From Bacilli bacterium (GTDB lineage Bacteria; Bacillota_I; Bacilli_A; RF39; UBA660), in the NCBI GenBank assembly GCA_017418945.1, contig JAFOMI010000013.1, positions 1 to 53,995 of the forward strand: a stretch of DNA of 53,995 nt, in the 5' to 3' direction. Below, piece by piece: positions 1-53,995 of the stretch. Below the pieces are notes generated by a model. It ran no database searches, had not been told where the DNA came from, and was given only the letters and a program-made list of their open reading frames with translations. Each line of letters begins with the position of its first letter. Within the stretch, counting starts at the first letter, position 1. The position numbers and the translations under genes were made by a program.

Positions 1-1326
1 AAAGATGTTTTAGATATAGGAAAACAATTGAAAAAATATGAAGATAAAATGACTAATGAACCAGGAAATATTAGTATCATTAACAAATACATAGATATTC
101 AAGAAAAATTCATTAATCATGGTGGATATGAAATTAATACAGTGATTGATAAAGTATCATTTGGTATGAATATTAGTTATTTATTAGATAAAAAGTATGA
201 TACGTTATCTGGCGGTGAACAAAAAAGAGTAGTATTAGCATCAATAATTGTTAAAAATCCAGATATTTTACTTTTAGATGAACCAACAAATCATCTAGAT
301 ATAAATGCAATAGAATGGCTAGAAGATTATCTAAATAAATATAACGGAACTGTTGTTGTTGTTTCACATGATAGATATTTTTTAGATAAAGTAACAAATA
401 AAACAATTCTAATTGAAAATGGTAAAGCAATAGTTTTTCATTGCAATTATTCAAAATATTTAATTGAAAATGAGGAAAGAGTTGAACGAGAATTTAAAGA
501 ATACAAGGATCAACAAAAATTAATTGCAGCTTTAAAAAAGAAAATTAAACAATTAGAAGAATTTGGACGACTTGCTTATCCAGGTGGAGAACCATTTTAT
601 AAACGTGCTGAAAATATAAGAAAAAGATTAGATAGGTTAGAAAAAAAAGATAGACCAATTATAAAAAAAGAATTACCTATTAATTTTGAAATTGAAAAAA
701 GAACAGGTAAAGATGTTTTAACAATAGAAAATTATAACTTGAGTATAGATAATAACGAACTAATTAATAGTATTAATCTTAAAATAAATTATAAAGACAA
801 AATATGTATTTTAGGAAACAATGGGTGTGGTAAATCTACTTTATTAAAAAGAATAGTAAAGAATTCAAGTGATAATATTAAAATAGGAAGTAATGTTAAG
901 ATTGGATATATATCTCAGCAAATCAATTTCAACGAAGAAATATCAATTTTGGAATATGCTAGAAAGTATTTTAATGGTGAAGAATCTCATTTGAGAAGTA
1001 CTTTATGTAAGTTTCAATTTTATGGGGAAAATGTATTTAAAAAGGTAACAAAATTATCAGGTGGTGAAAAGGTTAGATTAATGCTGTTTACTTTGATCCA
1101 GGATAATTGTAATTTTATTATTTTAGATGAACCTACAAATCATATTGATATTTCAACAAAAGAAACATTAGAAGATGCACTTATTAATTATGATGGAACA
1201 ATTCTTTTTGTATCTCATGATCGATATTTTATAAATAAACTTGCGAATAAAGTGTTATACATATCTGATAAAAAGATAACTGAGTATTGTGGTAATTATG
1301 ATTATTTTACACAACATAAAAAGTAG
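1..1326 (+). CDS. ABC-F family ATPase, 5' end cut off by the window
   Basis: The reading frame is open from base 1, so the start codon and first Walker A lie upstream of the window. What remains is the end of the first ATPase domain (signature LSGGEQKR near 205-228, Walker B LLLDEPTNHLD, switch VSHDRYF), a charged helical linker rich in Lys/Glu, and a complete second ATPase domain (Walker A GNNGCGKST near 814-840, signature LSGGEKVR, Walker B IILDEPTNHID, VSHDRYF). Twin NBDs with no membrane segments define the ABC-F class, which acts on the ribosome: some members are translation factors, others protect from ribosome-targeting antibiotics. Which type this is cannot be told from the sequence alone. 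It ends at a TAG followed by a strong terminator. Confidence 0.9.
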   Translation, partial: KDVLDIGKQLKKYEDKMTNEPGNISIINKYIDIQEKFINHGGYEINTVIDKVSFGMNISYLLDKKYDTLSGGEQKRVVLASIIVKNPDILLLDEPTNHLDINAIEWLEDYLNKYNGTVVVVSHDRYFLDKVTNKTILIENGKAIVFHCNYSKYLIENEERVEREFKEYKDQQKLIAALKKKIKQLEEFGRLAYPGGEPFYKRAENIRKRLDRLEKKDRPIIKKELPINFEIEKRTGKDVLTIENYNLSIDNNELINSINLKINYKDKICILGNNGCGKSTLLKRIVKNSSDNIKIGSNVKIGYISQQINFNEEISILEYARKYFNGEESHLRSTLCKFQFYGENVFKKVTKLSGGEKVRLMLFTLIQDNCNFIILDEPTNHIDISTKETLEDALINYDGTILFVSHDRYFINKLANKVLYISDKKITEYCGNYDYFTQHKK

Positions 1327-1370
1327 AATAGTAATATTTAATTAGTTCGGAATATTTTGAGATTGCGATG

Positions 1371-1394
1371 AGACTAGAATATTCTAGTCTTTTT
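1371..1394 (+). terminator. Intrinsic terminator of the ABC-F gene
   Basis: A perfect 20-base palindrome (AGACTAGAAT and its complement, 1371-1390) is followed by a run of T. It lies 45 bases after the ABC-F stop and separates that gene from the fic promoter. Confidence 0.85.
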
Positions 1395-1401
1395 AAATTT
1401 A

Positions 1402-1434
1402 TGGTGCCATTTATGGTGCCAATTATGCTATAAT
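1402..1434 (+). promoter_or_regulatory. fic promoter with two TGGTGCCA repeats
   Basis: An extended -10 (TGcTATAAT, 1426-1434) is preceded by two direct copies of TGGTGCCA at 1402-1409 and 1414-1421, 12 bases apart, i.e. on one face of the helix if they are neighbouring protein sites. The second copy sits in the -10/-35 spacer. The Fic protein encoded downstream carries a C-terminal winged-helix-like domain, so autoregulation through these repeats is a reasonable inference, not shown. Confidence 0.6.
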
Positions 1435-1459
1435 AGGTATATAGAAGGAGAGTGAATAA

Positions 1460-2428
1460 ATGAAATTATTTGATAAAGTTGATCCTGTATTTAATATTGA
1501 TGATGAAATGAATTTCTTAATTAAAGAAATAGATAAAAAATTAAATGAAATAAAAATAAATGATAAACAAAAAAGAAAATATATGGTTTCTAAATCAAAA
1601 GTTAGATCTATTCATTCTTCACTTTCAATTGAAGCTAATTCTTTACCTTTATTTGCAGTTGAAAATATTTCATATGATAAACCAGTGTTAGGAAGAATGG
1701 ATGAAGTTCAAGAAGTAAAAAATGCTATTGAAGTCTATAACAACATTGACAAATATGATTATAAAAGTGAAAAAGATTTTTTGGATGCACATAAAATTAT
1801 GATGAGATATTTTGAAGATGATAATGGTGGCTACAGAAATCATGGAGAGGGAATAAAGAAAAATAATGAAATAATATATATGGCACCTGAATCCATACTT
1901 GTTCCATCTCTAATGAAAAGTTTATTTGAATATATAAAAGATAGTAATTTGAATTTATTATTATTATCATCTATATTCCATTATTATTTCGTAACTATAC
2001 ATCCTTTTAGTGATGGAAACGGAAGAATGGCAAGATTTTGGGTTAGTTTGATGCTTAAAAAATATAATAAAAATTTTGAATTTATTCCAATTGAAGAAGA
2101 AATATATTTTAATCAAGAGGAATATTATAATTCAATAGAAAAATGTCATATTAATTCTAATGCAAATATATTTATAAATTTTATGTTAAATACAATTAAT
2201 ATATCTTTGGACAAAATAATTAGAAGTAATAATTTTGTAATGAATGAAATTCAAAATAAGATTTATGAACTAATTGCAAGTAACAGGTTTATTACCCAAA
2301 ATGAAATTGTTGATATATTGGGCATAAGCATTAGAACAGTTAAGAGAAATTTTAAAGTGTTAATTGATAATAATATTATAGAAAGAGTTGGATCAAATAA
2401 AAAAGGATATTGGGAGATATTAAAATAG
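1460..2428 (+). CDS. Fic/DOC family protein with C-terminal helix-turn-helix
   Basis: 322 residues, with ribosome site AGAAGGAGAG upstream of the ATG. The Fic core motif HPFSDGNGRMAR begins near residue 181 and has the catalytic His and the anion-binding GNGR loop that normally transfer AMP (or another nucleotide group) to target protein hydroxyls. Near residue 56 the sequence SSLSIEANSL matches the N-terminal inhibitory helix of class II Fic proteins, whose Glu blocks the ATP site; the usual Gly after the Glu is Ala here. The last 60 residues (KIYELIASNRFITQNEIVDI and following) look like a winged helix. It appears to be a single-gene unit with its own promoter. Family assignment is secure; the target is unknown. 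Confidence 0.92.
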   Translation: MKLFDKVDPVFNIDDEMNFLIKEIDKKLNEIKINDKQKRKYMVSKSKVRSIHSSLSIEANSLPLFAVENISYDKPVLGRMDEVQEVKNAIEVYNNIDKYDYKSEKDFLDAHKIMMRYFEDDNGGYRNHGEGIKKNNEIIYMAPESILVPSLMKSLFEYIKDSNLNLLLLSSIFHYYFVTIHPFSDGNGRMARFWVSLMLKKYNKNFEFIPIEEEIYFNQEEYYNSIEKCHINSNANIFINFMLNTINISLDKIIRSNNFVMNEIQNKIYELIASNRFITQNEIVDILGISIRTVKRNFKVLIDNNIIERVGSNKKGYWEILK

Positions 2429-2513
2429 TTTGGAATATTAATATTGTAATGTCTTATTAAAAAAATAGATTATTTAGATAAGTTGATTATAACTATAGGT
2501 TTGTCGCAATATG

Positions 2514-2522
2514 TGATATAAT
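2514..2522 (+). promoter_or_regulatory. Extended -10 promoter
   Basis: TGTGATATAAT around 2512-2522 gives a TGn plus consensus -10 with no convincing -35. It precedes the reductase gene by 23 bases. Confidence 0.6.
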
Positions 2523-2545
2523 CTGTTTATAGAGAGGTTTTAATT

Positions 2546-3241
2546 ATGAGAATATTAACTATAATGGGAACACCACATAAAGGTAATACTAGAGCTATAA
2601 CAGATTTATTTTTAAAGGAATTTGAGGATGGTAATAATTCTTTTGATGAGATAGTTTTACCTAATGATTTTAATAAAATATGTTTTGGATGCGCTAATTG
2701 TATTTTAAAAGGGGAAGATAAATGCCCTCATTATAATGAGGTTAATCCTTTAATTAAAAAAATAGAGAATGCAGATTTGATTATCATGGCAACACCTGTA
2801 TTTGTTGGTTCTTGTTCAAGTGGTCTAAAAACATTGCTTGATCATTTAGCATATATGTGGTTAGTTCATAGGCCTAAAGAAAGTATGTTTAATAAAGTTG
2901 GATTAATTATTACAACTGCGGGTGGTTCTTATGTTAAACAAACGGTTAAATTATTAAAAACTAATTTTTCCTTTTTAGGAGTTCCAAGGGTTTATAATTA
3001 TGGTATAACAACTATGAAAATGGGTGGAAATTATTCTGATTATAAAGATAAAGATAAAATAAAAAAACGAATACATAAAAAAGCTAATAAAGTAAAGAAA
3101 GCTTTAATTAATAATAAAGTTGGATTTAAAACAAAATTTCTTTATAACTTATTTAAAATGACACAAAAAAATGGTTGGAATAAAATAGATGTAGATTATT
3201 GGAAAGAAAAAGGTTGGCTTGATGGTAAAAGACCTTATTAA
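2546..3241 (+). CDS. NAD(P)H-dependent FMN reductase / flavodoxin-fold oxidoreductase
   Basis: 231 residues, start preceded by AGAGAGG. The N-terminus MRILTIMGTPHKGNTRAI is the phosphate-binding loop of the flavodoxin-like FMN reductase family, and ADLIIMATPVFVGSCSSGLK is the second FMN contact loop. A cysteine-rich insert between them (CFGCANCILKGEDKCPHY, residues about 46-63) is common in the iron-sulfur flavoprotein-like branch, where it may hold a metal cluster or a disulfide. The C-terminal third is Lys/Trp-rich and not recognised. Likely a cytoplasmic reductase; substrate unknown. The next gene follows after 21 bases and is probably co-transcribed. Confidence 0.8.
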   Translation: MRILTIMGTPHKGNTRAITDLFLKEFEDGNNSFDEIVLPNDFNKICFGCANCILKGEDKCPHYNEVNPLIKKIENADLIIMATPVFVGSCSSGLKTLLDHLAYMWLVHRPKESMFNKVGLIITTAGGSYVKQTVKLLKTNFSFLGVPRVYNYGITTMKMGGNYSDYKDKDKIKKRIHKKANKVKKALINNKVGFKTKFLYNLFKMTQKNGWNKIDVDYWKEKGWLDGKRPY

Positions 3242-3262
3242 ATAAGAAAGGGCGTTTAATAT

Positions 3263-3487
3263 ATGAAATGCACTAATTGTAATATTGAAATGATAGAAGA
3301 TACAAACTTACATACTGATTATGTTGGAGGAGTAAGTTTTGAAGAACAAATATTTTTAGATTATCCTGATGAAGAAAATGGAACAAAACTTTTATTTAGT
3401 AATAAGAAAATATCTAAAAGAAGAGTAAAAGCTAGAGTTTGTCCTAAATGCGGAAAAGTAGAATTATATGTTGAATTAAATAAATAA
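3263..3487 (+). CDS. Small zinc-ribbon protein
   Basis: 74 residues with two Cys pairs, CTNC at residues 3-6 and CPKC near residues 60-63, the spacing of a zinc ribbon (resembling the YgiT-type or nucleic-acid-binding ribbon families). The middle has an acidic stretch (DYPDEENG) and a basic one (KKISKRRVKARV). A ribosome site (AGAAAGGGCG) precedes the ATG. No function is assigned; its closeness to the reductase gene suggests a shared transcript. Confidence 0.6.
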   Translation: MKCTNCNIEMIEDTNLHTDYVGGVSFEEQIFLDYPDEENGTKLLFSNKKISKRRVKARVCPKCGKVELYVELNK

Positions 3488-3529
3488 TGTGTATATGCTT
3501 TAAATATTTAAATATAGGATGGTAAGAAT

Positions 3530-4276
3530 ATGAATAAGAAAAGAAAATTAAAAAAGAAATTTAGAATATTATTAGCAGTATTTTTTTTACTTATTTTTTC
3601 ATTTGGATTAATATATTCTTTAATTAATATTTTTAATTGGAAAATAGATGTAGATAAGAATAACAATATAATTAAAGAATTAAGAAATAATATAAATGTT
3701 GATAAAGAAGATAAAGAGTATAAAGTGGATTTTAAATCTTTAAAAGAACAAAATCCTGATACTATTTGTTATTTAAAAGTAAATGGTACTAAAATAGATT
3801 ATGTAGTAGTTAAGGGTGATGATAATAATTATTATTTAAATCATAATTTTAATAAAGAATATAATAGTGCTGGATGGATATTTATGGATTATCATAATAA
3901 TCTAGTTAATGATAGAAATACTATTATATATGGTCATAATATGAAAGATGGTTCAATGTTTGGATCTTTAGCTAATACATTAAAAAAAGAATGGCAAGAC
4001 AATAAAGATAATCAAAAAATAATGTTAGTAAGAGAAGAAGGTACTTTTTATTATCAGGTATTTTCTACTTATACTATTGAACCAGAAGAATACTATATTA
4101 AAACAGAGTTTAGTTCTAATAGTGATTTTTATTCTTTTATAAAAACATTACAGATAAGATCTGATTATGACTATAATGTAGATGTTAATGAAAATGATAA
4201 AATTTTAACTTTATCTAGTTGCACTAACAGTGGAAAAAATAGAGTTGTTTTACATGCAAAATTAATTAATGAGTAG
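3530..4276 (+). CDS. srtB: Class B sortase
   Basis: 248 residues: a basic N-terminus, one membrane anchor (about 11-33), then a sortase domain. The catalytic His is His136 in YGHNM, the Cys is Cys231 in TLSSCT and the Arg is Arg238 in NRVVLHA, all in the usual order. The sequence WIFMDYHNN and the length match class B rather than class A. Sortases cut surface proteins at a sorting motif and link them to peptidoglycan or to pilins on the outer face of the membrane. No sorting-motif substrate was found in this window, so its client is elsewhere. The next gene begins at its stop codon. Confidence 0.93.
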   Translation: MNKKRKLKKKFRILLAVFFLLIFSFGLIYSLINIFNWKIDVDKNNNIIKELRNNINVDKEDKEYKVDFKSLKEQNPDTICYLKVNGTKIDYVVVKGDDNNYYLNHNFNKEYNSAGWIFMDYHNNLVNDRNTIIYGHNMKDGSMFGSLANTLKKEWQDNKDNQKIMLVREEGTFYYQVFSTYTIEPEEYYIKTEFSSNSDFYSFIKTLQIRSDYDYNVDVNENDKILTLSSCTNSGKNRVVLHAKLINE

Positions 4277-4283
4277 GAGGAAT

Positions 4284-4961
4284 ATGGAAAAAATAATAAA
4301 TTATTTATTTTCTAAACAAGATGTTAAATATAAAGATTTTCAAGCTAAATTAATACCTACAATTGATTCTATAAGTATTATAGGTGTAAGAACTAATGAA
4401 CTTAGAAATTATGCTAAAGAATTGATAAAAGAAGATTATTCGTTGTTTCTAAAAGAATTACCTCATAAATATTTTGATGAGAATCAACTCCATGCTTTTA
4501 TTATTTCGGAAATTAAAGATTATGATGAATGTATTAATTGTATAAATGAATTCTTACCTTTTGTTGATAATTGGGCAACTTGTGATCAAATGTCTCCTAA
4601 GATTTTTAAAAAAAATATAGATAAACTAATAGATAAAATATACATATGGTTAGAATCTAAAAATATATATGAAATTCGTTTTGGAATAAACATGCTTATG
4701 AAGTATTATTTAGATTCTAATTATAAAAAAGAGTATCTAGAAAAAGTTTCTAAAATAGAATCTGAAGAATATTATGTAAATATGATGATAGCGTGGTTTT
4801 TTGCAACTGCATTAGTAAAACAGTATGATGAAACAATTATTTATTTAGAAAATAAAAAATTAGATAAATGGGTTCATAATAAAACTATTCAAAAAGCAAT
4901 TGAAAGTTTTAGAATAACAAATGAGCAAAAAGAGTATTTAAGGAATTTAAAAATTAAATAG
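4284..4961 (+). CDS. DNA alkylation repair protein (AlkD-like)
   Basis: About 225 residues of HEAT-like helices. The pattern NWATCDQMSPK, YEIRFGINMLMKYY, YYVNMMIAWFFATAL and WVHNKTIQKAIESFRI matches the AlkD DNA glycosylase family, which removes bulky or charged N3/N7-alkylpurines; the aromatic and acidic positions expected to contact the lesion (Trp and Asp in WATCD, Trp in IAW) are present. An in-frame ATG exists at 4269, but AGGAGG at 4275-4280 lies inside that extension and points to 4284. The gene overlaps or abuts the end of the sortase gene, so translation is probably coupled. Confidence 0.85.
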   Translation: MEKIINYLFSKQDVKYKDFQAKLIPTIDSISIIGVRTNELRNYAKELIKEDYSLFLKELPHKYFDENQLHAFIISEIKDYDECINCINEFLPFVDNWATCDQMSPKIFKKNIDKLIDKIYIWLESKNIYEIRFGINMLMKYYLDSNYKKEYLEKVSKIESEEYYVNMMIAWFFATALVKQYDETIIYLENKKLDKWVHNKTIQKAIESFRITNEQKEYLRNLKIK

Positions 4962-5060
4962 AAACCTATAGTAGAAGTACGCAACTTTTTTTAGTAAAAA
5001 CTAAAACTTAATATGGTCAATAATTATAAAAAGTAGTATAATTATTAAAGTGAGGTAAAT

Positions 5061-5765
5061 ATGAAAAAGAAGTTATATATTTTAATAGTTTTAGTTTTAG
5101 TGGTAGTTGCTTTTTTATTTTTTTATAAGTTTAATATCATGGATAAAAAGACTGATGCATATAAATTTAAAGTAGAGTATGAGTCATTAAATAATAAAGA
5201 TAGTTATGGAAATAACAAATATAGAGAATTAAACATAGATAAGAATAATATGATTAAATATTCTTCTGCTTATGAAGTATTAAGCAAAATTAATAATAAT
5301 GAATCGTTTATAGTATATTTTGGTTTTGCTAAATGCCCATGGTGTAGAAGTATGATTGAAAACCTATTATCTTTAGCAAAACAAAATAATGAAGTTATTT
5401 ATTATGTAGATGTTTATGAAATAAGAGATATTCTTGAAGTTAAAGATGGTAATGTAATTGTATCTAAAAAAGGTGATACAAATTATATGAAATTACTTGA
5501 GAAATTAGATAATGTATTAGATGATTATTCTTTAGAAGTTGATGGTATTAAATATAATACAAATGAAAAAAGAATATATGCGCCTAATGTAGTAGCAATT
5601 ATAAATGGTAAAGCAGTTAAAAAAGTAGAGGGTGTTAGTACTAAATTAACTAATCCTTATGGAAAAATTACTAAAGAAATGAAAAAAGATTCTATTGATC
5701 AATTAAATTGTATATTTAAGTGTTTAGAAGAACAAGGGGTTTGTAAAAAACCAAATGCATGTTAA
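5061..5765 (+). CDS. Membrane-anchored thioredoxin-like protein (CPWC)
   Basis: 234 residues with an N-terminal membrane anchor (about 5-22). The segment ESFIVYFGFAKCPWCRSMIE carries a CPWC redox pair at Cys92/Cys95, followed by YYVDVYEIRDI as in thioredoxin-fold proteins. A second Cys-rich patch at the end (CIFKCLEEQGVC and a terminal Cys) is not part of the normal fold. The domain should face outward, so a role in disulfide reduction or formation of exported proteins is inferred. An extended or plain TATAAT lies about 25 bases upstream and a GTGAGG ribosome site precedes the ATG. Confidence 0.75.
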   Translation: MKKKLYILIVLVLVVVAFLFFYKFNIMDKKTDAYKFKVEYESLNNKDSYGNNKYRELNIDKNNMIKYSSAYEVLSKINNNESFIVYFGFAKCPWCRSMIENLLSLAKQNNEVIYYVDVYEIRDILEVKDGNVIVSKKGDTNYMKLLEKLDNVLDDYSLEVDGIKYNTNEKRIYAPNVVAIINGKAVKKVEGVSTKLTNPYGKITKEMKKDSIDQLNCIFKCLEEQGVCKKPNAC

Positions 5766-5776
5766 GGAGAGATATT

Positions 5777-7231
5777 ATGAGATTAGAAAATGTTTTTGAC
5801 AATTTAAATGTTAAGTTTAATAACAATATAGAAATTAATGGTATTTCTATTGATTCAAGAACAGTTAAAGAAGGATATTTATTTATCGCAATAAATGGAT
5901 TTGATATGGATGGTCATAATTTTATTAATAGTGCTATTGAAAATGGTGCAACAGCAATATTAATAGATGAAGATAGATTAGATGAATTTAAAGATTTAAA
6001 TGTAGAAATAATTACTACACCAAATACAAGAGAACTTGTTTCTTTAGTTTCATGTAATTTTTATAATAATCCATCTAGAGAATTTAAGTTAATTGGTATT
6101 ACAGGAACTAAAGGAAAAACTACAACAACATTCATGGTAAAGAGAATATTAGAAGAAGCTGGTTATAAGGTTGGTTTAGTTGGAACAGTTGCAAATTATA
6201 TTGGAAAAGAAAAATTAGAAGATGCTGATAGAACTACACCAGAACCAACAAAATTACAAGAATTATTTAGAATGATGGCAGATGCTAAATGTGATTATGT
6301 AATAATGGAAGTTTCTTCTCAAAGTTTAAAATTAGGTAGAGTAAATGGTTCTTGTTTTGATGTAGGCTTATTTACAAATCTATCAGAAGATCATATTTCA
6401 GAAAAAGAACATCCTACTATGGAAGATTATTTCTTATCTAAATCAAAATTATTTGATAAGGTAAAAAATGGTTTTACTAATGTAGATGATATTAAAGGTA
6501 AAGAATTAATTTCATTAAAACCAAATTGCAATTTTAAAACATATAGTGTTAATGAAAAATCAGATAAGCAAGCAACTAATATAAGAATAAATAATGTTGA
6601 AACTAGATTTAATTGTCTTATTGATAATGAAGATACTGAAGTAGTCATTAATATACCAGGTGGATTTACAGTATATAATGCTTTAGGAGCAATTTCTATA
6701 TGTGAATATTATAGAGTTAAGAAAGAAGATATAGTTTCAGCGTTAAAAACTGTTTCGGTTCCAGGAAGAAGTGAATTAGTTCCAAATAAATTAGGATTAG
6801 CTTTAATGATAGATTATGCTCACTCAGAAGAAAGTTTAGAAAACATTTTATCTGCAGTTAAATCATATACAAAAGGTAGAGTAATATCTGTATTTGGATG
6901 TGGTGGAGATAGAGATAATAGAAAAAGACCAAAGATGGGTATAGTTTCAGGTAAAATAGCGGATTATACAATAGTGACTTCAGATAATCCAAGAACAGAA
7001 GATCCAGAATTAATTGTTAGAGAAATAGAAGATGGTATAAAAACAGTTACTGATAAATATGAAGTAGTAGTAGATAGAACAAAAGCTATTGAAAAAGCAA
7101 TTAAAATGGCAACTAAAGAAGATTTAGTAGTGTTCGCTGGTAAAGGACATGAAACTTATCAAGAAATAAATCATATTAAACATCCTTATGATGAAAGAAT
7201 AATAATTAATGAAATAATTAAAAAAATGTAA
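5777..7231 (+). CDS. murE: UDP-MurNAc-tripeptide ligase (MurE)
   Basis: 484 residues. It adds the third amino acid to UDP-MurNAc-L-Ala-D-Glu in peptidoglycan synthesis. Mur ligase features: the N-terminal UDP-binding domain (ISIDSRTVKEGYLFIA), P-loop GITGTKGKTTT near residue 106, EVSSQSL, and the C-terminal domain with GCGGDRDNRKRP and DNPRTEDP near residue 403. DNPR is the specificity motif of meso-diaminopimelate-adding enzymes, unlike the Lys-adding staphylococcal type, so mDAP peptidoglycan is inferred. Translation start 5777 is chosen over an upstream in-frame ATG at 5759 because AAGGAGA (5764-5770) sits six bases before it. It closely follows the thioredoxin-like gene. Confidence 0.95.
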   Translation: MRLENVFDNLNVKFNNNIEINGISIDSRTVKEGYLFIAINGFDMDGHNFINSAIENGATAILIDEDRLDEFKDLNVEIITTPNTRELVSLVSCNFYNNPSREFKLIGITGTKGKTTTTFMVKRILEEAGYKVGLVGTVANYIGKEKLEDADRTTPEPTKLQELFRMMADAKCDYVIMEVSSQSLKLGRVNGSCFDVGLFTNLSEDHISEKEHPTMEDYFLSKSKLFDKVKNGFTNVDDIKGKELISLKPNCNFKTYSVNEKSDKQATNIRINNVETRFNCLIDNEDTEVVINIPGGFTVYNALGAISICEYYRVKKEDIVSALKTVSVPGRSELVPNKLGLALMIDYAHSEESLENILSAVKSYTKGRVISVFGCGGDRDNRKRPKMGIVSGKIADYTIVTSDNPRTEDPELIVREIEDGIKTVTDKYEVVVDRTKAIEKAIKMATKEDLVVFAGKGHETYQEINHIKHPYDERIIINEIIKKM

Positions 7232-7260
7232 GTTAAGTTAAATCTTAACTTATTTTTTTA
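7229..7260 (+). terminator. Terminator after murE
   Basis: Arms TAAGTTAAG and CTTAACTTA (7229-7237, 7244-7252) with a six-base loop and a T tract; the first arm overlaps the murE stop codon. Confidence 0.85.
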
Positions 7261-7308
7261 ATAATATTATGTTAAAATATATATGTTAATTAAAAAGGTG
7301 TGATATTT

Positions 7309-8172
7309 ATGAAAGAACATATAGTAAAAGAAGAGATGATATTAATAGATTATCTTAGAAAAGAATTTACAAAATTATCTAAAAATAATATTAAATCATT
7401 ATTAAGCAAAGAAATGGTAACAGTTAATAATTCTGTTCAAACTAGATATGATTATCTAGTAAAAAAAGGTGATAAGATAGTTATTAGAGAAACTAAGATT
7501 AAAGTTAAAAGATATCAAAAGGATATCAATATTTTATATGAAGATGATGATTTACTTGTTATTAATAAACCAGCAGGATTATTAACAATTGCGACTAATA
7601 AAGAAAAAGAATTTACTTTATATCATTTTGCATCTAATTATATTAAAGAAAAAAATAAGAATAATAAGATATTTATTATTCATAGATTAGATAAAGAAAC
7701 AAGTGGTATTGTAATATTTGCGAAAAATCAAAAAACAAAGAATTTATTTCAAAATGCTTGGGATAAGAATATTCTTTATAGAGGATATTATGCAGTTGTT
7801 GAAGGAACTTTAAAACAAAAAGAAGGTACAATTAAGTCATATTTAGGAGAAAACAGTGCATTTATGGTTTATAGTACTACAAAAGAAAATGGTAAACTTG
7901 CTATTACTGATTATAAAGTTTTAAAAGAAAATAAAAAATATTCTTTACTAGATATAAATATTAAAACAGGAAGAAAGAATCAAATAAGAGTTCATATGAT
8001 GGAGAATGGAAATGTCATAGTAGGAGATAAAAAGTACGGTTCTAATATAAATACTATTAATAGAATGGCTCTTCATGCATATAAATTAGAATTAATAGAT
8101 CCAAGAACAAATAAAAAGATTTCTTTTAAAACAAGCATGCCAACTATATTTAATAAATTAATAAAAATGTAA
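7309..8172 (+). CDS. RluA-family 23S rRNA pseudouridine synthase
   Basis: 287 residues. An S4-like RNA-binding domain covers about residues 1-65 (LIDYLRKEFTKLSKNNIKSL), then the synthase domain with INKPAG and the signature HRLDKETSG near 125-133, whose Asp is the catalytic base. NQIRVHM near 225 and the closing basic region complete the family pattern. It isomerises uridine in ribosomal RNA; the exact site (RluD-like or another) is not decidable here. The ATG at 7309 follows AAAAGGTG; upstream GTG at 7300 is less likely. Own extended -10 (TGtTAAAAT, 7270-7278). Confidence 0.9.
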   Translation: MKEHIVKEEMILIDYLRKEFTKLSKNNIKSLLSKEMVTVNNSVQTRYDYLVKKGDKIVIRETKIKVKRYQKDINILYEDDDLLVINKPAGLLTIATNKEKEFTLYHFASNYIKEKNKNNKIFIIHRLDKETSGIVIFAKNQKTKNLFQNAWDKNILYRGYYAVVEGTLKQKEGTIKSYLGENSAFMVYSTTKENGKLAITDYKVLKENKKYSLLDINIKTGRKNQIRVHMMENGNVIVGDKKYGSNINTINRMALHAYKLELIDPRTNKKISFKTSMPTIFNKLIKM

Positions 8173-8240
8173 AAAAATATGTATGTTTTTTATGATTTAG
8201 AAAATAATAAAAAATAATTTAAAAAAATTAAAAAACTTTG

Positions 8241-8269
8241 TTGACAAATAAGTTTAGTAATGATAAACT
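8241..8269 (+). promoter_or_regulatory. tRNA-Asn promoter
   Basis: Perfect -35 TTGACA (8241-8246), 17-base spacer, -10 TAAACT (8264-8269) with a TGa extension. It ends 20 bases before the tRNA gene. Confidence 0.8.
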
Positions 8270-8289
8270 TAATATTGTCAACGAGGAAT

Positions 8290-8365
8290 GCTTGATTAGC
8301 TCAGTTGGTAGAGCATCCGGCTGTTAACCGGCAGGTCGTAGGTCCGAGTCCTACATCAAGCGCCA
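8290..8365 (+). tRNA. tRNA-Asn (anticodon GTT), CCA encoded
   Basis: Acceptor stem GCTTGAT/ATCAAGC, D arm AGCTCAGTTGGTAGAGC, anticodon stem and loop CCGG CTGTTAA CCGG with anticodon GTT, T arm GTAGG TCCGAGT CCTAC, discriminator G and an encoded CCA. It is directly upstream of the T-box leader that appears to read this tRNA. Confidence 0.97.
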
Positions 8366-8376
8366 GTTTGATAATT

Positions 8377-8399
8377 AGAGAACTTTAAGTTCTCTTTTT
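8377..8399 (+). terminator. Terminator of tRNA-Asn
   Basis: Nine-base perfect arms AGAGAACTT/AAGTTCTCT followed by TTTTT. Confidence 0.85.
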
Positions 8400-8421
8400 C
8401 TTTTAATAAAAACATAATTGA

Positions 8422-8450
8422 TTGACTTTAACTAGTCTTTATGTTAATAT
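8422..8450 (+). promoter_or_regulatory. Promoter of the aspS-gatCAB leader
   Basis: -35 TTGACT (8422-8427), 17-base spacer, -10 TAATAT (8445-8450) preceded by TGt. Transcription should start near 8457. Confidence 0.75.
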
Positions 8451-8456
8451 AAATAT

Positions 8457-8692
8457 GTCAAAAACGAAGAAAAGGACGAGTAATAAAATGATTCATATAA
8501 GAGAGTCCTAGTTGGTGAGAATGGATTATGATAGTTTTATGAAAGAACACCTTGGAGTTTATTAACTGAAATTAGTAGGTTAATACGTAATAATGCGTTA
8601 AAAATTAAAGGCCAATTTATTGGTGAATTTGGGTGGTACCACGGATACAAAGAAGCAGTTCGTCCCTTTATAGGGATAAATGCTTCTTTTTT
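8457..8692 (+). promoter_or_regulatory. T-box riboswitch, specifier best read as AAC (Asn)
   Basis: All T-box landmarks are present: stem I base AAGG/CCTT, AGTA loop motif (8476-8486 region), AGAGAG and GGTGAGA distal loop motifs, the T-box core GGGTGGTACCACGG (8631-8644), and a terminator AGAAGCA/TGCTTCT with an inner GTCCCT/AGGGAT stem and T tract (8651-8692). In the 3' side of the specifier loop the bases just before the closing CCTT are AACA, giving codon AAC followed by a purine, as in the pheS leader of this window (TTC then A). AAC pairs with anticodon GUU of tRNA-Asn. CAC (His) is the next option; no Asp codon is available. The UGGU acceptor-pairing bulge would meet discriminator G73 as a U-G wobble. 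Confidence 0.85.
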
Positions 8693-8711
8693 ATGTTTAA
8701 AGGAGGAAATT

Positions 8712-10466
8712 ATGAAAGCAAATTATTACAGAACTCATACATGTAATGAGTTAACAATTGATGATTTAGGAAAACAAGTTAAACTTTCTGGTTTTGTAGG
8801 TAGTATAAGAGACCATGGTGGAGTTTTATTTGTTGATTTAAGAGATGGAGAAGGAGTAACACAAATAGTTGTTCATAATGAAGAATTATTAAAAGGTGTT
8901 TCAAAAGAATCAGTTATTTCAGTAACAGGAACTGTTGTTAAAAGAGATGCTGAAACTGTTAATGAAAAAATTAAAACTGGTTTAATTGAAGTAGAAAGTG
9001 ATAGTTTAGAAGTATTATCTCATGCTAAAAATATTCCATTTGAAATAGAAACTAGTAAAGAAGTAAAAGAAGATACTAGATTAAAATATAGATATATTGA
9101 TATGAGAAATTCTAAAGTATCTAAAAATATTAAATTAAGAAGTGAAATTTTACATTTTCTTCGTAATAAGATGTATGACTTAGGATTTACTGAAGTTCAA
9201 ACACCTATTTTAACAGCTAGTTCACCAGAAGGAGCTAGAGACTTTGTTGTTCCATCAAGAACATTTAAAGGAAAATTCTATGCACTTCCACAAGCTCCAC
9301 AAATATATAAACAATTATTAATGGTTGGTGGACTTAATAAATATTTCCAAGTAGCACCTTGCTTTAGAGATGAAGATGCAAGAAAAGATAGAACTTTAGA
9401 ATTCTATCAATTAGACTTTGAAATGAGTTTCCCAGAAGAAAAAGATATTATAGAAACTGGTGAAGATATATTCTATGATGTATTTTCTAAATATACAAAT
9501 AAAGAAGTTAGTCCAAAACCATTTAGACAAATTGCATACAAAGATGCTATGGAAATGTATGGAACTGATAAACCAGATTTAAGAAATCCACTTGTAATAA
9601 AAGATGCATCAAAAGTATTAGAAAGAACTACATTTAAACCATTTGCTAATTCAACTATTAAAGTTATAGTAGTAGATGATATTGGTACTAAACCAAATAG
9701 TTGGTTTAATGAAATAGTTGATTATGCATCAAGTATTGGTATGCCAGGTATTGGATATATTACTTTAATGGAAGATGGAAGTTTAAAAGGACCTATTGAT
9801 AAATTCTTAAGTGAAGAAGAAAGAAATAATTTAATTAAAGAATTTGATATGAAGACTAATTCAGTTATGTTCTTTATAGCAAATAGAAATAAAAAGGTAG
9901 CTCAAAAATTTGCAGGTCAAATAAGAGATGAACTTGGAAGAAAAATTGGTCTTATTGATGAAAATAAAATAGAATTATGTATTATTAAAGATTTTCCAAT
10001 GTTTGAATATGATGAAAAAGAAAAGAAATATGATTTCTGTCATAATCCATTTTCTAAACCATTTGATGAATATAAAGATTATGATAAGTTTGAAGATTTA
10101 GAAGAAATTCTTGCTCATCAATTTGATTTTGTATGTAATGGATTTGAAATGGCATCAGGTGCTATTAGAAATACTGATTTAGATTTAATAACAAAGGGAT
10201 TTGTTAAAGTTGGATATACAGAAGATGTTATTGAAGAAAGATTTAATAGTATGTTTACAGCATTTAAGTATGGTGTACCACCACATGGAGGAATGGCTCC
10301 TGGTATTGATAGAATATTAATGATTATTCTAGATGAACCAAATTTAAGAGAAGTACAAACATTCCCAACTAGTTCAACAGGACAAGATACAATGATGGGT
10401 TCACCAAGTGTGCTTGATGCTAAACAATTAGATGAACTTGGATTAAAAATAGTAGAGGAGGAATAA
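8712..10466 (+). CDS. aspS: Aspartyl-tRNA synthetase, probably non-discriminating
   Basis: 584 residues, start after AAAGGAGG. An N-terminal OB-fold anticodon-binding domain (KLSGFVGSIRDHGGVLFVDL) is followed by a class II catalytic core: motif 2 CFRDEDARKDRTLEFYQLD, the bacterial-type GAD insertion (about 280-420) and motif 3 GMAPGIDRILMI. The bacterial-type enzyme attaches Asp to tRNA-Asp. Because the gene is fused in one operon with gatC-gatA-gatB and is preceded by an Asn-type T-box, it most likely also mischarges tRNA-Asn with Asp for later amidation. This is a context inference; the residues that set discrimination were not resolved here. One base separates it from gatC. Confidence 0.97.
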   Translation: MKANYYRTHTCNELTIDDLGKQVKLSGFVGSIRDHGGVLFVDLRDGEGVTQIVVHNEELLKGVSKESVISVTGTVVKRDAETVNEKIKTGLIEVESDSLEVLSHAKNIPFEIETSKEVKEDTRLKYRYIDMRNSKVSKNIKLRSEILHFLRNKMYDLGFTEVQTPILTASSPEGARDFVVPSRTFKGKFYALPQAPQIYKQLLMVGGLNKYFQVAPCFRDEDARKDRTLEFYQLDFEMSFPEEKDIIETGEDIFYDVFSKYTNKEVSPKPFRQIAYKDAMEMYGTDKPDLRNPLVIKDASKVLERTTFKPFANSTIKVIVVDDIGTKPNSWFNEIVDYASSIGMPGIGYITLMEDGSLKGPIDKFLSEEERNNLIKEFDMKTNSVMFFIANRNKKVAQKFAGQIRDELGRKIGLIDENKIELCIIKDFPMFEYDEKEKKYDFCHNPFSKPFDEYKDYDKFEDLEEILAHQFDFVCNGFEMASGAIRNTDLDLITKGFVKVGYTEDVIEERFNSMFTAFKYGVPPHGGMAPGIDRILMIILDEPNLREVQTFPTSSTGQDTMMGSPSVLDAKQLDELGLKIVEEE

Positions 10467-10467
10467 T

Positions 10468-10764
10468 ATGAGTAAATTTACTAAAGAAATGGTAGATGAT
10501 TATGCTGATAAGTTACTTATTGGTTTAACTCCTGAAGAAAATAAAATGGTTCTAGATGAATTTGATATTATCGATGAACAAATTAATATTATTAACGATA
10601 TTCCTGGAATTGAAAATGTTGAACCTATGACTCATGCTTTAGATGATTTTGAATTTGAATTAAGAGAAGATGTAGTTGAAGATTCAATTCCAATAGAAGA
10701 ATTACTTCAAAACTGTAAAGATTCTACAGCAAGAGAAGTACAAGTACCAAAGGTGGTGGGCTAA
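10468..10764 (+). CDS. gatC: Asp/Glu-tRNA amidotransferase subunit C
   Basis: 98 residues. The pattern LLIGLTPEENKMVLDEFD, IDIPG.ENVEPMTHAL-like centre and LREDVVED is typical of GatC, the small belt protein that wraps and stabilises GatA and GatB. It lies one base after aspS and one base before gatA; GGAGGAATAAT at the end of aspS supplies its ribosome site. The terminal region (TAREVQVPKVVG) ends as GatC proteins usually do. Confidence 0.93.
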   Translation: MSKFTKEMVDDYADKLLIGLTPEENKMVLDEFDIIDEQINIINDIPGIENVEPMTHALDDFEFELREDVVEDSIPIEELLQNCKDSTAREVQVPKVVG

Positions 10765-10765
10765 G

Positions 10766-12223
10766 ATGAAATATATGAATAAATCATTAGAAGAGCTTCA
10801 TGAAATGCTTAAAAATGGTGAAGTAACTTCAAAAGAATTAATTGAAGAATCATTAAAAATATCTCATGAAGTACAAGAAAAATATAATGCTTTTGTTACT
10901 ATTTTAGATGATGCAAAAGAAAGAGAAGTAACTGATAATATATTATCTGGTATTCCTTGTGGTATTAAAGATAACTATTCTACTAAAGGAGTATTATCAA
11001 CAGGAAGTAGTAATACTTTAAAAGATTATATTCCATTCTTTGATGCAACAGCTTATGCTAAATTAAAAGAAGCTGGTGCTGTTATGGTAAATAAAACTGT
11101 AATGGATGAATTTGGAATGGGTGGAACTGGAACAACTGGTCACACTGGAATAGTATTAAATCCTTGGGATAAAACTAGAATGTGTGCAGGTTCTTCAGCA
11201 GGTTCAGCATGTGCTGTAGCTGCAGGAGTTTATCCATATGCAACTGGATCAGATACAGGTGATTCAATTAGAAAACCAGCAGCATACTGCGGAATTGTTG
11301 GATATAAACCAACATATGGAATGATATCTAGATATGGATTATTTCCATTTGCTTCTTCATTAGATCACTTAGGAGTACTTACAAGAAATGTTAAAGACGC
11401 TGCAATTGTAGTTGATAACATGAAAGGTATTGATAAATACGATATGACTTCATGGGATTCATCTAAAATTCATTTAGCTGATTCTTTAACAGGTAACGTT
11501 AAAGGTAAAAAATTATGTTACATAAAAGAAATATGTGATATCACTGAATACGAAAATCCATCAGATGAATTAAAAGAACATTTTAATAATTTCTTTAAAG
11601 CAATTGCAAAAGCAAAAGAACTAGGTATGGATGTTGAAGAAGTATCAATTGATAGAACACTTCTTAATGCGTTAGCGTCAGTATATGTTGTTATATCATG
11701 TGCAGAAGCAACTTCAAATATGTCTAATTTAACAGGTATAATATTTGGACCAAGAGGAGAAGGAAAAACTTGGGATGAACAAACTAAAGATTATAGAACT
11801 AAAGGATTCTCTTCATTAATTAAAAGAAGATTTGTAATTGGTTCATATGTTCTTCAATCTAAGAACCAAGAAAGATATTTTAGAAATGCACAAAGAGTAA
11901 GAAGATTACTAGTAGATGCTTGGAAAGATTTATTTAAGAAATATGATGCAGTTATATTACCAGTTGGTTCTGGACCAGCTAAACATTTTGAAGGAGATAA
12001 CGATATGCTTTCAAAAGAAACTGTTACTTTAGAAGAACATTTACAAGTAGGAAACTTTGGTGGATTCCCATCAATTACTATTCCAGATGGATTTATTAAT
12101 GATTTACCTGTTGCTTTAAATATAACTGGTAATTGTTATAATGATGAAACTGTACTTAATATTGCTTATGCATTAGAAGGTACTATGAATTATAAAGGTC
12201 AAATAGCAAAGGAGGTAAAGTAA
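10766..12223 (+). CDS. gatA: Asp/Glu-tRNA amidotransferase subunit A
   Basis: 485 residues, amidase-signature family: it hydrolyses glutamine and passes ammonia to GatB. The Ser-cisSer-Lys triad can be placed: Lys in GIKDNYS (about residue 66), cis-Ser in AGSSAGSA (about 143) and nucleophile Ser167 in GSDTGDSIRKPA. The usual wording there is TGGSIRQPA; here Gly is Asp and Gln is Lys, a variant I associate with Mollicutes-like GatA and not with loss of the catalytic Ser. PTYGMISRYGLFPFASSLDH follows as expected. Ribosome site AAGGTGGTG overlaps the gatC end. Confidence 0.95.
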   Translation: MKYMNKSLEELHEMLKNGEVTSKELIEESLKISHEVQEKYNAFVTILDDAKEREVTDNILSGIPCGIKDNYSTKGVLSTGSSNTLKDYIPFFDATAYAKLKEAGAVMVNKTVMDEFGMGGTGTTGHTGIVLNPWDKTRMCAGSSAGSACAVAAGVYPYATGSDTGDSIRKPAAYCGIVGYKPTYGMISRYGLFPFASSLDHLGVLTRNVKDAAIVVDNMKGIDKYDMTSWDSSKIHLADSLTGNVKGKKLCYIKEICDITEYENPSDELKEHFNNFFKAIAKAKELGMDVEEVSIDRTLLNALASVYVVISCAEATSNMSNLTGIIFGPRGEGKTWDEQTKDYRTKGFSSLIKRRFVIGSYVLQSKNQERYFRNAQRVRRLLVDAWKDLFKKYDAVILPVGSGPAKHFEGDNDMLSKETVTLEEHLQVGNFGGFPSITIPDGFINDLPVALNITGNCYNDETVLNIAYALEGTMNYKGQIAKEVK

Positions 12224-12224
12224 T

Positions 12225-13691
12225 ATGGGATATAAGGCAATGATTGGTCTTGAGATGCACTGTGAAGCTTCATTAACTAATTCAAAAGTATTTTCAAGTG
12301 CTAGAAACTCATATTCGGTAACTCCAAATGAAAATATTAGACCATATGATATGGGATTTCCTGGAGTTCTTCCAGTTGTAAATAAAGAAGCTGTTAAAAT
12401 GGCTTTAAAAACTTCAATGGTTTTAAATTGTAAACAACCAGAATATATGTATTTTGAAAGAAAGAATTATTATTATCCAGATATGCCAAAAAACTTCCAA
12501 ATTACACAAGAAACAAAGCCAATTCCAGTTGGAATATATGGTTATGTAGATTATGAATGTAATGGTGAAGAAAGAAGAGTTAGAGTAAACAATATTCACT
12601 TAGAAGAAGATGCTGCATCATCAGATCACTTATATGATACAACTGTAATTGATTATAATAGAGCGGGTAATCCATTATTAGAATTAGTTACTGAACCTGA
12701 TTTTAGAAGTGGTGAAGAAGCAGAAAGTTTCTTAGACCATATGAGATGTGTTTACCAATATTTAGGAGTTTCTGAATGTGATACTAAAAAAGGTCATATT
12801 AGATGTGATGTAAACGTATCTATTATTGATGAAAGTTTAGATCCTGAAGATCCATCTAATTGGGGAACAAAAGTTGAAGTTAAAAATGTTAACTCATTTG
12901 GTGGAGTTAGAGAATGTATTAAATATGAAATAAAAAGACAAACAAGAGCTAAAGAAGAAGGAACTTATGATACTGAAGTAGTTCAAGAAACAAGACGTTG
13001 GGATGAAGAAACAGGTACAACTATTTCGATGAGAAGTAAAGTTGATGCTGTTGATTATAAATATTTTGTTGAACCAAATATTCCAAAATATAAATTAACA
13101 AAGGAATGGTTAGATGAAATACGTGCATCAATTCCAGAACTTGCTTATGATAGAAAGAAAAGATATATGAATGATTATGAATTATCTGAATATGATTCAA
13201 ATATCTTAGTAAAAGAAAAGAAAATAAGTGATTTCTTCGAAGAAACAGTTAAATTAGGAGCAGATCCTAAAGAAGCATGTAACTGGGTAAATGGTATGAT
13301 TTTATCATATTTAAATTATAATATGATTACTATTGATGAAATATTTATGACACCAGAAATGCTTCGTGATTTAATTAAATTAATAGATGATAAAACAATA
13401 TCTAGTAAACAAGCTAAAGATGTATTTGCAAAAGTTCTTGAAGATAAAAAAGAACCTATGAAAGTAGTTAAAGATGAAGGTATGATGCAAATAACTGATG
13501 AAGGTTCAATAGAAGGAATAGTTGATGAAGTTCTTGCTGAAAATCCAAAAGCTATTGAAACTTATGATCCAGAAAATCCAAAAGCTTTAGATTTCTTTAT
13601 AGGTCAAGTAATGAAAAAAACAAGAGGAAAAGCAAATCCTGGTATGGCTTATAAAATGATGAAAGAAAAATTAGATAATTTAAAAAAATAA
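12225..13691 (+). CDS. gatB: Asp/Glu-tRNA amidotransferase subunit B
   Basis: 488 residues. GatB phosphorylates the carboxyl group of misacylated Asp-tRNA-Asn (or Glu-tRNA-Gln) and amidates it with ammonia from GatA. Recognised by IGLEMHCE at the start, YMYFERKNYYYPDMPKNFQI, IHLEEDAAS, DYNRAGNPLLELVTEPD and the C-terminal YqeY-like tail ending in GKANPGMAYKMMKEKL. Start after AGGAGGTAAAGT. It is the last gene of the aspS operon and is followed by a terminator. With no glnS seen here, the complex may serve Gln-tRNA as well. Confidence 0.96.
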   Translation: MGYKAMIGLEMHCEASLTNSKVFSSARNSYSVTPNENIRPYDMGFPGVLPVVNKEAVKMALKTSMVLNCKQPEYMYFERKNYYYPDMPKNFQITQETKPIPVGIYGYVDYECNGEERRVRVNNIHLEEDAASSDHLYDTTVIDYNRAGNPLLELVTEPDFRSGEEAESFLDHMRCVYQYLGVSECDTKKGHIRCDVNVSIIDESLDPEDPSNWGTKVEVKNVNSFGGVRECIKYEIKRQTRAKEEGTYDTEVVQETRRWDEETGTTISMRSKVDAVDYKYFVEPNIPKYKLTKEWLDEIRASIPELAYDRKKRYMNDYELSEYDSNILVKEKKISDFFEETVKLGADPKEACNWVNGMILSYLNYNMITIDEIFMTPEMLRDLIKLIDDKTISSKQAKDVFAKVLEDKKEPMKVVKDEGMMQITDEGSIEGIVDEVLAENPKAIETYDPENPKALDFFIGQVMKKTRGKANPGMAYKMMKEKLDNLKK

Positions 13692-13720
13692 AATGAGAAA
13701 TTTATTTCTCATTTTTATTT
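13692..13720 (+). terminator. Terminator of the aspS-gatCAB operon
   Basis: AATGAGAAAT/ATTTCTCATT arms with a T-rich tail (TTTTATTTTT), starting at the gatB stop. Confidence 0.85.
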
Positions 13721-13761
13721 TTGATGATATAATTATTTCATGATGTGAATGGGGTAAGTAT

Positions 13762-14745
13762 ATGGAAAAAGATTATAGTGAAATTCCTTTTGAAAAACTT
13801 ATTGAACAAAATAAAAGATTAAGATTTATTATTAAATTAATTATTCTTGCTTTAATATTAATAATAACTGCATTATTTTGTTTTAAAAAGAATATTATTT
13901 TTACTAAATTAAAACTAAATGGAAGTCCTATAGTAGCAATTAATTATGGTGAAAAATATATTGATGAAGGTGTAATCGCAACTTTATATAATAAAGATGT
14001 AACTAAATTTGTTACTATAAAAAATAATATTAATTATGATAAAGTTGGAGATTACGAAATAGAATATACTTTAAAGATTAAATATATAAATATATATAAA
14101 AAAATTGTTAGAAAAGTATCAGTTGTTGATAAAGTTCCACCAGAATTAACTGTAGATTCTGATGAAACTATTTATGTAGATGAAAATGGAACTTATGTTT
14201 CACCAACATTTAAAGCAATAGATAATTATGATAAGGATATTACTGATAAAGTTAAAATAACAAGTGATGTAGATGTTTCTAAAATAGGCGAATATTATGA
14301 AATATTTAGTGTAACTGATTCAAATAATAATAAATCTACTAAAAAGATTAAGGTAATAGTACAAGAAAGATATAAAAATAATTATATAGTTGTTTCTATA
14401 TCTAATCAAACTCTTGATTATTATCAAAATAATAAAGTGGTTTTATCTTCACCAGTAGTTACAGGATATGGAGGAAATACTCCATATGGAACTTATTCAA
14501 TATTAAAAAAAGCAACTAATGCAAGATTAGTAGCGGCAGATAATTCTTATGATACTAGAGTTAATTATTGGATGGCCTTTATAGGTAATAGTCATGGACT
14601 TCATGATGCTACTTGGAGACATAGTTTTGGTGGTAATATTTATACTTATGATCCATCTCATGGATGTGTAAATATGCCTTATGATAAAATAAAAGAATTA
14701 TATTATATGGCTGATGTTGGAACACCAGTATACATAGTTGAATAA
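13762..14745 (+). CDS. L,D-transpeptidase (YkuD) with Ig-like DUF5011 domains
   Basis: 327 residues. A membrane anchor (about 21-43) is followed by two Ig-like modules of the DUF5011 type (marks: GSPIVAINYGEKYIDEGV, VGDYEIEYT; then DKVPPELTVDSDE, IGEYYEIFSVTDSNNN) and a YkuD domain from about 205. The catalytic motif is HGLHDATWR and SHGCVNM with Cys302. Such enzymes make 3-3 cross-links in mDAP peptidoglycan or attach proteins; this agrees with the mDAP-type MurE. Extended -10 TGaTATAAT at 13725-13733; single-gene unit ending in a terminator. Confidence 0.92.
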   Translation: MEKDYSEIPFEKLIEQNKRLRFIIKLIILALILIITALFCFKKNIIFTKLKLNGSPIVAINYGEKYIDEGVIATLYNKDVTKFVTIKNNINYDKVGDYEIEYTLKIKYINIYKKIVRKVSVVDKVPPELTVDSDETIYVDENGTYVSPTFKAIDNYDKDITDKVKITSDVDVSKIGEYYEIFSVTDSNNNKSTKKIKVIVQERYKNNYIVVSISNQTLDYYQNNKVVLSSPVVTGYGGNTPYGTYSILKKATNARLVAADNSYDTRVNYWMAFIGNSHGLHDATWRHSFGGNIYTYDPSHGCVNMPYDKIKELYYMADVGTPVYIVE

Positions 14746-14746
14746 A

Positions 14747-14778
14747 AAAGAACTTTTAAAAAGTTCTTTATTTTTTTA
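14747..14778 (+). terminator. Terminator between L,D-transpeptidase and tRNA-Leu
   Basis: AAAGAACTTTT/AAAAGTTCTTT hairpin and T tract. It also has an A-rich left side, so it may stop the converging tRNA-Leu transcript too. Confidence 0.85.
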
Positions 14779-14781
14779 TAA

Positions 14782-14867
14782 TGGTGCTCCAGGTCGGACT
14801 CGAACCGACACTCCTTTTGGGAAACAGATTTTGAGTCTATCGCGTATACCAATTTCGCCACTGGAGC
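14782..14867 (-). tRNA. tRNA-Leu (anticodon CAA), CCA encoded
   Basis: On the minus strand: acceptor GCTCCAG/CTGGAGC, discriminator A, CCA; anticodon loop CTCAAAA gives CAA (reads UUG); a long variable arm (TTTCCCAAAAGGAGTG region) marks a class II tRNA; T arm GTCGG TTCGAGT CCGAC. It is divergent from the next two tRNA genes. Confidence 0.96.
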
Positions 14868-14936
14868 ATTACATGGAAAATTATAACATAAATTTTATTA
14901 TAATTAAATAAATTGTGATAAAATAATACTATAAAT

Positions 14937-15011
14937 TGCCCCTTGGCCAAGCGGTAAGGCTCTGGATTCTGACTCCAGCATGCGTAGGTTCGAATCCTAC
15001 AGGGGCAGCCA
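14937..15011 (+). tRNA. tRNA-Gln (anticodon CTG), CCA encoded
   Basis: Acceptor TGCCCCT/AGGGGCA with the U1-A72 pair typical of tRNA-Gln, anticodon stem CTGGA/TCCAG, loop TTCTGAC giving CTG (reads CAG), T arm GTAGG TTCGAAT CCTAC, discriminator G, CCA. Confidence 0.96.
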
Positions 15012-15014
15012 TAT

Positions 15015-15091
15015 GCTAGATTAGCTCAATTTGGTAGAGCAACTGAATCGTAATCAGTATGTTGTAGGTTCAATTCCTATATCCAGCACCA
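15015..15091 (+). tRNA. tRNA-Thr (anticodon CGT), CCA encoded, mismatch in acceptor stem
   Basis: Anticodon stem ACTGA/TCAGT with loop ATCGTAA gives CGT (reads ACG). The acceptor stem GCTAGAT/ATCCAGC has an A-C mismatch at its fourth pair, and the T stem begins with a G-T pair. D arm, T loop and CCA are normal. Three bases separate it from tRNA-Gln, so the two are co-transcribed. Confidence 0.93.
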
Positions 15092-15127
15092 ATTGTAAAT
15101 TCGCTGCACTAAGCGATTAAAGATAAG

Positions 15128-15155
15128 CTTAATTAGAAATAATTAAGTTTTTTTA
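15128..15155 (+). terminator. Terminator of the tRNA-Gln/Thr unit
   Basis: CTTAATTA/TAATTAAG with a GAAA loop and TTTTTTT. Confidence 0.85.
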
Positions 15156-15273
15156 TGTACGAAAAGTTTATTAACAGGATATATTACACGTAACGTACAA
15201 TATTTTTTGGGGGTTAGATATTTTGTACAAATATATTTATCGATTTCTTTTATGAATAATAAATAATTATTAA

Positions 15274-15298
15274 ATATCATACAAATGTATGATATAAT
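15274..15298 (+). promoter_or_regulatory. Promoter with palindromic operator before the BRO-N gene
   Basis: A perfect inverted repeat, ATATCATAC-AAAT-GTATGATAT (15274-15295), covers the first bases of a consensus -10 (TATAAT, 15293-15298). A repressor bound there would block the promoter. The layout is what one expects of a phage-type regulated gene. Confidence 0.6.
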
Positions 15299-15331
15299 AT
15301 GCATGTAAGAGTTATAGAAAGGAAAATGAAA

Positions 15332-16184
15332 ATGAATCAAGATAAAATGCATTTAATTAACAAAATATTTAATAATGAAACAATTAGAACTATTTGGGAT
15401 AAAGAAGAAGAAAAATACTATATTAGTGTTGTTGACATAGTTGGTGTTATATCTGAAAGTAAAGATAAACAGTCATATTGGAGAAAATTAAAACAGCGTC
15501 TTAAAGAAGAGGGAAATGAAACCGTGACAAATTGTCACGCTTTGAAATTGAAAGCTCAAGATGGTAAATATCGTACGACTGATGTTGTAGATATAGAAGG
15601 AATGTTTAGAATAATTGAATCAATCCCTAGTAGAAATGCAGAACCAATAAAACAATGGTTAGCAAAATTAGGTAGTGAAAGAATAGATGAAACATTTGAT
15701 CCTTCAATAGCTGTTCAAAGAGCAATTGATACATATAGAAAAAAAGGATGTCCAGAAGATTGGATTATTAAAAGAATAAAAGGTATTCAAGATAAAAAAA
15801 TTAACTGATACATGGAATGAACATGGAGTATACGAAGAAAAAGAATATGCTATATTAACAAATGAAATATATAAAGAATGGTCAGGTATGACTGCAAAAG
15901 AATATAAATCATTTAAGGGACTTAGGAAAGAATCATTAAGAGATAATATGTCTGATATAGAAGTTGCACTTGCGGATTTAGGAGAAATAGCTACAAGAGA
16001 ATTAGCAAAGAAACATAAACCAAAAGGTTTAGAAGAAAACAAAAAGATGGCTAGATTGGGTGGACATGCTGCTAAATCAGCAAGAGATGATCTTGAAAAA
16101 AATTTAGAAGAAAAGGTAATTACATCTGAAAATAATTTAAACTATAAATATATTGATGAAAAAGAGAAAATAGAAAATGAATAA
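15332..16184 (+). pseudogene. BRO-N domain phage antirepressor-like protein, split by a frameshift
   Basis: The first frame (15332-15808) encodes a BRO N-terminal domain: IRTIWDKEEEKYYISVVDIV, SYWRKLKQRLKEEG, and DGKYRTTDVVDIEGMFRIIE, then PIKQWLAKLGSERIDETFDPS. It stops just after a run of seven A (15794-15800). The next frame continues without a break as LTDTWNEHGVYEEKEYAILT, WSGMTAKEYKSFKGLRKESL and the tail GLEENKKMARLGGHAAK, which is the normal C-terminal half of this family (about 280 residues). With six A the two halves would be one protein, so one extra A is present. It may be a pseudogene or could be rescued by transcriptional slippage on A7. The start at 15332 has GAAAGGA eight bases upstream. 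Confidence 0.85.
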
Positions 16185-16231
16185 TTATATCTTATTTTTT
16201 CTTAAACGAGTCTTGTTTTACTACCATTTTT

Positions 16232-16262
16232 TATTTCAACTATTATAAGAATAGTTGAAATA
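16232..16262 (+). repeat. Inverted repeat, 13-base arms
   Basis: TATTTCAACTATT and its exact complement flank ATAAG. The T run lies before the hairpin and not after it on either strand, so it is not a normal terminator. It lies between the BRO-N remnant and murI; role unknown. Confidence 0.55.
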
Positions 16263-16298
16263 AAAGACTTCAAACATATTTGATTTATATTTGGAAAA

Positions 16299-16330
16299 TC
16301 ACTTATAAAATATAAAATAAGTGATATAAT
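16299..16330 (+). promoter_or_regulatory. murI promoter with inverted repeat
   Basis: Extended -10 TGaTATAAT (16322-16330). Its TG lies in one arm of an inverted repeat TCACTTAT (16299-16306) and ATAAGTGA (16317-16324), spaced 10 bases. A repressor site is possible but unproven. Confidence 0.5.
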
Positions 16331-16347
16331 TACATTGAGGTGGATAT

Positions 16348-17067
16348 ATGATAGGAGTATTTGATTCTGGAATAGGTGGAGTAACTGTTTTAAAAGAATT
16401 ATTAAAGATTATGCCTAATGAAAACTATTTATATTATTCAGATTCTAAGAATAATCCTTATGGAGATAAGAGTAATGAAGAAATAATTAACCTATCTGAT
16501 AATGTAGTAGAATATCTTATTAATCAGGGATGTAAAATAATTGTTATTGCGTGTAATACAGCATCTGCTATTTCAAAAGAATATTTAAGAAATAAATATA
16601 GTATTCCTATTATTGCGATAGAACCTGCATATAAATTAGTAGTTAATAATGAAAAGACATTAGTAATGGCTACTAAAGCGACTATTAATAGTGAAAAGTT
16701 TCATAAATTATTTGATACATATGATAATCATAATACAGTGTTACTTCCATGTCCTGGACTTGCGGATTTAATAGAAGAGGGTAATGAGAATAAGATTAAT
16801 GATTATTTAGAGAATAAATTAAAAGATTATAAAGATGTTAAGAATGTAGTACTTGGTTGTACTCATTATCCATTAATTAAAGATGAAATAAAGAAAGTTA
16901 TAAATAATGCAAATTTTTATGATGGAAGTTTGGGTGTTGCGAAACATACTAAAGAAATTTTAGAAAAGAATAATTTAATTGAAAATAGAGAAGGAAAGAT
17001 TTTATTTATTGATTCTTCAAATAATAAGAATAAAGAAGAATTGTTTTATAAGATTTTAAGAAACTAA
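16348..17067 (+). CDS. murI: Glutamate racemase
   Basis: 239 residues, start after GAGGTGG. It converts L- to D-glutamate for the second position of the peptidoglycan stem peptide. N-terminus IGVFDSGIGGVTVLKEL, first catalytic Cys69 in IACNTAS, second Cys171 in GCTHYPLI; both are required for the two-base reaction. Length is slightly short of the usual 260-270. It supplies the substrate for MurD upstream of MurE in the pathway. Monocistronic, ending in a shared terminator with the converging methyltransferase gene. Confidence 0.95.
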   Translation: MIGVFDSGIGGVTVLKELLKIMPNENYLYYSDSKNNPYGDKSNEEIINLSDNVVEYLINQGCKIIVIACNTASAISKEYLRNKYSIPIIAIEPAYKLVVNNEKTLVMATKATINSEKFHKLFDTYDNHNTVLLPCPGLADLIEEGNENKINDYLENKLKDYKDVKNVVLGCTHYPLIKDEIKKVINNANFYDGSLGVAKHTKEILEKNNLIENREGKILFIDSSNNKNKEELFYKILRN

Positions 17068-17091
17068 AAGAATTAATTATTAAAAATAGAA

Positions 17092-17121
17092 AAGATATCA
17101 CTTTAAGTGATATCTTATTTT
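17092..17121 (+). terminator. Bidirectional terminator between murI and the methyltransferase gene
   Basis: Twelve-base perfect arms AAGATATCACTT/AAGTGATATCTT around one T; T-rich on the right, A-rich on the left. It overlaps the stop codon of the minus-strand gene. Confidence 0.85.
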
Positions 17122-17879
17122 TGTAATATATCTAAAATATGTCTTCCTGCGCCAAGTAATTCAATTCTTTCACAAGTTTTTAAATGATAATCTAAATATA
17201 TATCTAATTCTTCCTTAGTCATTTTATTAATAATCTTTTTTATATATTCAGTTGGACCATCTTGAGATAGTATTTTAACTCTTTTTAAATTACATTTATC
17301 TTTTAAATAATTTATATCTTCTAATCTAACAAAAGAATATAAATCATTTTCTTTAGGAGTTATTTTATAGTCTTCATTTATTAAATTATCTTCAATAGAT
17401 TCCTTTATATGATTATCTATAAAACCATGAGTTATAACAGCGTATTCATTCATGCAATAACTTATAAAAATATAACCATTTTCTTTAGTTATTCTTTTAG
17501 CTTCTTCAAGTGCTTTAATTTTTTCATCCATTGATATTAAATGATACATAGGACCAAATAATATAGTAATATCATAAGTATTATCTTTTATTTTCTTTAA
17601 ATTAACTGCGTTTCCTTCCATGCATTTAATATTCTTTTTTTCTATTTCTCTTAAATTAGATTTGCATAGTTCAACCGCAAAAACATCATATCCTAGATCT
17701 TGTAATTCTTTAGAATATCTACCTGTTCCTGCGCCAATATCAATTACTTTATCATTATCTTTTATATATTCTTTAATATATTTCATCGCAGTTAAGAATT
17801 CAATTTGACCATGTTTACTATTTAATCTTTTTTCTTCACTGAATTTATTATAATAAGTTTTTAAATTTTCTTCATTCAT
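17115..17879 (-). CDS. Class I SAM-dependent methyltransferase
   Basis: About 254 residues. Motif I is KVIDIGAGTGRYSKELQDLG, followed by the acidic strand end FAVELCKSNL, CMEGNAVNL and DITILFGPMYHL, the order of a Rossmann-type methyltransferase. The C-terminal part (YKITPKENDLYSFVRLEDI) is not recognised, so the substrate is unknown. Several in-frame starts lie close together (17888 GTG, 17885 ATG, 17879 ATG); 17879 is chosen because GTGATG just upstream can act as a weak ribosome site. A TATAAT lies some 20 bases upstream, giving a very short leader. Confidence 0.8.
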   Translation of the reverse strand: MNEENLKTYYNKFSEEKRLNSKHGQIEFLTAMKYIKEYIKDNDKVIDIGAGTGRYSKELQDLGYDVFAVELCKSNLREIEKKNIKCMEGNAVNLKKIKDNTYDITILFGPMYHLISMDEKIKALEEAKRITKENGYIFISYCMNEYAVITHGFIDNHIKESIEDNLINEDYKITPKENDLYSFVRLEDINYLKDKCNLKRVKILSQDGPTEYIKKIINKMTKEELDIYLDYHLKTCERIELLGAGRHILDILQK

Positions 17880-17934
17880 ATACATCACATGAAGTATTAT
17901 ACAATAATTTTTAATAAATTACATATATTTTAAT

Positions 17935-18312
17935 ATGAATGATGAAATAATTACGAGATTAAAAGAGATAAAGATAGAAGAATATATTTGGATTATATAC
18001 TTAGGTATTATAATTTTAAGCTTTTATTCCAATAATTTAGAAAAAGATTATTTTTTAAATAAGAATGAAAAATCTAAAGAAAAATATAGAGATATTATGA
18101 TTATTATTTTTAGTATATTAGTTATAGTTTATTATTATTTTTTAAAAAGTTCTATAGATGATTTAAAAAATATAGATAATTATAGTGAAGAAAGAAAAGA
18201 AAAAGTAATATTATCTTTTCTTGGATCTTTATTAATATTTATTAGTGGATTGATATTTTTATATCTTGCGATAAAAGATGAAAATTTAGATGTTGAACTT
18301 GCGTTTAATTAG
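17935..18312 (+). CDS. Small membrane protein, paralogue of the gene at 40352-40729
   Basis: 125 residues with three predicted membrane helices (about 18-31, 53-70, 91-108) and charged loops; the tail ENLDVELAFN is acidic. I do not recognise the family. It resembles the minus-strand protein at 40352-40729, also 125 residues, in helix layout and in the block before and through the third helix (E-R/K-x-K then I-L-x-x-x-S-x-L). No ribosome site is visible: the bases before the ATG read ATATATTTTAAT, nearly the same as at the paralogue, suggesting a leaderless start from a TATATT -10. Confidence 0.65.
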   Translation: MNDEIITRLKEIKIEEYIWIIYLGIIILSFYSNNLEKDYFLNKNEKSKEKYRDIMIIIFSILVIVYYYFLKSSIDDLKNIDNYSEERKEKVILSFLGSLLIFISGLIFLYLAIKDENLDVELAFN

Positions 18313-18409
18313 AAAATTTATTAGTGTTTACTAATGCGTCATAAATGAGACAAATATGAAAAAGAGAAAATATATAATAAACATATTACATATAATTTTT
18401 CAAGTTATC

Positions 18410-18438
18410 TTGTATTAAAAAATAAAATGTGCTATAAT
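18410..18438 (+). promoter_or_regulatory. Promoter of the pheS leader
   Basis: -35 TTGTAT (18410-18415), 17 bases, -10 TATAAT (18433-18438) with TGc extension. Confidence 0.75.
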
Positions 18439-18444
18439 TTATGC

Positions 18445-18656
18445 ATAAACGTTGATTGGAAAGTAGTAATATAATTAGTGCTTAATAGAGAGTTAGAATG
18501 GTGGAATCTAACAAGTAACATTATATGAATTCATTCCATAAGTTCTATAATGAAAGTTATAGCGTGTAATTTGCGTTAAAAATAAGAGAGTATAGTTAAT
18601 CTATAAAGTAAGGTGGTACCGCGATTATTCGTCCTTACATTTATAGATTTTTTATT
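18445..18656 (+). promoter_or_regulatory. T-box riboswitch, specifier TTC (Phe)
   Basis: The 360 bases before pheS hold a promoter and this leader. Landmarks: stem I base TGGAA/TTCCA, AGTAGTA loop, AGAGAG and GGTGGAA distal motifs, specifier GAATTCA with codon TTC, T-box core AGGTGGTACCGCG (18611-18623) and terminator arms AATCTATAAA/TTTATAGATT with TTTTTT (18598-18656). UGGU in the core fits discriminator A of tRNA-Phe. Uncharged tRNA-Phe should switch on pheST. Confidence 0.95.
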
Positions 18657-18673
18657 TTGAAAGGAAGATTTAT

Positions 18674-19720
18674 ATGAAGGAAAAAATAACTTTATTACAA
18701 AATGAAATTGAAGAAAAGTTAAAGAATGTTACTAATCTTGAAACTTTAAATGAACTTAAAGTTAATTATTTAAGTAAAAAAGGACCTGTTAGTGAATTAA
18801 CAAATTCTTTAAGAGATTTATCTATTGAAGAAAAGAAAGAATTTGGAAAAATAATAACAGATTTTAAAAATGATGTTTATTCTAAATTTGAAGAATTAAA
18901 AAATAAATTTGAATTAGAAGAATTAAATAAGAAATTAGAAAGTGAAAAGATTGATATATCAATGCCAGGAATGGATATACCATCTGGTTCTCCATCAATA
19001 GTAGAAAAGGTAGTAGAAGAAGCTGAAGAATTCTTTATTAGTCTTGGATATGATGTTTTAGAAGGTCCTGAAATAGAACTTGATAAATATAACTTTGAAA
19101 TGCTTAATTTACCTAAAGATCATCCAGCAAGAGATGCTCAAGATACATATTATTTAAAGGATGAAGAAATACTTTTAAGAAGTCAAACATCACCAGTACA
19201 AGTAAGAACAATGCTTAAGGGTGAAGGAAAAGAACCTATTAGAATGATATGTCCTGGTAAGACTTATAGAAGAGAAGATATAAATGCTACTCATGAACAA
19301 GAATTTACTCAAATAGAAGGTTTAGTTATTGATAAAAAGATTTCTTTAAGTGATTTAAAAGGTACTTTTGATGCATTTATTAAACATACATTTGGTAAAG
19401 AAGTAGAAGCAAGATTTAGACCTAGTTATTATCCATTTACAGAACCTTCAGTAGAAATGGATATGAGTTGTATTTACTGTGATGGATCTGGATGTTCTAT
19501 GTGTAAACCAAAAGGATGGATTACTATTTGTGGTGGAGGAATGGTTCACCCAAATGTACTTAAAATGTGTGGATATGATCCAGAAGAATGGCAAGGATTT
19601 GCATTTGGTATGGCAGCAGAAAGAATAGCAATGCTTAAATATAATATGACTGATATGCGTTCAATGCATGAAAATGATTTAAGAGAAACAAAGAATTTTG
19701 ATAGAAAAGAGGTGAAGTAA
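18674..19720 (+). CDS. pheS: Phenylalanyl-tRNA synthetase alpha subunit
   Basis: 348 residues, start after GAAAGGAAG. An N-terminal coiled coil (about 1-95) is followed by the class II core: PGMDIPSGSPSIVEKV, GYDVLEGPEIELDKYNFE, LLRSQTSPVQVR (motif 2 region), FRPSYYPFTEPSVEMDMSC and GMVHPNVL then GFAFGMAAERIAM (motif 3). A Cys cluster CIYCDGSGCSMC is in the place where many bacterial PheS proteins carry it. Works with PheT as an (alpha-beta)2 enzyme charging tRNA-Phe. One base separates it from pheT. Confidence 0.97.
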   Translation: MKEKITLLQNEIEEKLKNVTNLETLNELKVNYLSKKGPVSELTNSLRDLSIEEKKEFGKIITDFKNDVYSKFEELKNKFELEELNKKLESEKIDISMPGMDIPSGSPSIVEKVVEEAEEFFISLGYDVLEGPEIELDKYNFEMLNLPKDHPARDAQDTYYLKDEEILLRSQTSPVQVRTMLKGEGKEPIRMICPGKTYRREDINATHEQEFTQIEGLVIDKKISLSDLKGTFDAFIKHTFGKEVEARFRPSYYPFTEPSVEMDMSCIYCDGSGCSMCKPKGWITICGGGMVHPNVLKMCGYDPEEWQGFAFGMAAERIAMLKYNMTDMRSMHENDLRETKNFDRKEVK

Positions 19721-19721
19721 T

Positions 19722-22088
19722 ATGATAAGTATGAATTTTGTAAAAGATTATATTGATTTAGAAAATGAAAATTTAGAAGAACTTGCGGATAAAGTTACTA
19801 AAGCTGGTATTAATGTTGAACATGTTATTAAGACAAATATTGATAATGTAGTTGTTGGTAAAGTATTATCATGTATTGACCATCCAGATTCAGATCATTT
19901 ACATGTATGTCAAGTAGATGTTGGAACTGATACAAGACAAATAGTATGTGGTGCACCTAACGTAAGAGAAGGTATTAAAGTATTAGTTGCACTTCCAGGA
20001 GCAAAATTACCTAAAATGGAAATAAAAAAAGGTTCTATTAGAGGTGAAGAATCAAATGGTATGATTTGTGCTTTATGTGAACTTGGATTAGAAGAAGAAA
20101 ATGAAGAAAACTATAATAAAGGAATTCATATTTTAGATGATGATGCCCCTGTTGGAGTTGATGCATTTAATTATCTTGGAATAGGAGATACTTTATATGA
20201 TTTAGATATTCATAAACATAAAAATAATGATTGTAGATATCATATTGGTTTTGCTTATGAAATAGGTACTATTTTAGGTAAGAAAGTTAAGTTACCTGAA
20301 GCTAATTATAGTGAAGTAAAAGAAAATATTAATGACGTGTTTAATTTAAAAGTAGATACAGAAAATTGTACTTATTATAAATCAAAAGTAGTAACAGATT
20401 TAGAAGTAGGAGAATCTCCTGAATTTATTAAAAATAGATTAGCAGCATGTGGAATGAGATCTATTAATAATATAGTAGATATTTCTAATTATGTTATGCT
20501 TGAATATGGACAACCACTTCATTTCTTTGATAAAGATAAACTAGGAAATAATATTTTAGTTAGAATGGCTAATGAAGGTGAAAAAGTAATTACTTTAGAT
20601 GAACAAGAAAGAGATTTAACAAAAGATGATATTGTTATTACAGATGGAAATAAAGTAGTTGCAATAGGCGGAATTATGGGAGCTCTTAATACTGATGTAG
20701 ATAATAATACTAAAACAGTATTAATAGAAAGTGCTATATTTAATCCAGCAAATATTAGAAAGACTGCAAGAAGACTTAATTTAAGAAGTGAAGCATCTCT
20801 TCGTTATGAAAAAGGACTTGATTTTGAATATACAGATGCAGCACTTGATAGAGCATGTTATCTTTTAGAAAAATATGCTAAAGGAAAAGTACTTTCTGGT
20901 AAAGCAGAATATGATAATGTAGATAAAAGAGAAAAGAAAATAGGATTTACTACAGAAAAAGTTAATTCATTACTTGGATTAGAATTAACATCAATAGATA
21001 TAGAAACAGAATTAAATAAATTAGATTTTAAATATGAAAAGAATGATAATAAATTTATTGTTACTATTCCAAGAAGAAGACTTGATATTGAAGAAAATGT
21101 TAATGATATTGCAGAAGAAATAGGAAGATTATATGGATATCATAATTTAAAAAATACTCTTCCAGAATTACCTACTAAAGAAGGTAAATATGAACATGCA
21201 ATATTATTTAGAAAAAATATTAGTAAAAGAATGAGAAGTCTTGGTCTTAATGAAACTAGAACATATACTTTAGTAGATGAAAAAACAAGTAATATGTTTT
21301 ATAAGGATAGAGAAACTATATTAGTTCCAAATCCTATGAGTAAAGATAGAAGCGTACTTAGAAAAACAATGATTCCATCTATGATTGATGCATTTAAATA
21401 TAATAAATCAAGAGGATTAAAAGACATTAATATATATGAAACTAGTAAAGTTTTCTATAATGATTTTGAAGAAGAAAATCATTTGGCAGTTTTATTATAT
21501 GGAAATTATATTTCTAGTTTATGGCAAGGTAAAGTAATTAAAAATGATTTTTATGTATTAAAAGGAATTATTACTAATTTATTTGATTATTTAGGATTAA
21601 AGAATAGATATAGTTTTGTAGAAAGTACTGAAGAAAGTCTTCATCCAGGAATTAGCGCAGATATTTATTTAGATAGAAAAAAAGTAGGTTTCTTTGGAAG
21701 AATACATCCAATAATAGAAAAAAGTGAAGTTTATGTTATGGAATTATCTATTAATGATTTAGATGTTAAAACAAAAGATATTAAATATAAACCAGCTTCT
21801 AAACTTCCAAATATTAAAAAAGATATAGCGTTTGTAATGCCTTTATCTATGAAGAATGAAGATGTTATTAAAGTAATTAAACATGCTGGTGGAAGATTAT
21901 TAACTGATATTTCTGTATTTGATTTATATGTTGGAGAGAATATTGGTGAAGGTAATAAATCAATTGCGTACTCTTTAACATTTGAAGATTTAAATAGAAC
22001 TTTAACTGATGAAGAAGTTATGTCAGTATTTAATAATATTATTAATGAAGTTGAAACTAAACTAAATATTAAATTAAGAAGTATTTAA
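19722..22088 (+). CDS. pheT: Phenylalanyl-tRNA synthetase beta subunit
   Basis: 788 residues, near the usual 790-800. The N-terminal tRNA-binding OB domain is VVGKVLSCIDHPDSDHLHVC with IVCGAPNVREG; then B3/B4 editing region (NIVDISNYVMLEYGQPLHFFD), B5 (VTIPRRRLDIEENVNDIAEE), the catalytic-like core with MRSLGLNETRTYTLV, and a C-terminal ferredoxin-fold anticodon domain (ASKLPNIKKDIAFVMPL, YSLTFEDLNRTLTDEEV). Ribosome site AGAGGTGAAG lies in the end of pheS. Ends at a terminator. Confidence 0.97.
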   Translation: MISMNFVKDYIDLENENLEELADKVTKAGINVEHVIKTNIDNVVVGKVLSCIDHPDSDHLHVCQVDVGTDTRQIVCGAPNVREGIKVLVALPGAKLPKMEIKKGSIRGEESNGMICALCELGLEEENEENYNKGIHILDDDAPVGVDAFNYLGIGDTLYDLDIHKHKNNDCRYHIGFAYEIGTILGKKVKLPEANYSEVKENINDVFNLKVDTENCTYYKSKVVTDLEVGESPEFIKNRLAACGMRSINNIVDISNYVMLEYGQPLHFFDKDKLGNNILVRMANEGEKVITLDEQERDLTKDDIVITDGNKVVAIGGIMGALNTDVDNNTKTVLIESAIFNPANIRKTARRLNLRSEASLRYEKGLDFEYTDAALDRACYLLEKYAKGKVLSGKAEYDNVDKREKKIGFTTEKVNSLLGLELTSIDIETELNKLDFKYEKNDNKFIVTIPRRRLDIEENVNDIAEEIGRLYGYHNLKNTLPELPTKEGKYEHAILFRKNISKRMRSLGLNETRTYTLVDEKTSNMFYKDRETILVPNPMSKDRSVLRKTMIPSMIDAFKYNKSRGLKDINIYETSKVFYNDFEEENHLAVLLYGNYISSLWQGKVIKNDFYVLKGIITNLFDYLGLKNRYSFVESTEESLHPGISADIYLDRKKVGFFGRIHPIIEKSEVYVMELSINDLDVKTKDIKYKPASKLPNIKKDIAFVMPLSMKNEDVIKVIKHAGGRLLTDISVFDLYVGENIGEGNKSIAYSLTFEDLNRTLTDEEVMSVFNNIINEVETKLNIKLRSI

Positions 22089-22112
22089 AAAGGATTATAA
22101 ATCCTTTTTTTT
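22087..22112 (+). terminator. Terminator after pheT
   Basis: AAAAAGGATT/AATCCTTTTT hairpin with T tract starting at the pheT stop codon. Confidence 0.88.
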
Positions 22113-22147
22113 GTTTACAAATATGGTATAATTAAAATGGTGATTAT

Positions 22148-24721
22148 ATGAAAAAAGTAATTTTAGTAGATGGCAACAATTTATTATTTAGAAGTTATTA
22201 TGCAACTGCGTATTCTGGTAATTTAATGAAGAATTCAAAAGGATTTCCAACAAATGCATTATATGGATTTGCAAATATGTTAAATAAAATAATTAAAGAT
22301 GAAAATCCAGAATATATGATTGTGGCATTTGATAAAGGTAAAACATTTAGACATGATAAATATTCTGAATATAAAGCAGGAAGAATAAAAACTCCAGATG
22401 ATTTAGTTATGCAATTTAAACCATCTAGAGAATTAACTACTGCACTTGGTATTAAATGCTTTGAAATAGATAATTATGAAGCAGATGATATAATTGGAAC
22501 ATATGCGAAGATGATTGATGAAAATCCAGAATTTGATGGGTTAATAGTAAGTAGTGATAAAGATTTATTACAATTAATTAGTCCAAATGTTAAAGTTAAA
22601 TTATTAAAAGCACATGATTATATTATGATGGATGAAGAAGAATTTAGAAATGAATATGGACTTGATCCAATTAAGATGATTGATGTTAAAGGACTTCAAG
22701 GAGATCCATCAGATAATATTCCTGGTGTAAAAGGAATAGGTGAAAAAACCGCATTAAAATTACTTCAAGAATATGGTTCTGTAGAAGGAATATATGAAAA
22801 TATTGAAAATATAAAAGGTGCTACTAAACAAAAATTAATTGATGGAAAGAAAGAAGCATTTGATTCAAAAGATATTGCAACTATTTATAAAGAAGTTAAT
22901 GTACCATATACTCTTGAAGAATTAAAAATTGGTGAAAGAACATCTAATTTAAGAAGTATATATGAAGATTTAGAATTCTATTCATTTTTAAAAGACGTTA
23001 AAGAAGAAATTAAAGAGGAAACTAAAGATATAGAAGTTACTATTGTAAAAGATATAAATGAAGTTAAATTAGATAAAGAAATTAGTATGTTTGTAGAAAT
23101 GGATAATAGTAATTATCATGATGCTAATTTACTTGGTGTTACTTTATATGATGGAAAAAATGCATATTATATTAATAAAGATTTATTTATAAATAGCGAT
23201 ATACTAAAAGGACATATAATTAGTACTTTTGATGCCAAAAAAAATATAGTTTTATTAAATAAATATGGAATTAAATTTGATGAATATGATTTTGATACTA
23301 TGATTGCTTTATATATCTTAAATTATAATGTTAAAGATGATTGTGCTTATTTAGCATCTAGTTTTGGATATGAATCAGTGTTATTTGGAAATCTAATGAA
23401 AGAAGAGTTAAATGATTCTTTATTATCTAAAGAAGGTGCAATTAAAGCTAAGTTTATTTTTGAAACTAAAGAAAAATTATTAAAAGAAATGGAAAGTGAA
23501 AAGTCTTTAGATTTATTTAAGAATATAGAAATGCCTTTAACAAAAGTACTTGCGTCAATGGAAATTGAAGGAATTAAAGTAGATTTAGAAGTACTTAATG
23601 AAATGGGAGAAAAATTAAAAGATAGAATAAGTGAATTAGAAAAGGAAATATATGAAATATCTGGATTAGAATTTAATATTCAATCTCCAAAACAACTAGG
23701 AGAAATATTATTTGATAAATTAGAAATTCCATATCCTAAAAAGAAAAAAACATCTTATTCAACTTCTAGAGAAATATTAGATAAGATAAGAGAATTTAAT
23801 CCTATTGTTGATAAAATAATTGATTATAGAACAATTACTAAATTATATAGTACTTATATAGAAGGAATTAAAAAAGGCGTTAAAGAAGATTCTCATTTAC
23901 ACACTATTTATACTCAAACATTAACAAGAACTGGAAGGCTTTCTTCAATTGAACCTAATTTACAAAATATTCCAATTAGATATCAAGAAGGAAAATTAAT
24001 TAGAAAAGCATTCGTACCAGAAGATGATTCTATTTTTATCTCATCAGATTATTCTCAAATAGAACTTAGAGTATTTGCGCATATGTCAAATGATAAAAAT
24101 ATGATAGATGCATTTAATAGTGGAATTGATATTCATACTAAAACTGCTATGGATATATTTAATGTAAAAGAAGATGAAGTTACAAAAAATATGAGAAGAA
24201 ATGCTAAAGCTGTTAATTTTGGTATTTTATATGGAATTAGTAGTTTTGGACTTGCAGAAGATATAGGTACTGATTTTAAAACTGCTAAAAAGTTTATGGA
24301 TTCATATTTAGAAAACTTTAGTACTATAAAAGAATATAATAAAAAAGTAGTAGATGATGCATATAAAAATGGATATGTATTAACTATTATGAATAGAAAA
24401 AGAAAAATAGATGAATTAAATAATACTAATTATATTATTAGACAGCAAGGAGAAAGAATGGCACAAAATACACCAATTCAAGGTAGTGCGGCAGATATTT
24501 TAAAGATGGCTATGATTGATATATATAATGAATTTAAAAAGAAGAATTTAAAGAGTAAAATGATATTACAAATTCATGACGAATTAATATTTAATGTACT
24601 TAAAGATGAAGAAGAAATAGTTAAAGAAATAGTAAAAGATAAAATGGAAAATGTATATAAATTAAATGTACCTTTAGTTGTAGATATTGAAGAAGGAACA
24701 AATTGGTATAATTTGAAATAA
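22148..24721 (+). CDS. polA: DNA polymerase I
   Basis: 857 residues. The 5' nuclease domain (about 1-290) has LVDGNNLLFRSYYAT, YEADDIIGTYA and GDPSDNIPGVKGIGEKTA. The 3'-5' exonuclease region (about 295-460) is present but its first acidic motif is degraded (MFVEMDNSNYHD instead of a D-x-E), so proofreading is probably lost, as in the Bacillus enzyme. Polymerase motifs are intact: SSIEPNLQNIPIR, motif A DYSQIELRVFAHMS (about 634), motif B RRNAKAVNFGILYG, motif C QIHDELIF (about 808). Roles: Okazaki fragment maturation and repair. Own extended -10 (TGgTATAAT, 22124-22132) and no obvious partner gene. Confidence 0.96.
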   Translation: MKKVILVDGNNLLFRSYYATAYSGNLMKNSKGFPTNALYGFANMLNKIIKDENPEYMIVAFDKGKTFRHDKYSEYKAGRIKTPDDLVMQFKPSRELTTALGIKCFEIDNYEADDIIGTYAKMIDENPEFDGLIVSSDKDLLQLISPNVKVKLLKAHDYIMMDEEEFRNEYGLDPIKMIDVKGLQGDPSDNIPGVKGIGEKTALKLLQEYGSVEGIYENIENIKGATKQKLIDGKKEAFDSKDIATIYKEVNVPYTLEELKIGERTSNLRSIYEDLEFYSFLKDVKEEIKEETKDIEVTIVKDINEVKLDKEISMFVEMDNSNYHDANLLGVTLYDGKNAYYINKDLFINSDILKGHIISTFDAKKNIVLLNKYGIKFDEYDFDTMIALYILNYNVKDDCAYLASSFGYESVLFGNLMKEELNDSLLSKEGAIKAKFIFETKEKLLKEMESEKSLDLFKNIEMPLTKVLASMEIEGIKVDLEVLNEMGEKLKDRISELEKEIYEISGLEFNIQSPKQLGEILFDKLEIPYPKKKKTSYSTSREILDKIREFNPIVDKIIDYRTITKLYSTYIEGIKKGVKEDSHLHTIYTQTLTRTGRLSSIEPNLQNIPIRYQEGKLIRKAFVPEDDSIFISSDYSQIELRVFAHMSNDKNMIDAFNSGIDIHTKTAMDIFNVKEDEVTKNMRRNAKAVNFGILYGISSFGLAEDIGTDFKTAKKFMDSYLENFSTIKEYNKKVVDDAYKNGYVLTIMNRKRKIDELNNTNYIIRQQGERMAQNTPIQGSAADILKMAMIDIYNEFKKKNLKSKMILQIHDELIFNVLKDEEEIVKEIVKDKMENVYKLNVPLVVDIEEGTNWYNLK

Positions 24722-24731
24722 GTGTAAATAT

Positions 24732-24772
24732 GGAGTAAATAGCATCTTTTTGATGTTTTTATTCCTTTTTTT
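24732..24772 (+). terminator. Terminator after polA
   Basis: GGAGTAAA pairs with TTTTATTCC (one G-T), with an inner GCATC/GATGT stem, then TTTTTTT. Confidence 0.75.
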
Positions 24773-24817
24773 AGTGGTATAATAAATGTGTAAGATACAT
24801 ATAATATATTGAAAATA

Positions 24818-24846
24818 TTGACAAAACAGTTTGTTTATGGTATGTT
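24818..24846 (+). promoter_or_regulatory. Promoter upstream of the 141-residue protein
   Basis: TTGACA (24818-24823), 17 bases, TATGTT (24841-24846). About 35 bases of leader precede the ATG. Confidence 0.7.
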
Positions 24847-24888
24847 TTCATTGCAAATTCATAAATTAGTCAAGATTGGAGGGATAAT

Positions 24889-25314
24889 ATGAGAGATGTA
24901 TATATTTTTGAATATTTAAACGAAGCAGAGTTCAAAAAGAGAGAACGTTCTGTAAAAAAATATAATATGTTTGCGTTCAAAAAGTTAATTTTTGATTTTT
25001 ATCCTGAAATGAAAGATGGTAATTTTATTGGTAATATTGTTGGAGAAGATAAAGAAAAGAATACAATTTCATATGAATTATCTTTACCAACAGATGAATT
25101 ATTTGTAAAAGTTCATGGTGAAATTGTTTTACATTATGATGTATATACTAATAAAAATATAATATTATTAAAGACTATTACACCAGAAGATTTATTAATT
25201 GAAGGACATAATACTGAACTTGGAGCATATAAAGGTGTAATGATCAGTAAAGAAAATGCTGCTAAAGATAAATTTAAAATAGATTTATTAAATATGTTAA
25301 ATAATACTAAATAA
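24889..25314 (+). CDS. Conserved-looking protein of unknown function
   Basis: 141 residues, ATG after TGGAGGGAT (a strong site). No signal peptide or membrane segment; the composition (acidic/basic mix with beta-type stretches such as NTISYELSLPTDELFVKVHG) suggests a small soluble cytoplasmic protein. It has a near-consensus promoter and its own terminator, so it is likely well expressed. I do not recognise the family. Confidence 0.7.
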   Translation: MRDVYIFEYLNEAEFKKRERSVKKYNMFAFKKLIFDFYPEMKDGNFIGNIVGEDKEKNTISYELSLPTDELFVKVHGEIVLHYDVYTNKNIILLKTITPEDLLIEGHNTELGAYKGVMISKENAAKDKFKIDLLNMLNNTK

Positions 25315-25335
25315 GGTGTAAACCTTATTTTTTTT
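25309..25335 (+). terminator. Terminator after the 141-residue protein gene
   Basis: AAATAAGGT/ACCTTATTT with a GTAA loop and T tract; includes the stop codon. Confidence 0.88.
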
Positions 25336-25384
25336 ATAATAATTATTAAATTTGTGATATAATTAAGTTAAGTGAGGGATAAAA

Positions 25385-26524
25385 ATGAATTTTATTAGAA
25401 ACAATATTGTTAAAATTATGGTTATATTAATAATTGCTATAGTAGTAGTTGTAGTTGTATTAAATCTTCCTAAAAATAATACTATTTCAATAGAAGGTGC
25501 AACAGAATATACTGAACTTGAAAATAAATTACAAAGTGCAGCAATTAAATATGTAGGAAAAAACGTATATCTTTTACCTAGAACTACAGAAAAAAATACT
25601 AGAGTAACTGCAGAAACTTTAATTAGAAATAAATATTTAAAAGAGTTAAGAGCGGTTGATAATAGAAATGTAACTTGTAATGGATATGTTGAAATTATAA
25701 AAGTAAGTGAAAAGAAAAAAGAATATAAATATGTACCTCATATAAAATGTGGTAATTTATATGAAACAAAATCAATTGGAGAATATATTATTTCTTCAAA
25801 TGAAGTAGTAACTGAAGGTGATGGATTATACAAAGATGATTCTGTTTATTACTATAGAGGAGAATATCCAGATAATTATGTTAAATTAGGTGATAAATTA
25901 TATCGAATTATTGAAATTGAAGATAATCAAGTAAAAGTAATGTCTACAGTAAAAACAAAATATAGTTATATTTGGGATAATAGATATAATTCAGATAAGA
26001 ATGATTATTATGGAATTAATGATTTTGATAAGAGTAGAATGAAAGATAATTTAGAGTTCTTATATACAAATCTAAATGAAAATGATGGAGAAATATTTTT
26101 TTCACAAGAAGAGAAAAGCTTTATTTCAGAACATGATTTTTGTACTGGAAAAAGAAGTTCTTCTGATATTTCTATAAGTAAAGAATCAGATTGCTCTAAA
26201 ACTACAAAATTAAAAGTAGGTTTAATTAATATATCTGATTATTATAGGGCAAGTTTATCTCCAAAATGTAAATCTACAAGTGATTTAGATTGTAATAATT
26301 ATAACTATATGTTTAATTTTGATAGAAAATTTAGTAATTTTAATTTTATTACAGTAACTGCATCATCAGATGATTCATATTCATTTTATTTAATTTCAAA
26401 TGGTAGTTTACAAACAGTAAGAACAAATAGAGCATATGCTATTTATCCTGTATTCTATATTAATAGTGATGCTTTATATGTATCAGGAAAAGGTTCCTAT
26501 ACTGAACCATATATTATTAGGTGA
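25385..26524 (+). CDS. Exported protein: membrane anchor, pilin-like module, DUF6273-like C-terminus
   Basis: 379 residues. A single hydrophobic segment (about 9-28) near the N-terminus is followed by a helix and a module of the type NKLQSAAIKYV ... LP ... T..TLIRNKYL ... C.GYVEIIK ... C, which recurs in the protein at 28749-30977. The C-terminal half (VKLGDKLYRIIEIEDNQVKV, WDNRYN, YYGINDFDKSRMKDNLEFLY, VFYINSDALYVSGKGS and TEPYIIR) resembles the DUF6273 domain found in many Firmicutes surface proteins. Extended -10 TGaTATAAT lies at 25355-25363 and a GTGAGGG ribosome site precedes the ATG. An outward-facing anchored protein is inferred; function unknown. The next gene overlaps its stop region. 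Confidence 0.7.
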   Translation: MNFIRNNIVKIMVILIIAIVVVVVVLNLPKNNTISIEGATEYTELENKLQSAAIKYVGKNVYLLPRTTEKNTRVTAETLIRNKYLKELRAVDNRNVTCNGYVEIIKVSEKKKEYKYVPHIKCGNLYETKSIGEYIISSNEVVTEGDGLYKDDSVYYYRGEYPDNYVKLGDKLYRIIEIEDNQVKVMSTVKTKYSYIWDNRYNSDKNDYYGINDFDKSRMKDNLEFLYTNLNENDGEIFFSQEEKSFISEHDFCTGKRSSSDISISKESDCSKTTKLKVGLINISDYYRASLSPKCKSTSDLDCNNYNYMFNFDRKFSNFNFITVTASSDDSYSFYLISNGSLQTVRTNRAYAIYPVFYINSDALYVSGKGSYTEPYIIR

Positions 26525-26529
26525 TAAAT

Positions 26530-27435
26530 ATGTATTATGTTAGTCTAATTGATAAAAATAATTCGGAATTTGATATTTTTTGCTCTAAATCGCAATGCGA
26601 TTTAGATAAATTTACAACTTTATTTGTAAATTCAACTGCTGTTTTAAACCAATTAGGTATAAAAAGTAAAGATTTTAATATTTCTGTGAAAAAAAGACAA
26701 GCTGGAATTAGTGAGACTATGAATTTTGTTGGATCTAATTATAGAAGTGTAATTCAATTTTATAAAAATCATGATTTGCAAGTGGATTTTGTTAATTATT
26801 TGAAAAAAATAGATTCAGAATTACTTTTGAAATTCTTTAGAAATGAATTATTTGATTTAACAAATAAAAATGATTTTAATGATTATGATAAAAAGTTTTC
26901 CGAATCTTTAAAATCTATAATAGATTCTTTAGAAATTGAAATGCCAGATGAGAATAGTCCTTATGGAAGAACAATTAATGAAGAATTAACTAAGGAACAA
27001 ATGAAATATATTAATTCGTATTTCTTTGATTTTTACGGTAAACCTTTGTATAAATCATTTAAAAATATGTTTATATTTTTAGTGGATGTTGGTGTAATAG
27101 AAACTAAGCCAATTTATTCAAAAGAAGAAGTAGATAATGCAAAAATGCAATTAGAAGATATCAAAAAAAAGATTAACAATGTGCTAGATTCTAAAAAGGA
27201 ATTATTTATAGATTCAAAATATGTGAAAAAATGCAAAAAAGAAAATTATGAATATGATGAATCAGAACTTAATCCAACTGATTATATTAATAGATATAAT
27301 GATGAAGATGTAGATGATATTGATGAAACAATGAATGAACTTGATATGGCTTTAGATTCGATGGGTTATGATGAAGATTTAAAAAGAGAATACTTAAACA
27401 AACATAAAAAGAATATATTTAAAAATAGGGATTAA
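26530..27435 (+). CDS. Protein of unknown function with acidic C-terminal third
   Basis: 301 residues from ATG 26530 (TAGGTGAT is six bases upstream; GTG 26521 in frame is less likely). No membrane segment. Mainly helical; the middle contains FFRNELFDLTNKNDFNDYDK and the region KKKINNVLDSKKELFIDSKY, followed by an acidic block (NDEDVDDIDETMNELDMALD) and a basic end. It starts at the stop of the upstream exported protein gene, so the two are probably translated from one message. I do not recognise it. Confidence 0.65.
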   Translation: MYYVSLIDKNNSEFDIFCSKSQCDLDKFTTLFVNSTAVLNQLGIKSKDFNISVKKRQAGISETMNFVGSNYRSVIQFYKNHDLQVDFVNYLKKIDSELLLKFFRNELFDLTNKNDFNDYDKKFSESLKSIIDSLEIEMPDENSPYGRTINEELTKEQMKYINSYFFDFYGKPLYKSFKNMFIFLVDVGVIETKPIYSKEEVDNAKMQLEDIKKKINNVLDSKKELFIDSKYVKKCKKENYEYDESELNPTDYINRYNDEDVDDIDETMNELDMALDSMGYDEDLKREYLNKHKKNIFKNRD

Positions 27436-27446
27436 TCCCTTTTTTT
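27427..27446 (+). terminator. Short terminator-like palindrome before the recombinase gene
   Basis: AGGGATTAATCCCT followed by TTTTTT. It contains the stop codon of the preceding gene and lies only 14 bases before the next start, so it may attenuate rather than fully stop. Confidence 0.65.
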
Positions 27447-27459
27447 GGTGGTGATGATA

Positions 27460-28350
27460 ATGTATAAATATATAGATGATTTTATTAAATATTTAAAAGT
27501 TCAAAAGAATTATTCTCCTAATACTATATTAAATTATAAAAAAGATTTAGAGGAATATTATGATTTTTTAAATGATAGTAATTATTCATTTAAGGAAATG
27601 GATTATAAAAAATGTACTAATTATTTATTATTCTTAGAAAAGAAAAGTTTAAAGAAAACTAGTATATCAAGAAGACTTAGTTCTCTTAGGACTTTTTATA
27701 AATTTTTAGTATTAAATAGTATTTTAGAAACTAATCCCTTTAATTTAGTTTCGTCACCTAAAAAAGAAAAGAGAATGCCTAAATTTATTAATTATTCTTC
27801 TATAGATGAAATATTTAAAGTTCCAAATATTAAGACTAAGGAAGGTCAAAGAGAAAAGGTTATATTAGAAGTGCTATATGGTGCGGGTATAAGAGTATCT
27901 GAACTTGTTAATATAAAATTAAAAGACATAGATTTTGATAATAAAAATATACTAATATTTGGTAAAGGAAGTAAAGAAAGATTAGTTTCCTTTGGTGAAA
28001 TTGCGTATGATTCAATGAAACTATTTATTGAAAATGGAAGAAAAGAATATCTTGAAGATAAGAATAGTGAATATTTAATTGTGGGTAAAAATGAAGCAAA
28101 ATTAACAACAAGAAGAATAGAACAAATAATAGATGATTTAATAAAAAGAACTAGTATTAAAATGAATATAACTCCACATATGTTTAGACATACTTTCGCA
28201 ACTCATATGCTAGATCAAGGAGCGGATTTAGTCGCAGTACAGGAATTATTAGGTCATGAATCATTATCTTCAACTGAAATATATACACATATATCTAATG
28301 AACACTTAAGAGATGTGTATTATAAATGTCATCCAAGAAATAGAAAGTAG
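27460..28350 (+). CDS. xerD: Tyrosine recombinase of the XerC/XerD type
   Basis: 296 residues, the usual Xer length. N-terminal SAM-like DNA-binding domain (YLKVQKNYSPNTILNYKKDL) and catalytic domain with Arg145 (GAGIRVSEL), Lys169 (FGKGSKERL), His240/Arg243 (HMFRHTFATHML), His266 (LGHESLSS) and Tyr275 (TEIYTH). All six catalytic positions are kept. Xer proteins resolve chromosome dimers; XerD is the closer choice but XerC cannot be excluded, and a phage-type use is unlikely given the housekeeping look. Start 27460 is chosen because GGTGGTG (27447-27453) precedes it by six bases. The Smr gene follows after seven bases. Confidence 0.9.
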   Translation: MYKYIDDFIKYLKVQKNYSPNTILNYKKDLEEYYDFLNDSNYSFKEMDYKKCTNYLLFLEKKSLKKTSISRRLSSLRTFYKFLVLNSILETNPFNLVSSPKKEKRMPKFINYSSIDEIFKVPNIKTKEGQREKVILEVLYGAGIRVSELVNIKLKDIDFDNKNILIFGKGSKERLVSFGEIAYDSMKLFIENGRKEYLEDKNSEYLIVGKNEAKLTTRRIEQIIDDLIKRTSIKMNITPHMFRHTFATHMLDQGADLVAVQELLGHESLSSTEIYTHISNEHLRDVYYKCHPRNRK

Positions 28351-28357
28351 GTGTATT

Positions 28358-28621
28358 ATGAATAATAATCCTTTTATAAATCTTTATCCTAGTATAGATT
28401 TACATGGTGAAGATGTTGTTAATGCTTTAATAAAAGTAGATGAATTTATTAATGATTCTATTAAATTAAAACAAAAAAATATTATAGTAATACATGGAAA
28501 AGGTACTTATAAATTAAAAGAAGAAATACATAAATATTTAAAAAAAGATAAAAGAGTCCTTTCATATAATTTAGATATTAATATAGGTCAAACTATAATC
28601 TCTTTAAAAGTTGACAAATAA
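28358..28621 (+). CDS. Stand-alone Smr domain protein
   Basis: 87 residues from ATG 28358 (AAGTAGGTG upstream). The two Smr motifs are present: SIDLHGEDVVNAL and IIVIHGKGTYKLKEEI, the second with Tyr-Lys where TGxL is common. Smr domains are found at the end of MutS2 and in small proteins that nick or bind branched DNA, and some act on ribosomes or mRNA. It is co-transcribed with the Xer recombinase. Its last codons overlap a consensus promoter for the next unit. Confidence 0.8.
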   Translation: MNNNPFINLYPSIDLHGEDVVNALIKVDEFINDSIKLKQKNIIVIHGKGTYKLKEEIHKYLKKDKRVLSYNLDINIGQTIISLKVDK

Positions 28622-28638
28622 TATTATTGATATATAAT
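28611..28638 (+). promoter_or_regulatory. Upstream consensus promoter before the repeat protein
   Basis: TTGACA (28611-28616), 16 bases, TATAAT (28633-28638), beginning within the last codons of the Smr gene. Confidence 0.7.
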
Positions 28639-28687
28639 ATTAAGCCAATGAAAAGAGGTTTTTTTATATAAATTAATTTCATTAAAT

Positions 28688-28716
28688 TTGACAAATAAAG
28701 GAACATGTGTTAATAT
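28688..28716 (+). promoter_or_regulatory. Proximal promoter of the repeat protein
   Basis: TTGACA (28688-28693), 17 bases, TAATAT (28711-28716) with a TGt extension. Two near-consensus promoters in tandem imply high expression of the 742-residue protein. Confidence 0.8.
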
Positions 28717-28748
28717 AGAGCACGTTTTCAAAAAGAGGGGGTCTTTAA

Positions 28749-30977
28749 ATGAAAAGTTCAAGTTTTATTAGGGATTTATTAGTAAAAGTATTATTGATAG
28801 TAATATTTATATTTTTATTAATGTATTTATTCCCAATGCCAAATTTAAAACCATTTTATAGTTCAATATTTAATAATAATATTCAAACTATGAAAGATGC
28901 TGCAGAAGATTATTATACTGTAGAAAGAATGCCTAAAGTAGAAGGTAAATCTACTAAGATGACATTGCAAGAAATGATTGATCAAAAATTAATTATTCCA
29001 TTTGTTGATAAGAATGGAAATTCTTGTGATACTAAAAAATCATATGTTAAAGTTACTAAAACTAAACAAGAATATGAGTTAAAGGTTTCATTAACATGTT
29101 CTGATGAATCTAATTATATTATTGAAAAGATAGGATGCTATAATTTCTGTCCAACAGGTAATTGTACATTAGCATCTTTAAAGAATGAAGATACATCAGT
29201 TAAGACTACTACTGATAAGAATGGTAATGTAACAGTAGTTGCGCCATCTAATAGTTATGTAATTGAATATGAATATAAGAAGAATTTATCTTCTGAAAAT
29301 TGGAGATTAGGTGAATGGCAATCTAATCAAGAAAAAGAAACTAATGACGTTAAGTTAGTTGATAAGAGAACATTATATACAGGACAAAAGAAAGTTACTA
29401 GTGGTACTACATTATATGAACAAATAGCTTATGATTATAAAGATAATTATACTTATGATGAAAATTGGACTACTAAAACAACATGTGATGGAAACTGTAC
29501 TTTATGGAAAGAAAGAACATTATATACAGGTCAAAAAAGAATTGAAAATAAAGTTACTGAATATAAACATGTAAAATATGGTCAAAGAGACAATTGGACT
29601 TATGATAACGATTGGACTACTAAGACAACATGTGATGGAAACTGTACTTTATGGAAAGAAAGAACATTATATACAGGACAAAAGAAAATTGAAAATAAAA
29701 AGACTGAATATAAACATGTAAAATATAACACTAAAACTGAATGGAATAAAACTGATTGGACTACTGTAAAGAGAAGTGAATCAGATGATGTTAAAGTAAT
29801 TGACACTAGATATACTGTTAGAAAATCAGTTAATAAGAGTGTTAGTACATGTGATAACTTTACATTAGATACTACTTGGTATACAAGTAAACCTGCTAAT
29901 ACTGATTCTAGAGTTTATGCTGATGCTCCAGCTAATACTAGAACTGGTGGACATTGGGAAGTTGTTAAAGATTCATATATATCAGAAACTCCAATATCAA
30001 CATACGAAGGTGAATATTGGTATGAATTCTTAGACGAAAAAGAAGAAGCTTGTATAATTGCTTGTAATGGTAAAGCAACTAAACATGTTTATCGCTATAG
30101 GGTTTATAGAAAAACAGGAAGTACAGAATATCAATATAATTATTGTACTCCAAGAGTTAGTTCACAAACTACTGTTGATGAAAAAGTAGTAAGTGCTAGT
30201 GAAGTAAATAGTTATAAAAATCAAGGATATACTGTTGTTAAAACTGAATATAGATATAATGTTAGATCTATAGTTAAATATGTTGAAGATGCTAAATGGA
30301 CTGATTCTAAAGTAAGTCCATCAGGATATGAATATACAGGAGAAACAGCAACTAAAACAGTTGTTAAATATGAACAATTAAATAAATGGGTAACTTCAAA
30401 AGATTTACTTGGTGAATATACTCATAATATTCATACAGTTAAACAATATAAATATGCTCATAACAATCCAGAAAGATATATAGTAGATATTAAATGGACT
30501 GAATCAAAGGTAAGTCCATCAGGATATGAATATGCTAATAAAACAGCAACAAAAACTATTATTAGTTATGAACAATTAGATAAATGGGTAACAAGTTTTG
30601 AAAGATTAAATGAATATGTTTATAATGTTCATACAGTTAAACAATATAAATATAAATATTTAAATAGAGTTAAATATGTTAAAAATAGAATTTGGACTAC
30701 AGAAAATGTTGCTATTAATGGTTATGAATTAACAGGAGCAACTAAGTCAACTGCTAAAACAACATATATTGATTTAGGAAAATGGGTAACTTCAAGAGAA
30801 TTACTTGGAGAATACACATATAATATTAGAACTAAGACTGAGTATAGATATAAATATCGTACTGTAACTAATTCAGTAGATATAATTTGGTCAAGAACTA
30901 ATCCAGGTAATGGTTATGAACCAACTGGAAATTCTAGAAAAGTTTATATTAGAGATAATAGAAATAAACAAAAATAA
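28749..30977 (+). CDS. Large anchored repeat protein (742 residues), probable surface protein
   Basis: An N-terminal membrane anchor (about 9-28) is followed by the same pilin-like module as at 25385 (SIFNNNIQTMKDAAEDYY, RMPKVEGKSTKMTLQEMI, SCDTKKSYVKVTK, KVSLTC). Then come three units of a 49-residue tandem repeat starting with RTLYTGQKK (29367, 29514, 29661; 147-base period, two units nearly identical), a Cys-rich middle, and four units of a 65-66-residue repeat marked by KWT.SKVSPSGYEY, KWVTS and NIHTVKQYKYKY. It is rich in Trp, Tyr, Thr and Lys, as in cell-surface or adhesin-like proteins. No sorting motif or wall-binding domain is visible at the C-terminus. Ribosome site AGAGGGGG. Function unknown. 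Confidence 0.75.
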   Translation: MKSSSFIRDLLVKVLLIVIFIFLLMYLFPMPNLKPFYSSIFNNNIQTMKDAAEDYYTVERMPKVEGKSTKMTLQEMIDQKLIIPFVDKNGNSCDTKKSYVKVTKTKQEYELKVSLTCSDESNYIIEKIGCYNFCPTGNCTLASLKNEDTSVKTTTDKNGNVTVVAPSNSYVIEYEYKKNLSSENWRLGEWQSNQEKETNDVKLVDKRTLYTGQKKVTSGTTLYEQIAYDYKDNYTYDENWTTKTTCDGNCTLWKERTLYTGQKRIENKVTEYKHVKYGQRDNWTYDNDWTTKTTCDGNCTLWKERTLYTGQKKIENKKTEYKHVKYNTKTEWNKTDWTTVKRSESDDVKVIDTRYTVRKSVNKSVSTCDNFTLDTTWYTSKPANTDSRVYADAPANTRTGGHWEVVKDSYISETPISTYEGEYWYEFLDEKEEACIIACNGKATKHVYRYRVYRKTGSTEYQYNYCTPRVSSQTTVDEKVVSASEVNSYKNQGYTVVKTEYRYNVRSIVKYVEDAKWTDSKVSPSGYEYTGETATKTVVKYEQLNKWVTSKDLLGEYTHNIHTVKQYKYAHNNPERYIVDIKWTESKVSPSGYEYANKTATKTIISYEQLDKWVTSFERLNEYVYNVHTVKQYKYKYLNRVKYVKNRIWTTENVAINGYELTGATKSTAKTTYIDLGKWVTSRELLGEYTYNIRTKTEYRYKYRTVTNSVDIIWSRTNPGNGYEPTGNSRKVYIRDNRNKQK
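29367..29750 (+). repeat. 147-base tandem coding repeat
   Basis: Units begin at 29367, 29514 and 29661; the stretch from ACATGTGATGG (29481 and 29628) onward is almost base-for-base identical between the first two copies, pointing to recent duplication or conversion. Confidence 0.85.
30276..30960 (+). repeat. 198-base tandem coding repeat
   Basis: The Trp codon of the KWT block recurs at 30297, 30495, 30693 and 30888 (spacings 198, 198, 195), with the copies diverging toward the 3' end. Confidence 0.8.
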
Positions 30978-31000
30978 GCAAGAAATTGCTTATTTTTTTT
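30972..31000 (+). terminator. Terminator after the repeat protein
   Basis: AAATAAGCAA/TTGCTTATTT with a GAAA loop and eight T. Confidence 0.9.
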
Positions 31001-31038
31001 GACTTAAATATGATAAAATATAAAAAGGAGGTATTAAT

Positions 31039-33198
31039 ATGACTGTAGATGTTTTAATAGAAATTAATATAAATAAAAAAGATAAAACTTTTACATATTT
31101 TGTTCCTGATAATCTAAAAAAAGATATTAGTGTAGGTAAAAGAGTATTAGTGCCTTTTAATAAACAAGAACTTGAAGGATTTATTCTTAAAATAAATAAA
31201 GGTACTAGTGAAGATTTAAAAAGTATAATAAAAGTTATAGATGAAGATTCTATTTTAAATGAAGAATTGCTTTTACTTGGAAAAACAATTTGTGAAGATA
31301 ATTTATGTAATTTAGTATCTATTTATCAAGCAATGCTTCCAAAAGGATACAAAGCTTCTAAAAAGAGTAATGTAAAAGAAAAGTACGTTAATTATTTAAG
31401 TATTGTAGATGAAGAAAAAGCTCTTAATTTTATTAGTACTAGTAAAGCTAAAAAACAAGTACTTATATTAGAAGAGTTATTAGGAGGAGATAAGGAATTA
31501 AAAGAATTCTCTTATCAAACTGTTAATTCTTTAATTGAAAAAGGACTTATTAGAAAATATCAAAAAGAAGAATATAGAATAAAAGATGAAGTAAGAGAAA
31601 AGAATGTTCATAAATTAAATGAATATCAAAAAGAAGCTTTTAATAAGATAATTGAAAGTAAAAAAGATATCGTTTTATTAAATGGAGTAACTGGTTCTGG
31701 TAAAACAGAAATATATATGGCATTAATAGATGAAGTTTTAAAAGAAGGAAAAGAAGCAATTATGCTTGTTCCAGAAATTAGTTTAACGCCTCAAATTATT
31801 TCTAGATTTAAAGAACATTTTGATGAAAATATATCAGTTCTTCATAGTGGTTTATCTACTGGTGAAAAATTTGATGAATATAGAAAAATATTAAGAAAAG
31901 AAGTAAAGATAGTAGTAGGTGCAAGATCTGCAGTATTTGCGCCATTTACTAATATAGGAATAATTATAATAGATGAAGAACATTCAAATACTTATAAACA
32001 AGATCATAACCCTAGATATAATGCTATAGAAGTTGCATTTTTAAGAGGAAAGACACATAATGCTAAAGTAATATTAGGATCTGCAACTCCAACTATAGAA
32101 AGTTATGCAAGAGCAAAAAAAGGATATTATGAATTAGTAAAATTAGAAAAAAGAGCAAATAATGCATCTTTACCAATTGTTAATATAGTTGATATGACTA
32201 AGGAACTCAAAAAGAAGAATAGAATATTTTCAGATGAATTATTATTAAATATAGAAGATAGGTTAAATAAAAAAGAACAAATAATATTATTAATTAATAA
32301 AAGAGGTTATTCATCTTATTTGATGTGTGAAGAATGCGGTGAAGTTTTAAAGTGCCCTAATTGTGATATAACTTTAACTTATCATAAAAGTAGTGGTATG
32401 AATAGATGTCATTATTGTGGTTATGCTGAAAGTAATAAAGGAATATGTAAAAAATGTAATGGTTCTATGAGACTTATGGGGTATGGAACTGAAAGAGTAG
32501 AAGAAGAAATAAAAAAATTATTTCCATTAGCAAAGACTTTAAGAATGGATATTGATACTACATCTAGAAAAGGTTCACATGAAGCAATTATTAATAAATT
32601 TTATAATCATGAAGCAGATATCTTAATAGGAACTCAGATGATAGCAAAAGGGCTTGATTTTCCACTAGTTACATTAGTAGGTGTAATAAATGCTGATACT
32701 ATTTTGAATTTACCAGATTTTAGAAGTAATGAAAAAACATATGATTTACTTTCACAAGTATCAGGAAGAGCGGGTAGAAGTGATAAATTAGGTAAAGTAA
32801 TTATTCAAACTTTTAATACTGATAATTATGCAATTAATTTATCTAAAAATCATGATTATGAAAAGTTTTATGATGAAGAGATAAAAGTAAGAAAAAGATT
32901 ATATTATCCTCCATATTCATTTATTGCGTTAATTAAAGTTGGAGGTAAAGATTTTAAAGAAACTATTAATGAATCTAATAAGATTGCTTCTTATGTTAGA
33001 AATAAGTTAAGAAAAGAGATAGTTTTAGGACCATCAGTTTCATCTTTATCAAAAATTAATAATATATATTATTTTGAAATAATTATAAAATATAGGGGTA
33101 AAGAAGAAGTTAGAAATGTACTTAATGAAGTTAGATCTTTAGTAGAGAATAATAATAAAATAAAAGTGGAATTCGATATTAATCCATCTAGTTTTTAA
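31039..33198 (+). CDS. priA: Primosomal protein N' (PriA helicase)
   Basis: 719 residues, start after AAAAGGAGG. PriA reloads the replicative helicase at stalled forks. N-terminal 3'-DNA-binding domain (VGKRVLVPFNKQELEGFIL), helicase motifs GVTGSGKTEIYM (about 216), DEEHSNTYKQD, GSATPTIES, and two zinc-binding Cys groups (CEECGEVLKCPNC, CHYCGYAESNKGICKKC) inserted in the second helicase lobe; then IGTQMIAKGLDFP and QVSGRAGRSDK. Complete and single-gene. Confidence 0.97.
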   Translation: MTVDVLIEININKKDKTFTYFVPDNLKKDISVGKRVLVPFNKQELEGFILKINKGTSEDLKSIIKVIDEDSILNEELLLLGKTICEDNLCNLVSIYQAMLPKGYKASKKSNVKEKYVNYLSIVDEEKALNFISTSKAKKQVLILEELLGGDKELKEFSYQTVNSLIEKGLIRKYQKEEYRIKDEVREKNVHKLNEYQKEAFNKIIESKKDIVLLNGVTGSGKTEIYMALIDEVLKEGKEAIMLVPEISLTPQIISRFKEHFDENISVLHSGLSTGEKFDEYRKILRKEVKIVVGARSAVFAPFTNIGIIIIDEEHSNTYKQDHNPRYNAIEVAFLRGKTHNAKVILGSATPTIESYARAKKGYYELVKLEKRANNASLPIVNIVDMTKELKKKNRIFSDELLLNIEDRLNKKEQIILLINKRGYSSYLMCEECGEVLKCPNCDITLTYHKSSGMNRCHYCGYAESNKGICKKCNGSMRLMGYGTERVEEEIKKLFPLAKTLRMDIDTTSRKGSHEAIINKFYNHEADILIGTQMIAKGLDFPLVTLVGVINADTILNLPDFRSNEKTYDLLSQVSGRAGRSDKLGKVIIQTFNTDNYAINLSKNHDYEKFYDEEIKVRKRLYYPPYSFIALIKVGGKDFKETINESNKIASYVRNKLRKEIVLGPSVSSLSKINNIYYFEIIIKYRGKEEVRNVLNEVRSLVENNNKIKVEFDINPSSF

Positions 33199-33220
33199 AA
33201 GAGTTTTAGACTCTTTTTTT
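33197..33220 (+). terminator. Terminator after priA
   Basis: AAAAGAGT/ACTCTTTT with a TTTAG loop and T tract at the priA stop. Confidence 0.88.
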
Positions 33221-33232
33221 GTTTAAAATCTA

Positions 33233-33261
33233 TTGTAAAACCTATATGAATATGCTATAAT
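33233..33261 (+). promoter_or_regulatory. rpsB promoter
   Basis: -35 TTGTAA (33233-33238), 17 bases, -10 TATAAT (33256-33261) with TGc extension. Confidence 0.75.
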
Positions 33262-33267
33262 ATGTTT

Positions 33268-33373
33268 GCTTTTTATAAAAAAATGCACAAATATTGATTT
33301 ATGAACCGGGTGCTAGTAATAGTGGGGAGTAAAGAAGAGATATTTGGAAGTGGAACAAAAGGAGGAAGATTTT
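33268..33373 (+). promoter_or_regulatory. Long rpsB leader, possible ribosomal-protein control element
   Basis: About 105 bases of untranslated leader precede rpsB. The stretch from 33304 (GAACCGGGTGCTAG) to 33350 is much richer in G than surrounding spacers, unlike a plain AT spacer. Autogenous S2 leaders are known in other bacteria; I could not draw a convincing stem here, so this stays a candidate. Confidence 0.35.
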
Positions 33374-34297
33374 ATGTCAGTAGTTTCAATGAGCTATTTA
33401 TTAGAAGCAGGTGTTCATTTTGGCCATCAAACTAAAAGATGGAATCCAAAAATGAGAGAATATATTTATACATCAAGAGATGATATTTATATTATTGACT
33501 TACAAAAGACTGTAAGTAAAATTGAAGAAGCTTATAAAGCTTTAAATGCTATCGCAGCTAATGGTGGAAAGGTTATCTTTGTTGGTACAAAGAAACAAGC
33601 ACAAGAAGCAACTATGGAAGAAGCTAAAAGAACAGATAGTTACTATGTAACTGAAAGATGGTTAGGTGGAACTTTAACTAACTTCAGAACTATTAGAAGA
33701 AGAATTAACAGACTTGACCAAATCGAAAAAATGGAAGAAAATGGTACATTTGATGCTCTACCAAAGAAAGAAGTATTAAAAATTAAAAAAGAATATGAAA
33801 AATTACTTACTTATTTCGCTGGTGTAAGAGATATGAGAAAATTACCAGATGCAATGATTATTGTTGATCCTAAGAAAGAATATAATGCAGTTAGAGAAGC
33901 ACATAAATTAGGTATTCCAGTATTTGGTATTGTTGATACTAATTGTGATCCAGAAGATTTAGATTATCCAATTCCAGGAAATGATGATGCTGTTAGAGCT
34001 ATTAAAGTAGTTTTAGGAGTTTTAGCTAACGCTATTGCTGAAGCAACTGGAAAAGATATGGTTGACTATATTACTGAAGATGATAAAGTTAAAGAAGTTT
34101 CTGAAACTAAAAAAGAAGTAAAAGAAACTAAAGAAGTTAAAGAAGAAAAAAAAGAAACTAAAAAGGCTGAAAAGAAAGAAACTAAAGTTGATTTTGAAAA
34201 ATTAACAGTTGCTGAATTAAAAGAAATGGCTAAAGAAAAAGGTATCGAAGGATATAGTAAATTAAAAAAAGCTGAATTAATTGATGCTTTAAAATAG
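33374..34297 (+). CDS. rpsB: Ribosomal protein S2 with SAP/Rho-N-like C-terminal domain
   Basis: 307 residues from ATG 33374 (AAAAGGAGG eight bases upstream). The S2 core is normal: [60 protein letters not shown] and [12 protein letters not shown]. After about residue 235 comes an unusual tail: a Lys/Glu-rich linker of roughly 35 residues, then [20 protein letters not shown] and [10 protein letters not shown], which has the helix-turn-helix pattern of SAP/Rho N-terminal domains that bind nucleic acid. Most S2 proteins stop near 230-260 residues. tsf follows after 14 bases. Confidence 0.95.
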
Positions 34298-34311
34298 AAA
34301 GGGATATTTAA

Positions 34312-35181
34312 ATGGATGCAAGTTTAATTAAAAAATTAAAAGATATGACTAATGCTGGTTTAATGGATTGTAAAAAAGCATTAGAAGCTAGCAATGAAAA
34401 TATTGATGAAGCAGTTAAATGGTTAAGAGAAAAAGGAATCAGTAAAGCTGCTAAAAAAGCTGATAGAATTGCAGCTGAAGGTTCTAGTATGGTTTTAGTT
34501 GATGGTAACAATGCTGTTATCGTTGAATTAAACTGTGAAACTGATTTCGTTTCTGCTAATGAAAAATTTAGATCATTATTAGAAAGAATTTCTAAAGCAA
34601 TTATTAATAGTGATGCTAAAACAGTTGAAGAAGCATTAGCTTTACCTTGTGAAGAAGGAACTGTTAATGATGATATTATTAACGTTACTGCTACAATGGG
34701 AGAAAAAATTAGTTTAAGAAGATTTACAAAAATTACTAAAAATGATAATGAAGTATTTGGTAGTTATATTCATATGGGTGGTAAAATATCTGCTTTATGT
34801 TTAGTAGAAGGAACAGATGAAACTGTTGCTAGTGATGTTGCTATGCATTTAGCTGCTATGAATCCTAAATATGTTAGTAGAGATTTAGTTCCAAGTGCTG
34901 AAATCGAAGAAGAAAGTAAAGTATTAAGAGAACAAGCTATTAATGAAGGAAAACCTGTTGAAATAGCTGAAAAAATGGTTCAAGGAAGAATTAATAAATA
35001 CTATAAAGATATAGTAATTACTGAACAAGAATTTGTTAAGAATCCTGATATGACTGTAGGAGCATTCTTAAGTAGTAATAATAGTACTTTAAAAGATATG
35101 GTTCGTTACGAAGTTGGAGAAGGAATCGAAAAGAAAGAAGAAAACTTTGCTGAAGAAGTAGCAAAACAAATAAATGGATAA
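34312..35181 (+). CDS. tsf: Elongation factor Ts
   Basis: 289 residues, start after AAAGGGA. The N-terminal UBA-like domain (IKKLKDMTNAGLMDCKKALE) and the EF-Tu contact motif KAADRIAAEG-like (KKADRIAAEGSS) are present, followed by NCETDFVSANEKF and the C-terminal module ending in GEGIEKKEENFAEEVAKQI. Recycles EF-Tu by GDP exchange. Operon with rpsB; a terminator follows directly, so frr is separate. Confidence 0.96.
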   Translation: MDASLIKKLKDMTNAGLMDCKKALEASNENIDEAVKWLREKGISKAAKKADRIAAEGSSMVLVDGNNAVIVELNCETDFVSANEKFRSLLERISKAIINSDAKTVEEALALPCEEGTVNDDIINVTATMGEKISLRRFTKITKNDNEVFGSYIHMGGKISALCLVEGTDETVASDVAMHLAAMNPKYVSRDLVPSAEIEEESKVLREQAINEGKPVEIAEKMVQGRINKYYKDIVITEQEFVKNPDMTVGAFLSSNNSTLKDMVRYEVGEGIEKKEENFAEEVAKQING

Positions 35182-35203
35182 GAGAAAGCAATTTCTCTTT
35201 TTT
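35180..35203 (+). terminator. Terminator after tsf
   Basis: AAGAGAAA/TTTCTCTT, loop GCAA, T tract. Confidence 0.88.
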
Positions 35204-35264
35204 CTTTATTGAAAATAATATGTTAATGTAGTAAAATTAATATAGTAATGAAAGGAAGATTTAA

Positions 35265-35807
35265 ATGGATGATATTTTATTAATGGCAGAAGAAGGAATG
35301 AATAAAGCTATTGAAACGCTTAATGATAGATTAACCAATATTAGAGCAGGAAGAGCAAATCCGTCTATGCTTGATAGTGTTAGAGTAGATTATTATGGTG
35401 CATTAACACCTCTTAATCAATTAGCAAATATTTCAGTACCAGAAGCAAGAAAGTTACAAATTAAACCTTTTGATAAATCAGCTCTTAATAATATTGAAAA
35501 GGGAATTTATGAAGCTAATTTAGGTTTAACTCCAAATAATACTGGAGAAGTAATTTTTATAACAATTCCAGAATTAACTGAAGATAGAAGAAAAGAATTA
35601 GTTAAACAAGCTAAAGGTATGGCTGAAGATGCTAGAATTGCGCTTAGAAAAGTTAGACAAGAAAGTAATGATGATATTAAAAAATTAGAAATTACTGAAG
35701 ATGAAGAAAAAAGAGGATTAAGTGAAATTCAAGATTTAATTAATAAATATAATAAAAAAGTTGATGAAATTTTAGAAGAAAAAGAAAAAGAATTAATGAC
35801 TATATAA
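35265..35807 (+). CDS. frr: Ribosome recycling factor
   Basis: 180 residues, normal length is about 185. NIRAGRANPSMLDSVRVDYY, GALTPLNQLANISVPEAR and the long coiled-coil arm ending DDIKKLEITEDEEKRGLSEI are typical. With EF-G it splits ribosomes after termination. In most Bacilli pyrH sits between tsf and frr; here only a terminator and a new promoter region lie there. GAAAGGAAG precedes the ATG. Confidence 0.96.
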   Translation: MDDILLMAEEGMNKAIETLNDRLTNIRAGRANPSMLDSVRVDYYGALTPLNQLANISVPEARKLQIKPFDKSALNNIEKGIYEANLGLTPNNTGEVIFITIPELTEDRRKELVKQAKGMAEDARIALRKVRQESNDDIKKLEITEDEEKRGLSEIQDLINKYNKKVDEILEEKEKELMTI

Positions 35808-35808
35808 T

Positions 35809-36435
35809 ATGAGAAAGAAATTATTAATATTTTTAATATTCTTAATTGTATTAATAGTTCTTTTTCTTATTAGAATATTATTTATAGATATGAGATTAGA
35901 AAAAACAATTAATAATACAATTAATAAAATAAATGATAATGATTATAAAATAGCATTAACTTTAAAGAATGAAGGACTAGTTTCACAAAAAATAAAATAT
36001 GAAGAACTTAAATATATTAATACTTATCAATTTATAAATAAAATATATACTAATGATACTTTAGAAAAAACAAATACATCTTATTATGATAATAATACTT
36101 ATTATTATAAAGTTAATAATAGTTTTAAAACTAAGGAAGTTAAAGATATAAATGAAATAAAAGATTTTAAAATAGATTTAAATAAGATATTTAATATGAA
36201 AACTTTTAAAAGAAGTTATAAGCATAATAATAAAACATATTATATTGTTAATATGAAGAGTAAAGATATATTTTCATTAATATATGGTAATAGTAATAAT
36301 AAAGATAATAGTGTTAAGGTAACTTTAGTTTGTGATGATTATAAGTTAGAAAAAATAAGTTTTAAAGACGAAGATATAAAAGTAAATTTAAAAATAGAAT
36401 TTACTTTGCAGGAAATATCTTTGCCAAATAATTAG
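35809..36435 (+). CDS. Membrane-anchored protein of unknown function
   Basis: 208 residues: a strong N-terminal membrane segment (about 5-27), then a polar, Asn/Lys/Tyr-rich domain with beta-like segments (YYYKVNNSFKTKEV, YYIVNMKSKDIF, VKVTLVCDDYKLEKISF) that would face outward. It starts one base after the frr stop with no clear ribosome site of its own, so translation is probably coupled. The fold recalls anchored lipoprotein-like DUF proteins, but I cannot assign it. Confidence 0.65.
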   Translation: MRKKLLIFLIFLIVLIVLFLIRILFIDMRLEKTINNTINKINDNDYKIALTLKNEGLVSQKIKYEELKYINTYQFINKIYTNDTLEKTNTSYYDNNTYYYKVNNSFKTKEVKDINEIKDFKIDLNKIFNMKTFKRSYKHNNKTYYIVNMKSKDIFSLIYGNSNNKDNSVKVTLVCDDYKLEKISFKDEDIKVNLKIEFTLQEISLPNN

Positions 36436-36457
36436 TGCATTATATGCACTTTTTTTA
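36434..36457 (+). terminator. Terminator after the frr unit
   Basis: AGTGCAT-TAT-ATGCACT followed by TTTTTTT, overlapping the stop codon. Confidence 0.9.
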
Positions 36458-36492
36458 TTTACTTGCATATTATTATATCAGGGAGTGATATA

Positions 36493-37023
36493 ATGTCTAG
36501 ATATAGAGAAATTGTTACGAAAGCAGTTATCGGAAAAGGGAAAAAGTATTTTAAAAATAAGTATTCTATAGAAAGTGATATAATACCATCTACTATATTA
36601 GGATGCTGGATTATTAATAATAGATTTAATGGAAAGTTATTAAATGATAATGCTGTTGTAGATGGATCTTTTGATGTAAATATATGGTATTCTTCAGATA
36701 ATAATACTAAAACAAATGTTATCAATAAGAAAATTAATTATACAGAAGAAATAAATGTAAAATCTAAAATAGATGCTGATTTAGAATCATCTGAAATAAT
36801 AGTAAAGTCTTTAAAACAACCAGAATGTGTTAATGTATCTATTGATGGAAATAGAATAGAATTTGAAATAGAAAAAGAATTAGGAATTGAAGTAGTGGGA
36901 GATACTAAAGTTAAAATATTAACTGAAGATGATGAAGATGATTGGCAATTATTTGATGAAAAGATGGATGAAAATATAAATAATGAAATTGATAACGAAG
37001 TAAAAGAAGATTTTATAAATTAA
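36493..37023 (+). CDS. cotE: CotE-family outer spore coat protein
   Basis: 176 residues from ATG 36493 (GGGAGTGA upstream). The blocks MSRYREIVTKAVIGKGKKYF, IIPSTILGCWIINNRFNGK, DGSFDVNIWYSSDNNTKTNV and IIVKSLKQPECVNVSI align in order with Bacillus CotE, the protein that directs outer coat assembly on the forespore; the acidic tail (EDDEDDWQLFDEKMDE) is also CotE-like. It stands alone between terminators. CATATTAT at 36466-36473 resembles a SigE -10, but no matching -35 is evident. Its presence suggests this lineage makes, or once made, endospores. Confidence 0.88.
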   Translation: MSRYREIVTKAVIGKGKKYFKNKYSIESDIIPSTILGCWIINNRFNGKLLNDNAVVDGSFDVNIWYSSDNNTKTNVINKKINYTEEINVKSKIDADLESSEIIVKSLKQPECVNVSIDGNRIEFEIEKELGIEVVGDTKVKILTEDDEDDWQLFDEKMDENINNEIDNEVKEDFIN

Positions 37024-37025
37024 TG

Positions 37026-37065
37026 TATAATGTCAACATAAAAGGTTGACATTATATTTTTTTTG
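37026..37065 (+). terminator. Terminator after cotE, 3' arm doubles as rpsP -35
   Basis: Twelve-base perfect arms TATAATGTCAAC/GTTGACATTATA with a seven-base loop and TTTTTTTT. Confidence 0.9.
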
Positions 37066-37074
37066 TAGTATATT
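37046..37074 (+). promoter_or_regulatory. rpsP promoter nested in the cotE terminator
   Basis: TTGACA (37046-37051) lies in the terminator's 3' arm; 17 bases later is TATATT (37069-37074). The rpsP ATG is 28 bases further. Confidence 0.75.
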
Positions 37075-37101
37075 ATATTTAGTTTTTAAAGGAGGGATAT
37101 C

Positions 37102-37368
37102 ATGGCTGTTAAGATTAGATTAAAAAGAATGGGTGCTAAAAAAAGACCTTTTTATAGAATAGTAGCTGCTGATTCAAGAAGTCCAAGAGATGGAAAATTT
37201 ATTGAAAATTTAGGAACTTATAATCCATTAGATGGATCAATAGATGTTAAAGAAGAAGCAACTTTAAAATGGTTAGCAAATGGAGCTATTCCTACTGACA
37301 CTGCTAGAACTGCTTTATCTAAAGCTGGTGTTATGGAAAAATTTGCTTCATCAAAGAGAGGTAAATAA
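37102..37368 (+). CDS. rpsP: Ribosomal protein S16
   Basis: 88 residues, start after [44 protein letters not shown] and [14 protein letters not shown] are the standard S16 pattern. Followed two bases later by khpA, the usual arrangement in Firmicutes; ffh, rimM and trmD, which often accompany it, are not here. Confidence 0.97.
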
Positions 37369-37370
37369 TT

Positions 37371-37616
37371 ATGTCTTTAGTTGATTTAACATTAATGATT
37401 GTAAAATCTTTAGTTAAAGATGAAGAATCTGTAAGTGTAAAAGAATTTGAAACTGGAGATAATGAAGTTACTATTGAAATAGTAGTTAGTGAAGAAGAAG
37501 CTGGAAGTTTAATTGGAAAATCTGGAAAGATTATTAATTCTATTAGAACTATTCTTCAAGCTAGTTCATATTTAAAAGATAATAAAAAAATAAAAGTTAA
37601 CATTACAAGTATTTAA
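37371..37616 (+). CDS. khpA: KH-domain RNA-binding protein KhpA
   Basis: 81 residues. A single KH domain with the GxxG loop in EAGSLIGKSGKIINSIRTIL. KhpA pairs with KhpB/Jag in RNA regulation linked to cell elongation in Gram-positive bacteria. It lacks a strong ribosome site, so coupling to rpsP is likely. The stop codon lies within its terminator. Confidence 0.92.
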   Translation: MSLVDLTLMIVKSLVKDEESVSVKEFETGDNEVTIEIVVSEEEAGSLIGKSGKIINSIRTILQASSYLKDNKKIKVNITSI

Positions 37617-37630
37617 TGTTAACTTTTTTT
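37592..37630 (+). terminator. Terminator of rpsP-khpA
   Basis: Thirteen-base arms AAAAGTTAACATT/AATGTTAACTTTT, ten-base loop, T tract. Confidence 0.88.
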
Positions 37631-37689
37631 AATTTGCTTTTTTTTTAATACTATGATAAACTATTAAGTCAAGTTTGAGGGGTGTTTTA

Positions 37690-38349
37690 ATGAATAATAA
37701 TAAATTATATAGATTTATTATAGGAATGGTGTTTTTAATCTCTTTAGTAGCGTTTTTTATGTATATAAGAACATATTTATCTATAAAGGGATTATCAAGA
37801 ATAGGAGTTTCATCAATTTTAGAAATATCTTTAGTTAGATATAGAAATATTGGTGTATTTTGTTTAATACTTGGATTCTTTTTAATGTTTTTAAATTCAT
37901 TATTCTCATATATAAATCTTAATAGAAATTATTATGTTAAAAATGATAGAGTATTAGATAGAATATCTAATAATACTTATGAAAGTAGTGTAACTAGTTC
38001 ATTTGATGAAAATAATATTATTAATAGTTTATTAAAAGATAAAACATTAAAAGTAGTATTTTATAATTCAAATTTAAAAGATAAAATTGTAAAATTTAAA
38101 GAATATGATAAAAAGAATAATAAAATTGAATTCTATGATTTATCTAATGATGATATCTATAAAGAAGAGAGAGTAGTTAATACTTCTAAAAGTATTATTT
38201 CTCCAATTAAATTTGTTTTAAATTTAATAGTGATACTTTTATGTATAATATTAATATTATTATGTATTAATAAAATATCACTTAGAAATAAAACTATTAA
38301 AAATAATTTTAATATTAATACAATAGAAAAAAATATTAACTTACGTTAA
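37690..38349 (+). CDS. Membrane protein of unknown function
   Basis: 219 residues from ATG 37690 (GAGGGGTG upstream). Three membrane segments: about residues 7-26, 49-71 and 170-191 of this start, with a polar domain of some 95 residues between the second and third (YYVKNDRVLDRISNNTYESS, VVFYNSNLKDKIVKFKEYDK). Promoter with extended -10 TGaTAAACT near 37654-37662. Not recognised. Confidence 0.65.
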   Translation: MNNNKLYRFIIGMVFLISLVAFFMYIRTYLSIKGLSRIGVSSILEISLVRYRNIGVFCLILGFFLMFLNSLFSYINLNRNYYVKNDRVLDRISNNTYESSVTSSFDENNIINSLLKDKTLKVVFYNSNLKDKIVKFKEYDKKNNKIEFYDLSNDDIYKEERVVNTSKSIISPIKFVLNLIVILLCIILILLCINKISLRNKTIKNNFNINTIEKNINLR

Positions 38350-38360
38350 TATTTTTTATT
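38329..38360 (+). terminator. Bidirectional terminator
   Basis: AAAATATTAAC/GTTAATATTTT with TTAC loop serves the converging genes at 37690 (+) and 38356 (-). Confidence 0.85.
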
Positions 38361-38997
38361 TTACATTACTATAAGCTAATTCATCTAGTTTATAATCTTC
38401 TTCTTTAAATTTAAAGTCTTTATCTTTACTTAGTATTAATTCTTTAATTAAAAATGAACAAAATTTTGGATTTCTTACTAATATTGGACCAATAATATAA
38501 GTTCCATAAAAATTATTAATATTTATAATACTATCATCATAAGATAATATATTTCCTATATGATTTTCAAATCCTATTATATCTTCATCAATTAAATTTG
38601 TTTTAATTCTAATATCTTTAACTATTCTATCTTGATGCATTGAAACATAATCATATGCACCTAGAGTTTTTATTTTTTTATCTGCAATTATATAGTTACC
38701 AAATAATTCAACTGAATTACCTGTGCTTAAAATGAATCCATTATTATTAACATAATTAATTAATGCTTTTTCATCTTTTTTTAAATCTTCAAGCGCTACT
38801 AATAAATTATCTTCTGTACCACTACCAATATATAGAATATCAACATCACTAAAATCTTTTTTATCGTTAACGCTCATATATTTTATTACAGTATCTATTC
38901 CTTGTTCATTTAAATGATATTTAAGAGTTTTAATATTTCCAGAATCTCCATATAAGTTAAGTAAATCATGGTATAAATATCCAATTGTTATTTTCAT
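38356..38997 (-). CDS. GatD-like glutaminase homologue lacking catalytic Cys and His
   Basis: 213 residues. It aligns end to end with GatD, the glutamine amidotransferase partner of MurT that amidates lipid II: LNLYGDSGNIKTLKYHL, DVDILYIGSGTEDN, GFENHIGN and GTYIIGPILVRNP. But the nucleophile elbow, normally ICGGYQ.LG, reads STGNSVELFG, so Gly93 stands where Cys is required, and GTYLHGP reads GTYIIGP, so Ile169 replaces the catalytic His. Glutamine hydrolysis by the usual route looks impossible. The ATG overlaps the MurT-like stop (ATGA), with AAGGAGGA upstream, so the pair is still co-translated. Possibly a pseudoenzyme subunit or a new ligase partner. Confidence 0.85.
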   Translation of the reverse strand: MKITIGYLYHDLLNLYGDSGNIKTLKYHLNEQGIDTVIKYMSVNDKKDFSDVDILYIGSGTEDNLLVALEDLKKDEKALINYVNNNGFILSTGNSVELFGNYIIADKKIKTLGAYDYVSMHQDRIVKDIRIKTNLIDEDIIGFENHIGNILSYDDSIININNFYGTYIIGPILVRNPKFCSFLIKELILSKDKDFKFKEEDYKLDELAYSNVK

Positions 38998-40316
38998 TTT
39001 GTTTCCTCCTTAACTTTTTCGATAAATGGTTTTACATAGTCAAAATTTAAAACTGCATAAACATTACCACTTGTTTTATTTTCAATTGTTTCTTTAATAT
39101 TTTGTAAGTCATCAAGTATTATTAATTTATCTTCTTTTATATTTGCGTATTTTAATCTTGTTGCAAAGTCATATGCATAAGGTCCAGCACAAATAATTTT
39201 ATCAATTGATTTATCATCTAATAATTCAAAATAGATATCATATAGCCAAGATAAATCAAAATGTTTATATCTTCTACTTATTTGTCTTAAACCAAGAACT
39301 ATAGTCTTTTTTTCTTTATCCATTGCAGTATAAATTAAGGATAGATTATAAGTTGCATTATTTTCAGCTTTACAATTTAAAATAGTGTATTTTCTATTAT
39401 TTATTTCAAATTCATTAAATATTTTTTGATTAATAGATGAATTATTTATTGTATCTATAATTTTGTCTTCATTTAATTCTAATACTTTACTTATTGTATA
39501 AGTAGAAATAATATTATATAGATTAAATAAAATATAATTATTTACTTTTATTTTAGTTTTTTTGTTAATTGTTATTTCATTATTGTTATAATCTACTTTA
39601 GTAATAGAGTAGGAGATATTATCTCTTTTAAAATCACAATTACTGCATTTATAATTTCCAACACTTCCATAATGATAGTATTCAAATTCTAATTTATTAT
39701 GACATTTAGGACAATATTCATAATCTTTAATATCATTCATTTCTTTATAACTATATTTTGTTTTTTCAATTCCATAATAAGTTATATTTCCAGTATGTAT
39801 TAGACTAAATTTTTTTAGTATTGGATCATCTCCATTAAGAATTAAATGAGTATCTTTATGAATACCTTTTAATATTTCATTATAAACTATATCAAATGAA
39901 CCTTGTCTTGGAGGTTGATCTCTTGTAATATTATTAATCATTAAGTATTTAGGTTTAATGTGTTTAGATACAAATTTAAGATATCTTTCATCAACTTCTA
40001 ACAAAAGTGCATCCGCATTTAATTTTTTTCCTTTAACATTGTTAATAACCGTAGTACAAACTCCATAAATTAGGTTAGAACCTTCTTCATTAGTACATAC
40101 TTTTAATCCATTGTTTTCTAATATTTCTTTAAGTAACTTAACAGTACTTCCTTTACCAGTAGATCCTGTTACCATAATAACAAGTTCTGGATATTTGATT
40201 TTCTTTAAGTAGTTTGGAAATAATTTTAATATAACTTCACCTGGGAAAGAAGATGCATTAAATTTAAATAATTTTTCTACTTTAATAATTGTTTTACCTA
40301 TAAGTGTTCCTATCAT
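38994..40316 (-). CDS. MurT-like Mur ligase homologue with altered active site
   Basis: 440 residues from ATG 40316 (GGTGAT four bases upstream). Homologous to MurT, the ligase half of the MurT-GatD lipid II amidating complex: NEEGSNLIYGV, LLLEVDERYLKFVSKHIKP, LILNGDDPIL, four zinc Cys (202, 205, 224, 227 in CPKC and CSNC) and DLSWLYDIYFELL. Departures: the P-loop GTNGKTTT reads GSTGKGST (the Thr after Lys55 is Gly56), FFRDQMDRFGE reads ITRDQPPRQGS, AKNPAGxN reads CKAENNATYN, and NDNxADGRDxSW reads RQISRRYKHFDLSW. The zinc ribbon and the fold are kept while nucleotide-site residues change. Confidence 0.82.
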   Translation of the reverse strand: MIGTLIGKTIIKVEKLFKFNASSFPGEVILKLFPNYLKKIKYPELVIMVTGSTGKGSTVKLLKEILENNGLKVCTNEEGSNLIYGVCTTVINNVKGKKLNADALLLEVDERYLKFVSKHIKPKYLMINNITRDQPPRQGSFDIVYNEILKGIHKDTHLILNGDDPILKKFSLIHTGNITYYGIEKTKYSYKEMNDIKDYEYCPKCHNKLEFEYYHYGSVGNYKCSNCDFKRDNISYSITKVDYNNNEITINKKTKIKVNNYILFNLYNIISTYTISKVLELNEDKIIDTINNSSINQKIFNEFEINNRKYTILNCKAENNATYNLSLIYTAMDKEKKTIVLGLRQISRRYKHFDLSWLYDIYFELLDDKSIDKIICAGPYAYDFATRLKYANIKEDKLIILDDLQNIKETIENKTSGNVYAVLNFDYVKPFIEKVKEETK

Positions 40317-40351
40317 TTTTATCACCAATATTATTATATCATTATTTTTAT

Positions 40352-40729
40352 TTAGATTAAAGTATTTTGTATATCACTAGAATTTAATGTATTTTCTTTT
40401 TTATTTAGATAGGATACATATAAAACAAGAAGGGAAGTGATAATAGTTAAGATACTACTTATAAGTAATATTCCTGATTTATATTTTTCTCTATTTGTTT
40501 CTGTTTTTAAATAATTATTTATCGCAACATAAAATGATATTAAAACCGCAACTAAAAATAATAATCTATTATTAAAAGATATATTTAATGCATCATCTTT
40601 AGTATAAAAACCATTTTTATCTTCACTTTTTAGTTTTTCATCATATGTTATTGATAATGAAATAAAAGTGGCGATAATAAATAAACAAGTTGAAATAATT
40701 TGTAAATCGATATTCTCATTTTTTCTCAT
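40352..40729 (-). CDS. Small membrane protein, paralogue of the gene at 17935-18312
   Basis: 125 residues with three or four hydrophobic stretches (about 9-25, 52-70, 86-107). Family not recognised. It has the same length and layout as the 17935 protein, and the block REKYKSGILLISSILTIITS parallels ERKEKVILSFLGSLLIFISG there. The start has no ribosome site; ATATATTTAAAT directly precedes the ATG and matches the other gene in 11 of 12 positions. It lies between the MurT-like gene and divergent yebC. Confidence 0.62.
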   Translation of the reverse strand: MRKNENIDLQIISTCLFIIATFISLSITYDEKLKSEDKNGFYTKDDALNISFNNRLLFLVAVLISFYVAINNYLKTETNREKYKSGILLISSILTIITSLLVLYVSYLNKKENTLNSSDIQNTLI

Positions 40730-40802
40730 ATTTAAATATATTAAAATTATTGTTTTTTTTTAACTAATATAGTAAAATATTATTCGTAAAAGGGTGATTA
40801 TT

Positions 40803-41513
40803 ATGGGAAGAGCTTATGAAGTAAGAAAAGCTGCTATTCAAAAAAATGGTGCAGCTAAGGCAAAAATTTATTCAAATTTTGCAAAAGAAATATATATTGC
40901 AGCTAAATCAGGTGGAACTAATTTAGAATCAAATGATAAATTAAAAAGTTTAGTTGAAAAGGCTAAAAAGAATCAAGTTCCAAGTGATATTATTAATAGA
41001 GCAATAGATAAAGTAAATAGTGGTGTTGATGAAAGTTATCAATCATTAAGATATGAAGGTTTTGGTCCAGGAGCATCAACTGTTATTGTTGATTGTTTAA
41101 CTGATAATGTTAATAGAACTGTTGGACTTGTAAGACCAGCTTTTACTAAATGTAATGGTAAATTAGGTGTTACAAATTCTGTTTCACATTTTTATGAAAA
41201 CTTAGCTATTTTTAGTGTTAAAGGTTCTAATGAAGAAGAAGTATTTGAAGTATTAATGAATGAAGGGTTAGATGTTAAAGATATAGAAACAGATAATGAT
41301 GAAGTAGTTATTACTGCAGATGCAAAAGAATACAATAATGTAAAAAAAGCATTAGTTAAAGCAAACTTAGAAATAGATTTAGATGAAGTTAGTATGGTAG
41401 CTATTGATAAAGTTTCTCTTGAAGGAGAAGATTTAGAATTATTTAACAAATTAATGAATATGTTAGATGAAATAGAAGATGTACAAAACGTTTATCATAA
41501 TGTTGAATTATAA
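40803..41513 (+). CDS. YebC/PmpR-family protein
   Basis: 236 residues from ATG 40803 (AAGGGTGAT upstream). MGRAYEVRKAAIQKNGAAKA, the lysine-rich IYSNFAKEIYIAAKSGG, YEGFGPGASTVIVDCLTDN and NRTVGLVRPAFTK are diagnostic. YebC proteins were named as transcription regulators and are now also linked to relief of ribosome stalling (some members at proline runs). Single-gene unit with terminator. Confidence 0.95.
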   Translation: MGRAYEVRKAAIQKNGAAKAKIYSNFAKEIYIAAKSGGTNLESNDKLKSLVEKAKKNQVPSDIINRAIDKVNSGVDESYQSLRYEGFGPGASTVIVDCLTDNVNRTVGLVRPAFTKCNGKLGVTNSVSHFYENLAIFSVKGSNEEEVFEVLMNEGLDVKDIETDNDEVVITADAKEYNNVKKALVKANLEIDLDEVSMVAIDKVSLEGEDLELFNKLMNMLDEIEDVQNVYHNVEL

Positions 41514-41536
41514 AAGACTTTTTTTGAAGTCTTTTT
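41512..41536 (+). terminator. Terminator after yebC
   Basis: AAAAGACTT/AAGTCTTTT with T-rich loop and tail. Confidence 0.85.
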
Positions 41537-41579
41537 CTTTTTTATAAAATGTGATATTATAAATATAGAGGATATGCTT

Positions 41580-42956
41580 ATGAAAAGAAAAAAATTAAGA
41601 ATAGATAGAATTTTATATTGTTTAATTTTCTTTATTTTATTAATATTTTTAATTAAATTTAGTATCAATTTTACATATAATTTAATTTTATTTAATGGGG
41701 TTAAGAAAAATGAAATAATAACAATTAATAAAAGTGAAGTTAAAGTATGGAAAAAAACTGTTAATTATATTCATGAAAATATGGAAAATGTTACTATAAA
41801 ACATAAGAAAAATTATATTACTATTAGTTCTAATGATTTTAAAAATGGTCTTAAGTTAGATACTAAAATATATAATAAAACAATAAATGAAAAAATATTT
41901 AGTAATCAAAAAACATATTACATTGAAAATAATGAATTAATAAAAAAATCTAGTAAATTAAAGATAAAAGTTCCTAGATATTTATATAAACATAATTATG
42001 TAGATATATATGTTAAAAATAAAAATGGTTATGAATTATATGAGAAAAGTCTTAAAGTTACTGATAAATATGTTTTGTTTAAAACAAATAAAAAATATGA
42101 TTCATATTATATATGCTATATATATTTAGATAATATATCTTCATCATCTAAAGTAAATGTTAATGTTAATGAAGAAAAGAAACTTAAGATTACTTTAAAT
42201 CCTACTAATCCAACTAGTAAAGAATTAGTTTATGAATATGATAAAAAGATTATTTCTTTTGAAAATAATACTATTAAAGGTTTAAAAAAAGGCTCTACTA
42301 ATTTAGTAATTAAATCTAAAAATGATAAAACAAAAGCTATTGTTAATGTAGTAGTTAAAGAAAAGACAAAGAGTGTATCTAAAGAAAAAGAAGAAGTAAA
42401 AGAAGAAAAGTATGAAACTACTGTTAAAGATGGCATTACTTATGTAGATGGTATAATGATTGTAAATAAAACATATTCATTGCCAAAGAGTTATAATCCA
42501 GGTGGATTAACAGAAGAATTTATGGATGCATTTTATGAAATGCAATCAGCTGCTAGATTAGATAATGTAGATTTATTTGTAGCATCAGGTTTTAGATCAT
42601 ATGAATATCAAGTTGATTTATATGATAAGTATGTTTCTGAAGATGGAAAGGATGCTGCTGATAGATATTCAGCAAGACCAGGTTATTCTGAACACCAAAC
42701 AGGTTTAGCGGCAGACATTAATGCGGCAGATTCATCTTTTGAAGATACTCCTGAAGCAATATGGCTTGATGAAAATTGCTATAAATATGGATTTATAATT
42801 AGATTTCCAAAGGGTAAAGAAGAGTATACAGGATATAAATATGAACCTTGGCATTTAAGATACGTAGGTAAGGATATAGCAAGTAAAATTCATAATGCTG
42901 GAAAAAATATATCATTAGAAGAATATTATGGTTTAGAATCAAAATATAAAGACTAA
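41580..42956 (+). CDS. D-alanyl-D-alanine carboxypeptidase, VanY/M15B type
   Basis: 458 residues from ATG 41580 (AGAGGA seven bases upstream; the ATG at 41574 is too close). An N-terminal membrane segment (about 13-35), a polar region, an Ig-like module (KKLKITLNPTNPTSKELVYE ... GLKKGSTNLVIKSKND), then a peptidase M15B domain: VASGFRSYEYQVDLY, SEHQTGLAADINAAD (zinc His and Asp) and EPWHLRYVG (third ligand). It trims the terminal D-Ala of stem peptides outside the cell. Not next to van resistance genes, so a wall-maintenance role is inferred. A terminator shared with the converging gene follows. Confidence 0.9.
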   Translation: MKRKKLRIDRILYCLIFFILLIFLIKFSINFTYNLILFNGVKKNEIITINKSEVKVWKKTVNYIHENMENVTIKHKKNYITISSNDFKNGLKLDTKIYNKTINEKIFSNQKTYYIENNELIKKSSKLKIKVPRYLYKHNYVDIYVKNKNGYELYEKSLKVTDKYVLFKTNKKYDSYYICYIYLDNISSSSKVNVNVNEEKKLKITLNPTNPTSKELVYEYDKKIISFENNTIKGLKKGSTNLVIKSKNDKTKAIVNVVVKEKTKSVSKEKEEVKEEKYETTVKDGITYVDGIMIVNKTYSLPKSYNPGGLTEEFMDAFYEMQSAARLDNVDLFVASGFRSYEYQVDLYDKYVSEDGKDAADRYSARPGYSEHQTGLAADINAADSSFEDTPEAIWLDENCYKYGFIIRFPKGKEEYTGYKYEPWHLRYVGKDIASKIHNAGKNISLEEYYGLESKYKD

Positions 42957-42989
42957 AAAAAAGAATCACTTCAATTGGATTCTTTTTTT
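42956..42989 (+). terminator. Bidirectional terminator between vanY-like and transglutaminase genes
   Basis: AAAAAGAATC/GATTCTTTTT with a ten-base loop. Confidence 0.85.
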
Positions 42990-43914
42990 AATTTATAAAA
43001 TCATATATCTCTTTATTATAATTATGACCTTCATTATCAATTCTATTAAGCTCATCAGTATCAATCATAAAATAATTATATTGAATAATATTACTATTAC
43101 TTGAAGTAACAGGATCGTCCCAAGTTAAATCAATATGAAGCCATTTACCATTATTATATAATGCATTCCAAACATGATCTTTAGTTGCGACTCTTGTATT
43201 TAATATATTTAATTTATCTAAGAATAAACTCATGGTATCAGTATATCCACTACATATGGATTTTCCTTCAAATAATGTACCAATTGCGGTATCAGAATGA
43301 TATGTATTATCATTATTATCAACTTTATCATTATCATATGTATTTGTGTCTGCTATATAATCATGGAAAACTTTTATTTTTTCTTTAACATCATCATAGT
43401 CATTGATATGTAATTCTTCAATTATTTTATTTAATTCGTTATTTATTTTCTTTATGTCATTGTCAGAATATTTTTTATTAATTTTAATATCAACTCTTCC
43501 ATTAAAATATGTTGATTCAATAGTAGAATATGAATTAAATACTTTAACTAATTGATTTATATATGAGAAAGAACTATTTTCTTCATCTAATTTATTAATA
43601 TCATCCATGCAAGTTTTATAATTCTTATCACAATAAAATGTTAAATTATCATAGCCTCTATTAACTGCTGTAAAATAAACATTGTATAAATCGTTTTTGT
43701 TTTTTACTAATAAATCATCTGTTTCTTTTATATAATTACTATTAATATTATTATGATATTGATTTTCTTTTAATAAGTTTTCATTAGATATAATTTTAAC
43801 ATTATCATTATTAATGTATTTATAATATATATTAAAAATAGTGTCGTTAAAAATTTTAGTATCAAATACAAAAACCATAAGACCAATAAAAAATAGGGTA
43901 ATAGCTTTCTTCAT
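42988..43914 (-). CDS. Secreted or anchored transglutaminase-like protein
   Basis: 308 residues from ATG 43914 (AGGTGAAA upstream). A signal or anchor segment covers about 3-18. After a helical region (about 20-195) comes a transglutaminase/protease-like core: Cys in GKSICSGYTDTMSLFL, His in ATKDHVWNALYNNGKWLHID and Asp in LTWDDPV, the Cys-His-Asp triad with conserved spacing. Bacterial members of this type are usually proteases or wall-linked enzymes rather than true cross-linkers; the substrate is unknown. Confidence 0.85.
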   Translation of the reverse strand: MKKAITLFFIGLMVFVFDTKIFNDTIFNIYYKYINNDNVKIISNENLLKENQYHNNINSNYIKETDDLLVKNKNDLYNVYFTAVNRGYDNLTFYCDKNYKTCMDDINKLDEENSSFSYINQLVKVFNSYSTIESTYFNGRVDIKINKKYSDNDIKKINNELNKIIEELHINDYDDVKEKIKVFHDYIADTNTYDNDKVDNNDNTYHSDTAIGTLFEGKSICSGYTDTMSLFLDKLNILNTRVATKDHVWNALYNNGKWLHIDLTWDDPVTSSNSNIIQYNYFMIDTDELNRIDNEGHNYNKEIYDFIN

Positions 43915-43939
43915 AATTTCACCTATTAAAATTATACAC

Positions 43940-43973
43940 AAAAATAAAAAAAATATCTATTTAATAGATATTT
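43940..43973 (-). terminator. Terminator of rpsT (minus strand)
   Basis: AAATATCTATT/AATAGATATTT; read on the minus strand it is followed by TTTTTTTATTTTT. Confidence 0.8.
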
Positions 43974-43975
43974 AA

Positions 43976-44218
43976 TTATTTATTTTCGTTTAATTTTGTA
44001 CTAACTCTTGATTTAGCTCTAGCTGCTTTATTTTTTGTAATAATATTTTTTGCTAATGCTTTATCTATTCTTTTGTAAGCTTCTTTAATAGATTCTTCAG
44101 ATGGGTTAGTAACTGCTTTCTTAATAGCTGTTTTCATAGAAGATTTTTTTGGTACGTTATTACTGTTTTTCTTTCTATTTACTTCGATTCTCTTTTTTGC
44201 GCTTTTAATATTTGCCAC
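43976..44218 (-). CDS. rpsT: Ribosomal protein S20, GTG start
   Basis: 80 residues. S20 begins ANIKSAKKRIEVNRKKN and ends in KNKAARAKSRVSTKLNE. The family starts at the residue before ANIKSAKKR, here a GTG codon at 44218; GGAGGTG lies six bases upstream. An in-frame ATG at 44233 would place the ribosome site inside the protein, so GTG is chosen. Divergent from spoIIP, as in Bacillus, where gpr lies between them; gpr is not present here. Confidence 0.93.
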   Translation of the reverse strand: MANIKSAKKRIEVNRKKNSNNVPKKSSMKTAIKKAVTNPSEESIKEAYKRIDKALAKNIITKNKAARAKSRVSTKLNENK

Positions 44219-44253
44219 TTCTTTCACCTCCATGACCTGTTAACTCTATTAAT

Positions 44254-44282
44254 TTTATCAAATATTATTAAAAAATGCAATA
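44254..44282 (-). promoter_or_regulatory. rpsT promoter (minus strand)
   Basis: On the minus strand: -35 TTGCAT, 17 bases, -10 TAAAAT with a TGa extension. Confidence 0.75.
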
Positions 44283-44371
44283 AGTATTCATTTTTTTGTA
44301 AAATTTATGTAATTAAATATAAAACGACATTTTCTTTAATTCCTGAGTGCTACGATAACACTGGTGATAAT

Positions 44372-45373
44372 ATGAAAAAAGTAAGGTTAAAAAAGAAGAA
44401 AAAACTTAGTTTTAAATTATTATTTTTATTACTTATATTTATTATGTCTTTATCATTAACTGTTAAAAAACTATCTAGTTTAGATATTAATGTTAATGAT
44501 AAAGAATATCTTGATTATATGATTAGTACTTCATATAAAAATAAGAATAATTATTCTTATATAGTTAATTCTATATTAAAAGCATTTTCTAATATAGATG
44601 TTAATAAACCAATTACGTTTTTAACTTTTAATAATAAAAAGAATAATTATAATGTAAAAAAAGATATAGAAGTTAAAGAAGAATATAAAAGAGAAGATGA
44701 TTATAATTCTAAAGATTATGAAAACAATACATCTTATATAGAAGTTAAAAATAATATAGATGATCCAATAGTATATATTTATAATACGCATCAATTAGAA
44801 ACATATAGTAATGAAGGTCTTATTAATAATATGGTTCCAAATGTTATGATGGCGGGTAGTTTATTAAAAGAAAAATTAAGTAAAAATAAAATTCCTACAT
44901 ATTTTGAAGATACAAATTTAAGTGATTTTATTAATAAAATGGGGTTACCTGAAAATGAACTTTATGGTGGTTCTAGAGTATTTATTAGCAATGCTAAAGA
45001 AAATTATCCTTCATTAAAATATTTTATTGATTTACATAGAGATTCTGTTTCAAAAGAAATTTCAACTATTAATATTGAAGGTAAAAACTATGCAAGAGTA
45101 TTATTTGTTCTTGGCACTACAAATAAGAATTATTTAGAAAATAAAAAAATGATGGCTAAACTTGATAGTATTATTAATGAAAAATATCCAAAATTATCAA
45201 GAGGAATATATGAGGTTGATATTGATGATTGGGGTGAAATATATAATCAAGATATGGATAAAAATGCTATTTTAATAGAACTTGGTGCCAAAGATAATAC
45301 TATGAATGAGGTTATAAATACAATAGATGTACTTTGTTTTGCATTAAAAAAATATATAGAGGAAGATGCATGA
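44372..45373 (+). CDS. spoIIP: Stage II sporulation protein P (SpoIIP), peptidoglycan amidase
   Basis: 333 residues. An N-terminal membrane anchor (about 14-30) is followed by a variable stretch and the amidase domain: VYIYNTHQLETY with zinc His140, LYGGSRVFISNAKENYPSLK, FIDLHRDSV with His222, then YARVLFVLGTTNKNY, KYPKLSRGIY, YNQDMDKNAILIELGAKDNT with Glu303 in place for catalysis. SpoIIP cleaves peptidoglycan during forespore engulfment together with SpoIID and SpoIIM. The GGTGAT ribosome site is near the ATG. It overlaps the next gene by four bases and is syntenic with Bacillus (rpsT, spoIIP, yqxA, lepA). Confidence 0.93.
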   Translation: MKKVRLKKKKKLSFKLLFLLLIFIMSLSLTVKKLSSLDINVNDKEYLDYMISTSYKNKNNYSYIVNSILKAFSNIDVNKPITFLTFNNKKNNYNVKKDIEVKEEYKREDDYNSKDYENNTSYIEVKNNIDDPIVYIYNTHQLETYSNEGLINNMVPNVMMAGSLLKEKLSKNKIPTYFEDTNLSDFINKMGLPENELYGGSRVFISNAKENYPSLKYFIDLHRDSVSKEISTINIEGKNYARVLFVLGTTNKNYLENKKMMAKLDSIINEKYPKLSRGIYEVDIDDWGEIYNQDMDKNAILIELGAKDNTMNEVINTIDVLCFALKKYIEEDA

Positions 45374-45684
45374 AAAAAACTCTAGAAATATTATTTTTAT
45401 TATTATTCTTGGTTTCAGTTTTTATTATTTTATCTAGCGAAACTAATTATTATGAATATAGTAATAATAAAAAAGCAATTGTTACGGAAGAAAATATAAA
45501 AAGATTTGAAGAGGATATAAGTAATGGTAAAAAGATAGATATTTCAAATTATATTAATAATGATAGTAAAGATTATTCTAATAAAGTAACTAATCTTGGT
45601 GATAATATATCTAATTTATTAAATAAAACTGTTAATTTTGTTTTAAAAACTAGTTTTAAAGCTATAGAAAATATGATTAATTAA
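45370..45684 (+). CDS. YqxA-like small membrane protein next to spoIIP
   Basis: 104 residues from ATG 45370, which overlaps the spoIIP stop (ATGA). One N-terminal membrane segment (about 5-21), then a charged region (NIKRFEEDISNGKKIDI) and a helix rich in Asn/Val (NKVTNLGDNISNLLNKTVNF). In Bacillus, yqxA lies in exactly this position between spoIIP and lepA and has a similar length and an FExDI-like piece; sequence similarity is weak, so the name is withheld as a symbol. Confidence 0.6.
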   Translation: MKKTLEILFLLLFLVSVFIILSSETNYYEYSNNKKAIVTEENIKRFEEDISNGKKIDISNYINNDSKDYSNKVTNLGDNISNLLNKTVNFVLKTSFKAIENMIN

Positions 45685-45740
45685 AATTGTTTTCAATAAT
45701 AAATATTTATTGTATAATATTTATTGGAAAAGGTGATTAG

Positions 45741-47525
45741 ATGAATCAAGATAAGATTAGAAACTTTGCAATTATAGCACATATAGATCATGGAAAGAGT
45801 ACGCTTGCAGATAGAATTTTAGAATTAACAGGAGCAGTATCTAAAAGAGAATTAAAGTCTCAAATGCTTGATAGTATGGAACTTGAACAAGAAAGAGGAA
45901 TTACTATAAAGATGAATGCTGTTAAATTAAATTATAAAGGTTATGTATTTAATTTAATTGATACTCCAGGACACGTAGACTTCTCTTATGAAGTATCTAG
46001 ATCTTTAGCAGCATGTGAAGGAGCAATATTACTTGTAGATGCAACTCAAGGAATAGAAGCACAAACACTTGCAAATTTTTATTTAGCTCTAGAAAATGAT
46101 TTAGAAGTAATCCCAGTAATTAATAAAATTGATTTACCTAATTCGGATGTAGATAAAGTTAGTGAAGAATTAATAAATACTTTTGGATTTACTAAAGATG
46201 AAATAATATTAACAAGTGCAAAAACAGGTGTTGGAGTAGATACATTACTTGATAGAATTATTGAAAAGATACCTAGTCCTAAAGGAAATAAAAATGAAAA
46301 ATTAAGAGCGTTAATATTTGATAGTGCATTTGATCCTTATAGAGGTGTAGTAGTTCAATTAAAAGTAGTAGATGGAAAAATTAAAACAGGTGATAGAATT
46401 AGATTTATGTCTAATAATGCTACTTATGATGTTGTAGAACTTGGTTATTCTAATCCAAAAATTAATAAAGTAAATGAAATAGAAGCTGGAGATGTTGGTT
46501 ATCTATGCGCATCTATTAAAAATATAAGCGATATTAAGATAGGTGATACAATTACTTTAGAAAAAGAACCAGCAAGTGAAATATTAAAAGGTTATGTTCC
46601 TATGAAATCAATGGTTTTTAGTGGAATATATCCACTAGAAACTAGTGAATATAATGATTTAAGAGATGCACTTGAAAAATTAAAAATAAATGATGCATCA
46701 TTAGAATTTATTCCAGAAACTAGTAAAGCATTAGGTTTTGGTTTTAGATGTGGTTTTCTTGGATTACTTCATATGGATATAATCAAAGAAAGAATAGAAA
46801 GAGAATTTGGAATAGATATTATTTTAACTGCGCCTTCAGTTGTATATAAAGTAACACTAACAAATAATGAAGAATTAGAAATAGATAATCCATCTAATAT
46901 GCCTGATAAAGTTAAAATAAAAGAAATATATGAACCATATATTAAAACAAGTATATTTGTGCCAACAGAATATGTTGGTCCAATAATGGAATTATGTGAA
47001 AGTAAAAGAGGAAATTTTATTAATATGGATTATATTAATAAGACAAGAGTAAATATTCACTATGAATTGCCATTATCAGAAATAATGTATGATTTCTTTG
47101 ATAAATTAAAATCCGCAACTAAAGGATATGCATCATTTGACTATGATTTAATAGGTTATAAACCAAGTGATTTAGTAAAAATGGAAATACTATTAAATGG
47201 TGAAGTAGTAGATGCTTTATCTATGATAGTACATAAAGATTTTGCTTATGATATAGGTAAAGGACTTGTTAATAAATTAAGAGAAATAATTCCAAGACAA
47301 TTATTTGAAGTACCTATTCAAGCATCAATTGGAAGTAAAATAATTGCAAGAGAAAATATTAAATCTTTAAGAAAAAATGTATTGGCTAAATGTTATGGTG
47401 GAGATATTAGTAGAAAGAAAAAACTTCTTGAAAAACAAAAAGAAGGTAAAAAGAAAATGAAGAATATTGGTTCTGTAGAAATACCACCAGATGCATTCTT
47501 AGAAATATTAAGTGTTGGGAAGTAA
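45741..47525 (+). CDS. lepA: Elongation factor 4 (LepA), ribosome back-translocase GTPase
   Basis: 594 residues, near the usual 600. G1 [17 protein letters not shown]3 [15 protein letters not shown]4 NKIDLPN, switch region [12 protein letters not shown], then SVKKGD-type domain II and the LepA-specific C-terminus [20 protein letters not shown]. Syntenic with spoIIP upstream and hemW downstream. GTGAT ribosome site. Confidence 0.97.
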
Positions 47526-47530
47526 TAATT

Positions 47531-47935
47531 ATGACTAGAGAAGAAGAAATAAATAGAAAATTAGAAAATATTCATTTAAGAGGAAGAAGAGCACTTGAAA
47601 CTGCTAAAGTATTTATTGAATATAATGGAAAATTATCTGATATAGAATTAGCATCTGTTTTAGAAAAAAGAGGTATTAAAACTTCATCTTCTACAGTAGG
47701 AAGAGATTTAACATTTAATTTAGAAAAATATTTTAGATATGTAAATAGAGATAAAAAAGAATTTGATGAAGACTTTTTGATAGATAATCAAATTGAAATG
47801 TTAGATTTTATAAAAAGAAGAAGAGAAGAAAATGCACTTGAAGGAAGAATAAAAGGAGGAAATAATTACGCAAAAAATAATACTCCTATAAGAGATGAAA
47901 ATAGTCATTTTAAAGGAAGCATGCGTAATGTGTAA
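47531..47935 (+). CDS. Helix-turn-helix protein, possibly SpoIIID-like
   Basis: 134 residues. An N-terminal HTH is clear: LSDIELASVLEKRGIKTSSS then TVGRDL. Followed by a segment EMLDFIKRRREENALEGRIK and a GG near the end. These pieces resemble SpoIIID in order (SKSTVHKDLTERL, then ILDYHKSIRHLRGG), the mother-cell regulator of sporulation, but this protein is 40-50 residues longer and the HTH also looks like the ArgR N-terminal domain. It is six bases after lepA and overlaps hemW, so it belongs to the lepA-hemW unit. Confidence 0.6.
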   Translation: MTREEEINRKLENIHLRGRRALETAKVFIEYNGKLSDIELASVLEKRGIKTSSSTVGRDLTFNLEKYFRYVNRDKKEFDEDFLIDNQIEMLDFIKRRREENALEGRIKGGNNYAKNNTPIRDENSHFKGSMRNV

Positions 47936-48998
47936 ATCTGTTTATATACATATTCCTTTTTGTAAAAATATATGTTCATATTGTGATTTTTGTAAATTCT
48001 ATTATAAAAAAGAATGGATTAATAAATATCTTGATTCATTAAAAGATGAAGTAGAAAATAATTATAAAAAAGAAGTTTTAAATACAATTTATATAGGAGG
48101 AGGAACTCCTTCCTCATTAGATATAGATGAATTAAAAAAATTATTTGATATAACAAATAATTTATTATTAAATGATAAATATGAATTCACAATTGAATTT
48201 AATATTGAAGATATAGAAGAAGAAAAACTTCTTTTATGTAAAAAAAATAGAGTTAATAGAATTAGTATTGGTGTTGAATCATTTAATAAAAATAATCTTG
48301 AATTTTTAGGAAGAAAATATGTTGATGTTAAAGAAAAAATAAATATTGTAAAGAAATATTTTGATAATATTAATATTGATTTAATATATGCACTTAAAGA
48401 TCAAACTTTAAAAGATTTAGATGAAGATTTAGATAAATTTATTGAACTTGATATACCACATATTTCTTGTTATTCATTAATAATTGAAGAGCATACAAAA
48501 TTGCATAATATGAAAATAAATCCTATTGATGAAGATTTAGATTATGAAATGTATAAATTAATAAATAAAAAACTTAAAGGTTATAAACATTATGAAATAA
48601 GTAATTATGCTAAAGAAGGATATGAATCAAAAGCAAATTTAACTTATTGGAATAATGAAGAATATTATGGATTTGGAGTTGGCGCATCAGGTTATATAAA
48701 TGATATTAGATACTCAAATAAAAAAAATATAATTGATTATATGAATAAAATATATAATAAAGATATAGAGTATGTATCTTTAGAAGATAAGGTTAGATAT
48801 GAATTTATATTGGGTTTTAGAAAAATAGACGGAATAGATATAGATTTATTTAATAAGAAATATAAAAAAGATATACTAACTTTATTTAATGTTAAAGAAT
48901 TGTTAGATAAAAAGATACTTGATATAAAAAATAATCATTTATTTATTAAAGAAGAGTATTTATATATGTCAAATGAAATATTAGTTAATTTTATTTAG
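47928..48998 (+). CDS. hemW: Radical SAM heme chaperone HemW (HemN-like)
   Basis: 356 residues from ATG 47928 (AAAGGAAG eight bases upstream). The radical SAM cluster motif is HIPFCKNICSYCDF (Cys12, 16, 19), with YIGGGTPSSLD, RISIGVESFN, YEISNYAKEGYESKANLTYW and YGFGVGASGYI. This is the HemW type (older name HemN) rather than true coproporphyrinogen dehydrogenase; HemW hands heme to respiratory proteins. It shares the reading-frame end of the preceding gene. hrcA, which often follows, is not here. Confidence 0.92.
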   Translation: MCKSVYIHIPFCKNICSYCDFCKFYYKKEWINKYLDSLKDEVENNYKKEVLNTIYIGGGTPSSLDIDELKKLFDITNNLLLNDKYEFTIEFNIEDIEEEKLLLCKKNRVNRISIGVESFNKNNLEFLGRKYVDVKEKINIVKKYFDNINIDLIYALKDQTLKDLDEDLDKFIELDIPHISCYSLIIEEHTKLHNMKINPIDEDLDYEMYKLINKKLKGYKHYEISNYAKEGYESKANLTYWNNEEYYGFGVGASGYINDIRYSNKKNIIDYMNKIYNKDIEYVSLEDKVRYEFILGFRKIDGIDIDLFNKKYKKDILTLFNVKELLDKKILDIKNNHLFIKEEYLYMSNEILVNFI

Positions 48999-49047
48999 TA
49001 CTTTAAAAATATAAAATAATAGTATATAATTATAATAGGTGAGAGAT

Positions 49048-49347
49048 ATGAATGATAGTATGCAAGATATTTTTTCTGATTATAACGATGAAAAAATTGC
49101 GACAATAATTGATAGTGATATGAATAATGATCTAGATAATAATGTTCATATTTCTGATGAATTAAAACCAAGTGTTATTATTGAAGAAAAGAATGAAATA
49201 AATGAAATTGTCAAAGAAACTAAAACAAAGAAAAAAGATAAAGTTTTAATTGTTCAACTTATTTTATTATTAATATGGGTTATTCTAACTTTATTAGTTT
49301 ATTTCTTTGGTTATGATTTATTAGAACCATTTATAAAGATTGATTAA
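49048..49347 (+). CDS. Small protein with acidic N-terminus and C-terminal membrane anchor
   Basis: 99 residues from ATG 49048 (AGGTGA upstream; GTG 49039 is the alternative). The first 60 residues are very acidic (DYNDEKIATIIDSDMNNDLD), then a short basic stretch KTKKKDK and one C-terminal membrane segment (about 68-89) ending LLEPFIKID. A tail-anchored topology with the acidic part in the cytoplasm is expected. Not recognised. Confidence 0.65.
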   Translation: MNDSMQDIFSDYNDEKIATIIDSDMNNDLDNNVHISDELKPSVIIEEKNEINEIVKETKTKKKDKVLIVQLILLLIWVILTLLVYFFGYDLLEPFIKID

Positions 49348-49370
49348 ACTATGATATAATCATAGTTTTT
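49346..49370 (+). terminator. Terminator after the tail-anchored protein
   Basis: AAACTATGAT/ATCATAGTTT with ATA loop and T tract. The hairpin happens to contain TATGATATAAT, a promoter-like string, but a T tract follows. Confidence 0.8.
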
Positions 49371-49426
49371 ATTTACTTTTTTGTTAAAAAAATATATAAT
49401 TATAAAGTGTGGAAAGAAGGTATAAT

Positions 49427-51043
49427 ATGGACAAAATATATGTTTTTGGTCACCAAAGACCAGATACTGATGCTATTACAGGTTCTATAACTTTATCTTA
49501 TTTAAAAAATAAACTAGGTATGAATACTGAACCAAGAGCATTAGGACATGTAAATGATGAAACAAAATATGTTTTAGATTATTTTAACGTTAAAGAACCA
49601 AAATATTTAAATGATGTTAGATTACAAATAAGAGATATTGATTATCATAAGAATTTCTTTGTTAATCAAAAGAAAACAATTAAAGAAGTATATGATTATT
49701 TAATAGAAAATAATATTACAGGAATACCAGTTGTAAGTGATGACAATACTTTTTTAGGAATTGTTACTTTAAAAGATATTGTTAAAGAATTAATTTCTGG
49801 AAATATTAATTCTTTAAATAGTACTTATGAAAATATTGTAAATACTATTAAAGGAGAAGAAATATTAAAATTTAATGATGATATTGTTGGTAATTTAATA
49901 GTTGCATCTTATAATTCTAAAACATTCTTAGAAAATGTTAATTTAACTAACGAAGATATTTTAATAGTAGGAGATAGAAATCAAATACATGAATACGCAA
50001 TTAATAATAAAATAAAATTATTAATAGTAACAGGAAATTTAGAAATAGATGAAAAAAATATTGAACTTGCTAAGCAAAATAAAGTTAATATCATTAGAAC
50101 TAAATTAGATACTTTTAAAGCTTCTAAAACAATTTGCTTAAGTAATGAAATTAAGACAATAGTTCATCCAAATTCAATTAGTTTTAAAGAAACAGATTTT
50201 TATGATGACTTTGTTGAAGAAACTAAAAAACTTAAACATAATAATTATCCAGTAGTTGATTCAAATAATAAGTGCTTAGGTTTAATTAGAATTACTGATA
50301 TTAATGAAAAAAATAATAAAAAAGTAATTTTAGTTGACCATCAAGAATTTGAACAAAGTGCACCTGGAATTGAACAAGCTGAAATTGTTGAAATAGTTGA
50401 TCATCATAAAATTAGTAGTGTATCAACAAAAATACCAATTAACTTTAGAAATATGGCTGTTGGTTCATCAAATACTATTATTCATGAATTATATAAAGAA
50501 AACAAAATTGAAATTCCAAATGATATGGCTGGATTAATGATATCAGGAATACTATCTGATACTTTAATTCTTCAAAGTCCAACAACAACAGATAAGGATA
50601 GAGAAGTAGTAGAAGAACTTGCTAAACAATTAAATATTGATTATAAAGAATATGCAATTAATATGTTTAAAGCAGGAACTAGTTTAAAAGGTAAAACAAA
50701 AGAAGAAATAATAACAACAGATTTAAAAACATTTACAAGTAATGATACAAAATTTGCAGTAGCACAAATATTTACATTAGATGTTGATTCTATTAATAAT
50801 GAAATAGATGAATTTATAAGTGAACTTGAAAGAATAAACGAATCATTAAATTGTAAATTTACTATGCTTTGTATAACAGATGTTATTAAGAATGGTTCTT
50901 ATGTATTATATACAAAAGATGCTAAAGATATATTAGAATCAGGATTTAAAGTTAGTCCATTTGATCAAATGACTTATATTGATGGATTAGCATCAAGAAA
51001 GAAACAAATGGTACCAGCAATTTTATCTGAATTAGAAAAATAG
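49427..51043 (+). CDS. Manganese-dependent inorganic pyrophosphatase (family II) with CBS-DRTGG-CBS insert
   Basis: 538 residues from ATG 49427 (AGAAGG upstream). DHH-family motifs: GHQRPDTDAITG near residue 6 and EIVDHHKISS, the metal ligands. Inserted between them are a CBS domain (about 72-126: TGIPVVSDDNTFLGIVTLKD), a DRTGG-like domain (about 135-245) and a second CBS (NNYPVVDSNNKCLGLIRITD), which bind adenine nucleotides and regulate activity. The C-terminal DHHA2 domain has GSYVLYTKDAKDIL and ASRKKQMVPAI. It hydrolyses pyrophosphate, pulling biosynthesis forward. Confidence 0.93.
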   Translation: MDKIYVFGHQRPDTDAITGSITLSYLKNKLGMNTEPRALGHVNDETKYVLDYFNVKEPKYLNDVRLQIRDIDYHKNFFVNQKKTIKEVYDYLIENNITGIPVVSDDNTFLGIVTLKDIVKELISGNINSLNSTYENIVNTIKGEEILKFNDDIVGNLIVASYNSKTFLENVNLTNEDILIVGDRNQIHEYAINNKIKLLIVTGNLEIDEKNIELAKQNKVNIIRTKLDTFKASKTICLSNEIKTIVHPNSISFKETDFYDDFVEETKKLKHNNYPVVDSNNKCLGLIRITDINEKNNKKVILVDHQEFEQSAPGIEQAEIVEIVDHHKISSVSTKIPINFRNMAVGSSNTIIHELYKENKIEIPNDMAGLMISGILSDTLILQSPTTTDKDREVVEELAKQLNIDYKEYAINMFKAGTSLKGKTKEEIITTDLKTFTSNDTKFAVAQIFTLDVDSINNEIDEFISELERINESLNCKFTMLCITDVIKNGSYVLYTKDAKDILESGFKVSPFDQMTYIDGLASRKKQMVPAILSELEK

Positions 51044-51070
51044 AACTATATTTTATATGGTTCTTTTTTT
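51042..51070 (+). terminator. Terminator after the pyrophosphatase gene
   Basis: AGAACTATAT/ATATGGTTCT (one G-T pair), TTT loop and T tract. Confidence 0.85.
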
Positions 51071-51114
51071 TATAAAAAAATACTAAAAAACATATATTTT
51101 TTTAGTTAAATACG

Positions 51115-51144
51115 TTTACAAAATCCAGGAATTTGTGTTAAAAT
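51115..51144 (+). promoter_or_regulatory. pyk promoter
   Basis: TTTACA (51115-51120), 18 bases, TAAAAT (51139-51144) preceded by TGt. Confidence 0.7.
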
Positions 51145-51173
51145 TACTATGTCGCAAAAAGGAGAATGATGTT

Positions 51174-52583
51174 ATGGAATTTATGAAAAAGACAAAAATT
51201 ATAACTAGTTTAGGTCCATCTAGTTATAATGCTGATACATTTGAACAAATGGTATTAAATGGAGCAAACATCGCAAGAGTTAATTTTTCACATGCTACTC
51301 CAGAAGAAAAACAAATGGATATTGACACAGTTAAAGCTGTTAGAGAAAGAACAGGTTTAACTATTGGATTATTATTCGATACTAAAGGTCCTGAATTTAG
51401 AAATGGTGTTTTCGAAAATGAAGAAATTACTTTAGTTGAAGGTAATACTATTAGAATAGTTAAAGATAATGTAGTTGGAAATGAAGAAAGATTTACAGTT
51501 AATCATCCTGAAGCTATTGATAGTATTGAAGTTGGTAATTCAATTTTATTAGAAAATGGATTAATGAAATTAGAAGTTATTTCAAAAGAAAATGATGGAA
51601 TTACTTGTAAAGTTATTAATGGTGGTATTCTAGGAAATAAAAAGAGTATGGCTGTTCCAGGAGTAAAATTAAATATGCCATTCATTTCAGAACAAGATAG
51701 AGAAGATATTATCTTTGCTTGTGAAAATGATGGAGATTATTTAGCTTTATCATTTGTTTCATGTGCAGAAGATGTTATTGAAGCAAGAAAAATTATTGAT
51801 GAACATAAATCAGGAATGAAAATTATTGCTAAAATTGAAAGTATTACTGGTTTTGAAAATTTAAAATCAATATTAGAAGTTGCTGATGGAATAATGGTTG
51901 CAAGAGGAGATCTTGGTAATGAAGCTCCATTAGATATGCTACCAATTTATCAAAAAGAAATGATTAGAATGGCAAGAGAAGCTGGTAAACCAGTTGTTGT
52001 TGCTACTGAAATGCTTGAATCTATGAAGAAGAGCATGAGACCAACAAGAGCAGAAGTTACAGATGTTTCTAATGCTGTATTAGATGGAACAGATGCTGTT
52101 ATGTTATCTGGTGAAACTACTTTAGGAAAATATCCAGTAGAAGTTGTTAGATACATGGCTGAAATTTGTGCTACTGCAGAAAAATATTATGATAAAACAT
52201 TCAAATATAATAATGAAGGACAAGTTGGTTCTATAGCTAAAGGTGTTGTTGAAACAGCTAAAGCATTAGATGCTAAAGCTATTGTAGTTGCTTCAATTAC
52301 AGGAAACAGCGCTAAAAAGATTAGTAATTTAAAACCAGTATGCCCAATTATTGCTGTTTGTGAAGATCAAGAAGTTGCTAATAAATTAACAGTTTGCTAT
52401 GGTGTAAAAGCAGTTGTTGGTAAATTCACTAATGATATGGACGATTTAGTTAAACAAAATCTTGAATTAGCTAAAAAAGCATTAAATCTTCAATCAGGAG
52501 ATAAAATAGTTATTACTTCAGGTTTAACTAATTCTTCAGACGAAACTGCTGTAACTAATTTCATGAAAATTGAAGAAATCTAA
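51174..52583 (+). CDS. pyk: Pyruvate kinase
   Basis: 469 residues from ATG 51174 (AAAGGAGA eight bases upstream). KTKIITSLGPSSYNADTFEQ, NGANIARVNFSHATPEE, LLFDTKGPEFRNG, the active-site IAKIESITGFENL and DGIMVARGDLGNEAP, VATEMLESM and MLSGETTLGKYP are standard. It makes ATP and pyruvate in the last step of glycolysis. It lacks the extra C-terminal PEP-utilising-type domain found in Bacillus pyruvate kinases. Confidence 0.97.
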   Translation: MEFMKKTKIITSLGPSSYNADTFEQMVLNGANIARVNFSHATPEEKQMDIDTVKAVRERTGLTIGLLFDTKGPEFRNGVFENEEITLVEGNTIRIVKDNVVGNEERFTVNHPEAIDSIEVGNSILLENGLMKLEVISKENDGITCKVINGGILGNKKSMAVPGVKLNMPFISEQDREDIIFACENDGDYLALSFVSCAEDVIEARKIIDEHKSGMKIIAKIESITGFENLKSILEVADGIMVARGDLGNEAPLDMLPIYQKEMIRMAREAGKPVVVATEMLESMKKSMRPTRAEVTDVSNAVLDGTDAVMLSGETTLGKYPVEVVRYMAEICATAEKYYDKTFKYNNEGQVGSIAKGVVETAKALDAKAIVVASITGNSAKKISNLKPVCPIIAVCEDQEVANKLTVCYGVKAVVGKFTNDMDDLVKQNLELAKKALNLQSGDKIVITSGLTNSSDETAVTNFMKIEEI

Positions 52584-52584
52584 T

Positions 52585-52608
52585 AAGTACGATTATTCGT
52601 ACTTTTTT
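52585..52608 (+). terminator. Terminator after pyk
   Basis: AAGTACGA/TCGTACTT with a TTAT loop and TTTTTT. Confidence 0.88.
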
Positions 52609-52666
52609 CTTTTGTTATTTATGATATAATTAATTAAGATTATATGGGAATGGAAGAGATATTAAA

Positions 52667-53995
52667 ATGAGAGAAACTTTAAAGAATTTAAAAAGAGTTT
52701 ATAAGTATGCAAAAGATTATAGAAAAAACTTTATAGTTTTTACTATAATGTCAGTTTTGTTAATAGTTTTTAATATAATAAATCCTATTTTATCTGCAAA
52801 AATAATAGTTGCATTGTCAGAAAATTTGTATGTAGACTTATTAATGATTGCTCTTGTAGTAACTATTATTTATATAATTGCAGAATTAGTTGTTTTTATT
52901 ATGAGAAAGAATACTCAAGTGTTTTTTAGAGGTACTGCTAAGAATATAGAAGTAGATGCTGCTAATTCAATATTAAAAATAGAATTAAGTAATATAGATA
53001 AAAAAAATTCAGGTACTTTTATTCAAAGATTAACTAGTGATCCTAATGAAATGGGTCATATTTATACTAGAGGTATGCATTTTCTTGTAAATATATTAAC
53101 TAGTATTGGTATATTTATTGCGGTATTTTTTATAAATAAATTAGCATTTTTATATTATTTGATTAGTTTTATAATTGTTACAATATTAATGACTTTAAGA
53201 GCAAAAAAAATGAATGAAAAAGATAAAAAATGGAGAAAGCAAAAAGAAAAAACTACTAGTTTAATAACAGAACTTGTTAGAGGTATTAGGGATATTAAAA
53301 TGCTTAATGCTAAAGATTCTTTTATGGATGAAATAGATAAGAGTATAGATGATTATACAGGAACTGAATTTGAATTTAGAAATACAGATATGACATATAA
53401 TTTAGTAATAGGCATAGTTATTCATATCATGAAGCTTGGATTAATAATATTAATAATTAATTTATTAAAAGATGGTTATATAGCAACATCTATCGCACTT
53501 ATTATTTATAATTATGAAAATAGAATATATGGTAATTTTAGAGATAATGTAGGTGAATTTATAACAGAATTAAAAGCATTTAATTTGTCTTGTGATAGAG
53601 TATTCTCATTATTTACTGATGAATTTAAAAAAGAATCTTTTGGTAAAGAAAGACTTGATAATGTAAATGGTAATTTTGAATTTAAAGACGTTCATTTTTC
53701 TTATGAAGGAAATGAAGTGTTAAAAGGATTAAGTTTTAATGTTAAAGCAAATGAAACAGTAGGATTTGTAGGTAAAAGTGGTGTTGGTAAAACAACTATA
53801 TTCTCATTACTTTGTAAATTATATAATGTTGATGATAATCAAATATTTATAGATGGAAAAGATATTAATACTTTAGATGAAAAATCTATTAGAAATAATA
53901 TAACTATTATTTCACAAAATCCTTATATCTTTAATATGAGTATAAAAGATAATCTAAGATTAGTTAAAAAGAATGTTACTGATGAAGAAATAGTT
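52667..53995 (+). CDS. ABC exporter, fused membrane and ATPase domains, 3' end missing
   Basis: An ATG at 52667 opens a frame that runs off the window (443 codons so far). The first 300 or so residues hold about six membrane segments (VFTIMSVLLIVFNIINPI, LLMIALVVTIIYIIAEL and others) and the coupling region RLTSDPNEMGHIYTRGM; the ATPase part begins near residue 340 with FEFKDVHFSYEGNEVLKGLS, Walker A GKSGVGKTT and a Q-loop IISQNPYIFN. Half-transporters of this type export peptides, lipids or drugs as dimers. Substrate unknown; the ribosome site (GGAAGAG) is weak. Own extended -10 TGaTATAAT at 52622-52630. Confidence 0.9.
   Translation, partial: MRETLKNLKRVYKYAKDYRKNFIVFTIMSVLLIVFNIINPILSAKIIVALSENLYVDLLMIALVVTIIYIIAELVVFIMRKNTQVFFRGTAKNIEVDAANSILKIELSNIDKKNSGTFIQRLTSDPNEMGHIYTRGMHFLVNILTSIGIFIAVFFINKLAFLYYLISFIIVTILMTLRAKKMNEKDKKWRKQKEKTTSLITELVRGIRDIKMLNAKDSFMDEIDKSIDDYTGTEFEFRNTDMTYNLVIGIVIHIMKLGLIILIINLLKDGYIATSIALIIYNYENRIYGNFRDNVGEFITELKAFNLSCDRVFSLFTDEFKKESFGKERLDNVNGNFEFKDVHFSYEGNEVLKGLSFNVKANETVGFVGKSGVGKTTIFSLLCKLYNVDDNQIFIDGKDINTLDEKSIRNNITIISQNPYIFNMSIKDNLRLVKKNVTDEEIV

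Follow-up and report, generated by a model that had tools for sequence, protein, structure and literature searches.

A MurT/GatD-type gene pair of uncultured Bacilli with a predicted loss of the glutaminase site and retention of the ligase site

Several Gram-positive pathogens cannot live without MurT/GatD, which is under study as a drug target; the lipid II isoglutaminyl synthase formed by the two proteins has been described from Staphylococcus aureus, Streptococcus pneumoniae and Streptococcus pyogenes. A precedent for a synthetase with a defunct glutaminase is ammonia-dependent carbamoyl phosphate synthetase I, which retains a GATase-fold part without the catalytic Cys and uses free ammonia, but differs from the pair described here in being an unrelated synthetase, a single polypeptide, and in having a different acceptor. 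Both lipid I and lipid II are substrates of MurT (PMC3266927, cited in PMC6085368). MurT of S. aureus is inactive alone, and GatD is still needed for ammonia-dependent amidation; the GatD-C94G exchange abolishes the use of glutamine but does not affect the amidation of lipid II with ammonia at pH 8.5 (PMC3266927).

Here, we analysed a MurT/GatD-like pair encoded in a stretch of 53,995 nucleotides from a Bacilli bacterium (the window). The clade to which it belongs shares with the MurT/GatD synthase the gene pair and its order, the folds, the zinc ribbon, the ATP, Mg2+ and acceptor residues and most gate and interface residues. It differs by the absence of the glutaminase Cys and His, an altered oxyanion GGG, a new TGN(S/A) pocket, the MurT loops ISRRY and KxENxxS, and a P-loop that often reads GKGS. 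The C94G laboratory mutant of S. aureus (PMC3266927) has in common with it the Cys-to-Gly exchange and the continued need for GatD, and can use ammonia; however, it retains His189 as well as the MurT loops of the canonical enzyme and is engineered rather than a natural clade. Classical Mur ligases and FolC share the central ATP domain, and the GKGS-type P-loop resembles that of FolC, whereas the MurT-like protein has a zinc ribbon, a GatD partner and a MurT_C domain and is without the UDP-binding N-terminal domain. In the literature searched, we found no description of a MurT/GatD variant lacking the glutaminase Cys (hereafter non-Cys).

The gene pair in the window

Both open reading frames are intact (Table 1), with the ATGA at 38994-38997 providing the stop of the MurT-like and the start of the GatD-like gene. 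Comparison of the window with its closest relative gave dN/dS values of ~0.21 for the GatD-like and ~0.19 for the MurT-like gene, and the description of the genes in a first-pass annotation as intact, overlapping by ATGA and not decaying was borne out. The MurT-like protein matched the Pfam domains MurT_C (E=7.7e-20) and Mur_ligase_M (E=7.8e-10) and the GatD-like protein GATase_3 (E=3e-11). Judging from MurT_C and GATase_3 subunits being encoded together, the pair belongs to the MurT/GatD kind. MurT and GatD were also the top-ranked NCBIfam models, despite scores far under the equivalog cut-offs (194-197 bits against 800 for MurT and 90.9 bits against 400 for GatD). The NCBIfam folC model reached 25.7 bits on the MurT-like protein (cut-off 162.65), covering residues 36-74 and thus the P-loop region only. 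The predicted fold of the GatD-like protein (mean pLDDT 96) matches S. aureus GatD (6gs2_A) with a TM-score of 0.88, and that of the MurT-like protein (mean pLDDT 92) matches MurT (9sq9/9sqj); for both models, the best fold matches were MurT and GatD of S. aureus, S. pneumoniae and S. pyogenes.

The genome containing the window is an 868 kb draft of 64 contigs and 85% completeness. It encodes one MurT_C and one GATase_3 protein, both at this locus, so the search for a second, canonical pair, which had been proposed as a check, found none. Its other Mur ligases are MurC, MurD, two MurE-like proteins and one MurF-like protein. The amino-acid-binding motif of the two MurE-like ligases (window 5759-7231; L175) reads DNPR in one and DNPI in the other.

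Table 1 Features of the MurT/GatD-like pair in the window
Feature	Position	Strand	Remark
GatD-like pseudo-glutaminase subunit, 213 aa	38356..38997	-	Gly93 for Cys, Ile169 for His
MurT-like ATP-dependent ligase subunit (predicted), 440 aa	38994..40316	-	overlaps GatD-like gene by ATGA
Glutaminase nucleophile stretch, rewritten: S-T-G-N-S-V-E-L-F, residues 91-99 of GatD-like	38701..38727	-	
Gly93 codon of GatD-like protein, Cys position	38719-38721	-	
G-T-Y-I-I-G-P-I-L, residues 165-173 of GatD-like, Ile169 at catalytic His position	38479..38505	-	
P-loop T-G-S-T-G-K-G-S-T, MurT-like residues 50-58	40143..40169	-	Lys55 99% conserved
C-terminal loop I-S-R-R-Y, MurT-like residues 346-350, in place of DNxxDG	39267..39281	-	

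Glutaminase and ligase sites across the clade

Alignment to GatD places Gly93 at the position of the catalytic Cys and Ile169 at that of the catalytic His, in agreement with what had been read from the window alone. We compared 193 genomes of the family of the window genome, which is probably GTDB UBA660 of the order RF39; MurT was present in 82 of them, and nearly all genomes compared here are drafts. The family yielded 87 informative GatD reads: in 83 of these, Gly replaces Cys and I/L/T/V/F replaces His, while four keep both residues. A second genome collection, which overlaps the first, gave 73 non-Cys and seven canonical loci out of 80. The recurrence of these replacements in both collections greatly exceeds what chance would produce. 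The non-Cys type was also detected in two genomes from another family of the same class. Across 107 representatives of the non-Cys GatD, Gly occupies the Cys position in 100% and His is retained in 0%. The His is replaced by I/L/T/V/F/S throughout the clade (I45 L42 T7 V4 at position 169, in %), as opposed to 100% His in canonical pairs. The pocket carries a new conserved motif, T-G-N-S/A (Thr92 97%, Asn94 91%), and the glutamine-capturing Arg124 is still 81% conserved.

The substitutions had been expected to be common to a whole clade, and this is what the tree shows: in a MurT tree of 135 representatives, built by a quick method and without use of the GatD residues, one branch (SH-aLRT 98) parts 107 non-Cys from 28 canonical members, corresponding to one change. 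A single branch, an invariant Gly, a His that is always lost and a newly conserved pocket motif thus argue, at the level of sequence, that the Gly93/Ile169 state is neither a sequencing error nor decay. An artefact, whether by sequencing error or by catalytic residues having moved elsewhere in the chain, could be suspected from the draft state of the window genome, but is extremely improbable: the same residues recur in more than 100 genomes, no column of the non-Cys GatD alignment exceeds 22% Cys, which also speaks against the relocated Cys that had been named as a possible refutation, and the fold model superposes on GatD. The GatD-like gene at L067:4245-4970 (G156) contains one in-frame TAA, from an error or a recent loss.

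For MurT, we scored residues shown or inferred to be catalytic in S. pneumoniae and S. aureus by mutation or structure (PMC6085368, PMC6113224). The clade conserves Lys55 (99%), Asn81 (99%), Glu107 (98%), Asp109 (99%), Glu110 (98%), Asn129 (100%), Arg137 (97%) and Lys316 (99%), and the counterparts of S. pneumoniae MurT K59, E110, D112, E113, N85 and N132 are kept in 98-100%. The first-pass annotation had considered catalytic residues replaced in both subunits; this does not hold for MurT, in which ATP, Mg2+ and acceptor residues are kept at 94-100%. Its reading of the zinc ribbon, the GKGST P-loop and the rewritten KNPAG and DGRD blocks stood. The RDQ block is not rewritten: R132-D133-Q134 is intact in the window and kept at 94/98/88% in the clade, and it is the residues after it that are altered. 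The zinc ribbon is present in the clade (C202, C205 and C224 100%, C227 78%). The acidic gate is largely kept, with Asp198 (D72 N26), Asp354 (D83 E8) and Asp360 (D99, all in %), as is the interface aromatic contact Tyr359 (Y69/W28%).

The Mg2+-binding P-loop Thr (T60) is Gly in the window and mostly Gly, sometimes Thr or Ser, in the clade, where GKTS, GKSS and GKGS forms are all present. The T60A exchange renders S. aureus MurT dead (PMC6113224). Since the exchange to Gly is not uniform and the folC model matches the same stretch, Gly alone does not imply a dead ATP site. Rewriting affects two loops, DNxxDG being replaced by ISRRY (S86 R75 R76 Y86; canonical pairs D96 ... D100 G93 at the aligned positions, in %) and KNPxG by KxENxxS. 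Judging from its residues, the MurT-like subunit is not dead. As far as sequence goes, the earlier proposal of a repurposed complex, its glutaminase subunit being dead, is thus supported, and the predicted loss of the glutaminase site alongside a kept ligase site extends over more than 100 genomes of a family of uncultured Bacilli and some of its relatives.

Exclusivity and the link to peptidoglycan synthesis

The pair is present in 78 of the 193 family genomes, eight of which carry two or three non-Cys pairs, suggesting more than one specificity. None of the family genomes has both a non-Cys and a canonical pair, and multi-pair genomes carry non-Cys pairs exclusively. In the second collection, 20 of 23 genomes have the non-Cys type and none of these has a canonical pair, the type being called by MurT_C score (<=87 versus >=108 bits). 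In one genus (g41; G041, G175), murT and gatD lie on different contigs, with gatD intact and its TGNS motif kept; gatD is therefore not merely an operon passenger. The idea that the MurT-like protein acts without GatD in this genus was rejected, as gatD is present but unlinked.

We found no conserved same-strand neighbour around the pair that would name the substrate. In individual genomes, it adjoins murE and a murF-like gene (L082), murC (L070), murD (L071) or ftsA-ftsZ (L058, L080). The MurF-like ligases (L082:1282-2904, L264, L276-L278) are 527-543 aa long; the two scored, those of L082 and L264, do not reach the murF cut-off and carry a hydrophobic stretch at the N-terminus. The MurD model matched in 188 of the 193 family genomes, some of these being cross-matches only. 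Six of the nine genomes without MurC-F carry the pair, which is not a significant enrichment (Fisher p=0.17). In six genomes of 92-95% completeness (G021, G043, G058, G077, G083, G161), the MurT-like protein is the sole protein with a Mur ligase domain. MurG scored above cut-off in five of these six, with weak matches only in G077. The five thus represent near-complete genomes with MurG kept and MurC-F absent, a wall pathway without its UDP-peptide half. Four further genomes (G099, G114, G147 and G183, at L263, L257, L259 and L262) combine a non-Cys MurT with a single other Mur ligase, MurE or MurF.

For G083, 1.39 Mb were read in contigs up to C20, and the family searches covered the whole genome. 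Homologues of MurG, FtsW-like, FtsZ, FtsA, DivIB and VanY were found there by tblastn, whereas MurB-F and MurI were not; SEDS proteins are present, and crude motif searches together with inspection by eye yielded MraY, MurA and several PBP candidates. Given that MurT uses lipid I and lipid II and that late steps are kept in genomes without MurC-F, the pair appears to go with the lipid-linked half of wall synthesis. Missing precursor steps and a need for scavenged muropeptides have already been proposed for RF39 (PMC10868615), where MurT and GatD are unmentioned. Glutamine does not seem to be globally abandoned, because further enzymes that use glutamine look intact (GatA in the window, GatA and AsnB in G083). 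A replacement of FolC was also considered and rejected: FolC is lacking in every one of the 193 family genomes (none above E=1e-25) while the pair is in 78, and its absence does not explain the distribution of the pair.

Possible functions of the pair

With the glutamine-splitting site lost and the ATP-using ligase site kept, the complex probably decorates wall precursors with free ammonia or another amine. Our best explanation, with a probability of roughly 0.45, is a ligase for lipid II that depends on ATP but not on glutamine, with a pseudo-glutaminase as its partner and ammonia as the most likely donor. This explanation builds on the disappearance of both Cys and His within a single clade, the retained MurT active-site and interface residues, the exclusivity with the canonical pair, the retention of the pair beside late peptidoglycan steps and the retention of GatD even where unlinked. 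The clade would have given up glutamine hydrolysis, and MurT would bind Mg-ATP and turn a carboxylate on a lipid-linked precursor of peptidoglycan into an activated acyl phosphate, the most likely target being the alpha-carboxyl of D-Glu in lipid II. This would be coupled to a free amine, most likely ammonia arriving via the acidic gate conserved at the interface with GatD, giving an amide. The GatD-like protein would no longer make ammonia and may persist as an indispensable partner, structural or allosteric, that gives the gate its shape. Ammonia is the simplest donor because S. aureus C94G keeps ammonia-dependent activity. Against it stand the rewritten C-terminal loops facing acceptor and donor, with conserved basic residues (ISRRY) that the use of bare ammonia does not need; the multiple pairs in 8 of 78 genomes, the intact look of GatA and AsnB, the 81% retention of Arg124 and the Gly in place of MurT T60 weigh against the explanation as well.

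Some of these features lead to an alternative donor. MurT may add a small amino acid, e.g. glycine, or another amine to the D-Glu alpha-carboxyl of lipid II, with the basic ISRRY holding the donor carboxylate as in classical Mur ligases and the pseudo-GatD helping to bind or gate the donor. Conserved ISRRY and KxENxxS in place of the loops of ammonia-using MurT, the paralogous pairs and the retained Arg124 fit this idea, and in a profile alignment SRRY comes to lie close to GDRDxxKRP of MurE, although gap placement could shift the register by several residues. The acidic gate for ammonia, however, is kept too, and we consider an amino-acid ligase, the main rival reading, possible but rather unlikely. 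Its most specific form, a natural lipid II amino-acid ligase derived from MurT/GatD that reuses the former glutaminase pocket to bind or sense the donor and creates a new stem type, is more doubtful still. Free ammonia and another ligation substrate, both raised by the first-pass annotation, are live options.

A different acceptor, such as another undecaprenyl-linked or membrane glycan with a carboxylate, would leave the chemistry unchanged and could account for the genomes in which MurT is the sole Mur-ligase-domain protein. Yet MurG in five of those six genomes, together with MraY, SEDS proteins and PBPs in G083, weakens a role outside the wall, as does the position of the pair beside wall and division genes, making this acceptor improbable. 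A complex without catalysis, binding ATP or lipid II in a structural or regulatory role, would suit the dead glutaminase and the P-loop Thr replaced in most members; it is hard to reconcile with the near-complete conservation of the MurT ATP, Mg2+ and acceptor residues, and we regard it as quite improbable. The regulator of a canonical pair suggested earlier finds nothing to regulate, as there is just one pair in the window genome and the two types never occur together in a sampled genome.

A natural clade in which the glutaminase is dead but the partner subunit is always kept separates the production of ammonia by GatD from its other role, the activation of MurT. Our preferred ammonia-fed ligase and its amine-adding alternative predict that uncultured Bacilli, many of which come from gut and rumen samples, either amidate with free ammonia or have a new wall chemistry. 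If the amino-acid ligase reading were true, a large family of uncultured bacteria would have a new type of peptidoglycan stem.
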